Shown one piece after another: positions 1-50,004 of a stretch of 50,004 nucleotides of DNA. The DNA is taken from contig CALGEI010000156.1 of assembly GCA_937881575.1 (NCBI GenBank), forward strand, positions 1 through 50,004, written 5' to 3'. The notes under the pieces are model-generated. The model did no database searches and was not told where the DNA came from. It saw only the letters and a program-made list of their open reading frames with translations. How positions within the stretch are numbered: position 1 is the first letter of the stretch; each line of letters opens with the position of its first letter. Both the position numbers and the translations under genes were made by a program. The stretch is from an uncultured Flavobacteriales bacterium (GTDB taxonomy: Bacteria > Bacteroidota > Bacteroidia > Flavobacteriales_D > Sanyastnellaceae).

Positions 1-2691
1 ATCTTGAATTCGACCCTTTCGATCGGCCTGCACCACCCAGCTGTGCAAGGCATCATTGTGATGGTGGTCGCGCAATTCTTCTAAATCCATTGATTCAGCC
101 AAAACCCGGCGCAAAGAATCCCGATCACGGAATGCCTCCTTATAAACTTTCTTGTACGCTTGGACCAACTCCGTATCGGTGACTGCGTCCGACATGACGA
201 CTCCCCAACCTCCTAACTCTGTCAGTGCCAAGCTGCGCTCTTTGTCGTGCTTACTTGGATTGGATATCTCCGCATAGGCTTTCCCCCAAAAATCGCGTCT
301 CCAAGCTGACCGATCCAAACGATCTTCAATCTCCATAAAAGGAGCATCCGCTTCATTATCTCGTGTCAACGCCACCGCCAGCGATTCAAACCCCCAACGA
401 GATGCCATGATGTTCCCAATCCATGGTACACGGTCTACCTCCGTAAAGACCGGATTGAAGCGATCAAATCGCACAATGGCTCCTCCGAAAATTATTTGAG
501 GGATGATGAGCAATGGAATGATAATGTAAATCACTTTGGCGCTGCGAAAAGCAGAGGATATGCTCAACCCCAACATGTTCGAAAAACAGCTGAGGCTAAA
601 CAACGTAAAGAATAGGATGCCAAAAGCGTCCGGAATGCGCAAAACAAGTATTGCTATAAGCGCATATACAGCACTTTGAACGGCTGACAAACCGAACATA
701 ATACTCACCTTAGATGTCAGATATGCCGTCCAATTCAGCTGAAGAAATCGCTCTCGACGCAGCGTTGGCCGATCCCTTAGGATTTCCTCAGCGCTGACGC
801 TCAGCCCCATAAACAGGGAAACAATGACCGAAATGAAAAGGAACTGAGGAATGTTCTCACTCAAGCGATAAACATAGCCCTCCCCACCGTCTTGAAAACG
901 ATTGAACCCAGCTAGGATCAATGCCAGGACCGGAGCTTCCAGCAAGTTAATAATCAGATATTGCTTGTTGGTGCGTTTCGAATGAACATCGCGTTGCGTG
1001 TAGACTTTGAATTGCTTCCACCAGTTTGGAGGTGCCACAACCGGTGGAACATGATCGACCGTTTCACCCTTGCCGATCTCCTGAGCATACAGCAAATTGT
1101 AGTAATCATTCCATTCCTCAGGTTGAACTCGTCTGCGGTTTGTTAACTGCCCAAATTCATCCACCATACGGGCTTCAATCGTATCAAATAACTCCTCAGG
1201 ATTGACTGTTCCGCAGTGATGACACAAAGCATCACTGCTGTTGGCATGGTTCGACAGTTGCCTAAAATGCGCAAGACTTTCTAAGGGGTTTCCTTGGTAT
1301 ATCGGGAATCCCCCGTAATCCAATAAAAGAAGCCGATCAAACAGTTTGAAAATATCAGAGCTCGGCTGATGAATGACCACAAAAATCAATTTTCCTCGTA
1401 AGGTCAATTCCTTGAGCAGGTCCATAATTTGTTCGCTGTCTCGACTTGACAAGCCACTCGTCGGTTCATCCACAAACAACACCAGCGGCTCTCGAATCAA
1501 TTCAAGCGCGATGTTCACTCGTTTTCGCTGGCCTCCTGAAATGGTCTTATCCAAAAATGAGCCCACCCGCAGATCTCTGATTTCCCAAAGACCCAAACGC
1601 CGCAGCATTTGATCCACTTGTTCTTCAATCGTGGCCTCATCTAAGTGACCTAGACTGAGAGCCGCACTATAGCGCAGATTATCACGAACTGACAATTCAG
1701 CGATGAGAACATCTTCTTGAGCTATGTGACCGATACTGCCGGCAGAAGCTTCGGGAGCATCATGAATGGATGTGCCATTCAAGTGCACATGACCAAATGT
1801 TGGTTGCACGGAACCATTCAGTATGTTGAGCAAGGTTGACTTTCCTGAGCCACTCGCTCCCATGATGCCAATCAATTCGCCCTGCTCTGCGTGCAGGTTA
1901 ATGGGGCGAAGCGCTTGCTCTTTAGGATATGCGAAAAAATGCGCCACATCTCGTGCCGCGAATGAAACCGGTATTTCATTGCGCAAACCCAGGGAACAAT
2001 TGCGCAAAACATCGCTGAAAAAGATGGCATGCCCTGCACTGTCCTTGATCACGCTTCCTTGCGCCATCGGGGCAGATGCTTCGCGAGGAAGAAGTTGACC
2101 ATTGAGGCGGACTTCTTCTTGCCCCAAATATTTGATAAAGAACATGTCGTCCAATGAGACTCGACATCCGATCAGTTCATTGGATACAATGCCATGTCCA
2201 AAACTCATGGAGAAATATTGACACATTTCTTCTGGAACCACATCCAACTCTGACTTGACCAGCGCTTTCAGGTTGGTCGCGTCGACAGGAGACAAATTCA
2301 AAGCATCTGAGACTCCCTGTAAGAAGCTGTCGCCATTGTCAATCGTTCCCGATGACCTAGCAAATTCAGCGAGCCTTAGAAACATGACCAAACGATCTTT
2401 CATTTCCAACTCCACTTGAATTCGACTGCAAATCCTCAGCAGCTTTACCGACAATTTAGAAGTTCTTTTGGCTAGGACCACTTCATCAAATGATGGCTCC
2501 ATGCCCTTATTGAGCTCTCCAAGAGCACGATCGTAGCGCTTGAGGTAATCCTCAGTCAGCGCTCTTGAAAGCCGCCCAGACAGGTAACGATTGGCTGATT
2601 GCCGCCCAAGCATGGCTTCCCTCGGGGAGCGCCCCGCGGCAAACACAGCAAATAGCTGCATCAACGAATCCAATATTCCTGTCGTCATCAT
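1..2691 (-). CDS. ABCG-like ABC transporter, ATPase-permease fusion (C-terminus cut by window edge)
   Basis: Read on the minus strand from ATG at 2691; 897 codons are visible and the frame runs off the left edge. Residues ~1-160 are helical and resemble a TerB-like domain; a beta-rich segment follows. The ABC domain has Walker A GASGSGKST (~275-283), signature ISGGQRKRVNIALEL (~380), Walker B LVLFVDEPTSGL (~400) and an H-loop IHQPSSD. A Cys pair CHHC lies near residue 492. Five hydrophobic segments follow from ~575, with order ATPase-then-permease as in ABCG half-transporters; the expected sixth segment would lie outside. An AAGGGGAG Shine-Dalgarno sits just before 2691; a second ATG follows at 2688 and another in-frame ATG lies at 2718. 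It follows the beta-helix lipoprotein gene by about 50 bp and is probably cotranscribed. The substrate is unknown. The family call is firm; the TerB reading is an inference. Confidence 0.9.
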   Translation of the reverse strand, partial: MMTTGILDSLMQLFAVFAAGRSPREAMLGRQSANRYLSGRLSRALTEDYLKRYDRALGELNKGMEPSFDEVVLAKRTSKLSVKLLRICSRIQVELEMKDRLVMFLRLAEFARSSGTIDNGDSFLQGVSDALNLSPVDATNLKALVKSELDVVPEEMCQYFSMSFGHGIVSNELIGCRVSLDDMFFIKYLGQEEVRLNGQLLPREASAPMAQGSVIKDSAGHAIFFSDVLRNCSLGLRNEIPVSFAARDVAHFFAYPKEQALRPINLHAEQGELIGIMGASGSGKSTLLNILNGSVQPTFGHVHLNGTSIHDAPEASAGSIGHIAQEDVLIAELSVRDNLRYSAALSLGHLDEATIEEQVDQMLRRLGLWEIRDLRVGSFLDKTISGGQRKRVNIALELIREPLVLFVDEPTSGLSSRDSEQIMDLLKELTLRGKLIFVVIHQPSSDIFKLFDRLLLLDYGGFPIYQGNPLESLAHFRQLSNHANSSDALCHHCGTVNPEELFDTIEARMVDEFGQLTNRRRVQPEEWNDYYNLLYAQEIGKGETVDHVPPVVAPPNWWKQFKVYTQRDVHSKRTNKQYLIINLLEAPVLALILAGFNRFQDGGEGYVYRLSENIPQFLFISVIVSLFMGLSVSAEEILRDRPTLRRERFLQLNWTAYLTSKVSIMFGLSAVQSAVYALIAILVLRIPDAFGILFFTLFSLSCFSNMLGLSISSAFRSAKVIYIIIPLLIIPQIIFGGAIVRFDRFNPVFTEVDRVPWIGNIMASRWGFESLAVALTRDNEADAPFMEIEDRLDRSAWRRDFWGKAYAEISNPSKHDKERSLALTELGGWGVVMSDAVTDTELVQAYKKVYKEAFRDRDSLRRVLAESMDLEELRDHHHNDALHSWVVQADRKGRIQD

Positions 2692-2740
2692 GGCTCTCCC
2701 CTTACGGAAGAAGCGCATAGATGGTTACAGATTAATTCAA

Positions 2741-4279
2741 CTACTGCTGTCTTTCATAACAACCCTTATCTGGAACCCCCACAGAACGTGGGAGGCCGTC
2801 CAAATCAAGCCCAATAGCGAATTGACTAGCCCCTCCATTCCAAATGGCATTGTTACTCGCCAAGTGAAAATCGCGATTTGTAATCGACGCGAAATCAGGA
2901 GCATCATCTAGCGTGCACGACTCTAGCAATGTCAATGGAAAGTCCTGATCCTGAACATCCAGTGCACAATTGTAGAAAAGCGGTTGTGACAAAGGCGACA
3001 ACACGCTCACAATAAGTTCATCAAAATCTGTCAACTCCGCATTGTTCCCCCAAAAAATACAATTGTTCAACTTACTCCCTTCCAACGATCTATACTGAAT
3101 TTGTCCATTGACATCTTCATACCAATCCGTCATCAAAACAGAAGGCGATTGTCGCACACCTCCGTTTGACCAATAATTGGCGAACGTACAGTGGTCCAAT
3201 TTGTAAACTCCACCGAGCGTGAAAGCCGCAGTGGCCAGTCCACAATCGTAAATGAGGTTATTGAAACCGTCTATGGTGGCTCCTTGAGCAAACAGTCCCG
3301 TCGCACTCATATTGTAAATTCGAGTGTTTTGGATATTCAAAGCGGGAGCAACATTTGTTCCTGTGGTATCCACTTGCAATCCAATGGTGCCATTTTTCAA
3401 GATGGCATGCTGAATCTGGCACGCAACGCCACCGTACAGCCAAATGCCTCCGCGAGCGACTGTCACTTCCTCGACTCCGAATTCAGTTTCAAAGGCGAAG
3501 TCAAGCTCTATTCCCCATTGACCGGGCAATGACTCATATTCAGACTCCAAACGATCTCCCTGAAATACGACCTCTGAGCCTAACTGTCCCAGAATATTCA
3601 ACGAACTCTGATAAACCAATAGTCCGCCACCCGGGTGAACATGTACCTGTGTTCCTGGCAAAATGGTCAAGGAACAACCGGTCTCCACTTGAACGATGCC
3701 ATAAATAACATGTGGACGATCAGGGCTCCAAGTCTCCGTGCATGATGGCAAAGGCGACAATTCGTCCAGCCCACCGTGGAAATAAGCATTCTGCCCCCAA
3801 GCGGCCAATTTGACAATTTGGTCATTGCCATTCGTGCGAAATAAAATATCATCCTCCAGAACAAAAGGATTGGTTGAATTGGTCGGATCAACAGTGACTT
3901 CTATAAAAATCCAAAGGCTATCACCAGCGAGTAACGGCCAATTCACTATGTCCGGACCGACCTCGCCGTCCACGTTTATCCTGAATTGTGAATCCCCTCC
4001 CCCCATCAATTGGATCGACTCTATCTGCACCGCTTCTTCATTCAAGTTGTAGACTTTCAGCGGCAACGTTATGGAGCCAATTGAAGTAAACACCGTATCA
4101 AACAAAATGGTATCAGAAGAAAAGGTTAGCTCAAACGATGGGTTCTCTGAGAATTGGGTTGGCCTGCAACCATAAAACCCTGCAACAGTGAATAAAACCA
4201 ACAGCAAGAGGATTCCTGTCGTCCCTGCTCCTGCATTCTTTCTGAATAATGTCAAGTTCTTCAAACCTTTCTGACGCAT
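2741..4279 (-). CDS. Lipoprotein with right-handed beta-helix-like domain
   Basis: Secreted lipoprotein of about 512 residues. The N-terminus has a basic stretch, a long hydrophobic core and a lipobox ending FYGC, so export and lipidation are expected. Residues ~50-170 look like an Ig-like beta domain; the rest carries the repeated short beta strands and Asn/Gly turns of right-handed beta-helix (NosD/pectate-lyase-like) proteins, with phrases such as GCSLTILPGTQVHVHPGG. It ends in SVGVPDKGCYE, typical of Bacteroidota beta-helix proteins. An ATG at 4297 gives six more residues; I prefer 4279 because a -7-like element lies exactly 4 nt upstream. It is probably first in a two-gene unit with the ABC transporter. 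No enzymatic residues could be assigned. Confidence 0.85.
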   Translation of the reverse strand: MRQKGLKNLTLFRKNAGAGTTGILLLLVLFTVAGFYGCRPTQFSENPSFELTFSSDTILFDTVFTSIGSITLPLKVYNLNEEAVQIESIQLMGGGDSQFRINVDGEVGPDIVNWPLLAGDSLWIFIEVTVDPTNSTNPFVLEDDILFRTNGNDQIVKLAAWGQNAYFHGGLDELSPLPSCTETWSPDRPHVIYGIVQVETGCSLTILPGTQVHVHPGGGLLVYQSSLNILGQLGSEVVFQGDRLESEYESLPGQWGIELDFAFETEFGVEEVTVARGGIWLYGGVACQIQHAILKNGTIGLQVDTTGTNVAPALNIQNTRIYNMSATGLFAQGATIDGFNNLIYDCGLATAAFTLGGVYKLDHCTFANYWSNGGVRQSPSVLMTDWYEDVNGQIQYRSLEGSKLNNCIFWGNNAELTDFDELIVSVLSPLSQPLFYNCALDVQDQDFPLTLLESCTLDDAPDFASITNRDFHLASNNAIWNGGASQFAIGLDLDGLPRSVGVPDKGCYERQQ

Positions 4280-4283
4280 GTTA

Positions 4284-4291
4284 CAAAGATG
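4284..4291 (-). promoter_or_regulatory. Possible -7 element 4 nt before ATG 4279
   Basis: CATCTTTG on the minus strand differs at one position from the Bacteroidota -7 consensus TAnnTTTG and is followed by TAAC and then ATG. The spacing would give a leaderless transcript. No good -33 TTG was found. Confidence 0.25.
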
Positions 4292-4434
4292 CTGCATCTT
4301 GGTTGCTTGAACGCCATTCTATCTCAATTCATTGTACAACGATTCTCAACCTATCCGTATGTTGAGAAAACAAATGAACGCCAGGCGACACGATGATCGC
4401 CGATTTGGCCACGGCTCATCCTCTGGAAATAAAA

Positions 4435-4472
4435 AAAGCCATGAGATGTCGCTAAAGACATCTCATGGCTTT
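4435..4472 (-). terminator. Intrinsic terminator of rpoD
   Basis: A perfect 16-bp inverted repeat (AAAGCCATGAGATGTC and its complement) with a 6-nt loop. On the minus strand it is followed by a run of T, as expected for a Rho-independent terminator after rpoD, whose stop is at 4549. The plus-strand side has only a weak T stretch. Confidence 0.9.
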
Positions 4473-4548
4473 AAATTCTATTATCCGGGAACAAAAAGCA
4501 ATGCACTCGCATGGCCTCATTGCTTTCATTCTCCGCGCATGCTCTGGT

Positions 4549-5418
4549 TTAACCCAAATAGCTTTTCAAAATTCGACTTCGGCTGGTATGCTTCAAACGT
4601 CGGATGGCCTTCTCTTTGATCTGACGAACACGCTCACGTGTCAGGTCAAAACGCTCTCCAATTTCTTCCAACGTCATGGGATACTCTCCATTCAAACCGA
4701 AGTACAACCGAATCACATCGCCTTCACGAGGGGTCAGCGTTCGAAGCGAACGCTCAATTTCCTTTCGCAAAGATTCAGTCATCAAGTCCGTGTCTGGAGC
4801 CGGAGTATCTCCCGTTCGCATGACATCGTACATGTTGCTCGAAGATTCATCACCATCCTTCAACGGCGCATCCATGGATACATGACGTCCAGCATTCTTC
4901 ATGCTTTGCTTCACTTCATCCAGGGTCATATCCAGTGTTTCAGCCAATTCAGCAGCTGTAGGAGGTCGCTCAAATTCTTGCTCAAGACGTGCAAACGCCT
5001 TGTTGATTTTATTGATTGAACCAATTTTATTCAACGGCAATCGAACGATTCGACTCTGCTCTGCCAAAGCCTGTAGAATACTCTGACGAATCCACCAAAC
5101 GGCGTATGAAATGAACTTGAAACCCCGAGTTTCATCAAAACGTTGAGCTGCTTTGATCAAACCGAGGTTGCCCTCGTTGATCAAGTCAGGCAAAGACAAA
5201 CCTTGATTCTGATATTGCTTCGAAACCGAAACAACAAATCGCAAATTCGCCTTGGTCAACTTCTCCAAGGCGACTTGGTCACCCTTTTTGATTCGTCGAG
5301 CCAACTCCACTTCCTCTTCCGCTGTAATCAAATCAACTCGGCCAATCTCCTGCAAGTATTTATCCAAAGAAGCTGTTTCTCTGTTTGTTACCTGCTTGGT
5401 TATTTTTAGCTGCCTCAT
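4549..5418 (-). CDS. rpoD: RNA polymerase primary sigma factor RpoD/SigA
   Basis: Sigma-70 family protein of 289 residues, the usual length of the short Bacteroidota primary sigma factor, which lacks region 1.1 and the long non-conserved insert. Region 1.2 ([20 protein letters not shown]) is near residues 18-37. Region 2 carries the core-binding and -10 recognition helices ([25 protein letters not shown]). Region 3 follows, and region 4.2 has the helix-turn-helix [18 protein letters not shown]. It directs RNA polymerase to housekeeping promoters; in this phylum these are the TTG/TAnnTTTG type seen elsewhere here. It is flanked by pnp upstream (105-bp gap) and a strong terminator downstream. 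Confidence 0.98.
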
Positions 5419-5523
5419 GTGATTGCTTTGCTTTTAAAGTAGAATGCTATAAAACGATAACTCTTTGCTTCCATTGCGTCTGATGTTCTAACGGACAAAA
5501 GACTCAATGGTTGCAAATCTCAA

Positions 5524-7812
5524 TCAATCATTCGAAGAATCTCCACCTTCCGAACGAGGTGAGTCATTCGAAGGTCGATCACCACGATCTCGGTTGCGAT
5601 CTCCACGACCACGATCTCCACCGCGATCTCCGCCACGATCTCCACGAGATCGCTCTGGACGTTCAGGACGCTCCACATAACCCTCTGGCTTTGGAAGCAA
5701 CGCTTTGCGGCTCAATTTGATTTTACCGGTCTTCTCGTCGCGTCCAACAACTTTGAATTTGACCAACTCGCCTTCTTTCAAAATGTCTTCTACACGATCA
5801 ATCCGCTTCCAATCCAATTCCGAAACGTGCAACAATCCGTCTTGACCTGGAATCACTTCAACGAAAGCTCCGTAAGGCATAATGCTCTTCACCTTGCCTT
5901 CATACTCCGTTCCAATCTCTACGGTTGGAGGGAATGCAATGGATCGAATTCGAGCCAACGCCGCGTCAATTGCTGCTTTATCAGACGCTGCAATTTCAAC
6001 GATGCCCTTTCCATCAACATCTTCGATGCTAATGTTGGTTTTTGTTTCTGCTTGAATCTCCTGAATGATCTTACCACCTGGGCCAATGATTGGACCGATG
6101 GATTCACCTGGAACTTCCAATGTGACAATACGAGGCGCATGGTCCTTGTAATCTGCACGTGGCTCAGCGAGGTTGGTCAACATCTCACGACGAACGTGAT
6201 GACGTCCTTCGCGCGCTTGCATCAAAGCTTCACGCAACTGAGCGAAGCTCAACCCTTTGATCTTGATGTCCATCTGACACGCTGTGATGCCGTGTTCAGT
6301 ACCCGTTACCTTGAAGTCCATATCACCTAAGTGATCTTCATCACCAAGGATGTCTGAGAGAACAACATACTTGCCCGACTCCATATCTGTAATCAAGCCC
6401 ATCGCAATTCCAGAAACAGGCGCCTTGATTGGAATGCCTCCGTCCATCATCGCCAACGTACCAGCACAAACTGTCGCCATGGAAGAAGAGCCGTTGGACT
6501 CCAAGATCTCACTCACCAAACGAATGGTGTATGGGCAGTCTTCAATGGAAGGAAGAACAGGCTTCAAAGCGCGCAGCGCCAAATTTCCGTGCCCAACTTC
6601 ACGACGACTCACTCCACGCAAGGGTCTTTCTTCACCCGTCGAGAATGGAGGGAAATTGTAGTGAAGTAAGAACTTCTCTGTCTTTCTCACCAACGCACTA
6701 TCAATCAACTGCTCATCCAACTTTGTTCCCAACGTCAAGGTGGTCAACGATTGCGTCTCACCACGCGTGAAAATCGCACTTCCGTGCGTACTTGGCAGGT
6801 AATCTACCTCCGTCCAAATGGGGCGGATATCGGTCGGCTTTCGTCCGTCAAGTCGAACATTTTCGTTCAACAACAAGTCCCGAATTGCTTTTTTCTGTGC
6901 AGCACCAATGTACTGACGCAACATGAAGCTTTTCGAAGAACGCTCCTCATCACTGAGGGTATCCATGAACTCTTTTTTCAATTCATTGAAAGAAGCCTTT
7001 CGCTCTTCTTTCGTTTTGCCTTGCACAGCAGCTGCATAAAACTTGTCCTGCAGAAAATCATTGACACGTGCGCGCATATCTTCATCATGGTCTTCATGGC
7101 TGTATTCACGTTGAACACCATAATGACCTGTAGATTTTGCAAGAGCGATCTGAGCTTCACATTGCGTAACAATGGCTGCGTGGGCAGCTTCAATGGCATC
7201 CACCATTTCATCTTCGCTCACTTCATGCATCTCACCTTCAACCATGACAACGCTGTCAATGGTTCCAGCAATCATCATGTCCATATCCGCCAATTCCAAT
7301 TCAGAACGCAACGGATTGATGATGAATTTACCATCTACACGTGCAACACGAACTTCTGAGATTGGACCATCAAACGGGATGTCACTCACAGCCAGACAAG
7401 CTGAAGCCGCCAAACCGGCGAGGCTATCAGGCATGACTTCCGGATCTGACGACATCAATTGAATCATCACCTGAGTGCCAGCATGGTAATCGGAAGGAAA
7501 AGTTGGACGCAAAGCGCGGTCAACAAGTCGCATGACCAAGACTTCACTGTCAGACGGACGCGCTTCGCGCTTGAAGAATCCCCCCGGGAATCGACCTGCA
7601 GCAGCATATTTTTCTCTGTAGTCTACAGTAAGTGGAAGAAAATCCACATCGTCTCGCACCTCATGCGAGGAAACTGCTGTAGCAAGCAACATGGTGTCGC
7701 CGCATCGAACGACTACTGAACCGTGAGCCTGCTTGGCCAACTTGCCAGTTTCAATGGTGATCTCACGCCCGTTGCCGAGATCAATGGTTTGGTTGTGTAC
7801 CGTGTAATTCAT
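5524..7812 (-). CDS. pnp: Polyribonucleotide nucleotidyltransferase (PNPase)
   Basis: Phosphorolytic 3'-5' exoribonuclease for RNA decay; 762 residues from ATG 7812. Two RNase PH domains come first ([21 protein letters not shown] in the first, [15 protein letters not shown] in the second), then a KH domain with [15 protein letters not shown] (~574), an S1 domain (~631-694) and an Arg/Gly/Asp-rich tail (~708-762). The frame stays open upstream to 7881, but that stretch is the rpsO terminator hairpin. The 7812 start has AGGAAAG just upstream and begins [18 protein letters not shown], which fits the family N-terminus. It lies downstream of rpsO, the widespread rpsO-pnp order. The tail is encoded by a short DNA repeat. 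Confidence 0.98.
5585..5647 (+). repeat. CGATCTC-containing 12-15 bp tandem repeat in pnp
   Basis: The heptamer CGATCTC recurs five times with spacings of 12, 15, 12 and 12 bp. On the minus strand it encodes the RGD/RGG-rich tail of PNPase. All unit lengths are multiples of three, so copy-number change would keep the frame. Confidence 0.85.
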
Positions 7813-7866
7813 CTTTCCTGTGTATGCATCAATAAACACACTTCCTCGATTAGGCAGTGCGCAAAA

Positions 7867-7910
7867 AAACGAAGAAGGCAATGGATCGATTCCAATTGCC
7901 TTCCTCGTTT
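7867..7910 (-). terminator. Terminator between rpsO and pnp
   Basis: Inverted repeat with 16-nt arms (7867-7882 and 7895-7910, one mismatch), followed on the minus strand by a T run. It lies between the rpsO stop and the pnp start, so it can end rpsO transcripts and limit readthrough into pnp. Confidence 0.85.
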
Positions 7911-7922
7911 CAAGAGTTTCTA

Positions 7923-8195
7923 TTAGCGACGTAAGCCGAGCTTCGCCACAACGTCTCGATAGCGACTAATTTCTTTTGCTTTCAGATAATCCAATAACTT
8001 TCGACGCTTCCCGACCAACTTGATCAGGGCGCGCTGTGTGTGGAAATCTTTCCGATTCTTTTTGAGGTGCTCTGTCAAGTGAGCAATTCGGTATGAGAAC
8101 ATGGCCACCTGCGCCTCAGGGCTTCCTGTGTCCTTTTCTCCTTCACCGTAAGTGGAGAAAAACTCCTTCTTTTTGTCTGAATCTAAATAGTACAT
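7923..8195 (-). CDS. rpsO: 30S ribosomal protein S15
   Basis: Ninety residues, the usual S15 length. The sequence shows the S15 signature: [20 protein letters not shown], then [20 protein letters not shown] and [11 protein letters not shown]15 binds 16S rRNA helices in the central domain early in small-subunit assembly. A near-consensus promoter lies upstream and a terminator follows before pnp. Confidence 0.98.
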
Positions 8196-8235
8196 GTCGA
8201 AATCTTTTAGATGTTCGTGATGTGAAATAAGGCGG

Positions 8236-8266
8236 CAAAGGTAACGTGAATAACTGAAGATCCCAA
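8236..8266 (-). promoter_or_regulatory. Promoter of rpsO
   Basis: On the minus strand a -33 TTG (8264-8266) is followed by 20 nt and then TACCTTTG (8236-8243), an exact match to the Bacteroidota -7 consensus TAnnTTTG. The start codon lies about 40 nt further on. Confidence 0.7.
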
Positions 8267-8291
8267 CACCAATTACCGAAGTAAATTGCCG

Positions 8292-9152
8292 TTATGGCTT
8301 TGATGGCACGTCGTACATCGCACGCAAGAAGAATGACAGCTTTTGCTTCAATTCCTTGCGTTCCACAATCGCATCCAAGAATCCATGTTCCAGTAGAAAT
8401 TCTGAACGCTGGAAACCTTCAGGCAAGTCCTTACCAATTGTTTCTTTCACGACACGTGGGCCGGCAAATCCAATCAACGCATTGGGCTCTGCAATGTTCA
8501 AATCACCTAACATCGCAAAGGATGCCGTTACGCCTCCAGTCGTTGGGTCAGTCAGCACAGAGATGTAGGGCAGGCCAGCCTTCGATAGCATCGAAAGCTT
8601 CGCGCTCGTCTTCGCCATTTGCATCAAACTCAATCCAGCCTCCATCATTCTAGCACCGCCTGACTTGCTGATGCAAATAAAAGGACACCCTTTTTTCAAC
8701 GCCAAGTCTATGCCACGAGCTATTTTCTCTCCAACGACACTGCCCATTGAACCTCCGATAAACGCAAAGTCCATGCAACTAATGACCACCGGAACACCGT
8801 CCAAATCTCCTGAAGCTGTTCTTAAGGCATCCTCCAGACTCGTTTTTTTCTGAGCGGCAACCAATCGGTCCTTATAGGCCTTGGTGTCTTGAAATTCGAG
8901 CGGATCAGCACTTGTCATCTTCGGAGCGACTTCACGAAACTTTCCGTCGTCAAAAAGCAACGCAAAATAGCCATCGCTTCCCATGCGGTCATGGTGGGCG
9001 CAATAATGACAGACGTGATTTTTTTCAGCATGCTGCTGAGAAGTCACTACTGTTTTACAATTTGGACACTTGTACCATGCGCCTTCCGGAATCTCCTTCT
9101 TATCCGTGCTTTTTGTGGTAATCCCTTCCTGTATCCGTTTGAACCATCCCAT
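8292..9152 (-). CDS. accD: Acetyl-CoA carboxylase, carboxyltransferase beta subunit
   Basis: Makes malonyl-CoA together with AccA, the first step of fatty acid synthesis; 286 residues. An N-terminal zinc ribbon is formed by C29, C32, C48 and C51. The crotonase-fold carboxyltransferase domain follows, with [12 protein letters not shown], a Gly-rich loop, and [18 protein letters not shown]. Start at 9152 is supported by AAAAGGATG upstream. It follows the tamL-like gene by 55 bp on the same strand and precedes rpsO. The annotation is secure. Confidence 0.98.
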
Positions 9153-9207
9153 GATTACATCCTTTTAGATGGTGTAAAGGTAACCAACACGACGAAATGA
9201 GATGCGG

Positions 9208-11502
9208 CTAAAAAGGATGGCCAATCCCAAGATGCAAACCGCCCTTCGCCTTGTGTTGTCCAATCCAGCGTTGCCCCAATTCCAATCCCGGATCATGGAT
9301 CCGAAGTCCACCGTCCAATCGGAGCAAGAAAAAATCAAAATCCAAGCGAATTCCAACTCCAGAACTGAGCGCCATACTTGACCAAGCCAAGCGAGAGCTG
9401 GCCTCTGGGTTCTCAATGGCAGGCTGTTTCATGAGCCAAACATTGCCTGCATCCATAAACCACGCCCATTCCATCATTTTCGTTGACTTTTTTCTCAATT
9501 CAATGTTGACCTCTCCGAGCAAATCACCCAACCCCTTCACTACATTCAAATCAGCCACATCGTACCCCGCATGACCAGGGCCCAACTGACGAGCTGGCCA
9601 ACCTCGAATTCCATTTGCACTCCCTGAGAAAAAAGAACGATCAAAAGGCAAAACAGGGAAATTATTGCCTGCCCAACCGCCCCCTCCTCGTAGACGTCCG
9701 TGCAGAGAAAGTCCTTTTGTACGGTCCAGCAATTTTGTGACCGTCCAGGCTCCTTCGCAACGGACAAACTGAACATATGGAACCTCCCCGAGTAGAAACT
9801 GCCCCTCATCGTTCATCGCGAGTCCCATCGGAGAAGACAACGCATTCAATCCCCATCCGGTCCACTCCAATCCCAAGTTGACATTTCCAAATTTGGTTTC
9901 ACTTCCTTTCCAACGAGAAGTCCAGCGAATTCGAGAAAGAATCGACGCATAATTTTGAAAGCGGTTTTGAATAAATGGGTTGGACTCATTGTCCAACCAA
10001 GTCTCAAAATCTGACTCTAATTCGATTTTTGTATAGGTGAATTCAATCAAATCCACATAAATACGACTGTCCCTTGTTGGGTTTTCCACGAAATGAAAAC
10101 CGTGCTTGAATCCGATTGAAGTTCTAGCGTATTCAGGTCTCGACTCACGACTCCACAAGCCGGTGAGATCCGTTCTAGAAGCGTTCGATGGACGCAAACG
10201 ACTCAAACCAACGGGAGGGATTCCCAATGTTGAATAATGTGCTTCCAAAGACCATGTCCCACTATTTGGAACCAAACTGTTTTCCGTGTAACTAAACGGC
10301 TGAGATGAAGTGATGCCAGCAGAAACCAGTAATTCCAACATATCCCCTCTGCCCGATACATTGCGATCTGAAAACACCCCTGTCACGACAGGACCATATC
10401 GGGCATCCGTTCGGGTCATATCCAATGCAGCTGATATTCCGTATCGAGGACGCTGAATGAGCCTAATGGCAACATCAAACGCATCCTCACTTCCATCAAG
10501 GGCTTCCATTGCGCCCGGTATCTCCACACGTGCAATCGAGGGCAATTGCATCAATCGACGATAAGTCAAAGCAATGGCTTCTTCATTGTAACGCATCCCG
10601 GTCTCAATCGAAACAAGATGATCTAAAACAGCTTTTGACGTAGGCTTCGACAGCGAATCAAGGTTCCACTCAATGTTTCTGAATCGCGACCTTCGGTGCG
10701 GCACGGATGCGCCCTCAACATTGTATTTAGCAGGTCGCAATTCTAAGGTAAGGTCTGCAATAAAGCCGGTCGATGCTGTCGTGTCGGCATCAAAAGAAAT
10801 GTGGGTTTCATCAATGCTCGCATACCCCTTTGACTTCAAAAATTTGGCTAAAAGAGAGCGCTCCAACTCAAGGCGGTCTGCATCAAAAACATCCCCTTTT
10901 CGGATATTCAACGCGCCCTCAATCTCCTCCAAACGAATTCCACTTCCCAACACTGCCGTCTTGAACTCGCCAATGGTATAAAGCGGACCGGCATGCACTC
11001 GATAAAGAACCGCTACCTCGCTATCGTTTAAGGCCGTGACTTCTGCTTCGCAACGCGCATCCAAGAATCCCGCTCTCCGGCTTAGAGCCTCCAAGTTTCT
11101 TGCTGTTCTTTCTTTTGCAAGTGCATCATAAAGGACCGGTGACTCCCCCAATCCATTGGCAATCCATTGTCTCACCCCTTGATTCTCTTTGCCTAGATCA
11201 CGACGTCGTGAGATCGTCTTTTGAAGAGCTTCCGCGCGAATCAAACCATTGAGCATAAGTGGAATTCGCAACCCCAACAACCTTCTATTGGCCGGCTGCC
11301 GAATGACCGACAAGGCTTCTGCAGGAGCGGATTGTTCAGACGGCAGTCCGATCCACTCGATTTGATTCCTGTTGAGGACTTGATTCGATTGTTCTAAATG
11401 TCTGATGGGTGAACAACTCCACACGGATATCAAAACGATGGTCCCAAGCCAAGCACTCCAACCTCTTTCCCCATACTTTTGATGTTGAAACCCTGCTAGC
11501 AT
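9208..11502 (-). CDS. TamL/BamA-family outer-membrane assembly lipoprotein
   Basis: Outer-membrane 16-stranded beta-barrel protein of the BamA/TamA (surface antigen D15) family; about 764 residues from ATG 11502. The N-terminus has a hydrophobic signal ending in VWSC, a lipobox, the hallmark of the Bacteroidota TamL group. A POTRA-like segment is at ~185-245 (EIEGALNIRKGDVFDADRLE). The barrel has the loop-6 motif GIRGWPARQLGPG, and the protein ends in Phe, as outer-membrane barrels do. The frame stays open to 11619, but that extension lies inside the neighbouring methyltransferase gene and would bury the signal peptide. Its start codon overlaps that of the divergent methyltransferase gene. 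It may help insert or transport envelope proteins or lipids; no inner-membrane TamB partner is in the window. Confidence 0.9.
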   Translation of the reverse strand: MLAGFQHQKYGERGWSAWLGTIVLISVWSCSPIRHLEQSNQVLNRNQIEWIGLPSEQSAPAEALSVIRQPANRRLLGLRIPLMLNGLIRAEALQKTISRRRDLGKENQGVRQWIANGLGESPVLYDALAKERTARNLEALSRRAGFLDARCEAEVTALNDSEVAVLYRVHAGPLYTIGEFKTAVLGSGIRLEEIEGALNIRKGDVFDADRLELERSLLAKFLKSKGYASIDETHISFDADTTASTGFIADLTLELRPAKYNVEGASVPHRRSRFRNIEWNLDSLSKPTSKAVLDHLVSIETGMRYNEEAIALTYRRLMQLPSIARVEIPGAMEALDGSEDAFDVAIRLIQRPRYGISAALDMTRTDARYGPVVTGVFSDRNVSGRGDMLELLVSAGITSSQPFSYTENSLVPNSGTWSLEAHYSTLGIPPVGLSRLRPSNASRTDLTGLWSRESRPEYARTSIGFKHGFHFVENPTRDSRIYVDLIEFTYTKIELESDFETWLDNESNPFIQNRFQNYASILSRIRWTSRWKGSETKFGNVNLGLEWTGWGLNALSSPMGLAMNDEGQFLLGEVPYVQFVRCEGAWTVTKLLDRTKGLSLHGRLRGGGGWAGNNFPVLPFDRSFFSGSANGIRGWPARQLGPGHAGYDVADLNVVKGLGDLLGEVNIELRKKSTKMMEWAWFMDAGNVWLMKQPAIENPEASSRLAWSSMALSSGVGIRLDFDFFLLRLDGGLRIHDPGLELGQRWIGQHKAKGGLHLGIGHPF

Positions 11503-12268
11503 GACGCGCAACGAAATCCTATCCATTCGATCTTTGCAAAACCGCAACGAACGCCAGCAAGCATCTCGCTTTGTTGTCGAGGGCGTAAAAGGACTGATCG
11601 AATTGGGTGAAAGCGACATGGAAGTGGTGCGAATTTACTGCGTCGACAGCATGGTCAAACACATTCCACCTTCACTTTCAGTGCACGCGGAAGTCATTAG
11701 CCCAAAAGAGATGTCTCGCATCTCGAGTTTAAAGACTCCCCCGGGATTATTGGCCACAGTCGCTATTCCAAATTTCAGCGCCTCTGCCATCCTTGCTTCA
11801 TCAGCAAGTCAAGACAACCTGCATCCTCTTCCTTTCGTTTTGGTCGCTGATCGGGTCGCCGATCCAGGGAATTTGGGAACGCTCATCCGCACCGCCGATT
11901 GGTTTGGAATGCGAGGCGTTTTTCTAACACCTGGCAGCACTGACCCTTGGTCACCGAAATGTGTTCAGGCCAGTATGGGCTCCATTTTCCGTGTCCCAGT
12001 GACTGAGATGCAACCAGAGGACAGCGAATTGATCACAAGTCAAAAGCATTATGCTTTGGATATGCAGGGCAATGACTACACCCTTGTCAAATGGAAACCA
12101 GGACTTATTTGGGTGGGCTCTGAATCGCATGGAATAAAGACTGAAACCAACTCCATGCAATTTGAGAAGGTTCACATCCCCAGCAGAGGGGGTGCTGAAT
12201 CCTTAAATGCGGGCGTAGCAGGCTCAATTGTTTGTTCAGAGATCGCCCGAGTCTGGGGGCTCAACTAA
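11501..12268 (+). CDS. SpoU/TrmH-family RNA 2'-O-methyltransferase
   Basis: SAM-dependent RNA methyltransferase of 255 residues with a SPOUT knot fold. The N-terminal substrate-binding domain (SIRSLQNRNERQQASRFVVE) is typical of TrmH-like rRNA enzymes. Motif 1 is DRVADPGNLGTLIRTADWFG; the C-terminal SAM knot shows WVGSESHGI and SLNAGVAGSIVCSE. The exact rRNA or tRNA target cannot be read from the sequence. TACTTTTG, a perfect -7 match, lies at 11474-11481 inside the tamL signal region, but without an obvious -33. The 3' end overlaps the convergent acyltransferase gene by 4 bp. Confidence 0.93.
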   Translation: MTRNEILSIRSLQNRNERQQASRFVVEGVKGLIELGESDMEVVRIYCVDSMVKHIPPSLSVHAEVISPKEMSRISSLKTPPGLLATVAIPNFSASAILASSASQDNLHPLPFVLVADRVADPGNLGTLIRTADWFGMRGVFLTPGSTDPWSPKCVQASMGSIFRVPVTEMQPEDSELITSQKHYALDMQGNDYTLVKWKPGLIWVGSESHGIKTETNSMQFEKVHIPSRGGAESLNAGVAGSIVCSEIARVWGLN

Positions 12269-13425
12269 ATAACCTCGTGCGTTTCCACATCCTGATGATT
12301 GAGCAGCGGCCTCACCGTGATCTCACACCATTTTCGATGGATTTCATTGGATGTAAAAGGCAAGTGACTCAACTCTTTTTGAATTATTTGAACACGCTCT
12401 AAACACAAAGCGGCATCCTGCTGACTGACCATTTCAGGGTTGAAGATCGAGGCCCAATCATCGGACATCTCCGAGGCCATTTCAGCGAGTTGCTCCGCAG
12501 CCCAATGTTGAGATGGCCAAATTCGACTTGCTCTGTGAAGTCGGATATCTATCAACTCAGCCAGCCAATTGTGTGGTCTCCCAACTTCATTTCCTTCCTC
12601 CCACTCAACAGGCTCTCCAATGGCCACATGAATGCATCCTTTCCAGCCAAAAAGACCTTGCTTCATGCTACGTTCGTCTTCCCCGACCTCCTTTTCATAG
12701 ACACCGCCATTGGCTTCTGAAACAAGCAATTCCTTCACTTTCATGACATCACAAGGATCCCACTCATAACTCAATGTTACCGGATGAACGCGAAGCGCAT
12801 TCCAAGCTGATGCATCCTCGCCGTTCATTAGCATCCGTATCAAAGCAGGAGAAGTCCGGTCATCACCATCTTTTGCCCGCCCTTCTCGATGAGCCAACCA
12901 GACACTTGATGCTTCTTTACCGATTACATGTCGAACATAAGATGCGACCTCGGCACTGCTAGCCAACTGTTCGCGAGGAGACCCTCCTCGTTGCACAATG
13001 AAACTTTTATTCAAACGAACCAAAGCCTCAACCCACGGTGTTTCCAAAAGATTGCTTCCTATGCCAATTTCAGTGGTTTCGGCATTCATTGAAAGCAAAG
13101 CCAAATTGATCAAAGAAGGATCCAGGACAATATCTCGGTGATTCGAAATGAACAAGGCGCCACGAGAATCGAAGGCCTCAGGGTATGAAAAAGTCACTTT
13201 CGATGCCGTTTTCTCCAACACCTTTTCAATAAACGTTTTGGAAACGAGCTCTTGGAATTCCTCAACACTGGAGATATTGCGCATTGCTTCAATCAGCACT
13301 CGCGTTGGCTCTGCTCCAATGAATGGGCTGAGCACCGCTTTCCAGTCCATCGCTCCTAGCAACAAATCCAAAGCGGCTGGCACTTCTTCCTTCTGGTAAG
13401 GCCTCATATGAGTAAATGCATCCAT
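12265..13425 (-). CDS. Glycerolphosphate acyltransferase-like protein (PlsC fold)
   Basis: Predicted lysophospholipid or glycerolphosphate acyltransferase of 386 residues. The catalytic block is SNHRDIVLDPSLIN, with the His/Asp pair one residue further apart than the usual NHx4D. Later blocks are FIVQRGGSPREQ and LAHREGRAKDGDDRT, which take the place of the classic EGTRS motif. This NHRDI version is found in Bacteroidota proteins. A second ATG at residue 7 is a possible start. It is divergent from the helicase across a 39-bp spacer that holds a palindrome. The substrate is uncertain; membrane phospholipid or lipid A/aminolipid precursors are possible. Confidence 0.85.
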   Translation of the reverse strand: MDAFTHMRPYQKEEVPAALDLLLGAMDWKAVLSPFIGAEPTRVLIEAMRNISSVEEFQELVSKTFIEKVLEKTASKVTFSYPEAFDSRGALFISNHRDIVLDPSLINLALLSMNAETTEIGIGSNLLETPWVEALVRLNKSFIVQRGGSPREQLASSAEVASYVRHVIGKEASSVWLAHREGRAKDGDDRTSPALIRMLMNGEDASAWNALRVHPVTLSYEWDPCDVMKVKELLVSEANGGVYEKEVGEDERSMKQGLFGWKGCIHVAIGEPVEWEEGNEVGRPHNWLAELIDIRLHRASRIWPSQHWAAEQLAEMASEMSDDWASIFNPEMVSQQDAALCLERVQIIQKELSHLPFTSNEIHRKWCEITVRPLLNHQDVETHEVI

Positions 13426-13442
13426 AATCTTCAGACCGCAAT

Positions 13443-13455
13443 TTAGGTCACCTAA
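13443..13455. promoter_or_regulatory. Palindrome TTAGGT-C-ACCTAA in divergent promoter region
   Basis: Perfect 6-bp arms around a single C, placed in the 39-bp spacer between the acyltransferase and helicase starts. The right arm overlaps TAACTTTG (13453-13460), the likely -7 element of the helicase. It could be an operator, or the two arms could be mirrored -7 elements. Confidence 0.35.
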
Positions 13456-13460
13456 CTTTG
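13453..13460 (+). promoter_or_regulatory. -7 element of helicase gene, 4 nt before ATG
   Basis: TAACTTTG matches TAnnTTTG exactly and is followed by GGTC and then ATG 13465. This position predicts transcription starting at or next to the A of ATG. There is no clear -33 TTG. Confidence 0.4.
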
Positions 13461-13464
13461 GGTC

Positions 13465-14751
13465 ATGACATTCGAAGCGCTAAAGCTTACTCGCCAATTT
13501 CTAAATGCCGTTGAAGATGCTGGCTACAAGGAGCCAACTCCGATCCAAAAACTGGCCATCCCTCCCTTGCGTTCTGGCCAAGATGTCATTGGCATTGCCC
13601 AAACGGGAACCGGGAAAACAGCCGCATTTCTTTTGCCAGTGCTTCAAACCTTGAAGTATGCTCAGGGCGATGCGCCTCGCGCTTTGATTTTGGCACCGAC
13701 CAAAGAATTGGTTTTGCAGATCCACCATGAGGCCACGCAATTTGCTGCTTACACTGATTTGCGCTGCATCCCTCTGTTTGGTGGAATAGGGCACAAATCG
13801 CAATTGAATGCTGTCAAAACTGGCGTCGATCTCATCGTAGCGACTCCAGGACGATTTTTAGAAATCTATCTTAAAGGAGGCTTCGAACCCAAAAAAATCA
13901 AGCACCTTATTCTCGACGAAGCCGATCGCATGATGGACATGGGGTTCATGCCTCAACTGCGTCAAATTCAGGAAATAATCCCATCAAAGCGCCAAAATGT
14001 TTTGTTTTCAGCGACATTTCCGCATCGTGTCGAGCGTCTTGCCGATGAATTTCTGCTCTGGCCAACGCGGATTGAGGTTTCACCAGAATCAACCCCGGTA
14101 GAAACTGTAGAGCAACTCACGATGGAACTGCCCAATCAGCGGACCAAACTAGAATACATTGAATGGCTCATCAATGACCGACTGCTCGACAAAAGACTTC
14201 TGATCTTCACTCGCCGGAAAGAAGATGCTGAAAGTGTTGCGCGTTATTTACAAAGATCCTTCCCCTTTGAAGTCCGGTCTATTCATAGCAACAAAGGCCA
14301 GAATGCTCGGATCAACGCTATGGATGACTTCCGTTCCGGAACGGTGCAAATTTTGGTGTCAACCGATATTGCAAGCCGTGGAATCGACGTTCCTGAAACA
14401 GAAATGGTGATCAATTTTTCTGTGCCCAGCGACCCTTTGGATTACGTCCATCGCATTGGAAGAACTGGAAGAGCCTTCCGTTCAGGTGAAGCCATTACAC
14501 TGCAAGACCCTTCAGAGCGTTATGCCATGGAGCGGATTGAGTCCCTCACAGGCGAAAAAGTTCGCAAGCTTGAAGTTCCCGAGCATTTGGTCATGCACGA
14601 AACCCCGCGAAATGAAAAGCAGTTGCAGGCCCGCGGGATTGACAGAGAAATGCGAAAACGCGACCCGTTGTATAAAGGTGCATTTCATGAGCGAAAGAAG
14701 AAGTCCAAGAAGGACATCGCAAAAAAGAAATCAGCCGGGAAGCAACGCTAG
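13465..14751 (+). CDS. DEAD-box RNA helicase (RhlE-like)
   Basis: ATP-dependent RNA helicase of 428 residues. Visible motifs in order are Q motif (EPTPIQ, ~24), motif I AQTGTGKT (45-52), APTKEL, TPGR, motif II DEAD (~152), motif III SAT, then the C-terminal RecA domain with STDIASRGIDVP and motif VI HRIGRTGRA. A basic Lys-rich tail after ~400 probably contacts RNA. Likely roles are ribosome assembly or mRNA turnover, as for RhlE-type helicases. The last 21 bp overlap the convergent zinc-ribbon gene, and a small hairpin with a T run sits at its stop codon. Confidence 0.95.
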   Translation: MTFEALKLTRQFLNAVEDAGYKEPTPIQKLAIPPLRSGQDVIGIAQTGTGKTAAFLLPVLQTLKYAQGDAPRALILAPTKELVLQIHHEATQFAAYTDLRCIPLFGGIGHKSQLNAVKTGVDLIVATPGRFLEIYLKGGFEPKKIKHLILDEADRMMDMGFMPQLRQIQEIIPSKRQNVLFSATFPHRVERLADEFLLWPTRIEVSPESTPVETVEQLTMELPNQRTKLEYIEWLINDRLLDKRLLIFTRRKEDAESVARYLQRSFPFEVRSIHSNKGQNARINAMDDFRSGTVQILVSTDIASRGIDVPETEMVINFSVPSDPLDYVHRIGRTGRAFRSGEAITLQDPSERYAMERIESLTGEKVRKLEVPEHLVMHETPRNEKQLQARGIDREMRKRDPLYKGAFHERKKKSKKDIAKKKSAGKQR

Positions 14752-15129
14752 GAGTTGCTCGTTTTTATCTGACCATGGTCTGACCCCCTCGTCATCCACG
14801 ACATATCCTTCCTCGAAACACATAATGGCCAACCTTCCATCGGGCAAAGATTGTACGTGCGTATGAAAGTTAAAATCGAATCCATGCCTTCTCAGCCACT
14901 CGAAATGTCGATCTGAAGAAGTCTCTTTTTGAACAGAACCTTTTAATTCCTTCAAGATTGAGCGGTTCTTTAATAGAACATTTTCAACATGACGTATCAA
15001 AGGATTCGGTTTGTTTGTTCTCCTGTGATGCTTGGCACGGCAACTGTCATCACAAAATTGTTTGTCTCTTCGTCCACGCAGAGACTCATGGCACTCGCGG
15101 CATTGGACGGATTGAATGCGGAAAATCAT
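14731..15129 (-). CDS. Small conserved zinc-ribbon protein
   Basis: About 132 residues from ATG 15129. The N-terminus carries CRECHESLRGRRDKQFCDDSC, four cysteines in two pairs that probably bind zinc, and then a basic stretch AKHHRRTNK. The rest is a small alpha/beta part (RRHGFDFNFHTHV, FEEGYVVDDEGV). I recognise this layout from unnamed Bacteroidota proteins but know no function. Zinc plus basic residues suggest nucleic-acid binding. A TTG at 15144 could extend it by five residues. The 3' end overlaps the helicase gene by 21 bp. Confidence 0.8.
   Translation of the reverse strand: MIFRIQSVQCRECHESLRGRRDKQFCDDSCRAKHHRRTNKPNPLIRHVENVLLKNRSILKELKGSVQKETSSDRHFEWLRRHGFDFNFHTHVQSLPDGRLAIMCFEEGYVVDDEGVRPWSDKNEQLLALLPG
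14741..14766 (+). terminator. Weak terminator at helicase stop codon
   Basis: AGCAAC (14741-14746) pairs with GTTGCT (14754-14759) around a 7-nt loop holding the stop codon; CGTTTTT follows. The 6-bp stem is short, so efficiency is doubtful. The same bases code for the end of the opposite gene. Confidence 0.45.
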
Positions 15130-15208
15130 GTCGCCAAATAACAAATCGACTGGTCAATTCTGAGTTTTCAATTCACAATCGAGACCTATTAATTTGCAAT
15201 CAACTCAT

Positions 15209-16048
15209 TTACAGCATTTCCAACCCTTCTTCCAATCGACGAACCATGATGGAGATCAGCGCTGTCAATCCTGGTTCAGTTCGACGCGCTACAGCCAAGA
15301 TGCCATCGATATCGACCGGATCCAAAGCATCTGGATCGCATTCATCCGTGAGCACACTGATTGCGCAACACGGAATCCCCATATGAACGCACGCAATGAC
15401 TTCTGGCACCGTGGACATACCTACGGCGTCTGCTCCAATGATTCTGAGATATCGGTATTCAGCGCGTGTTTCTAAATGTGGCCCTGGAACACTCGCATAA
15501 ACGCCTTCATTCAATTCAAGTTGAAGCTTGACAGCCGATTCTTTTGCAATTTGTCGCAAGCCACGGTGATACGGTTGGCTCATATCAGGAAATCGTCCTC
15601 CCAATTCTTCCATGTTCTGTCCTCGCAATGGGCCTTCTGGCTGCAAATTGATGTGATCCTCTATGCAAAGGAGGGTTCCTTTCTTGTGGTTTGGATTCAA
15701 TGACCCTGAGGCATTTGAAATCAAGATTGCCCGCGCTCCAAGCATTCCTGCAATGCGAACAGGCTTGACAATTTGATCCATCGAGTGCCCCTCATAAAAA
15801 TGGAATCTTCCTTGCCAAGCGAGGACCCGTTTCCCTTCAAGTTCGCCATAGATCAGTTTTCCAAAATGGAACTCCAAGGTTGCTACTGGAAAATGAGGTA
15901 TTTGGCTATAATTGAATGACTTAATTGGACGAATTTGATTCGCCAATGCACCCAATCCCGTCCCCAAGATGATGCTGCAATCCACCTTTCCCACTCCCCT
16001 CTCCTGCAAGAACTCGACTGCTTCCTTCAATTCATCGATGACCTCCAT
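15209..16048 (-). CDS. Purine nucleoside phosphorylase (trimeric type)
   Basis: Cleaves inosine and guanosine with phosphate to base and ribose-1-phosphate in purine salvage; 279 residues, as in the trimeric PNP/MTAP family. Visible motifs: phosphate loop ILGTGLGAL near residue 28, ISNASGSLNP, the ligand region PGPHLETRAEYRYLR, and GADAVGMSTVPEVI. It is divergent from the 3-hydroxyacyl-CoA dehydrogenase gene with a 78-bp spacer. Whether it prefers inosine/guanosine or methylthioadenosine cannot be decided here, although the motifs look like PNP. Confidence 0.95.
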   Translation of the reverse strand: MEVIDELKEAVEFLQERGVGKVDCSIILGTGLGALANQIRPIKSFNYSQIPHFPVATLEFHFGKLIYGELEGKRVLAWQGRFHFYEGHSMDQIVKPVRIAGMLGARAILISNASGSLNPNHKKGTLLCIEDHINLQPEGPLRGQNMEELGGRFPDMSQPYHRGLRQIAKESAVKLQLELNEGVYASVPGPHLETRAEYRYLRIIGADAVGMSTVPEVIACVHMGIPCCAISVLTDECDPDALDPVDIDGILAVARRTEPGLTALISIMVRRLEEGLEML

Positions 16049-16126
16049 AGAATGTGTGTTTTTTCGTCCTGCAAGATATCAAATGTGGAATACCGAACTT
16101 TACCCCGTCTTAGAGAAACAATCATA

Positions 16127-17305
16127 ATGTTACGCATGACAAATTCTACTGTCGGGATTATTGGTGCAGGGGCTATGGGCTCCGGGATTGCTCAAGTTGC
16201 AGCGCAAGCCGGATGGAATGTGATTCTCATCGACCAATCCCTCGATAGTCTAGAAAAGAGTCAAGCCCAATTGACCAAAGTTTGCAATCGTCTCGTTGAA
16301 AAAAATCGACTAACCTCGCAGGAGTCAAGCGCATTGCAACAACGCATTCTACGATTTACTGCATTCGACCATTTGGCGCCGTGTACGTTGATCATTGAGG
16401 CCATTGTCGAGAACAAGGAAGTGAAGCAGCGTGTTTTCGCTCAAATTGAAGAGATTGTCTCCAATGAGTGCATCCTAGCGACGAACACATCTTCCCTTTC
16501 TGTCACCGGCTTAGCAAGCTCGCTGAAGCATCCTGAACGCTTCTTAGGGTTGCATTTCTTCAATCCAGCTCCATTGATGCAGCTTGTCGAAGTCATTGCT
16601 GCTATGCAAACCAATCCTGAGCACATCGATCGCTGTAACGCCTGGATGAACGCCTGGAAAAAGGTTCCTGTGCGCGCCAAAGACACACCAGGCTTCATCG
16701 TCAATCGCTTGGCAAGGCCATTTTATGGAGAGGCTTTAAGAATCGTTGAAGAAGAACTTGCATCACCCGCTCAAGTGGATGATGCGATGAAAAGTGTTGG
16801 TTTTCGAATGGGCCCCTTTGAACTCATGGACCTCATTGGAAATGATGTCAACTATGCCGTCACTGTTTCTGTTTTTGAAGCATTCTACTTTGACCCCCGA
16901 TATCGTCCAAGCTTGATTCAAAAGAAGCATGTCGAAGCAGGTTGGCTGGGCCGGAAATCGGGAAGAGGCTACTATCGGTATGATGGTCAACCGGGTGAAT
17001 CAATTACAGAGGCCACAGGAGAGCTTAGTTGGATCCATCAAAGGATTGTTGCCTTGCTCATCAATGAAGCCGCTGACGCACTTTCTATGCGCATTGCATC
17101 CGCTCAAGATTTGGAGTTGGCCATGACACGCGGGGTGAACTACCCAAAAGGCCTGCTCACCTGGGCAAATGATTGGGGGATTGCTTCCGTATTGGATCAA
17201 TTGCAAGCCCTCCAAAATCGATATGGAGAGGATCGCTATCGCCCAGCTCCAATACTTCGGGACATGGCCGAAAAGAACTTACTGTTCGACCTGGGAACGA
17301 GCTGA
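16127..17305 (+). CDS. 3-hydroxyacyl-CoA (3-hydroxybutyryl-CoA) dehydrogenase
   Basis: NAD-dependent oxidation of 3-hydroxyacyl-CoA; about 392 residues from ATG 16127 (ATG 16136 is an alternative). The Rossmann motif GIIGAGAMGSGIAQVA is at the N-terminus. The family signatures ATNTSSLSVT, HFFNPAPLMQLVEVI and DTPGFIVNRLARP are present, followed by a C-terminal 3HCDH domain and a second one (GVNYPKGLLTWANDWG), as in PaaH-type enzymes. The open frame extends upstream to 15935, but that part is antisense to the phosphorylase gene. Together with the thiolase 0.8 kb away it would interconvert acetoacetyl-CoA and 3-hydroxybutyryl-CoA or act in beta-oxidation. The 3' end overlaps the NlpC/P60 gene by 27 bp. 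Confidence 0.95.
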   Translation: MLRMTNSTVGIIGAGAMGSGIAQVAAQAGWNVILIDQSLDSLEKSQAQLTKVCNRLVEKNRLTSQESSALQQRILRFTAFDHLAPCTLIIEAIVENKEVKQRVFAQIEEIVSNECILATNTSSLSVTGLASSLKHPERFLGLHFFNPAPLMQLVEVIAAMQTNPEHIDRCNAWMNAWKKVPVRAKDTPGFIVNRLARPFYGEALRIVEEELASPAQVDDAMKSVGFRMGPFELMDLIGNDVNYAVTVSVFEAFYFDPRYRPSLIQKKHVEAGWLGRKSGRGYYRYDGQPGESITEATGELSWIHQRIVALLINEAADALSMRIASAQDLELAMTRGVNYPKGLLTWANDWGIASVLDQLQALQNRYGEDRYRPAPILRDMAEKNLLFDLGTS

Positions 17306-18073
17306 ATCATTCACGCGTCTCAAGCTGTGAAACTGGTGCGTGTAGTCCTCGTCTTTTCGAATGCCTCGCGCATCCAAATCATCTATGCGAACTTGCCCTG
17401 CGGCATGGAGAATTGAGAGCTCCTTGGTCAATATCCCCACGTGTATTACCGCTCCCTCTTCGTTTGCAAAAAAGGCCAAATCACCAGAAGCTCTGTTGCT
17501 CCAATCAATCGGGTTGCCACTATGGACCTGTGCACTGGCATCTCGAGGCATGCGCACACCACAGAGTGCAAATGCCACTTGGATGAGGCCGGAGCAATCT
17601 ATTCCCATGATGGTTTTTCCTCCCCAGAGATACGGTGCTCCAAGAAAATTCATTGCCGCATCCAATGGCAATGCACAAGGCGCCAAACAGGCATCCAACG
17701 AATTGAGGGGCTCGAGTCTCTCTGCACCCAACCGCCAAGCCCCCTCTAAGTCGCAAGTCAGTCGAGCGCTTGCAGGGAGGACACATTGAGCGCCTCCTTC
17801 CAATGACCACAAGGAAATCGGAGCCTGTGTCAACACAGCATGGCGCGACTGCACTGCTTCATCCTGTGGAGAGCAAACAGTCAATTGCTTCATATCGCAC
17901 CACCCACGATACGAGTCCATCATCAATTCCACTTGGACCCAGTCCTTTTCTCCTCTTTGCAGCAACCTGCAGCGTTCTCCAGCAATCAGCTGAGAAACCA
18001 TCTCCGATCGATCGGATGGATCAGCGCGCAAGGGAGCAACCGGAACTGTGACTTCTAAAAGGTGGTTCGTCAT
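17279..18073 (-). CDS. NlpC/P60-family peptidoglycan hydrolase
   Basis: Cysteine peptidase of 264 residues, related to gamma-D-glutamyl-diamino-acid endopeptidases. The N-terminal ~120 residues look like SH3 domains (VAPLRADPSDRSEMVSQL). The catalytic domain has Cys in GIDCSGLIQVAF, His in AVIHVGIL and a third polar residue in LHAAGQV. No signal peptide is visible, so it may act on imported muropeptides in the cytoplasm. It starts 10 bp after the thiolase stop and is probably cotranscribed with it. Confidence 0.92.
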   Translation of the reverse strand: MTNHLLEVTVPVAPLRADPSDRSEMVSQLIAGERCRLLQRGEKDWVQVELMMDSYRGWCDMKQLTVCSPQDEAVQSRHAVLTQAPISLWSLEGGAQCVLPASARLTCDLEGAWRLGAERLEPLNSLDACLAPCALPLDAAMNFLGAPYLWGGKTIMGIDCSGLIQVAFALCGVRMPRDASAQVHSGNPIDWSNRASGDLAFFANEEGAVIHVGILTKELSILHAAGQVRIDDLDARGIRKDEDYTHQFHSLRRVNDSARSQVEQ

Positions 18074-18083
18074 CCGAATGCGT

Positions 18084-19262
18084 TCAAATCAACTCGACGG
18101 TCATCGCTGACGCACCGCCACCTCCATTGCAAATGCCCGCAGCGCCTTTTTTAAGTCCACGGCTTCTTAGTGCATGAATCAAGGTCACCACTATGCGGGA
18201 ACCACTTGAGCCCAATGGATGACCTAAAGCGACAGCTCCGCCATTGACATTCACTTTGTCCGCATCCAATCCGAGTAAGGCGACATTGACCAATCCAACA
18301 ACGGAAAAAGCCTCATTCAATTCCCACAAATCAATGTCCTTCAAATCCCAACCAGCCTTCTTCAAAGCCAATGGAACAGCCTTGGCTGGAGCCGTCGTAA
18401 ACCACTCGGGCTGGTGAGCCGCATCAGCCGCTGACACCAACTGTGCCAATGGCTTCAATCCCATTCGCTCGACCGCCGCTGCCGAAGCCAGAACCAATGC
18501 ACTCGCTCCGTCATTCAATGTCGATGCATTGGCAGCAGTGACTGTCCCATCCTTTTGAAATGCCGGACGCAATCCTCGAATTCGGTCCATTTTAACTTGG
18601 GTAAATTCTTCATCGCAGTCCACAATGACCGGGTCACCCTTTCGTTGAGGCACCATAACAGGAACGATCTCAGCATCAAATTGACCAGCAGACCAAGCTT
18701 TGGCCGATTTCTCGTAACTCGCTATCGCAAAATCATCTTGTTCTTCACGAGAAATCTCATGTTCCTTGGCACAGAGTTCTGCACAATTCCCCATATGCGT
18801 AGCGTTGTACACATCGGTTAAGCCGTCTAAGAGCATCCCGTCTTTTGCCGATATATCACCAAATTTGGTGGCCTTCCGGCCTGGTAAATAATGAGGCACT
18901 TGGCTCATATTCTCCATGCCGCCCGCTACCACGATGTCTGCATCTCCCAACGCAATCGCTTGGGAAGCCAAGGCGAGGGACTTCATCCCGCTAGCGCAAA
19001 CCTTATTGATCGTTGTGCAAGGCACTGAGTCCGGAATCCCAGCTCCCATGGAGGCTTGACGAGCAGGTGCTTGCCCCAATCCCGCTTGGAGGACATTTCC
19101 CATAAACACTTCTTGCACATCAGAACCGGCAATCCCTGCCGCCTCTAACGCGCCTCGAATGGCAATACTTCCGAGTTCTGTTGCTGGAACCGATGACAAA
19201 GACCCTAAGAAACTCCCCATCGGAGTTCGAACTGCGGAAACGATATACACTGGATTGGCCAT
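18084..19262 (-). CDS. Acetyl-CoA C-acyltransferase (thiolase)
   Basis: Thiolase of 392 residues. The nucleophilic Cys is C89 in NKVCASGMKSL, the His is in GGAVALGHPLGSSGSR and the second Cys is in GICNGGGGASA. Length and motifs fit a biosynthetic-type acetoacetyl-CoA thiolase, though a beta-oxidation role is possible. A near-perfect promoter lies 22 bp upstream. It is followed after 10 bp by the NlpC/P60 gene. Confidence 0.96.
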   Translation of the reverse strand: MANPVYIVSAVRTPMGSFLGSLSSVPATELGSIAIRGALEAAGIAGSDVQEVFMGNVLQAGLGQAPARQASMGAGIPDSVPCTTINKVCASGMKSLALASQAIALGDADIVVAGGMENMSQVPHYLPGRKATKFGDISAKDGMLLDGLTDVYNATHMGNCAELCAKEHEISREEQDDFAIASYEKSAKAWSAGQFDAEIVPVMVPQRKGDPVIVDCDEEFTQVKMDRIRGLRPAFQKDGTVTAANASTLNDGASALVLASAAAVERMGLKPLAQLVSAADAAHQPEWFTTAPAKAVPLALKKAGWDLKDIDLWELNEAFSVVGLVNVALLGLDADKVNVNGGAVALGHPLGSSGSRIVVTLIHALRSRGLKKGAAGICNGGGGASAMTVELI

Positions 19263-19284
19263 AAGAATGGGGTTTTAAAAAAAA

Positions 19285-19316
19285 CAAATTTAACGGGAGT
19301 TGGCTCCAAGAACCAA
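19285..19316 (-). promoter_or_regulatory. Promoter of thiolase gene
   Basis: On the minus strand, TTGG (19313-19316), 20 nt, then TAAATTTG (19285-19292), an exact match to the Bacteroidota -7 consensus. The ATG follows 22 nt later. Confidence 0.7.
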
Positions 19317-19551
19317 TGCATTCGCTCACTTTGGCATGGTGGTTGTCTCTTTGGTGGCAAGTCGTCTGGATAAAAGCATCAGACAATTTGGTTTAGGTTA
19401 AGCAAAATCGCTGGGAAACGTCCCGGCGATTTGTGTTTATATCCACTAAAAATCAACTACTTATCCTGACTCTACTTGAGAAAACCTGCTGACTTCGAAA
19501 CATCAAGGCCATGGTTTTCGTAGGAGGATTCGATTACAACACTTTGCGATT
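19317..19551. other. Intergenic region with one hairpin
   Basis: The 489-bp stretch between the thiolase and pseudouridine-synthase genes holds the thiolase promoter, a 12-bp hairpin at 19405-19432 and a doubtful 61-codon frame at 19552. I see nothing else in it: no tRNA, repeat or conserved frame. Confidence 0.6.
19405..19432. other. 12-bp hairpin with AACG tetraloop
   Basis: AAATCGCTGGGA and TCCCGGCGATTT pair across AACG, with one G-T pair. Neither side has a full T run (TTTGTGTTT on plus, TTTTGC on minus), so it may be a weak terminator, or part of a small RNA. Confidence 0.4.
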
Positions 19552-19737
19552 ATGTCCATTCCTGGTTTCCCCATCACCCACGCACCGAGCGCACTTGAAC
19601 AGTACAAAACGCTCATCCGCCATGTACACGGTGAACCGGTGATGATCCGCAGGGCGATGCGCATCGCATTCAGAAGCCTCAGTCCGCTGGAGTCCATCGA
19701 ACTTCGAGACTGGCTAGAAGCTCGGTACCATTTGTAA
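19552..19737 (+). CDS. Doubtful small hypothetical protein, 61 aa
   Basis: Frame from ATG 19552 to a stop at 19737 in an otherwise empty stretch. The predicted peptide is soluble, without signal or membrane segment, and its end (SPLESIELRDWLEARYHL) looks like an amphipathic helix. No homologue is recognised and no Shine-Dalgarno is seen. An overlapping frame on the other strand is about as long. It could be chance. Confidence 0.3.
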   Translation: MSIPGFPITHAPSALEQYKTLIRHVHGEPVMIRRAMRIAFRSLSPLESIELRDWLEARYHL

Positions 19738-19751
19738 AATAGAAAAAGGAC

Positions 19752-20711
19752 TTATCTAACAGGACGCGTTCCCTCTTCAGGTGATCGCGTTTTTTTATGC
19801 CCAGATTTTCCTGGAATGGCCTTGGGTCCCTTTCCTCCTTTCATCAATTGAAGGAATTCATTCGGAACCCGTGATTTCAGCTCTCTCGACTCTCCATCCA
19901 ATCCCGTTATCTCAAGCGCGTACAAGTGCAACCCTGACCGACTCATTGGGTCTGGAGCTTCCTTGCCTTTGCCGACAACCATGCAACTATGACGTCGCAA
20001 CCCTGACATCAGGACAGGAACATCATCGAAGCACATCCTAAATTTTAGCATGGTGTGCGTGGAAGTCGCTCGCATTGTTCGATATGGAAACTCCCGCAAA
20101 GGCCCTCGCTTTTTAGGGGAATCTGATGGTTCAAAAGCCGTAATCACATCGTCTGGAGGCAAGTGACCATCGACAACGACATACATACCACTCTCCATTC
20201 CTTCCCAGTGATCCTGCAAATGTTTCCGCAACTGAAGATCTTTCGCTATCAGGCAGATTCCAGACGATTCCTTTTCAATGCGATTCACAAAATGGACATC
20301 CTTGCATTCTGGACGGGCTTTGGCCATCCATTCCCGCATTCTCGTATAACTTGTTTTGACCTGTGGCTTTGGTGAAGCGAACACCATACCGGCCGGTTTT
20401 ACGTACCCTATCAATAGGTCGTCTTCGAAAACGATGTCATAGGGAGCCGGAATTGATTTCGGATCTTTTTGTGACGACCCTGAGGCCCCACCCAAGTCAA
20501 AATCTTTCGGCTTTACAGCCTTAGAAAGCGAGGTCCATGTGATGGTCACTCCAGCGGCAACGGTCGTTGAAGGGATCCGCACAGCGGTCCCATCCACTGT
20601 TACCAAACCAGCCTTAATCGCTGTTCTCGCTCTTGTGCGTGTCGAGAATCCCCCATGATCCATGAGAAAATCCAACAACACCATTTCTGATTCGACCAAT
20701 TTCCGTTCCAT
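19752..20711 (-). CDS. RluA-like RNA pseudouridine synthase with altered catalytic motif
   Basis: 319 residues: an N-terminal S4-like RNA-binding domain (~10-60) and a pseudouridine synthase domain of the RluA family (~90-290). The usual catalytic block HRLDxxTSG reads NRIEKESSG at 143-151, so Glu146 stands where the nucleophilic Asp is expected. The frame is otherwise intact and the surrounding motifs (YVKPAGMVFASP, SSGICLIAK, EITGLDGESREL) are well kept. A basic Gly/Lys/Arg-rich tail ends the protein. It may be an inactive RNA-binding or folding relative, or an enzyme with an unusual nucleophile. Confidence 0.85.
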   Translation of the reverse strand: MERKLVESEMVLLDFLMDHGGFSTRTRARTAIKAGLVTVDGTAVRIPSTTVAAGVTITWTSLSKAVKPKDFDLGGASGSSQKDPKSIPAPYDIVFEDDLLIGYVKPAGMVFASPKPQVKTSYTRMREWMAKARPECKDVHFVNRIEKESSGICLIAKDLQLRKHLQDHWEGMESGMYVVVDGHLPPDDVITAFEPSDSPKKRGPLREFPYRTMRATSTHTMLKFRMCFDDVPVLMSGLRRHSCMVVGKGKEAPDPMSRSGLHLYALEITGLDGESRELKSRVPNEFLQLMKGGKGPKAIPGKSGHKKTRSPEEGTRPVR

Positions 20712-20715
20712 GGCG

Positions 20716-20723
20716 CGAAGTTA
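20716..20723 (-). promoter_or_regulatory. Possible -7 element 4 nt before ATG 20711
   Basis: TAACTTCG on the minus strand (one mismatch to TAnnTTTG), then CGCC, then ATG. The same spacing recurs before other genes in the window. Confidence 0.3.
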
Positions 20724-20754
20724 CTCCTGTTCAGGTCCAAATCACTCGCCGCAC

Positions 20755-21486
20755 TTACTCCTCTTCTGGAGAAGATGAACTCATGGTATGAAAGACATTT
20801 TGAACGTCGTCATCTTCTTCTAGCTTTTCGATCAACTTCTCCACTTCCAGTGTCGCTTCTGCATCCAATTCTTTGGTGATGTTCGGCAAGCGTTCAAGAC
20901 CCGATTCGACAATTGCGTATCCATCCTGTTCTAGCTTATTCTGAAGGGTTCCATACGATTCAAACGGTCCGTAGATGACGATATTCTCGCCATCCAAATC
21001 CACATCTTCAGCACCATAGTCGATCAAATCCAACTCCAACATTTCAGAATCCACTCCTTCCGCCGTGATCTTGAAAAAACACAAATGGTCAAACATGAAC
21101 TCTACACTCCCACTGGTTCCCAAGTTGCCGTTGCCTTTATTGAAATGACTTCGCACATTGGCAACTGTGCGGTTGTTGTTATCCGTCGCCGTTTCCACGA
21201 AAACAGCAATGCCATGAGGCGCATAGCCCTCAAAATTCACCTGCTTGTAGTCTGAAGTATCCTTATCCGTTGCCTTTTTGATGGCGCGCTCGACATTTTC
21301 TTTCGGCATGTTAGCCGCTCGGCAATTTTGCAGAACAGCGCGCAACCTTGGATTCATCTCCGGGTCTGCACTGCTGCCCTCCCGAATGGCAATAATGAGA
21401 TCCTTGTTCAATCGGGCAAAAGTTTTCGCCATGGCTGCCCATCGCTTGAATTTGCGTGCTTTCCTGAATTCAAATGCTCTGCCCAT
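20755..21486 (-). CDS. YebC/PmpR-TACO1 family protein
   Basis: 243 residues with the typical YebC start (MGRAFEFRKARKFKRWAAM). Other conserved blocks are IREGSSADPEMNPRLRAVL, NMPKENVERAIKKA and YEGYAPHG-like FEGYAPHGIAVFVE; the acidic C-terminus ends EEDDDVQNVFHTM plus a Ser/Glu tail. The family has been linked to transcription regulation and, more recently, to helping ribosomes through difficult stretches. It lies 43 bp upstream of the RluA-like gene on the same strand. Confidence 0.95.
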   Translation of the reverse strand: MGRAFEFRKARKFKRWAAMAKTFARLNKDLIIAIREGSSADPEMNPRLRAVLQNCRAANMPKENVERAIKKATDKDTSDYKQVNFEGYAPHGIAVFVETATDNNNRTVANVRSHFNKGNGNLGTSGSVEFMFDHLCFFKITAEGVDSEMLELDLIDYGAEDVDLDGENIVIYGPFESYGTLQNKLEQDGYAIVESGLERLPNITKELDAEATLEVEKLIEKLEEDDDVQNVFHTMSSSSPEEE

Positions 21487-21594
21487 CTTCGTAATGCTCT
21501 TGTTCGGTGTAAATATCGCACATGACCAACAATCTTTCGCTATGCCCCAATGTCGTATTGCGCTGGCTGTTTCGAGCCCTTTGTCATCTCATCC

Positions 21595-21602
21595 TATCTT
21601 TA
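21595..21602 (+). promoter_or_regulatory. Possible -7 element 4 nt before ATG 21607
   Basis: TATCTTTA (one mismatch to TAnnTTTG), then CATC, then ATG 21607. A TTTC lies 21 nt upstream. It could drive the three-gene cytochrome operon as a leaderless mRNA. Confidence 0.35.
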
Positions 21603-21606
21603 CATC

Positions 21607-21972
21607 ATGAATATCCAGATTGTCTCTATAGGTCTCGTTGGTTTTCTAGTCATTTTGAACAGCTGTCAATACAACGTGGATTCCATGCTCTACGGAACTT
21701 CCGACTGCCCTGCCATTGAAGCCACTTATCAATCGCATATTTCCGGCATCATTGATAGTGAATGTGCAGGCTGTCACAGCGGAAACAATCCTGCTGCGGG
21801 GCTTGCTCTCACCAACTATGATCAAGTTGTTGCTGCAGTTAGCTATAGTGGTTTGACTCATCGCATTCAACTGCCGTTAAGTGATCCGGATGTTATGCCA
21901 CCCAATGGCGGTCTCGATGCCTGCGAATTAGACGCAATATTGAATTGGGTTGAGAGTGGCAGTCCTTATTGA
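21607..21972 (+). CDS. Cytochrome c-like lipoprotein
   Basis: 121 residues from ATG 21607. A hydrophobic signal ends in the lipobox ILNSC with the lipidated Cys at 20. One c-heme site, C53-x-x-C56-H57 (CAGCH), and a likely axial Met97 in DPDVMPPNGG are visible. Two more cysteines, C34 and C106, could form a disulfide. It should be a membrane-anchored monoheme electron carrier. An upstream ATG at 21550 would hide the lipobox. It leads a run with YceI (15 bp later) and the DUF5777 barrel protein, which suggests a shared envelope function. Confidence 0.88.
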   Translation: MNIQIVSIGLVGFLVILNSCQYNVDSMLYGTSDCPAIEATYQSHISGIIDSECAGCHSGNNPAAGLALTNYDQVVAAVSYSGLTHRIQLPLSDPDVMPPNGGLDACELDAILNWVESGSPY

Positions 21973-21987
21973 ACAAACATCGACTCA

Positions 21988-22545
21988 ATGAACAGCATGA
22001 AACATACTCTCTTCTTTTTACTTTTAAGTACCTGCGCGGCAGTCTCTGCTCAGCAACATATTACCCGTGCCGGCCATGTTCATTTCTTTTCTTCTACTCC
22101 GCTCGAAGACATTGAAGCCGATACGCACCAAATGAGTGCCATTTTGGATCTCAGCAATGAGCAGGCCGTTGGATTTGCTTTCCAAGTCCCTATTTTATCG
22201 TTTCATTTTGAGAAGGCCCTCATGGAAGAGCATTTCAATGAAAGTTATTTGGAAAGCGAACAATTCCCTCGTGCCACATTCGAGGGCATCATTGAAAATT
22301 GGGACGCACTCCCTGACAATGGCGATTGGAGTGATGTGGCGGCGTCAGGCATGTTGACCATACATGGCATTCAAAGGGAACGAATGATACAAGGACAAAT
22401 GAGGATGAATGGCGACTCTTGGGAAATCCAGGCAGCTTTCGATGTACTCACGGCGGATCATGACATTAAGATTCCTAAAATGGTTCAGAAGCAGATCGCA
22501 GATCGCATTGCGGTCACTGTGGAAGCTCAATTGACTCCACGATAA
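21988..22545 (+). CDS. YceI-family periplasmic lipid-binding protein
   Basis: 185 residues with a signal peptide (HTLFFLLLSTCAAVSA) and a YceI-type lipocalin-like barrel. Matching segments are VHFFSSTPLEDIEADTH, ILDLSNEQAVGFAFQVP, EEHFNESYLESEQFPRA and LTIHGIQRER. Known YceI proteins bind isoprenoid-like ligands such as quinones. An internal ATG at 21997 is an equally good start. Its position between a cytochrome and an outer-membrane protein fits a role in carrying a redox lipid, which is an inference. Confidence 0.9.
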   Translation: MNSMKHTLFFLLLSTCAAVSAQQHITRAGHVHFFSSTPLEDIEADTHQMSAILDLSNEQAVGFAFQVPILSFHFEKALMEEHFNESYLESEQFPRATFEGIIENWDALPDNGDWSDVAASGMLTIHGIQRERMIQGQMRMNGDSWEIQAAFDVLTADHDIKIPKMVQKQIADRIAVTVEAQLTPR

Positions 22546-22555
22546 GTTGTTTGCT

Positions 22556-23422
22556 ATGATTCAATTTTTCCATCCTCGATTTATTTTCGCTCTGCTTCTC
22601 GGAATTGTCTCCTTCTCGGCTTCTGGCCAAAGTCTACTGGATGAATTGAGCACCGAGCCCGCAGCGCACGAGGTAACCGCAACATTCAAAGACACCCGAG
22701 TCATCAACATGCAAAGCAACGAAACGCCCGGAGCAGGCGTGTTGCACTTCGTAATCGCTCATCGATTTGGAAGAATCAACGAAGGCCTTTATTCACTCTG
22801 GGGACTGGACAATGCGAGCATGCGCATGGCATTTGATTATGGTCTTACTGATCGTTGGAGCATCGGCCTTGGACGCAGCACTTTTCAGAAAACAGTTGAA
22901 GCCAGCGTCAAAGGAAAATTGCTCATTCAGAAATCGGATAACAGCATGCCCCTCAGCTTAACGTACTATGGCGTGACCATGGCCAACGGAATGCGCTGGG
23001 ACGATCCAGAGCGTGACAATCTCTTTTCTTCAAGACTCAGTTTCGTGCACCAACTGATCTTAACAAGCAAATTGACCGAACGAACGAGTGTCGCTCTCGT
23101 CCCTTCTTTGACTCACCGCAATCTGGTTAGCTTCACCTCACAAAGTCATGATCAAATTACGATCGGTATTGGAGGTCGACATAAGCTCACTCATCGGATG
23201 AGCGTGAATACAGAATACCACCTCCCCATCCAAGGATTGAATGATGGCACGACCAACAGTCTTTCTTTGGGAGTTGACATTGAAACTGGCGGACACGTAT
23301 TTCAATTGCACATTACAAATTCACAAGGGATGTTCGAGCGGGCATTCTTGACAGAAACGACAGGACGTTGGCTCGACGGAGATTTGTTTTTCGGTTTCAA
23401 CCTGAGTCGTGTTTTTTCATAA
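22556..23422 (+). CDS. DUF5777-like beta-barrel outer-membrane protein
   Basis: 288 residues from ATG 22556 (a TTG at 22547 is in frame). A signal peptide (FIFALLLGIVSFSASGQS) is followed by a row of amphipathic beta strands, with conserved pieces TFKDTRVINMQSNET, VLHFVIAHRFGRIN and WGLDNASMRMAFDYGLTDRWS; it ends in FFGFNLSRVFS. This matches the DUF5777 group of Bacteroidota, usually found beside YceI and cytochrome genes. The substrate or function is unknown. It closes the three-gene run begun at 21607. Confidence 0.85.
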   Translation: MIQFFHPRFIFALLLGIVSFSASGQSLLDELSTEPAAHEVTATFKDTRVINMQSNETPGAGVLHFVIAHRFGRINEGLYSLWGLDNASMRMAFDYGLTDRWSIGLGRSTFQKTVEASVKGKLLIQKSDNSMPLSLTYYGVTMANGMRWDDPERDNLFSSRLSFVHQLILTSKLTERTSVALVPSLTHRNLVSFTSQSHDQITIGIGGRHKLTHRMSVNTEYHLPIQGLNDGTTNSLSLGVDIETGGHVFQLHITNSQGMFERAFLTETTGRWLDGDLFFGFNLSRVFS

Positions 23423-23476
23423 AGCAGTGATTTGTTTTTCATTTTCTTTACTTTGGTATGGTAATTGTCCTTTAAA

Positions 23477-24277
23477 ATGAAAACAACCATGACTTCCAAT
23501 TTCACTTCATCCGCTTTTCTTTTGACAATTTCGCTTCTTCTCAATTCGATTGAGGCAAAATCCAGCGAATCATTCTCCAATGACTCGATTCCATTAGAAA
23601 AGAAAAAACCAACCAGTGAAGGTTACTGGGGCGGCATTTCGTTGAATATTGTTTCCATGGCTCAGTTTCAAGGAGACCTCGAAGATTACAATGCCTCACT
23701 TGGAGCTCCTCAACACTTGGGCATGAAATTGGATGATGCCACTGAAAGCTGGAGGTTCGAACTGAATCCATTTGAGTATCGTCAGCGGCTAATTGGAGAG
23801 TACATCGGCCTGACCACCGGGCTTGGATTTGATTGGTGGCATGTTGGAATTGATGATGAACACATGCTCTATTTCAATGAGGAAGAGGAGCGCGTGATGT
23901 CCACTGTAATGGGTGGCGACTCCATCAGCATTAGCAAGAACCATTTGGATGCCGTTTACTTGCGGCTTCCCATGCTTGTGAGCTTGAGAACATCGAGAAA
24001 CGGTGATCAAGGCATGCACATTGAAGCCGGACTCGTAGGAGGATATCGAATCTGGAGTCAATACAAAACCAACTACCAGAATGGCGGTGTCAAAACGGAA
24101 GAGACCGTGGGCGACTTTCTAATCAACCCGTACCAACTGCATGCTCGTCTCGCCATGGGGTTTGGCAATGTGAGTTTGTTGACGGAAGTCTCACTCCTCC
24201 CATTTTTCGAAGAAAACCGATCTCCTGCGCTTCACAGTTTATCCCTTGGCTTGCAATTTGCCTTCAACGGAAAATAA
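23477..24277 (+). CDS. Predicted outer-membrane beta-barrel protein
   Basis: 266 residues from ATG 23477, with a second ATG at 23489. A signal peptide (FLLTISLLLNSIEAKS) precedes alternating beta strands such as LIGEYIGLTTGLGFDWWHVG and YLRLPMLVSLRTS, typical of Bacteroidota PorT/OmpW-like barrels. It ends LSLGLQFAFNGK. No specific family can be named with confidence. It lies 54 bp after the DUF5777 gene and may belong to the same unit. Confidence 0.8.
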   Translation: MKTTMTSNFTSSAFLLTISLLLNSIEAKSSESFSNDSIPLEKKKPTSEGYWGGISLNIVSMAQFQGDLEDYNASLGAPQHLGMKLDDATESWRFELNPFEYRQRLIGEYIGLTTGLGFDWWHVGIDDEHMLYFNEEEERVMSTVMGGDSISISKNHLDAVYLRLPMLVSLRTSRNGDQGMHIEAGLVGGYRIWSQYKTNYQNGGVKTEETVGDFLINPYQLHARLAMGFGNVSLLTEVSLLPFFEENRSPALHSLSLGLQFAFNGK

Positions 24278-24313
24278 AATTGAACACATCGGGAAACGCG
24301 ATGTTAAAAAGTC

Positions 24314-24850
24314 GTGAAAAAGCACCTCCTTATTATCGGCAGCCCTGAACCCAGTTCATCAGGCTTTCTACTTCCTTTCCTTGATACTTTTCTGAAAGAC
24401 CCCCGTTTCGATGTCCGGATCTTGGTTGACCATCAAACCAATTATCAATTTGATCTCGCTCAAGAGCAAGACTCCATTGATTCAGCGCTGAGTGTCACGC
24501 TTCACTTCCCGATCTATTGGTACAGCATGCCGGCTTTAATGAAAGCATGGCTCGATTCCATTTTGACCTTCGGCTGGGCCTTTGATGCCAAAGGAGGTCT
24601 GCTTGAAGGGAAACCCCTTTTGAGCAGCGTCACAACTGGCGCTCCCTTGAGTTCGTATCAATCGAATGGCAAGAACTTAAGACCATTGGACACGTATTTG
24701 CACCATTTAGAGAGAACTGCCGAGTATGCTGGATTTAACTACATCGGCTTGGTCGCTACAGATCAAGTGCGAGGTGACAATTTGAATGCCGCCGCAAGGA
24801 AACAAAAAGAGGCTATTTGTGCCAAGCTTGGGATTAACGCAATAGCATGA
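24314..24850 (+). CDS. NAD(P)H-dependent oxidoreductase, flavodoxin-like fold
   Basis: 178 residues with a GTG start at 24314. It has the flavodoxin_2 layout: LLIIGSPEPSSSGF for the FMN phosphate, HFPIYWYSMPALMKAWLDSI, and VTTGAPLSSYQ. These match quinone/NAD(P)H reductases of the NQO/KefF group. It is probably a cytoplasmic two-electron quinone or azo-type reductase. The last 17 bp overlap the convergent surface-protein gene. Confidence 0.9.
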   Translation: MKKHLLIIGSPEPSSSGFLLPFLDTFLKDPRFDVRILVDHQTNYQFDLAQEQDSIDSALSVTLHFPIYWYSMPALMKAWLDSILTFGWAFDAKGGLLEGKPLLSSVTTGAPLSSYQSNGKNLRPLDTYLHHLERTAEYAGFNYIGLVATDQVRGDNLNAAARKQKEAICAKLGINAIA

Positions 24851-27800
24851 ACGAACCGTTCATTGTTTCCTTACTTGGAATCGTCAGAACATAATAATAG
24901 GTTCCTTCATCCAAGTCATCTGCTCGCCAGTTATTTCCGTAATCACGTTTTTGATAGACCTCATTACCCCACCGGTCAAAAATGAGCAATTCATTGCCTG
25001 GGAACGACGACAAATACTTGAATGTTAGCGCATCGTTGATTCCATCTCCATTGGGCGAAAAAACGTTGACAAACTCCACATCACAGCCTACAATTTCCAT
25101 AGTGGCCATATCAGAATCGCCGCAAAGGCCTTCCAAAACATGAGTCAATTCCAAAACACCAATGCCCGCTGCCTGCAAATTGATAGACCCGTTGTTTTGA
25201 TTCACGCAGTTTTCGCAATTGGCAGACCAGACGCCTCCACCCCAAAGGAATCCTGGTTGCACATAATCCGCTGACAAACAGAGCCAGTCCGGAAGTGTCA
25301 CGCTGGCATCCCGCTGCGGGGCCACTTGAACCGTCACCATGTCCTGATCGAAACAAACACCGTCCACGGTATACGTCACTTCATATTCGCCGGCTCCGAT
25401 GGAAGGATCAAAGGCATCCTCTGCGATAATGCATCCAATACAATCCGATGACCAGACTCCCCCAGCTTCAGCGGCTTGCAATGAAAGAATGTCCCCTGAC
25501 TCACACAGTTCCGGGATTGGAACGATCGACGCATCCACTTGTGCCTCTACGTTTATTGTTCCTATAAACGGCGCGCTGCATTCATTGTTGAAGACGAACT
25601 CGATGCCAACGACTCCCAGCTGGTCAGCAAGGAAAGAACCCGTGTTTGAATTCAAAATACACCCCGGACAATTCGAAGAAGACCACGTTCCATTTTGTCC
25701 CGAAGTATATTCAGAAGGTATGTCTGCGTCAAATGTAAAACTCAAGCCCATCTGCTCTCCTTGACATAAAGGCTCCGGCTCATCGAATGAACCCTGAAGA
25801 GTGGGCTGAATGTCGACCACCCAAGATGATGAATCATTGCAAGCACCATTGGCAATTGTATAGGAGACCTCTAGCAAGCCTGTTGGAGCGTTCCCAACTA
25901 CAAACAATCCGGCACTATCGAGACAAGCAGGGCATGGAGCAGACCAGGTTCCTCCAGGCACATTGACATTGAATTGAAACTCGTCCGACGTCTCGCAAAA
26001 ACTTCCGGGCACATTGGACGCTCCAATGGCCACGCTTTCGCTCACGGCCAATTGCAATTCAGAAACAATGGGACAATAGGAAGCCGGCGTGAACACGATG
26101 TTCCAAATATTGGACTCCATTCCAGTCGCGTCAAACACGCCCGTAAGCGAATCCATGCATCCAAAACAGTCCGATGTCCAGATGCCGGGAACATCCACTT
26201 CAAAAAGCGCGAAGTCGTCCTCGCACAGTATCGATGGTCCCGAAACGATTCCCTCCAAAGGAGGCGACACACCAATTTCCAAGGATGACTCTCCCGGACA
26301 TACTCCGAACGTTGTGAAGGTGACTGTATTCAGCCCATCCTCTGCTTCGTCGGAAAAGAAAACGCCTGTATTTGCATTGATACAATCACCACAAGAAGCA
26401 GACCAAGAACCATAGGGCGGTGTCGCATTCATATCGAATATCTCACCCAAACAGAGCATGTCTGTCGACGCCGTGAAAACCGGTGTAGGCGTGCTCCCAA
26501 TGGGGATATTCAAGGTTATAACATCTGCGAAACAAGACCCTTCTACCACGTGAATGACTTGAAGTCCTCCTGAACCAGCTATGGCTGGATCCACGGTCAA
26601 AGTAGCTTCATCAAAGCATCCATCACAATCCACGCTCCACGTTCCTTCTTCCAATGTGTTCGGAGTGATTTGGAATGGCTCACCGCCGGAGCAAAGTGGC
26701 GCAGGATACGAAAAACCCGCATCCGCATCACTGACAGCAATGACCTCCAATTCATCAGAAACCACTTGCACGTAATCATCGGCCGTAGGCGCTGGACCGT
26801 TGTACTGGTCCACACAAAAACTTTCCGAACCTGAAGACCCTACGGCCAAGGTATACGACCCAACCTCAGTCCCATCGGGAGAGGTGATCGTCAAAACAGC
26901 ATCTGCCCAACCGTTGTTGCCTGAATCCGTCATAATCAGGCCATAGCATCCATTGGGCAAACAAATGGAGCCATCAAATGGCGCATCGTCTGCAAAGAGC
27001 AGCGCCCCATTTTCAGAGACGATCGACCAATCAATTTGCTGATTGCCCGAGTAGGACCCTGAGCTGGTCACATTGATATCATACTCTTCGCAAAAAGTAC
27101 CTACAGGAAGTTGGCTAAACCAACCCGTCAAAGTCGTTGTCTGGGAAGTACAAAAATCCAAGGTGTCTCCAATGCCCAAAAACTCATCCCCCTCATACCA
27201 AAGGGTTGTTCCTTCGACCACCTGCGACGAGGTGAAACGCCAAGCTTCAGAGTTCGCAGACCAGTTTCCTGTATTGAATCCCGCGGGTGCGACCCCACTT
27301 GAACCTGTTGCATTTTGGATTCCCACAGCGGCACTTCCCCAAGAGCAAGAGGGCCGACTGCCCAAATAGATCTCAATCACATTCGACCCTTCATACAACA
27401 CGATTTCAGCACTGACTTGATTGCTCGTGCAGCTAAACTGGCAAACGGCATTGAAAGACACGACAAACTCACGACAAGGTGCCACGCCGTATGTACTGTA
27501 TCGAACATTGCCACATGTTGACGGATTCAAATCACTGTAGACCGCCATGATGCTGTTGAGTGGCATGTTGCCATTTGGAACCAATCCAGGTGGATTATAG
27601 GGTGCGTTTTCACTGAGATTGAATGAAATCCATCCATTCGGTGACAACCGGCATTGTGTATAGTCATTGCCGTAAAAATTGAAACTAAAACCAATGGGCA
27701 CATTGGTCGCTGCAGCGCCATCGTCATCACCGGTGTTTATGCCAACCGTACCTTGATTGAAAGCATACGGCAGCTCATAATCTATTTCCTCTACCTCGTA

Positions 27801-27998
27801 GTCTGCACCGCCGACTGCCACACTCGCAATGCTCGGCGAGACCAATTGGATGCATGAATCCACACACGTGATTTCCACATCTTCTCCGATATCAAACAAA
27901 CCGAACGTATCACACTGGGCCAAAACAGAATCAAATTGAACGCCTGCGAGCAGGAGAGCCGAAAACCAGACCAATTGGAGGTGTTTTTTTGGCAGCAT
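24834..27998 (-). CDS. Repeat-rich secreted protein with gliding-motility (T9SS type B) C-terminal domain
   Basis: About 1054 residues from ATG 27998; a TTG start at 28046 is possible but would put extra residues before a good signal peptide (LVWFSALLLAGVQFDSVLAQ). The N-terminal ~230 residues form a beta domain (VPIGFSFNFYGNDYTQCRLS). Next comes a second beta part, then seven ~77-residue repeats, each with a WSxxCxxC-like motif and two more cysteines. The last ~85 residues are a gliding-motility-associated C-terminal domain (NVFSPNGDGINDALTFKYL, IFDRWGNEVYQ), the signal for type IX secretion. It should be exported to the cell surface. Confidence 0.93.
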   Translation of the reverse strand: MLPKKHLQLVWFSALLLAGVQFDSVLAQCDTFGLFDIGEDVEITCVDSCIQLVSPSIASVAVGGADYEVEEIDYELPYAFNQGTVGINTGDDDGAAATNVPIGFSFNFYGNDYTQCRLSPNGWISFNLSENAPYNPPGLVPNGNMPLNSIMAVYSDLNPSTCGNVRYSTYGVAPCREFVVSFNAVCQFSCTSNQVSAEIVLYEGSNVIEIYLGSRPSCSWGSAAVGIQNATGSSGVAPAGFNTGNWSANSEAWRFTSSQVVEGTTLWYEGDEFLGIGDTLDFCTSQTTTLTGWFSQLPVGTFCEEYDINVTSSGSYSGNQQIDWSIVSENGALLFADDAPFDGSICLPNGCYGLIMTDSGNNGWADAVLTITSPDGTEVGSYTLAVGSSGSESFCVDQYNGPAPTADDYVQVVSDELEVIAVSDADAGFSYPAPLCSGGEPFQITPNTLEEGTWSVDCDGCFDEATLTVDPAIAGSGGLQVIHVVEGSCFADVITLNIPIGSTPTPVFTASTDMLCLGEIFDMNATPPYGSWSASCGDCINANTGVFFSDEAEDGLNTVTFTTFGVCPGESSLEIGVSPPLEGIVSGPSILCEDDFALFEVDVPGIWTSDCFGCMDSLTGVFDATGMESNIWNIVFTPASYCPIVSELQLAVSESVAIGASNVPGSFCETSDEFQFNVNVPGGTWSAPCPACLDSAGLFVVGNAPTGLLEVSYTIANGACNDSSSWVVDIQPTLQGSFDEPEPLCQGEQMGLSFTFDADIPSEYTSGQNGTWSSSNCPGCILNSNTGSFLADQLGVVGIEFVFNNECSAPFIGTINVEAQVDASIVPIPELCESGDILSLQAAEAGGVWSSDCIGCIIAEDAFDPSIGAGEYEVTYTVDGVCFDQDMVTVQVAPQRDASVTLPDWLCLSADYVQPGFLWGGGVWSANCENCVNQNNGSINLQAAGIGVLELTHVLEGLCGDSDMATMEIVGCDVEFVNVFSPNGDGINDALTFKYLSSFPGNELLIFDRWGNEVYQKRDYGNNWRADDLDEGTYYYVLTIPSKETMNGSFMLLR
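25080..26715 (-). repeat. Seven ~77-aa four-cysteine repeats
   Basis: In the protein encoded here the motif G-x-W-[ST]-x-x(x)-C-x-x-C appears seven times: GTWSVDCDGC, GSWSASCGDC, GIWTSDCFGC, GTWSAPCPAC, GTWSSSNCPGC, GVWSSDCIGC and GVWSANCENC. DNA spacing is about 228-259 bp. Each unit starts with LC or FC and ends with a G-x-C-like element. Confidence 0.85.
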
Positions 27999-28098
27999 AC
28001 GATTTATTTTTTGAAACCCCTGTCGGTGTAATTGATTATTGAACAAATCTTAGCGCACAAGGGTTGCACTCTTGAATAACGCCAAAGTAAACCATTTC

Positions 28099-28695
28099 AT
28101 GAAATTTTTCACATCCTACATTAGCCTGAGCATCGTGCTTTCAGTACTCGTCGTATCTCTTTGTGCTTGGAGTCTCATGAAATCCTCACATCAATATCCT
28201 CCAACACCTTCCATGACTTCATTCTACGACCTCTCAGCGAAAACACTCGAAGGTGAATTGATTTCTTTTGATTCTTTCAAAGGAAAGCGGCTGCTCATTG
28301 TGAATACCGCTTCAAAATGTGGTTACACCCCTCAATATGCCGATTTAGAATCCCTGAATCAGGAATATGGTGGCGAGAATTTTGAGATCATCGGGTTTCC
28401 TTGCAACGATTTTGGACGTCAAGAGCCCGGAACGGCAGACGACATCGCTTCTTTCTGCTCGAAAAATTATGGGGTGAGCTTCACCATGATGGAAAAAGTC
28501 CATGTGGGAGGAAACGAACAGCACCCCCTCTATTCATGGCTGTGTTCCGCTGAGAAAAACGGAGTTTCGGATCACAAAGTGGGCTGGAACTTTCACAAAT
28601 TTTTGATCGATGAAAACGGACAACTTGTAGCTTCAATGCGGAGTGGCGTGAAGCCCTTAGACGCTGAAATCGTCGCGTTCGCCAAAGGGAACTGA
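28099..28695 (+). CDS. Glutathione peroxidase-family thiol peroxidase
   Basis: 198 residues from ATG 28099. Active-site Cys (not Sec) is C74 in NTASKCGYTPQY. Other family blocks are FPCNDFGRQEPG and GWNFHKFLID. Unlike many cytoplasmic relatives it begins with a hydrophobic segment (SLSIVLSVLVVSLCAWSL), so it is probably membrane-anchored or exported. It reduces peroxides, most likely with thioredoxin-like partners, since bacterial members rarely use glutathione. A TTG at 28072 could extend it by nine residues. Confidence 0.93.
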   Translation: MKFFTSYISLSIVLSVLVVSLCAWSLMKSSHQYPPTPSMTSFYDLSAKTLEGELISFDSFKGKRLLIVNTASKCGYTPQYADLESLNQEYGGENFEIIGFPCNDFGRQEPGTADDIASFCSKNYGVSFTMMEKVHVGGNEQHPLYSWLCSAEKNGVSDHKVGWNFHKFLIDENGQLVASMRSGVKPLDAEIVAFAKGN

Positions 28696-28703
28696 TTGCA
28701 CGT

Positions 28704-28733
28704 TTTGGTTTCATGTTTGCCGCTGTAATTTGG
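28704..28733 (+). promoter_or_regulatory. Promoter of M14 peptidase gene (leaderless candidate)
   Basis: -33 TTTG (28704-28707), 18 nt, then TAATTTGG (28726-28733, close to TAnnTTTG), then CTGC and ATG 28738. It is the most complete promoter among those placed directly against a start codon. Confidence 0.5.
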
Positions 28734-28737
28734 CTGC

Positions 28738-31293
28738 ATGCATTATCAATTCATTGCCCGCTGTTTTTCGATGGCTTTGTTGTTCTCAACATTCGCCACT
28801 TCGGCCTTATTAGGACAAGACGACTTACGTCGTCCTGGTGATATCGTAGGGCATGACCTAGGACAACGTTTTACGCTGCATCACGCAGTCTCTGATTATG
28901 CGGAACACGTACACGCCGCCGTTGCGGGATCCCAATTGATTCAGTATGGAACTTCTGTTGAAGGAAGACCGTTGCAGTTGCTTGCTCTTTCAAGCGCTTC
29001 CAACTTAAGCAATTTGGACGCCATACGAGAGCAACACCTCGATCGAATGCATGGAGGTACGGGGCTGCCTCAATATGATCAATTGGCCATCGTATGGCTG
29101 AGCTATAACGTTCATGGCAATGAAGCCGTTTGTACGGAGGCCGCTTTGGAGGTCATGCATCAATTGGCGCAGGCATCCAATGATGGAGCCGATTTCTTGG
29201 AACATGTGGTCGTTCTGTTGGACCCTTGCTTGAATCCTGACGGACATGATCGGTACGCCGTTTGGTTCAATCAGTACGCAAGCAGCACCCCGAACCCGGA
29301 CCCCAACAGTTTTGAACACGACGAACCTTGGCCAGGCGGGCGTCCGAACCATTACCTCTTCGATTTGAACCGAGATTGGGCTTGGCAGAAACAACAAGAA
29401 AGTCAAATGCGGTCAGCGGTGTACCACCACTGGATGCCACACGTGCATTGCGATTATCACGAAATGGGCTACAATAGCCCTTATTATTTCGCTCCCGCTG
29501 CTGAGCCATATCACGAATCCATTACAAAGTGGCAACGAGATTTTCAGCACGAAGTTGGGCAAGCGACAGCCAAGGCTTTTGATGCGCGAGGAGAATTGTA
29601 CTACACCAAAGAGTCCTTCGATCTCCTTTATCCTAGCTATGGAGACACCTACCCTATTTTCAACGGTGCCATCGGTATGACCTATGAGCAAGGTGGCAGT
29701 GGTGGCGCTGGTGTGCTCGTTGAAACTGCACAAGGAACGTTATTGAGTTTGAGCCAGCGCATCGCGAATCACGTTGAAAGTAGCTTACAGGCCGTCTATA
29801 CAAGTGCGCGTTTAGCTCAAAAACTTGTGGACGAATGGGGAGCTTATTACGACCGAAACCGCACACAGCCGATTGGACAGTTTGGTGGGTATCTCATTCC
29901 AAAAACGAAAGACAATGCTGCTCGAATTGAGCGACTCGTTCGCTTTTTGGATGGGCACGGAATCATCACTGAAAAGGTACATCAAGATCAAAAAGCAGTG
30001 AAAGCTTGGGAGTATGGTATCGGAGCAAAACGATCAGTGAAGCCTCAAACTGGGGATCTCGTCATCAGCTCTTTTCAAACGCACTCGAGCATTTTAGATG
30101 TGTTATTCGACCCTGCACCGGTTTTGACAGACTCATTGACCTATGATATCACCACCTGGAGCGTGCCATATGCCTATGGACTGCGTACGTTTGGTCTGGA
30201 TGCCCCGATCTCCGGGAGACCGCACATTGAATCGAGCATTCTTCCCATTGCCGGCGAAGCGTTTGGATTCGCCTTTTCAAGGTCAGGCGATCAGGACTCT
30301 CCGCTGATGGCCCAACTACTTGCAGCAGGATTCTCCCTGCGCACGAATGCCAAAGCGTTCGAATTGGATGGCTCTAAGTATGAAGCGGGCACTTTGCTGG
30401 TACTTCGCGGGGACCACATGAACCGCCCCTTGTGGTGGAAGGAACTTGGAGAATTGGCCGCTCAACATCGCATCGAACTGAAGACCCTTGAAGGGGGATA
30501 TGCTGACGCCGGCCCCGATATGGGCTCCGATGACATTTGGCCCATTCAAGAAATTCGGGTGGGCGCACTCACTGGCCCGGGAGTTTCGAGTCTAGGCGCA
30601 GGTGAAGTTTGGTGGCATTTTGAACAGGAACTGGAATATCCCATTACCATGCTCTCCGCTGAAAATTCAAATCCAGAGGAATGGGATTCGTTCGATGTCA
30701 TGGTGCTTCCCTCTGGCTGGTATGGACAGGCTGATGAAAGCTGGATGCAAGCCTTAGCTGAGTGGGTTCGGAATGGAGGACGACTCGTTGCCATTGCCAG
30801 TGCGGTATCCATGTTCGAAGGCGAATCTGGCTGGGGACTGAAGCGCTATGACGACGAAGACCAAGCCGATGCTGTGCGTCAACGTTCTTCCTCCGAACGA
30901 GCCACCGATCGGCAACAAGCTTACGACGAGAGACAGCGAAGGCGCGCGATGCGCATTGGAGATGGCTCCATTTACCCCGTCCAACTGGACCGTTCGCACC
31001 CACTGGCTTGGGGGTATCCCGACGCGCCCTACTATACCTTGCGATCCAATTCAAATCGATTTGCTTTGCTCAGCGGAGGATGGAACGTCGGAACCTTTGG
31101 CTCCGACGCTAAGCCCATCAGTGGATTTGTTGGAGCACGAGCCAACCGGGAGTTGGATGGAAGTTTGGTCTTCGGAGTCCAGCCCATGGGACGAGGCAGC
31201 GTGACTTATTTCTCAGACAATCCGCTCTTTCGAGGTTTTTGGGAGAATGGCAAGCTCATGTTCGACAACGCTGTATTTCTCAATGTAAACTGA
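28738..31293 (+). CDS. Secreted M14-family zinc carboxypeptidase
   Basis: 851 residues with a signal peptide (SMALLFSTFATSALLGQ). The zinc motif H-x-x-E is VHGNE at H126/E129; further M14 pieces are NLDAIREQH, LDPCLNPDGHDRY, NHYLFDLNRDW, HCDYHEMG and the catalytic-Glu region MTYEQGGSGG. From ~600 onward a GATase-like segment (WDSFDVMVLPSGWYG, EWVRNGGRLVAIASA) is seen, as in other large Bacteroidota M14 proteins. It likely digests peptides in the periplasm or outside. It is convergent with the WYL gene with a 5-bp gap. Confidence 0.92.
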   Translation: MHYQFIARCFSMALLFSTFATSALLGQDDLRRPGDIVGHDLGQRFTLHHAVSDYAEHVHAAVAGSQLIQYGTSVEGRPLQLLALSSASNLSNLDAIREQHLDRMHGGTGLPQYDQLAIVWLSYNVHGNEAVCTEAALEVMHQLAQASNDGADFLEHVVVLLDPCLNPDGHDRYAVWFNQYASSTPNPDPNSFEHDEPWPGGRPNHYLFDLNRDWAWQKQQESQMRSAVYHHWMPHVHCDYHEMGYNSPYYFAPAAEPYHESITKWQRDFQHEVGQATAKAFDARGELYYTKESFDLLYPSYGDTYPIFNGAIGMTYEQGGSGGAGVLVETAQGTLLSLSQRIANHVESSLQAVYTSARLAQKLVDEWGAYYDRNRTQPIGQFGGYLIPKTKDNAARIERLVRFLDGHGIITEKVHQDQKAVKAWEYGIGAKRSVKPQTGDLVISSFQTHSSILDVLFDPAPVLTDSLTYDITTWSVPYAYGLRTFGLDAPISGRPHIESSILPIAGEAFGFAFSRSGDQDSPLMAQLLAAGFSLRTNAKAFELDGSKYEAGTLLVLRGDHMNRPLWWKELGELAAQHRIELKTLEGGYADAGPDMGSDDIWPIQEIRVGALTGPGVSSLGAGEVWWHFEQELEYPITMLSAENSNPEEWDSFDVMVLPSGWYGQADESWMQALAEWVRNGGRLVAIASAVSMFEGESGWGLKRYDDEDQADAVRQRSSSERATDRQQAYDERQRRRAMRIGDGSIYPVQLDRSHPLAWGYPDAPYYTLRSNSNRFALLSGGWNVGTFGSDAKPISGFVGARANRELDGSLVFGVQPMGRGSVTYFSDNPLFRGFWENGKLMFDNAVFLNVN

Positions 31294-31298
31294 GTCGA

Positions 31299-32444
31299 TC
31301 ACGGCCCAAACATTTTGGCATAACTCTGGGCCATTGAGCGCACTTCGTTGCTCATTTTTTCTCGTAAATCTGCGGGTTCCAAAATTTGTGCTGAAGCACC
31401 ATGTTGCAGCATCCATTGCATAAAAGGCTCATTGGGTACCAACGCCGCATGGATCACAATCCCATTTCCTGATCGCTCGACGCGCAAATCCTGTGAGTTG
31501 TGAAAGGGTTGAGACAAATAGCCTTGAGCGGTTTGATTTTCGAACCACAAACGCAAGGAAATAGGTTGTTCAAATGCATCCAATACGACTCCAGGAACCA
31601 ATTCAAATCGATCTTCGACATAGTGTGACCAAGGAAAGGGAATAGCGTCTCTCAATCCTTCCGGGAGATCGACCAACAGATCATCCAAACTGGTAATCGC
31701 ATCGAGAGGAAGAATCAACCGGAAATCTTCCTGTGCTTCATCGTCCCAAACCAACGCTAGAATCATCCAACCGGAACTTTGCTCCACAAGGCTTTCAATC
31801 AACATCGAATGACGTTCAGCTCGATTGGTTTCTGGAGATGTAAAACTAACGCGCACGGGTTGATTCGAATGCAGAGCATTGACCACATCCTCCATCCATC
31901 TTAAGGTCTGTTTTTCTTGAACACGCGGAACAAAGCGCCCGGCGACTAGTCGTGCCGATCGTCTCTTTTTTGATGTCTTCACGTGAGGTGCAATCAGATT
32001 AAAACGGTAGCGAAGTAGCGCTTCCATTTCAGTCCACCACTCGAAACCTGCCATCCCGCGAAAGCGAGACAGATCGAGTAACACACGCTGCAGGCGGGAT
32101 TGCTCCTTGACACTCAGTGAGGCTGACCCAATGGACATTCCAAACGCTGCATAGGCATAGTAAGCACGTTTGTTCTCGCTGTGTTTAACAATTTGAACTC
32201 CGTATAAAACTTGCATGTCCGCAATGTCCTTCTCCAATGTCCGCATGGCGATTGGCTTGACGCCGGGAGACGCTTCTTTCAGACATGCATTGATGCGATC
32301 AAGCAAATCCTGCTTGAACATTTTTTTGAAAGCTGATTTGCTCGAATTTGGATCATCAGCCGGATGAGTCCAAACAAAGCAGGCGTCCAAAATGTGATAC
32401 CTCAAGAGCGCAAATCGGTTGAAACTGGACACAGCGTTATTCAT
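31299..32444 (-). CDS. WYL-domain transcriptional regulator
   Basis: 381 residues from ATG 32444. The N-terminal ~95 residues form a helix-turn-helix (KPIAMRTLEKDIADMQ, similar to DeoR-type HTHs). A WYL-type domain follows from ~230, with segments ILALVWDDEAQEDFRLI, DAFEQPISLRLWFENQ and a C-terminal WCX part (MQWMLQHGASAQILEP). WYL proteins sense a ligand, often nucleic acid or a nucleotide, and regulate transcription. The frame stays open to 32630, but that overlaps the preceding gene. No target can be inferred from the neighbourhood. Confidence 0.88.
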   Translation of the reverse strand: MNNAVSSFNRFALLRYHILDACFVWTHPADDPNSSKSAFKKMFKQDLLDRINACLKEASPGVKPIAMRTLEKDIADMQVLYGVQIVKHSENKRAYYAYAAFGMSIGSASLSVKEQSRLQRVLLDLSRFRGMAGFEWWTEMEALLRYRFNLIAPHVKTSKKRRSARLVAGRFVPRVQEKQTLRWMEDVVNALHSNQPVRVSFTSPETNRAERHSMLIESLVEQSSGWMILALVWDDEAQEDFRLILPLDAITSLDDLLVDLPEGLRDAIPFPWSHYVEDRFELVPGVVLDAFEQPISLRLWFENQTAQGYLSQPFHNSQDLRVERSGNGIVIHAALVPNEPFMQWMLQHGASAQILEPADLREKMSNEVRSMAQSYAKMFGP

Positions 32445-32475
32445 TCGCAGATTGAATGCGAATATAGCAGCAAAA

Positions 32476-34053
32476 TCAATCTTTCCAGCTACCCGGCGCA
32501 TTGCACGGCACTGCGCCAGGATGTTCCCTAGAGTCCATGCCAGGATTGCGTGTGCTGCTTCCCTTAAACACACTTTGGTTCGGTGCCGGATTGCTTTTCT
32601 GGTGCTTGGATGAAGCCTTTCTCCATCCAAAGCGCCAAGTCAAACCCGCTTGGAGCTGCATGGCATGCGATTGATTTGGAACAATGAATTCTTCCTCAGA
32701 TGCAATCGCTCCCTCCTTCATTTGCTCAACCACGATGCGTGTCCATTTTGAAAATCCGATGTGATCGGTGGCTACAAACATGGCCAACGGTCCAGCATTC
32801 AAGCACAACGCCAAACCAAACGTGCTTTTTCTGCTTTGATTCACCCCATGAGAGAATGCCAATCCCACCCACTCATTGAAGCGGTGATTGTAGCTCAATC
32901 TCCAATCCCAATAGCCTTGTCCATCCGATCTCGCCCAAGCCCCAACTGTTCCTTCTTGGCGTTGAGTCTTGAACGCTTGCCACGAAACTCCAACGCTCAT
33001 TTTGGGCAGTAAAATCTGAGAGAAGCTGGAGGAACTGGAGTCAACGGCGAAGGCTTGCTCCCACGCTGCACCGATTGATTCCAACCAGTTCTCCAATGAA
33101 TCAGAAGGCCACGCATCCAAAGCTTCTGTATCGTCAACAACCAAGCCTGAAAACACCATGGTGGTATCTGCTATGCTCCAATTTTGAACATCGGAACTCC
33201 AGTTCAACTTTCCCAGATCTGCGATTTGGATGAAACCATTCCATTTTTCAGACGGTTTGAATTGAAGCGCAATGGCTGCCGAGACGCCCCGATTCCCCTT
33301 TGTATTGAAGTAATCAGAGACTTCTTTCGAATCTTCAAAATTGGCCATCGGCCAACCAGCTACATCCATCGCCAACCCTCCTTCCACGCCCCAAGCATAG
33401 GTATCTGGGTTGATTGTCCAATGGGTAGAATTGTCTCGCGTTCCGGCATAAGACAGTCCTTGTAAGTATGCTACCCGCAAACCGCTGGAAATCTTATCAT
33501 TCCACTCATATTGCCAAGATGCTGCAAATTCCCTTCGATGAGAAAATTGAAACTGGAACGAACTGAAGTCCAAAGAAGACGCCATCAATGCAGCGCTGGC
33601 ATTGCCCGTAAAAGGCAAACGCATGAGGTCCTCCGGTAGTTCGATCCTCGATTGAATGTGTTCCGATACGGCAACACTCCAAAACGATCTTCGATTCGCG
33701 CTGAACCCACCGGCATTCAACCAATCCCATTGGAAATCCATGCTCAAATCATTGCGATCGCTGAAAGATTGACGCACAGCATCAAGATTGAATGTTGCCT
33801 CCGATTCGCCTGAAACTTGGGACAACCACTGGACTGGATGCACCAAAGAGTTGCCCATTTCAATCCGAAGGTTGCCCAATAGAGGCATACCCAAATAGCC
33901 ATTTGAAGGGCGACTCGCTAGATGGAGTCGCGTATGTTGGGGAGCCAAATCCATGAACAACGCCGTGTGAGCGTCTTGAGCCAACAGCCCAGACGAACAC
34001 AGAAATAAGAACCCCAGAAGAGCTGGACTGATTGACATTGCGCGCATATTCAT
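32476..34053 (-). CDS. Outer-membrane beta-barrel protein, DUF5723-like
   Basis: 525 residues from ATG 34053, which overlaps the stop of the preceding gene as ATGA, suggesting coupled translation. The signal peptide is SPALLGFLFLCSSGLLAQ. The rest alternates beta strands (GLRVAYLQGLSYAGT, EWVGLAFSHGVNQSR, MQLQAGLTWRFG), as in outer-membrane barrels. The start region (LRIEMGNSLVHP) resembles DUF5723 proteins; function unknown. Its partner is probably the lipoprotein made just upstream. Confidence 0.8.
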   Translation of the reverse strand: MNMRAMSISPALLGFLFLCSSGLLAQDAHTALFMDLAPQHTRLHLASRPSNGYLGMPLLGNLRIEMGNSLVHPVQWLSQVSGESEATFNLDAVRQSFSDRNDLSMDFQWDWLNAGGFSANRRSFWSVAVSEHIQSRIELPEDLMRLPFTGNASAALMASSLDFSSFQFQFSHRREFAASWQYEWNDKISSGLRVAYLQGLSYAGTRDNSTHWTINPDTYAWGVEGGLAMDVAGWPMANFEDSKEVSDYFNTKGNRGVSAAIALQFKPSEKWNGFIQIADLGKLNWSSDVQNWSIADTTMVFSGLVVDDTEALDAWPSDSLENWLESIGAAWEQAFAVDSSSSSFSQILLPKMSVGVSWQAFKTQRQEGTVGAWARSDGQGYWDWRLSYNHRFNEWVGLAFSHGVNQSRKSTFGLALCLNAGPLAMFVATDHIGFSKWTRIVVEQMKEGAIASEEEFIVPNQSHAMQLQAGLTWRFGWRKASSKHQKSNPAPNQSVFKGSSTRNPGMDSREHPGAVPCNAPGSWKD

Positions 34054-35771
34054 GGGTTCCAATTCAAATCGAAATCAATCCGCAGGCCCAAATTCAATCG
34101 CAAGCCATCTTCAGGGTAAAACCGAACATCTTGATTGCTAGAAGCATCGGTTGTTTCGAGCATGGCACGAATGATCACTTGCTGGCAATCCTGCCCCACT
34201 AAGTCCTGAGCCATTTCCCGGTCAAACACCCAATCAATGTTTCGAGCAGCAGGTACAGTCACCCGACCATAATTCGGGTCATTGGGTTGGCCCATGCTGC
34301 TTACTACACCTGGCTCAATCAGTCTCCATCCATTGGAATGGTCACCGATTGAATCCAATACTTCACCTTGGCCATTCAGGAAATAAGCCTGGACTCGAAC
34401 ACCGACAGGAAGTGTGTTTTCACATCGAAATCGGATGGTGACCGAATCCACATCTTGCCAATCCAAAGGAGGGTTCAACGCCTCCTCCAACGCTTCCGAA
34501 ATGGAGACATCGATTGTGTCTGTCCACTGTATTGCTGACGCCCATCCGTTCATAGGCAGTCGCATCTCCCCCTCCAGCGCAATGCGGCTTGTGGACAACA
34601 AGAAATTATCTGTAGTGCCCTCAGGGTTGATTGAAACCGCTCCACTCAATTGCATGCTATCCGGCATGGCATCAAGGATTTCACTCAACGTAGGCGTCGT
34701 TCCACTGTTGTCGATGACGTGCGTAGTTACAGCATCATCCCCTGGATTCAAGGCCGCTTCGATCACTGGAAATCCTGTCCAATCCGATCCGGATAAATAA
34801 GCAGCATTGCCTTCACTATAAAAGGCCAATTCATCCCATTGAATGCCTACAGGAATGCCACTTGAGTTGAGCATCCACAAATGAATCTGAGGGTCCGCAA
34901 AATGCACCAACCCTGTCGAAATCCCTTCCAAGACAGGAATGGGCTGCCCCATTTCGAATGACCAAGCGACCGATTCTGCGAATTCTCCAAACGCACCTTC
35001 CACTGCAGTTTCAGAGATAGAGACCTCCACTGCTAAGGCTTCACCCACATTGATCGGTGATCCATTTGACATCCACTCGACCTCCCAATCCATGGACACA
35101 ATCGGGTTGCTGGGATCCAAGAATAGCACAGTTCCGTCCACCAACGATAAGGATTGGCTCGCTGTCACAGGCAAAGTGCCTGTATAGTTCAAAGTTAGGA
35201 TGGTCTCGAGCGGCTCTCCATCCAATAGAATATTGGAAGCGACAAGCTTTGCCTCAAGATCCATTGGCAACTGAGACGAGACCTGAGTCACCCAATTCCC
35301 TGAGCCGATCCACAGGGAATCCACAGCAGACATTTCTATTAAGCCCCAATTCCACTGCGTTGACGTTTCATACGTACCGTTCACTCCCTCAGGAAGTGCC
35401 GAAAGCACATCAGCTGATGATTCATCCAATATCCAACTGAATGAAAAAGACTCCTGCAACGGCTCCAATGAAAGAGGTGCGGATGAGAATACATCAAACG
35501 GCTGCACATACTGGAGCATACCGTCCGACTCGTTGACCTCGATTTGCAAAGAATCCAAGAGGTCCCAATGGTCATTGAATGTCAATTCAATTTGTCCCAA
35601 TGGCAGACCCCAGGAAGGCTGGATATCACCAACAATGGGTGAATCTTCATTGATGTTGAATTCCTCTCGAATGCAAGAATTCAGGAATAAGATGAAGCCA
35701 GAGAACACAACCATTGTTGTCCATCCGGAGCGATTGTATCCATTTATTCCATGCAATTTCATACTCTCCAT
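34050..35771 (-). CDS. Large hypothetical lipoprotein
   Basis: 573 residues. A signal peptide with lipobox FLNSC (~33) indicates a lipidated envelope protein. The body is beta-rich, Ser/Trp/Asp-rich and lacks recognisable enzyme motifs; the segment IQPSWGLPLGQIELTFND after the lipobox is shared by Bacteroidota lipoproteins coded beside outer-membrane barrels. A start at 35762 (second ATG) is possible. Translation appears coupled to the downstream barrel gene. No function can be given. Confidence 0.85.
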   Translation of the reverse strand: MESMKLHGINGYNRSGWTTMVVFSGFILFLNSCIREEFNINEDSPIVGDIQPSWGLPLGQIELTFNDHWDLLDSLQIEVNESDGMLQYVQPFDVFSSAPLSLEPLQESFSFSWILDESSADVLSALPEGVNGTYETSTQWNWGLIEMSAVDSLWIGSGNWVTQVSSQLPMDLEAKLVASNILLDGEPLETILTLNYTGTLPVTASQSLSLVDGTVLFLDPSNPIVSMDWEVEWMSNGSPINVGEALAVEVSISETAVEGAFGEFAESVAWSFEMGQPIPVLEGISTGLVHFADPQIHLWMLNSSGIPVGIQWDELAFYSEGNAAYLSGSDWTGFPVIEAALNPGDDAVTTHVIDNSGTTPTLSEILDAMPDSMQLSGAVSINPEGTTDNFLLSTSRIALEGEMRLPMNGWASAIQWTDTIDVSISEALEEALNPPLDWQDVDSVTIRFRCENTLPVGVRVQAYFLNGQGEVLDSIGDHSNGWRLIEPGVVSSMGQPNDPNYGRVTVPAARNIDWVFDREMAQDLVGQDCQQVIIRAMLETTDASSNQDVRFYPEDGLRLNLGLRIDFDLNWNP

Positions 35772-35807
35772 ACGAGAATAAACACCTGCATGTTTCAGCA
35801 GATTCCA

Positions 35808-36269
35808 CTATTTCGAAGGCGCTCTCATTTCTTCATACATCGCGATCCACTCTTGAACTGTTAGACGGCTAACCAGTTCACCTATTAATTCGAATGGAAT
35901 TTGATCGGGCCGTTTGAATCTGATGCAGCTCTTGCCCATGTCCAATTTGGTCGACACCATTTCACCATGGGCTGAAACGAACCACTTCATGAGTTCAGGA
36001 CTTGCGTACAAGCCCATGTGATACAGGGCTACAAAATTTTTCTGGTTGGCCAGGTTGATGAATGGCAACGGCAACTTGGTATTGCAATGGTACCCAGCTG
36101 GATAAATCGAATGAGGCACCACAAAACCAACCATCCCATAAGACATCATGGGTTCAAATCCATCCGGAAGGTGTTTCTTGACCGTTTCATAAAGCTGATT
36201 AAAAGAAGCCCTGCGATCTTCTGGCACGTTCGATATGTAGTCTTCAATGGTATTGACTTCATCCTTCAT
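35808..36269 (-). CDS. DUF1801 / YdhG-like protein
   Basis: 153 residues matching the DUF1801 fold: IEDYISNVPEDRRASFNQL, PMMSYGMVGFVV, FINLANQKNFVALYHMGLY and GKSCIRFKRPDQIPFELIGE. Family members are small cytoplasmic alpha/beta proteins; some relatives were proposed to help iron handling. It is divergent from the M15 peptidase gene (31-bp spacer) and 36 bp upstream of the large lipoprotein gene on the same strand. Confidence 0.9.
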   Translation of the reverse strand: MKDEVNTIEDYISNVPEDRRASFNQLYETVKKHLPDGFEPMMSYGMVGFVVPHSIYPAGYHCNTKLPLPFINLANQKNFVALYHMGLYASPELMKWFVSAHGEMVSTKLDMGKSCIRFKRPDQIPFELIGELVSRLTVQEWIAMYEEMRAPSK

Positions 36270-36288
36270 GGCATTGCAAGTTTTGGAC

Positions 36289-36296
36289 GAAATTTA
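36289..36296 (+). promoter_or_regulatory. Possible -7-like element 4 nt before ATG 36301
   Basis: GAAATTTA keeps the TTT core of TAnnTTTG but differs at two positions; CAGC and ATG follow. The evidence is weak taken alone. Confidence 0.2.
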
Positions 36297-36300
36297 CAGC

Positions 36301-37038
36301 ATGCTGACAGATCTGCTGCGTTTGATGATTTTCCTCTTCTTGTACAACCTAGGTCTTCATGCCCAAGACCCTCAGACGAACATGCGCTATTCCGAGGAAG
36401 AACTCTTGGGTCAATTTGATGCCGCCAACCACCCGGACTTTTCACTCATTCCCGAGGCGTACACCAGGAAGACCTCGATCTATTTGCGCAATGGAGTTTT
36501 ATTGGCCTTTGAATCCATGTGGAGAGCGGCACAATCCGAAGGAATCAAATTGGAAGTAATCAGTGCTACAAGAAGCTTCTCGGCACAGCGTAGTATTTGG
36601 AATCGGAAATGGAATGCCCCGCGATTTATGGGCTTTCAAGCTGCCGACCGTGCACGAGAAATTTTGAGATATAGCTCCATGCCAGGGACGTCTCGACACC
36701 ATTGGGGCACTGACATTGACCTCAATTCCTTGGAGAACGAGTGGTTCGAAACGCCGCCGGGCTCGCATGTCTATTCCTGGCTATGTGCCAACGCGTCTAA
36801 ATATGGGTTTTATCAAGTGTACACCGACAAATCACTTGGCAGGACAGGTTATGAAGAAGAGCGCTGGCATTGGTCCTACCTGCCAGTCGCTGAGGTCATG
36901 TGGGAGCAGTTTTGCGAGGATTTCGATGATTCCTTGATGCAAGGCTTTGAAGGCGCCGAATGGGCTGACACCTTATCCATCATGCAAAATTACGTTCAAG
37001 GAATTGCCATACCAGATCTTCATCAACGCGCGCAATAA
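36301..37038 (+). CDS. M15-family (VanY-like) D-Ala-D-Ala carboxypeptidase
   Basis: 245 residues from ATG 36301, which opens with a short signal peptide (RLMIFLFLYNLGLHAQ). The zinc motif SRHHWGTDIDLN supplies His and Asp, and EERWHWSYLP supplies the catalytic Glu and third zinc ligand, as in VanY/VanX-type peptidases. ATRSFSAQRSIWNRKW is another family block. It should trim peptidoglycan stem peptides in the periplasm. An upstream ATG at 36247 would break the signal peptide. Confidence 0.92.
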   Translation: MLTDLLRLMIFLFLYNLGLHAQDPQTNMRYSEEELLGQFDAANHPDFSLIPEAYTRKTSIYLRNGVLLAFESMWRAAQSEGIKLEVISATRSFSAQRSIWNRKWNAPRFMGFQAADRAREILRYSSMPGTSRHHWGTDIDLNSLENEWFETPPGSHVYSWLCANASKYGFYQVYTDKSLGRTGYEEERWHWSYLPVAEVMWEQFCEDFDDSLMQGFEGAEWADTLSIMQNYVQGIAIPDLHQRAQ

Positions 37039-37081
37039 CCTCCAAACATTCGACTGAATCCAACCCTTGACATATCTTGAA

Positions 37082-37957
37082 TCAAGTTCGTGGCTGATTG
37101 GCCTTCACCAACCAACTCGCTTCCGGCTTTGCCACCAATCGTGCATTGTTGTAGGCCATTTCAGGCGTCAACAAATTGACGGGACCATAGACACGCGTAA
37201 CATCATTCCAACTGACCGCTAGGGCCACATTGGTGTCTTTCGAACCTACTCGAAGAGGCAACGAAAGCGCGGGGCATTTATCTTTTGCATGCCATGTAGG
37301 AACAGCCACCTTGTAATCCAGCGTCAATTGGTCCATTGACTGCTCAAGAGCCCGTTCGAATTCTCCACAAAGAACCCCCAATCCTGGGTCATCTTTTAAT
37401 ACCTGCACAGCAGCTTCCAAACTTTCAACATAGGCCTCTTTGCCTATATCGCGCAAATCAGGCAACTCGATTCGACCCTGAGTCGCCTCTGCTATCAAGA
37501 GACGCGGCACTCTGCTAATGTTAGAAAGAATTAGTTCCGGCCAATTGCAGTCAGGCGGGCCTACTCGTAAGTCATAAAATGCTTGTTCGCAACGAATCAG
37601 AAAACGAGGTCTTTCGGGGAGCTCATCAAATTGTGAGAGCACTTCACCGAGCCCGATGTTGGTTTCGGTGGTAAAGCCTCTGAAAAACCAATCCTGTGCA
37701 TCGTCACGCTCATTTCTCACGAAAATGGCATAAATCTGTTGCAATCGCTCGGTCTGCAAGCCCGTATGAAAAATACTCGCTTCACCATTCTCAGAATACA
37801 TCATCAAGCCATCGTCCATCACCTTATCGAACATGTGATTGAAGTAACTCTTCAGCATTCTTCCTCCTCGGCCCCAAAACTCAATTTGAGCCAATTGCTT
37901 TAAACGTTCAAGAGGCTCAGGGTAGTTTGGAACAAACGCAAAATCAAAGAGACGCAT
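37082..37957 (-). CDS. DUF3825-domain protein
   Basis: 291 residues. The pattern FHTGLQTERLQQIYAIFVRN, then W-F-F-R-G-F, then VPTWHAKDKCPALSLPLRVG and TPEMAYNNARLVAKPEASWL fits DUF3825, a domain of unknown function found alone or next to RNA- or nucleotide-binding modules. No signal peptide or membrane segment is seen, so it is cytoplasmic. It has its own near-consensus promoter. Confidence 0.82.
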   Translation of the reverse strand: MRLFDFAFVPNYPEPLERLKQLAQIEFWGRGGRMLKSYFNHMFDKVMDDGLMMYSENGEASIFHTGLQTERLQQIYAIFVRNERDDAQDWFFRGFTTETNIGLGEVLSQFDELPERPRFLIRCEQAFYDLRVGPPDCNWPELILSNISRVPRLLIAEATQGRIELPDLRDIGKEAYVESLEAAVQVLKDDPGLGVLCGEFERALEQSMDQLTLDYKVAVPTWHAKDKCPALSLPLRVGSKDTNVALAVSWNDVTRVYGPVNLLTPEMAYNNARLVAKPEASWLVKANQPRT

Positions 37958-37988
37958 TTATGCTAGCTAATTAAATGAGCAGTCACAT

Positions 37989-38018
37989 CAAAAATAAACG
38001 CTATTGTCTGTGAATCAA
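37989..38018 (-). promoter_or_regulatory. Promoter of DUF3825 gene
   Basis: On the minus strand, TTG (38016-38018), 19 nt, TATTTTTG (37989-37996), an exact -7 match. The start codon is about 31 nt further on. The region is strongly AT-rich. Confidence 0.65.
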
Positions 38019-38070
38019 CAATTCAAAGAGGAAATATTGAAAAAGTAATTTTAATAAACCAATATGAACA

Positions 38071-39312
38071 CTAATTGTTTTGAATCGGAATGCGCATGCA
38101 ACGGATTGACAAACCGAATGCCGCCCCTACATCCTCAGACGTGCTTTTCAAGTCGTCCAGCAAAATCCGAATGGCCTGGCCTTTTTTCTTCACAATCAAA
38201 TCGGATGCCCACCAAAATCCAGCTTCACCAAAATCTTCCAATTCTCCTGAAGAAGATCTACTTCCACCCAATATTGCAGAAAACCCACTTGTATTGTTTC
38301 CGTTCACCGCTTCAGACTTCAGCTTTCCACCAGCAAAACGCTCTCCACCTAGATCCCAAATTAATTCAGCCCAGTCCCCTCCACTGGGCACTTTCCATCC
38401 AGCTGGACACAGACCATAGGAAGAATGAGCAGCATGAAGGTTGTACAGATATCCGAACTCGCTTGATGCTCCAGGTTGATCATGTGCACTATATGCTCCA
38501 GTCGATGAGTCATTGTTTTTGGCAAATGACTTCCAATCCTGAGCACCGCCAACACGGGTGATCAACGCTCCATTGGCGTATTGGTCACTGCGCAAGTTTT
38601 CAGCAAACCAACAATCCTCTCCGATCCTCACCAAATCATAGGTTATACCTGCATGCTGTAAATGCCTGCAGTCAAATGCGCGCTCCACAGCACGTTGAAC
38701 TGAATCGGCCTTCAGCTCAGCCACAACCCGGTCTTCTTCCTCTTTTTGCTGTTGATTCGCCTCATGTGCTGCTCGCAATTCCAGTTGAGCAGGAGCATTG
38801 TTGATTTCCTCTAAAATTGTCGCCAATAGCTTAAAAATATCAGCATTCACTCCAGTAGCATTCCAGCGCTGCACACCTTCTTGGCAATCGACTAATTTAA
38901 GATTCACGACTTCCTTGGATTGAATGCACCCCACTGAACAAAACACGACACCTTGCGAACCCTGAATCCGCCCCGCATCAACGGCAGAGCTCTGAAAAAC
39001 GAGTCCTGACATGCCCAAGCGTTGTTCTTCAAGGACCATGTCCAAGTATTTCCGCTCCAAGATGGTATATTTCTGACCCAGCTGCATTTCTGCTAGCGTG
39101 ACGACCGACTCACTGGTGAGCTCACCACCTTCACAACCATCCGAATCACCCGGGATGATAAATATGCGTTCGATGTCAACCGCATCCGGATTCACTGTTA
39201 CCCGGATGTCTCCACTTTGCGCGTTCAACAATGGCACAAAAATTGAAACGAGCAATAGAGACCCGAATTGGGTTGTGTTTACGCGGAATATCCACAACAA
39301 TGAATGCAGCAT
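38071..39312 (-). CDS. CsgG-like / FISUMP-domain fusion protein
   Basis: 413 residues with an N-terminal signal (FGSLLLVSIFVPLLNAQS). Residues ~35-160 resemble CsgG/HfaB-like proteins (YTILERKYLDMVLEEQRLGMSG-type block, SSAVDAGRIQGSQGVVFCS). A charged Glu/Gln/Arg stretch (~175-215) is probably coiled coil. Residues ~215-413 form a FISUMP domain (ENLRSDQYANG, GYLYNLHAA, CPAGWKVPSGGDWAELI, FGLSIRCMR), common in surface lipoproteins of Bacteroidota and Fibrobacter. No lipobox is seen. Possibly an envelope binding or assembly protein. Confidence 0.82.
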   Translation of the reverse strand: MLHSLLWIFRVNTTQFGSLLLVSIFVPLLNAQSGDIRVTVNPDAVDIERIFIIPGDSDGCEGGELTSESVVTLAEMQLGQKYTILERKYLDMVLEEQRLGMSGLVFQSSAVDAGRIQGSQGVVFCSVGCIQSKEVVNLKLVDCQEGVQRWNATGVNADIFKLLATILEEINNAPAQLELRAAHEANQQQKEEEDRVVAELKADSVQRAVERAFDCRHLQHAGITYDLVRIGEDCWFAENLRSDQYANGALITRVGGAQDWKSFAKNNDSSTGAYSAHDQPGASSEFGYLYNLHAAHSSYGLCPAGWKVPSGGDWAELIWDLGGERFAGGKLKSEAVNGNNTSGFSAILGGSRSSSGELEDFGEAGFWWASDLIVKKKGQAIRILLDDLKSTSEDVGAAFGLSIRCMRIPIQNN

Positions 39313-39331
39313 GAAGTCTATTTTATTGCAT

Positions 39332-39357
39332 CAAAGTTAGCACTCGCCACAAAAGTA
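39332..39357 (-). promoter_or_regulatory. Two possible -7 elements upstream of CsgG-FISUMP gene
   Basis: TAACTTTG (39332-39339) and TACTTTTG (39350-39357) on the minus strand both match TAnnTTTG exactly, 18 nt apart. No TTG is found at the right distance for either, so which is used is unclear. Confidence 0.35.
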
Positions 39358-39429
39358 TTGTGCACTCCCATTGATGAATGAAAATCACACGCCGACTTTT
39401 ACGCCCTATTGGAGAGCGCATGGATACAA

Positions 39430-42400
39430 TCAATTCGGAATTTCCTCACACAAAGACCCATATATCTGCATCATTTCGAGCAAATCAGAAACAGTAATGT
39501 ATCCATCATTGTTTAAATCAGCCTGGCAATCATCTTCATAGTACTCTTCGCACCACGACACATAGTCGCAACCGCCGCCGCCGCCGCCGCCGCCCTCAAA
39601 TGCACAACTTCCATCGTCAATCAAAGCTGTAGGATCGTAATTCGGGAAAATGGGATAAGTACATCCGCAGGGCAATGGGGACTCATTCTCCTCAGAGTTC
39701 AACTCCAAATCGGTGCTGAATTCGCAATTGTCATTGGAAATGTTGACACCATAGATTCCATTGGGTAAAAACGTGAAGGCCATTGGATCCCCATTCGAAG
39801 GCTCAAATAAAGGGGCCATGGTCGAATCTTCTGGTGTCAGAGCGATCATCCATTCCCCTCCCGTATACCCTGGGGAATCGACATCGATCACCAGGGTCCC
39901 ATTGCTCACGTCACAATCAGGCTGTAATGCGAGCCATTCCGCACTTAAAAAGGTTACCACATTGACTGTATCTGAACTGTAGCATTCCGGAATTCCATCA
40001 TAAAATGCCTTCACGACATATTGCGTAACCAACGACGAATCGAGAATGGTTGTATTTTGAGACGTAGAGTCGAGGACAAATTCTCCGGGAGACCATTCCC
40101 ACTGAACATTCAAAAAGAAAGGATTGCAATCCAAAGTAAAGGCAAGCGGAGGATACGTTCCGTCAGAACACGACTGATTGCCGTCCATGACCACTCGGAA
40201 AGTTAAGCAGCCGGTGGGGTCTGTAGATGCCCATTCCATGTTCGAAAGATCACTCGTGTAAGTACCGAGGATTGGGTAGGTCGTATCAGGACCATCATGA
40301 ACGACCACATAATCGCCCAAACTATCCATCAAGGCTGTCTGGAATGCCAAGTGCATAAAACTTCCATCCCCTTGAATCGTAGGGCAAATTGTAAAGACTG
40401 TATCCACTTCATTTCCCAGACACCACTCACCACTGAAAGGCATCCCCGGGCATTCGGTGTATTCCGTATTCAGCAAATTTGCCGAAAGGTTTAAGATGGA
40501 AGAACAGGCATTCGGAGAAGGCCCACCTTCAACCATAAAGCCCAGGCCATCATTGATGATGATGATTCGGTTCCTGCTCGCAACGCAACCAAAAGCATCC
40601 ACTGCTGTGAAATTCACAACATGACTGCCTTCAGCAAATGGCTCATAGGTCGCATAGAATTCCAAAGAGTCTTCGCTGATCTCCGCAGAAGTCGCCAAGT
40701 TGTTCCAATTAAAACCACTTAGCTCCATATTGAGTTCCCCCGGATTGTCCAATCCAAACGCCGTTAGCTCATCGTTCTCAAACTGCAAGTTCCAACCGAA
40801 GAAATGTCCATCACCTAAAGAGTCTTGTGTCGCAATGTGCAGCGTCCATTCCCCATTCACAGGACAACTGCTCATTTCACACCAATCGTTGCAAGATGAA
40901 TATGACCCGGGATTGATGGTGCCACCGTCCAAGTAGAAATTGTCCGCATCATCCAAAACGTATACCCCTGTTGGACGCCAAGTATAAGAATAACCTATGC
41001 CCGCCGTGTCATTGCCCGCCCCAACAATCGGCTCACCCAAAAACGCATCATCCACATCCGAGACACCATTGCAGTCGTCTGTTCCATTGAACTCGTTCAC
41101 AAGCAAATTCAACTGACTGCCATTCGGACATTCGACCCAAATATCCAGCGCGCCGACATGGGCGTGCTCAAGTTGAGCCCTGACTTTTTTCAAGCCATCG
41201 CAATCACCCACCACGGCGGTATCTGAAAAATTCGATACTAAGATTGGAAACGAATACGTGGTGACCATCGAATCTGACAACTGTTCATCGCCCCCTTCGT
41301 AATATACCGTTTGTGTGAAAGGTGCCGCATTCACGTTGACTTCAGCCTCACCAATGCCACCAATGCAAATGGGTGAATCCACTTGGAAAATCACATTGGG
41401 TTTCGGCAAAACAGTCACCACGAATGGATCGGATACATCAAAACTTTCATACGGATCTCCCATCGTCAACGTCACGACATAGACCCCCGGTTCATCCCAA
41501 TCATGGCTGAGTGTGTCCGAAAAAGAATATTCGATCGTCCCGTCTCCCCAATTCCATTGATAAAATAGCACCGAATCACTTGTCGATGTGGACTGGGAAG
41601 GAGACCATAGCGTTTCACTCCCGAGGCAAATGTAAAAACCGGTTGAATCGGGACCTGACAGCGAACTGTCCAATGCTGTAATGATCGCCTCAACACTAAA
41701 GAGGGATTCAATCATGAGCTCATCCTGTTCCTCATTCCCACAAACGTCTTCCACCTCTACCGTCACCACATCAAACAACTCGGGAAAAAAAGCATAGGAC
41801 GTATCAAAACCCGCTTGAACCAATTCACCGTTGATGTACCAAGAAGAGGAATACATCCCAGCGAAACTCAAACCTCCTTGAATCTCCACATACGTGTTCA
41901 CACTATCGCCTGGCGCTATCTCCAGACTATCTGGTTGCAAATCCACTGACAAGGGGATAGAATCCAACAGGTTAATGGTATTCACTGCACTAACTGGTGC
42001 CAATCCACACGTATCCGAAACAGTCAAGATGCAACTCCAATTCTCAATCAAATTGATCGTCAAGTACGACTCAGAGGACGTGCTACATGACCAGCTATAA
42101 TCATAATCCCCATACCCTCCTGTCACCTCCGGCTCAACGATAATTTGAAGATTCGAGCATGCCACGCTGTTGAATCCGTCTATTTCAATAGGATCGGGGC
42201 CATCTGCGATTTCGTACGTTAAATACATGAAGCCATCCTGGCATGACTCAATGGAGGAAATGGTGGCGACGATTGACTCGGTTCCTTCGTCGAATGCATC
42301 GTCCAATGCAATCAAAGAAAAGTCCAAGGACAAAACTCCCGGCTCGAAAACAATGCTCTCGGCAAAGGGTGTCACTGAGCCATCGGACATGAGTTGTCCA

Positions 42401-43416
42401 AAATCCACTCCATTGACCGCGGTTCCATTCGAGAAATCCAATAACACCGTATAAATCTCATCTAAATTGGATTCAGACGGGCGAGAAAAAGTCCAATCCA
42501 AGCCACCACACCCTTCGAAAATCAATTGGTCCATGGGGTAAGCTGGAGCGAAGGACTCTGAAACCACAACGGGAACATTGGAGACAAAAGAGCCTTGCTC
42601 CAACATGACCACTGACTCCAAACCGGTATCCGTTCCATCAGCAATGGCGAGTTTGATGTGATATGTTTCTCCACATTGAACAGGATGGCCGGCGTGAAAA
42701 ACTTCGGTAAATCCGTTGATGCAAATTCCCTGATACGGTAAATTCGATACATAATATTCCGAATTGACTGCACTGTTTACAGAGGATACCGTAATGGGAA
42801 GGTTGGGGTCTGAATTGGGAATGCCCGCGATATTAATCGCTCCTCCCGGGAAGCCATTGGGACTCGCAAAAGGCCCTTCGATGCCCGGTCCACTCAAGAA
42901 GAAACCGAAGACGTCGTTGTAAGGTGTGTTGATCCACGCTTCATATTCATCCGATCCGAAGATGTAATCAAAACCAATTGAATCACCTGTGACGATGAAA
43001 TCAAATTCAAGAATGCTCACATCATGGATGCTCTCTACAGAAAAGTCCTGACCGATCAATGCCGGAACACTGTTTGCGATTTCAAGCAAATCGGGGTCAC
43101 TATTGGCATCTCCTAAGCAGTCTGTACATGTCGCAGATGAACAACTAATTCCTCTAGCATTCGCTGTACTCATAACCAGCGCTTCATCAAAAGCATATTC
43201 AGAGTCATCGCCATTCACCATTTGTCCCAACTGCATCATCCCTCCGGTATACGAAATGTTGTACGCTGAAACCCCGTCACCTAAAAACACATCATTGACG
43301 TATTCTTCGACAGTCAGTCCGTTTACAACATCCAACTGGGCAAAAGAAGATTGAACGAAGGAGACAGAGAGCACACACAAAAAGCCCCCAAACACCTGTG
43401 TTTGAAAATATCGCAT
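39430..43416 (-). CDS. Giant choice-of-anchor-L secreted protein
   Basis: 1328 residues with signal peptide (GGFLCVLSVSFVQSSFAQ). Residues ~30-285 are a choice-of-anchor L domain (DSIGFDYIFGSDEYEAWINT, YNDVFGFFLSGPG). A Calx-beta-like part follows (FSNGTAVNGVDFGQL), a PKD domain near 620 (YQWNWGDGTIEYSFSD), a proprotein-convertase P-like domain, then a CUB-like domain (DYVVVHDGPDTTYPILGTYT). The C-terminus has CTYPIFPNYDPTALIDDGSC, a Gly8 linker, a Cys-rich piece and DLNNDGYITVSDLLEMMQIY, a dockerin-like EF-hand. No typical T9SS sorting domain is present. It is likely surface-exposed; partners unknown. Confidence 0.92.
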   Translation of the reverse strand: MRYFQTQVFGGFLCVLSVSFVQSSFAQLDVVNGLTVEEYVNDVFLGDGVSAYNISYTGGMMQLGQMVNGDDSEYAFDEALVMSTANARGISCSSATCTDCLGDANSDPDLLEIANSVPALIGQDFSVESIHDVSILEFDFIVTGDSIGFDYIFGSDEYEAWINTPYNDVFGFFLSGPGIEGPFASPNGFPGGAINIAGIPNSDPNLPITVSSVNSAVNSEYYVSNLPYQGICINGFTEVFHAGHPVQCGETYHIKLAIADGTDTGLESVVMLEQGSFVSNVPVVVSESFAPAYPMDQLIFEGCGGLDWTFSRPSESNLDEIYTVLLDFSNGTAVNGVDFGQLMSDGSVTPFAESIVFEPGVLSLDFSLIALDDAFDEGTESIVATISSIESCQDGFMYLTYEIADGPDPIEIDGFNSVACSNLQIIVEPEVTGGYGDYDYSWSCSTSSESYLTINLIENWSCILTVSDTCGLAPVSAVNTINLLDSIPLSVDLQPDSLEIAPGDSVNTYVEIQGGLSFAGMYSSSWYINGELVQAGFDTSYAFFPELFDVVTVEVEDVCGNEEQDELMIESLFSVEAIITALDSSLSGPDSTGFYICLGSETLWSPSQSTSTSDSVLFYQWNWGDGTIEYSFSDTLSHDWDEPGVYVVTLTMGDPYESFDVSDPFVVTVLPKPNVIFQVDSPICIGGIGEAEVNVNAAPFTQTVYYEGGDEQLSDSMVTTYSFPILVSNFSDTAVVGDCDGLKKVRAQLEHAHVGALDIWVECPNGSQLNLLVNEFNGTDDCNGVSDVDDAFLGEPIVGAGNDTAGIGYSYTWRPTGVYVLDDADNFYLDGGTINPGSYSSCNDWCEMSSCPVNGEWTLHIATQDSLGDGHFFGWNLQFENDELTAFGLDNPGELNMELSGFNWNNLATSAEISEDSLEFYATYEPFAEGSHVVNFTAVDAFGCVASRNRIIIINDGLGFMVEGGPSPNACSSILNLSANLLNTEYTECPGMPFSGEWCLGNEVDTVFTICPTIQGDGSFMHLAFQTALMDSLGDYVVVHDGPDTTYPILGTYTSDLSNMEWASTDPTGCLTFRVVMDGNQSCSDGTYPPLAFTLDCNPFFLNVQWEWSPGEFVLDSTSQNTTILDSSLVTQYVVKAFYDGIPECYSSDTVNVVTFLSAEWLALQPDCDVSNGTLVIDVDSPGYTGGEWMIALTPEDSTMAPLFEPSNGDPMAFTFLPNGIYGVNISNDNCEFSTDLELNSEENESPLPCGCTYPIFPNYDPTALIDDGSCAFEGGGGGGGGCDYVSWCEEYYEDDCQADLNNDGYITVSDLLEMMQIYGSLCEEIPN
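39571..39594 (+). repeat. GGC trinucleotide tract coding for Gly8
   Basis: Seven GGC codons and one GGT (minus strand) in a row encode the linker before the dockerin-like end. Slippage in this tract would change linker length in whole residues without breaking the frame. Confidence 0.9.
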
Positions 43417-43507
43417 AAAACTGACAATCTGGTTAAGTTGTGAAGATAACCAAATGCAGATGAAAAAAAACTAAATGCCTGTAAATCAATCGAAACAAAA
43501 CAATCGA

Positions 43508-45712
43508 CTAGTCAGCCAAAAGGCGAAGCTCAGTTCTGCGATTTTGCTGGTGCAACTCCTCTGCACATGGAACACAATTACTGATTTGCAGCGAAGCACA
43601 ACCACAGGTGTTCAAGTCAGAACACGCATTGAGAAGACGCTCCTCTCCATATCCTTTCGCTACGACTTTATTTGCGGCGATTCCCTGACTGACGATATAC
43701 CGAACACAAAAATCCGCTCTTGCCTGAGACAATTGCAAATTAGAAACATCATCACTCCGACAATCTGTGTGGGACGATAACTCCACCCGAATATCCGGAC
43801 GTTCTTTTAGATACAGCACCAACTTATCCAATTCCAACTTGCTCAAGGCCCTCAAATCTGCACTGCCCAAATCGTACAAAATCAGATCCAAGTCAATTCG
43901 ATTATCGGCATCCTCTTCAAGCGTCAAGTGAATTGTATCGGAAATGGAGGTGAGGCATTCTGGCGAAGGCGGAATAAAATGATGTATTCGCGGTGCGTAG
44001 TTGATCAAAGTGACCTGGACCTGAACAAAATCTTCTGCTTGCGAAGGAGCGTTCCACTCAAAATCCCCAAAATCATCTGTTAGTCGCTGTTGACGAGCAC
44101 CTCCTGCGTCCTCAAAATCCAAAAGGACATTGGACATTGCCACCCCCTGCTCATCTAGCACGTGAATGCGGTTTTGCTTTGACGCGAAGTCCATCTCCAT
44201 CTCTACTTCCAACTCTCCTGCAGGAATGATGAAGCGAGCGCTTGGAGCAGCCACCATGCCAGGGAAGGGCAACGTTGTTACTTCATACTCTTGTCCGATG
44301 ACGCCAAGCGCCCGAAGCTCCCCTCTTTCATCAGCCTGAATTGTCTTGGACATGCCCGATTCCATGTGCTCGACCAATACTGAGGCGCCCGGCACAACGG
44401 ACCCATCGCACGCCAGCATCCGAACATTCAGAACACCCGACAGAGGACTTCCTTCAACCCGGTAGATCGCATCTCGTGAATTGATTCGATTGGAGCTCAA
44501 CCAACCCGCTCCACTTTCCTCATCAATCTGAAAAGCGAAATCATCTGCAAACGAATTGATGGGAGCACCAAAGCGTTCCATCGCAGACGCTCCGATGGCG
44601 CCATAGAACACATCCAATCCTCCCGCACCACCCCATCCATCCGAGGCGAAAAACAACGTTCCCACCTCACTGACAAAAGGAAAAACTTCATTGCCGGATG
44701 AATTGATCGAAGCCCCTAAATTTTCGGGAATACTCCACTCGTCATCCTCCCAAATGCACCGGTACAAATCCATGCCACCGAATCCACCGGGACGATCGGA
44801 TGCAAAGATGAGATCCTCATTGGAGTCGAAGGTGCCATGTCCGCAGGAATGTGTCGACGCATTCCACGGGAAAGGCTGAGCCGGCTCCCAGCCAGCTGGT
44901 TTCTTCCAGAAAAACTCCAATTGCAGATGGGCCGTTGCGTCTTGTTGAGTTGAGTCCAAAACACGCTGACTGCGGGTTAATACGGCGAAGTCTTGATTTC
45001 CATCAAAAGATACCGGGCCATCGTGCGCACGTGAACGCCCCAGTTCCAAAAACAAATCCCTCCCCTTCACCTCGTCAATCCAACTATACTTCGGCTCGGG
45101 TTGGCTCACATTGGGAATGAAAGACAGTTGTGCAAAGGGCCGGCCGTTGATTCCATCACGCACAGGCGCCAAGCCCGGTTCCACGCCGGTTGTCATGAAT
45201 ACCAAACCACCTTGATAAGGCGTGGAAGCGAATTCTTCGCGAAGAACATGCGGTCGAAATGGCACCACGGTAAAGGCCAAAGTATCGTCCCGTTGCACAG
45301 CAATCTGAATCTCATTCGCAGCACTCAGAACGAGCGCTTCACTTCCAGGAAATCGAGTCATTCCTTTAGAAAGGGCAGCCGGAATGCTGTCTTCGAGCCC
45401 AGCATACTGCATCAGCCTGATCGCACGAACAAAATCTTCGGGTACAGCAGCTTCCATTTGAAGCAGCAGGAAACTCCAATCCAACGCCTCTTTCTGAAGC
45501 CCTGCCTTTTGCGCAGACATCACTGTATTCTGTAGATATCGCACACGCGCTTCATCAGCGATGGATGAAGTCAGAGACAAGTCGCGCCAATATTCAAAGG
45601 CCTCAGCAAATTGCTGTGATTGCATCAATCGCTCCGCCCGAACCTCACGATTCAACTGGCAGAAACTCGAACTTCCACAACAAATCAAAAGCGCAAAAAT
45701 CAAGTACCTCAT
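43508..45712 (-). CDS. PorE/SprE-like OmpA-family protein with PD40 repeats
   Basis: 734 residues with a signal peptide (LIFALLICCGSSSFCQ). Residues ~20-150 resemble TPR helices; ~180-430 hold PD40-type beta-propeller strands (NEDLIFASDRPGGFGGMDLY, GTLFFASDGWGGAGGLDVFY); ~445-620 are carboxypeptidase-regulatory-like domains; ~620-734 are an OmpA C-terminal domain (VELSSHTDCRSDDVSNLQLS, KVVAKGYGEERL) that binds peptidoglycan. This order is that of PorE, an anchor part of the type IX secretion/gliding machinery. It starts 2 bp after the PorP/SprF stop and is the last gene of a three-gene operon. Confidence 0.93.
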   Translation of the reverse strand: MRYLIFALLICCGSSSFCQLNREVRAERLMQSQQFAEAFEYWRDLSLTSSIADEARVRYLQNTVMSAQKAGLQKEALDWSFLLLQMEAAVPEDFVRAIRLMQYAGLEDSIPAALSKGMTRFPGSEALVLSAANEIQIAVQRDDTLAFTVVPFRPHVLREEFASTPYQGGLVFMTTGVEPGLAPVRDGINGRPFAQLSFIPNVSQPEPKYSWIDEVKGRDLFLELGRSRAHDGPVSFDGNQDFAVLTRSQRVLDSTQQDATAHLQLEFFWKKPAGWEPAQPFPWNASTHSCGHGTFDSNEDLIFASDRPGGFGGMDLYRCIWEDDEWSIPENLGASINSSGNEVFPFVSEVGTLFFASDGWGGAGGLDVFYGAIGASAMERFGAPINSFADDFAFQIDEESGAGWLSSNRINSRDAIYRVEGSPLSGVLNVRMLACDGSVVPGASVLVEHMESGMSKTIQADERGELRALGVIGQEYEVTTLPFPGMVAAPSARFIIPAGELEVEMEMDFASKQNRIHVLDEQGVAMSNVLLDFEDAGGARQQRLTDDFGDFEWNAPSQAEDFVQVQVTLINYAPRIHHFIPPSPECLTSISDTIHLTLEEDADNRIDLDLILYDLGSADLRALSKLELDKLVLYLKERPDIRVELSSHTDCRSDDVSNLQLSQARADFCVRYIVSQGIAANKVVAKGYGEERLLNACSDLNTCGCASLQISNCVPCAEELHQQNRRTELRLLAD

Positions 45713-45714
45713 GA

Positions 45715-46626
45715 TCAGAAATATCGAGGGCTTTTAAAGGCAATGGGTTTTTGGCCATAGTCCCAAGCAATGCCAATCTCATGCGAGCCAAAGGATCGAC
45801 TCATCAAACCATTCAGGGGGAAGTCCACTGCATAATGAAACCTCCATCCCTCTTTGAATCGATAAGAAGCCTGCCAGCCCATCCCTTCATTGAATCGATA
45901 CATCGCCCCCGCTGAAATCACATCGTAAAACCAACATTCCACATTCAAGTCCATGGAATTCGGTGCGTCAGCAACGGACCGAAACAATCCCACAGCCCGA
46001 ATATCAATGAAGGAATTGAGCGGACGAATGTACCCCGCAGTCACATACTGGTGCCTCAACGTCCGACCCATTGGCGCTACATCACCTAAATCATGCTCCA
46101 TCAACTGCGGCAGCGAGTATCCAGCAAACCATGCCTCTGCATGCACAAGAATCCCAAAGGAAGCATTGAATCGCGTCGCGGCGTATGGAGCGATCATGAG
46201 GGCGTCACCCGGGTCTGATGTGAACAAATCCTGAAAATCATACCCTTCAGAATGGAGCCCCAAGCCGAGGCCTATTGACCCGTGAATGTTGGAGCCCATC
46301 GTCGGCAAATGATACGCTCCGTGCAGCATGATTTCGCGCTGATTCCGCGCTCCACTTTCATCATTGAGCACCGTCAATCCTCCTCCCATTCGGCTTCTAA
46401 GCAAAGGAGAATGCACAGAAAACAACTGTGTTCGAGGCGCCCCATCCCATCCCGTCCATTGCATCCGAGTAATCGCTGTCGCTCGCAACGTTCCATCAAG
46501 CCCAGCATGAGCGGAATTGAATTGAATGGGATTTCTCAAATACAGGGAAACGTGGGCATCCTGCTGGCTCCATATGTTGCCATGCATCAAGCACATGGCT
46601 CCGATCAGGATTAAAGCTTGCTTCAC
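45715..46626 (-). CDS. PorP/SprF-family type IX secretion outer-membrane protein
   Basis: 303 residues with a signal peptide. The start of the mature part, HVSLYLRNPIQFNSAHAGLD, and RMQWTGWDGAPRTQLFSVHS are hallmarks of PorP/SprF proteins (usual: ...YMFNP...NPAYAG...RQQW.G..GAP.T). The rest is a 14-strand-like barrel. Such proteins help export or attach a specific partner adhesin. Its gene overlaps the upstream adhesin stop by 4 bp and is followed by the PorE-like gene after 2 bp. Confidence 0.95.
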   Translation of the reverse strand: MKQALILIGAMCLMHGNIWSQQDAHVSLYLRNPIQFNSAHAGLDGTLRATAITRMQWTGWDGAPRTQLFSVHSPLLRSRMGGGLTVLNDESGARNQREIMLHGAYHLPTMGSNIHGSIGLGLGLHSEGYDFQDLFTSDPGDALMIAPYAATRFNASFGILVHAEAWFAGYSLPQLMEHDLGDVAPMGRTLRHQYVTAGYIRPLNSFIDIRAVGLFRSVADAPNSMDLNVECWFYDVISAGAMYRFNEGMGWQASYRFKEGWRFHYAVDFPLNGLMSRSFGSHEIGIAWDYGQKPIAFKSPRYF

Positions 46627-49600
46627 CTTGCTTCGTTTTGAATTTCGATGAAACCGCGAAACATATCAGGCTGCTTCAATCCTGTTTCGAAGAGATAATA
46701 ATACGTTGCCGAAGGCAAGGGAGCTCCATTGCCACCAGCCGCTTCCCACGTGCCTTTCCAATCATTCAAATACGGACTGGCCTCAAAAACCAAGCTGCCC
46801 CACCGATTGAAAATCTGGACCCGATGATTCGGATAAGGATACAAATCGCCTAAATACCAGGCATCATTAAAACCATCTTCGTTGGGCGTGATCAATTGAT
46901 TCACTTGAACAGGGATTTCATCCAAACACTCCAATTCCAGTGCCGTGTCAAGAGTGCAACCCAGACCATCCACAATGGCTATGGGATAGCTTCCCGATGC
47001 AATCCCACCGAAATACACGCTATTGCCACCGCCCCAATTGTAATCGAGGACACCATCTCCTCCTTGTGCGAACACCTCTAAAAACCCATTGGACATGCCG
47101 CAAATCGCCGGACCAAAGTCTACCAGTTCCAATGACAACTTTGGCGTCTCCACCAACTCCACCGTCGTCGAATCGATGCAATTCGATGCATTGGTCACAA
47201 CAACAGCATACAATCCGGCTCCAATATCTTCTGCTGAAGCCCCAGCACTCACAGGAGGACTCCACTCGAACAATGCTTCGACATCTCCGGTTAACTGCAG
47301 TGCAATCGCGCCATTTTCATCTCCATTGCATTGCAAAGAATCCACCAAAACCTCGGTAATTTCTAATGCTGTAGGGTCCAATACTTCCACTTCGAAAGTG
47401 GCTTCACACCCTGAAAGGTCATCCACAAATAGGACTTCATACACACCAGCGCTTTCCACTTCTACCCAGTTGTCGCTCGCTTGAATCACTTCAGGGCCGG
47501 ACCATTCGAACGCACCAGACCCCAGCATCGACAAACCTTCAATCATCGCCAAGCCCGTTTGGCAATCGAGCCCTCCATTGGGTCCAACATTGAACTCAAC
47601 AAGTGGCGCTGGATGAATGACCACATCAAATGAAGTGAATTCTACAGGACAGCTATCAAGAGATGCGAACACCTCTATGCTGCCATAGAAGGGCTGGTCT
47701 GAAGGATTGACCGCCGTCCAATTGGTCAACATTCCCTGTCCAGAATCTGACAATCCCCACGCTGAATTATCATTGGACCATCCGTATTCAATTCCTTCTA
47801 TGCCTAAGTCATAATCCGCTAAAGAGACTTCAACTCCATGGCACCCTATGACATCATCTAAATCGGGTAACACGAACGAAGGCAGCACGTCTATTGTCAA
47901 AAATGCAGTGTCCGCAGCACATTCCGAGCCGGAAGTGGTCAGGAGGTAAACAATTGAATCAGTGCCCAACGAGGCATTGAATACCGCATGAACAATGGAA
48001 TCTCCCGCTCCCGATGTCGGACCTGAGATCACATCATCAAATTGGGGCAACCAATGGACCAAAGCACTATCAACCGCTGTCCCCACAGCGATGTCGACCA
48101 GGGCTCCCGAACAATATGGATTGCTGGGAGCACTCCATTGGATCACTGGCAGAGGGGCAACGGCCACTCCAAATGACATCGTATCGCGGCATGCATAGAG
48201 TTCCGCGACGACATACATTGTTGCTTGTGCCAGGATGCTGGTGTCATTGATCGCGATCCAGTCCATGAGTTGTCCTTGCCCTCCCTGGCCCACTCCCACT
48301 TCATCGCCTTCCAAAAACCACTCATAGACCATATCCTCGAATGGCAAACTGAAATCGGGCACTGGGATGTTTTCCCCAGGACAGCCCAGAATATCCAGTT
48401 GAGACAAAAGTTCAAAGACGGGGACCACTTCGGCATACCACAACAAAGGGGAAGCAGGACAGCTATGCTCTGGCGTACTGACGGAAACCAAAATACTGTC
48501 CAATTCACTCGACGTATTGACCAGCGTATCCATCAGCCAAACCGACCCCGTTCCCGACCCTGGCTGACCACTCGATATAAACGGATGTTCAGTAAACTGC
48601 CATTGCAATTCAGCGTTCTCTACGGTTGAATTGAACCCAATGTCCAGTCCTGCACCAGAACAAACTGGCACTCCACCTCCAACGACGGACAACATGGGTT
48701 GCGGATCAACAGCCACTTCAACGTCGGTCACCTCAATGCATCCATACAGCTCCGCCTCCAAGATAACCTGAGCGATACCGACCTCATTCGTTGTGTTTTC
48801 CGCCGTGAAACTGCTCAAATATCCATCGCCAGAATCGGGCAATCCAACGGCCCCACCATTGACTTGCCAGCTGTACACGATGTCATCGAGCGGAATGGAG
48901 TAATCCTCCAGCAACACCTCTTCACCTGGGCAGACCTGAATCGAATCCATCGACGGTAAATCAAAGTCAGGCGCCACGGCGACATCGAAATACAATGTAT
49001 CAGCGGGACACAGGGAGTTGGGTGTTGTAAACACATACTGAAGCGATTCTACGCCTTCAGTCGGGTTGAATAATGCGCTATAAATGACCGGACCGTTACC
49101 CGACGTTCCACCACTCACAACTGACGACTCGTCTACCGTCCACTCCACATCAACATCATGTACCGTGGTATTGACCAATGCAAAAAACTGCTCCCCAAAA
49201 CACAACGTATCTGAAACTGACGCTGGACCTAAATAAACTTCAATTTCTGGAAGCACCTCAATTGAAAACTCAAGATTTTCGGGCAAACAGCCCAACGTCA
49301 ATGAAACGTCTATTGACTTGCTTGAAATCGTCGTGTTCGTGAGCGCCCATGTCGGTAACGTGAAGGGAGACAGTCCAAATCCAGCGACGACATCAATCCC
49401 TGAAACGCCATTGGGAACCGTGACCGACCAATAAATCGTATCGCCAGGAAACACAGACTCAATGGTGACCTCAAGCGTTGAATCTCCGTTGCAAACGGTT
49501 TGATTTTCCGGCTGTATTAATCCGGGAAATTCAGAAAGAACCGAGCCATTGTCCGCTGAGCCCTCCAGGTTTTCCAAGATTGTACGATATCCAGTCCTTG

Positions 49601-49856
49601 CTTCGCTCATTCCGTCAACCTCCAAGTGACCGGAAACGGGGACTGCTAAAAAACAGAAATCCACGAGAACAAACCGCGGCTCATTTGCAGCATCTCCGGG
49701 CGAGCTAATAGCCTCACAACGCGTCGGCACCGCACTCGCGGCGGATGCGGTCATGACGCCCACAAGGAGAAACCACAAGGAGAAAGGAAAACAATTGAAA
49801 TTCAACGTGTTCAGAATGTGTCTGTTCGTCGCAAAGGAACAAAAGATTCTATTCAC
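46623..49856 (-). CDS. Large surface adhesin with SprB-like repeats and T9SS type B sorting domain
   Basis: 1077 residues with a GTG start at 49856; a nearby in-frame start is possible since the signal (FPFSLWFLLVGVMTASAASA) begins ~25 residues in. Three ~180-residue modules of PKD/Ig-like type cover residues ~210-755, then two SprB-like repeats (LQCNGDENGAIALQLTGDVE, GSYPIAIVDGLGCTLDTA). It ends in a gliding-motility C-terminal domain (ITPNEDGFNDAWYLGDLYPY, IFNRWGSLVFEASPY). The type B domain indicates export by T9SS. The adjacent PorP/SprF gene is its likely dedicated partner. Confidence 0.93.
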   Translation of the reverse strand: MNRIFCSFATNRHILNTLNFNCFPFSLWFLLVGVMTASAASAVPTRCEAISSPGDAANEPRFVLVDFCFLAVPVSGHLEVDGMSEARTGYRTILENLEGSADNGSVLSEFPGLIQPENQTVCNGDSTLEVTIESVFPGDTIYWSVTVPNGVSGIDVVAGFGLSPFTLPTWALTNTTISSKSIDVSLTLGCLPENLEFSIEVLPEIEVYLGPASVSDTLCFGEQFFALVNTTVHDVDVEWTVDESSVVSGGTSGNGPVIYSALFNPTEGVESLQYVFTTPNSLCPADTLYFDVAVAPDFDLPSMDSIQVCPGEEVLLEDYSIPLDDIVYSWQVNGGAVGLPDSGDGYLSSFTAENTTNEVGIAQVILEAELYGCIEVTDVEVAVDPQPMLSVVGGGVPVCSGAGLDIGFNSTVENAELQWQFTEHPFISSGQPGSGTGSVWLMDTLVNTSSELDSILVSVSTPEHSCPASPLLWYAEVVPVFELLSQLDILGCPGENIPVPDFSLPFEDMVYEWFLEGDEVGVGQGGQGQLMDWIAINDTSILAQATMYVVAELYACRDTMSFGVAVAPLPVIQWSAPSNPYCSGALVDIAVGTAVDSALVHWLPQFDDVISGPTSGAGDSIVHAVFNASLGTDSIVYLLTTSGSECAADTAFLTIDVLPSFVLPDLDDVIGCHGVEVSLADYDLGIEGIEYGWSNDNSAWGLSDSGQGMLTNWTAVNPSDQPFYGSIEVFASLDSCPVEFTSFDVVIHPAPLVEFNVGPNGGLDCQTGLAMIEGLSMLGSGAFEWSGPEVIQASDNWVEVESAGVYEVLFVDDLSGCEATFEVEVLDPTALEITEVLVDSLQCNGDENGAIALQLTGDVEALFEWSPPVSAGASAEDIGAGLYAVVVTNASNCIDSTTVELVETPKLSLELVDFGPAICGMSNGFLEVFAQGGDGVLDYNWGGGNSVYFGGIASGSYPIAIVDGLGCTLDTALELECLDEIPVQVNQLITPNEDGFNDAWYLGDLYPYPNHRVQIFNRWGSLVFEASPYLNDWKGTWEAAGGNGAPLPSATYYYLFETGLKQPDMFRGFIEIQNEAR
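47600..49230 (-). repeat. Three ~180-aa tandem modules in the adhesin
   Basis: Each module pairs a first part ending in T-T-P/S-x-x-x-C-x-A-D/S with a second part starting CPGE or CHG and holding a SGxGxLxxW/SxxA-type motif (GDGYLSSFTAENT, GQGQLMDWIAIND, GQGMLTNWTAVNP). Confidence 0.8.
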
Positions 49857-49912
49857 ATTACTCGAATACTCGAGGCACGTTCCATTGCACTACAAAAAAA
49901 CGACCAAAGCCC

Positions 49913-50004
49913 ATGATCGTGTTGTCATTGGTTGCGGCCTGGTTTGTGTTCATCGTCCTCGATTCCCTGGACATCGCCTTTGAGGTTCGGGACGCATGGG
50001 TCAC
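49913..50004 (+). CDS. Start of a divergent gene (cut by window edge)
   Basis: From ATG 49913 thirty open codons reach the right edge. The predicted beginning (MIVLSLVAAWFVFIVLDSL) is a clear hydrophobic signal or membrane segment. It is divergent from the adhesin operon with a 56-bp spacer. Too little is seen to name it. Confidence 0.45.
   Translation, partial: MIVLSLVAAWFVFIVLDSLDIAFEVRDAWV

Follow-up and report, generated by a model that had tools for sequence, protein, structure and literature searches.

The window, i.e., the whole stretch of 50,004 nucleotides analyzed here, is a complete contig of a 2.59 Mb genome assembled in 213 contigs, probably of a member of Flavobacteriales, as its nearest named relatives are MAGs of Flavobacteriales and Crocinitomicaceae. 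The window carries three genes coding for a cytochrome, a YceI protein and a DUF5777 protein, placed head to tail at 21607-23422 and separated by 15 and 10 bp (Table 1). This arrangement had been described in an earlier interpretation made without database searches (the sequence-only reading) and turned out to be exact to the base. The motifs by which a lipid-anchored monoheme c-type cytochrome had been recognized (C53-A-G-C-H57 and M97) are present as claimed, and the identities given to the other two products are upheld by Pfam profile matches over the cut-off. DUF5777 reached 306.4 bits against PF19089 (cut-off 23.1), over profile positions 1 to 247 of 247, and YceI 44.9 bits against PF04264 (cut-off 23.7), a match covering only profile positions 20 to 149. 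In the genome of the window there is one copy of DUF5777 and three of YceI.

Table 1. Features of the cytochrome-YceI-DUF5777 locus (coordinates within the window)
Feature	Position	Strand	Details and basis
Intergenic region upstream of the cytochrome and of the divergent yebC-like gene; probably a promoter region	21487..21606	.	gene layout
Lipid-anchored monoheme class I c-type cytochrome	21607..21972	+	121 residues; lipobox LNSC, lipid Cys20, C53xxC56H57, Met97
YceI-family lipocalin-like carrier, probably periplasmic	21988..22545	+	185 residues; PF04264 E=2e-11, conserved positions; signal peptide judged by eye
DUF5777 outer-membrane beta-barrel, 12 strands in model	22556..23422	+	ATG 22556; 288 residues; PF19089 E=1.6e-91
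OMP_b-brl_2-like gene, possible operon member	23477..24277	+	below Pfam cut-off; 54 bp downstream; 5/6 same-genus loci
Flavodoxin_2 / KefF-like NAD(P)H oxidoreductase, possible operon member	24314..24850	+	6/6 same-genus loci

Within the genus, the order is the same at all six loci (the window and L061-L065): a divergent yebC-like gene, cytochrome, YceI, DUF5777 and the Flavodoxin_2/KefF-like oxidoreductase, with the OMP_b-brl_2-like gene between the last two in five of them. The order sample included seven genomes of this genus, one of which gave no DUF5777 match. Given that the OMP_b-brl_2-like and KefF-like genes are on the same strand and conserved in the genus, more than three genes may be transcribed together. 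A sigma-70 scan detected six promoter-like sites, which is not above chance (4.7 +/- 2.0 in shuffled sequences), and there were seven terminator-like sites (3.3 +/- 1.9 in shuffles), so the operon call rests on spacing and conservation. Incidentally, the minus strand at 24834-28046 codes for a repetitive protein of 1070 residues, the C terminus of which resembles a T9SS sorting domain of the gliding-motility type.

DUF5777 was detected in 162 of the 392 genomes of a phylum-wide sample (159 over the cut-off) and in 129 of 150 genomes sampled from the order of the window. From these two samples, 80 regions of up to 17 kb were picked by hand (set 1, with which the window is counted), and the scan of a genome collection provided 80 more named loci (set 2), two of them near-copies of set-1 loci. 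Twelve profiles, made from clusters of set-1 neighbors only, were run over all 161 loci. Partners were counted when found within 3 kb of DUF5777, and only at loci where the flank reached 3 kb or more on each side (77 in set 1 and 61 in set 2, 138 in total). The small cytochrome family was near DUF5777 at 127 of the 138 loci (66/77 in set 1 and 61/61 in set 2), YceI at 106 (57/77 and 49/61) and both together at 50/77 and 49/61, respectively. Once the near-copies were merged, the values were 125/136 for the cytochrome and 104/136 for YceI, and set 2 without them gave 59/59 for the cytochrome, 47/59 for YceI and 47/59 for both. Eleven of the 77 set-1 loci had no cytochrome profile match near DUF5777, and at two loci (L088 and L095) none of the profiled partners was found there. 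The nearest copy was on the strand of DUF5777 in 106 of 106 cases for YceI and in 125 of 126 for the short cytochromes. In 1,099 kb of distant flank (>4 kb away), the same profiles found 23 YceI, two short-cytochrome and one OB-fold matches, and the linkage at DUF5777 far exceeds this background. In this survey of gene neighborhoods, set beforehand as the refutation test of the sequence-only reading, the genes stay together.

Their order is less constant. YceI is upstream of DUF5777 in 89 of the 106 cases (median gap of 3 bp, 30 bp or less in 73 of the 89) and downstream in 17. DUF5777 was also located on four plasmid records. In pEMTOL02 of Emticicia oligotrophica, the order is sigma factor, OMP, Rieske, DUF5777, YceI and c-type cytochrome, with ccsA on the opposite strand; YceI is one gene upstream of DUF5777 in the plasmid of Hymenobacter, where a truncated hemoglobin and hemA are found downstream, and two genes upstream in that of Aureibacter. 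As gene order varies among loci, the genes have been rearranged without losing their linkage, which is hard to explain unless the genes share a role. Such variable order and partners would fit an ordinary co-regulation of unrelated small envelope proteins with no joint mechanism, but the same few gene families are found together across many Bacteroidota families, and also on plasmids, and this explanation seems very unlikely to us. Gene fusions, which would be evidence of contact between the products, did not appear among 7,307 ORFs searched with the twelve profiles.

YceI was missing at 32 of the 138 loci, 18 of which have a diheme cytochrome, an NrfD/Fe-S or an EB_dh-type protein. The other 14 have no profiled substitute; 12 of them belong to set 2 and keep their cytochromes, and the remaining two (L088 and L095) lack a cytochrome as well. 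YceI is missing from every one of the 13 loci with the diheme cytochrome, versus 19 of the other 125 (Fisher p=6e-10), and from all 18 where a diheme, NrfD, Fe-S or EB_dh protein is found, versus 14 of the other 120 (p=3e-14); both tests treat the loci as independent, which they are not, relatedness being uncorrected, and the result is unchanged in substance when near-copies are merged. Taken at face value, these exchanges suggest that YceI does a job that an electron carrier can do, and the swapping for redox proteins is indirect genomic evidence for YceI as a possible electron carrier. In PMC9113575, most solved YceI structures are said to hold ubiquinone-8 or other isoprenoids, and a Burkholderia YceI protein is described as genetically linked to a cytochrome b561, the loss of either raising lipid peroxidation. 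The same source mentions that a neisserial YceI had earlier been proposed as an electron carrier, the results with inhibitors being inconclusive. A YceI-like protein also appears in an RNA-seq table of Riemerella under iron limitation, presented without DUF5777-cluster context in the consulted part of PMC5429918.

The AF2 model of DUF5777 (pLDDT of 94.3) is a barrel of 12 strands, and the protein is predicted to be a membrane beta-barrel. No solved sequence relatives were found at E values up to 10. The nearest solved folds to the model are KdgM/NanC (Z of 17.6 and 17.2), FapF (17.5) and COG4313 (4rl8, 16.4), with an identity of 6 to 16% in those alignments, and the FadL matches are weaker (Z up to 12.9). 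These are narrow channels for sugar acids, for amyloid secretion and of the COG4313 kind, not electron conduits, and they are not known to have redox partners. The DUF5777 barrel has no known cofactor, and conduction of electrons would require one, or a bound cytochrome. His69 and His247 are invariant in an alignment of 29 DUF5777 sequences, which raised the idea of a heme or metal site; judging by eye from the alternation of residues, both seem to be on the hydrophobic face. The resemblance to COG4313 and, more weakly, to FadL is what could be expected if YceI, a member of a lipid-binding family according to PMC9113575, supplied the barrel with an isoprenoid lipid to be exported or imported, the cytochrome merely setting its redox state. 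However, such fold matches are common to many unrelated barrels in the same list, and it is YceI that is missing at 32 loci and the cytochrome that is kept at 127, which makes lipid trafficking quite improbable.

The window cytochrome is under the cut-offs of both Pfam families closest in architecture, PSCyt1 (PF07635; 19.2 versus 22 bits, E of 0.002) and Cytochrome_CBB3 (PF13442; 18.1 versus 27 bits, E of 0.0035). With these it shares a small class I cytochrome domain and a C-terminal segment with the Met ligand, but its relatives may carry CX3CH, CX4CH or CX5CH. Single-sequence searches with the window cytochrome, and with the window YceI, returned nothing convincing. A profile of 65 related cytochromes, on the other hand, matches solved class I cytochromes, the best being cytochrome c6 (E=3.7e-6), and the lipid Cys, both heme Cys, the His, a Met-Pro pair and one Trp are invariant in their alignment. 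The model (pLDDT of 86.6) has a class I-like helix pattern, and its first two Foldseek matches, c6 and OmcF, are weak (E above 1). By its CXXCH, distal Met and similarity to solved members, the window protein is classified from sequence as a class I cytochrome c. Heme binding, on which the sequence-only reading hinged, is predicted for the family as a whole: a CXnCH motif is present in 151 of 151 short cytochromes near DUF5777, and Met-Pro follows the last heme motif in 217 of 220 cytochromes. Many loci have two cytochromes, a tandem lipoprotein of ~235 residues and a short one. The first domain of the tandem proteins has CX4CH and the second CX2CH in 62 of 70, and the 151 short ones are divided into CX2CH (108), CX4CH (36), CX3CH (6) and CX5CH (1). 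This motif spacing is unusually loose for one small cytochrome family, and standard CXXCH scans overlook the CX3, CX4 and CX5 variants.

The N termini of the mature short cytochromes are acidic, C-Y-Y-D-N-E-E being the commonest residues from the lipid Cys on. Positions +2 to +8 contain a mean of 2.4 acidic residues in the short cytochromes (129 of the 151, those with a lipobox found by pattern), more than the 1.4 of the tandem ones (55 of 70; Mann-Whitney p=3e-8) and the 1.1 of 29 other lipoproteins of the loci, although it should be noted that the pattern chose the wrong Cys in at least one locus (L061) and that homologous proteins are not independent observations. The lipoprotein export signal of Bacteroidetes includes acidic residues after the lipid Cys, with an optimum of Lys at +3 and acidic residues at +4 and +5, as given in PMC5080379, and the short cytochromes show a resemblance only. 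The window cytochrome itself has a single acidic residue at +2 to +8, a weak surface-export-like signal.

Other redox proteins recur around DUF5777. The rarer partners at full-flank loci are the diheme cytochrome (13), a Rieske protein (5), an Fe-S plus NrfD pair (3) and EB_dh (3), the last three assigned from one scanned representative each. The nearest NCBIfam models of the Fe-S plus NrfD pair are DsrO/DsrP and QrcC/QrcD, all below the cut-off. An OB-fold protein (PF12869, one member scanned) is near DUF5777 at 20/77 loci of set 1 and 38/61 of set 2. Choice-of-anchor-V proteins with CxxCH are found within 3 kb of DUF5777 at 10 of the 138 loci (L086, L087, L090, L092, L093, L098, L099, L160, L199 and L208), on the opposite strand at L093. 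Each of the ten exceeds the NF041895 cut-off, and eight also exceed that of the T9SS tail, those of L086 and L098 being narrowly under. Directly upstream of another DUF5777 gene (L118:7276-7848) there is a plastocyanin/azurin-like cupredoxin with a T9SS tail, each of the two domains passing its Pfam cut-off. The three-gene unit of the window and its scanned neighbors include no diheme, NrfD, Rieske or T9SS partner, and the choice-of-anchor-V profile had no matches in its genome, where a control profile likewise had none. As a separate observation, L119:6193-15773, and also L106 and L139, have the cytochrome and DUF5777 followed by the Fe-S and NrfD genes, which look like those of menaquinone-linked complexes, with more cytochromes.

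The strongest rival to an electron-transfer role is an antioxidant module similar to BcnA-LcoA of Burkholderia, in which the cytochrome would keep a YceI-bound quinol or carotenoid reduced, YceI would quench lipid peroxyl radicals of the outer membrane, and DUF5777 would only anchor or load the pair. The linked YceI lipocalin and cytochrome b561 of Burkholderia, with mutants showing more envelope lipid peroxidation (PMC9113575), are a precedent for it. Regulatory genes in the flanks could also be those of a stress regulon: among L061-L220, classified from one scanned representative each, we found a large sensor kinase at 19 loci, LytTR response regulators (a mixed cluster) at 32 and an ECF sigma factor at 13, together with an OMP-like protein in 10 flanks. 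The ECF sigma factor is paired with the OMP-like protein and the LytTR regulator with the large sensor kinase. In the phylum sample, COX1 was matched in each of the 162 genomes with DUF5777, which speaks for the antioxidant role and equally for the electron-transfer role. This contrast is weak because 214 of the 230 DUF5777-negative genomes match too (p=3e-4, phylogeny uncorrected). COX1 is in 376 of the 392 genomes (374 over the cut-off), the 16 negative ones having been compared by eye with the DUF5777-positive list; with COX1 near-universal in the sample, a restriction of DUF5777 to aerobes was set aside. However, the partner here is a c-type lipoprotein and not a cytochrome b561, for which the seven scanned genes of the window gave no match. 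The 18 loci with other redox proteins in the place of YceI are unexpected for a lipid-radical scavenger, and the T9SS-tailed redox proteins at some loci point to the surface. We therefore regard the antioxidant module as unlikely, if less so than co-regulation or lipid trafficking.

Altogether, the cytochrome-YceI-DUF5777 unit is probably a compact form of a widespread envelope redox module of Bacteroidota organized around the DUF5777 barrel. The sequence-only reading had gone from a shared role of the three genes to the transfer of electrons or a redox lipid across the envelope. The first part is strongly sustained by the conserved linkage and the recurrent extra redox and heme genes; the second is not, with a barrel without known cofactor and a weak export signal in the window. 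In the redox module that we favor, the lipoprotein cytochrome would dock at the DUF5777 barrel and pass single electrons, and YceI would be the mobile electron partner, carrying a prenylated redox lipid, most likely menaquinone. This role is assigned to YceI because proteins of the family hold ubiquinone-8 or isoprenoids and one is tied to cytochrome b561 (PMC9113575). Its place could be taken by the diheme cytochrome, the NrfD/Fe-S pair or the EB_dh-type protein. The barrel would be both outer-membrane anchor and pore, positioning the relay, and might admit a small redox substrate or give the heme access to the outside.

Conduction of electrons across the outer membrane by the module is suggested by the T9SS-tailed partners, the acidic N termini and the analogy with Cyc2 (PMC8406198), none of which is found in strong form in the window itself. 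In its most specific version, which we put forward tentatively and consider doubtful, aerobic Bacteroidota would have a minimal trans-outer-membrane electron path. Seated on the DUF5777 barrel, a lipid-anchored monoheme cytochrome, often flipped to the surface by its acidic export signal, would be connected to the pool of menaquinone through a YceI loaded with quinone or else through a diheme cytochrome or an NrfD complex, and some lineages would pass the electrons to T9SS-exported heme proteins or cupredoxins. If true, such a conduit for electrons would be much smaller than Mtr and would make use of a lipid carrier.

None of the systems that we compared is equivalent. BcnA-LcoA also has a YceI protein genetically tied to an envelope cytochrome, but that one is a cytochrome b561, in contrast to the c-type lipoprotein and outer-membrane barrel of the DUF5777 unit; "bacteroid" and "cytochrome c" have zero occurrences in the main text of PMC9113575. 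Cyc2 of iron oxidizers likewise couples a monoheme c-type cytochrome to an outer-membrane barrel, but the two are fused into a single chain, in which the barrel is predicted to have 16 strands and an AXPXFAR motif is present (PMC8406198), whereas the DUF5777 unit has separate genes, 12 strands, no AXPXFAR before CAGCH, and YceI in addition. MtrCAB and MtoAB/PioAB resemble it in having a barrel encoded with cytochromes, with T9SS-tailed redox proteins at some DUF5777 loci as a further likeness. Their barrel, however, has 26 strands around a decaheme cytochrome (PMC8406198), and with 12 strands and a single heme motif in the window cytochrome, the DUF5777 unit does not belong to that type.

The component families are already known, and the ideas of a barrel with a cytochrome and of YceI with a cytochrome have precedents. 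Our literature search, with subscription journals mostly outside its scope, returned no paper naming DUF5777 and no description of the combination, of its spread or of the exchange of YceI for redox proteins. The tie of DUF5777 to YceI, a lipoprotein cytochrome and redox partners that can replace one another provides a functional hypothesis for the barrel, and it can now be tested directly whether electrons of aerobic Bacteroidota reach the outer membrane or cross it. Incidentally, the cluster is also carried by a contig titled Euryarchaeota archaeon SP189 (L151), with a DUF5777 of 52% identity, which has probably been mis-binned.
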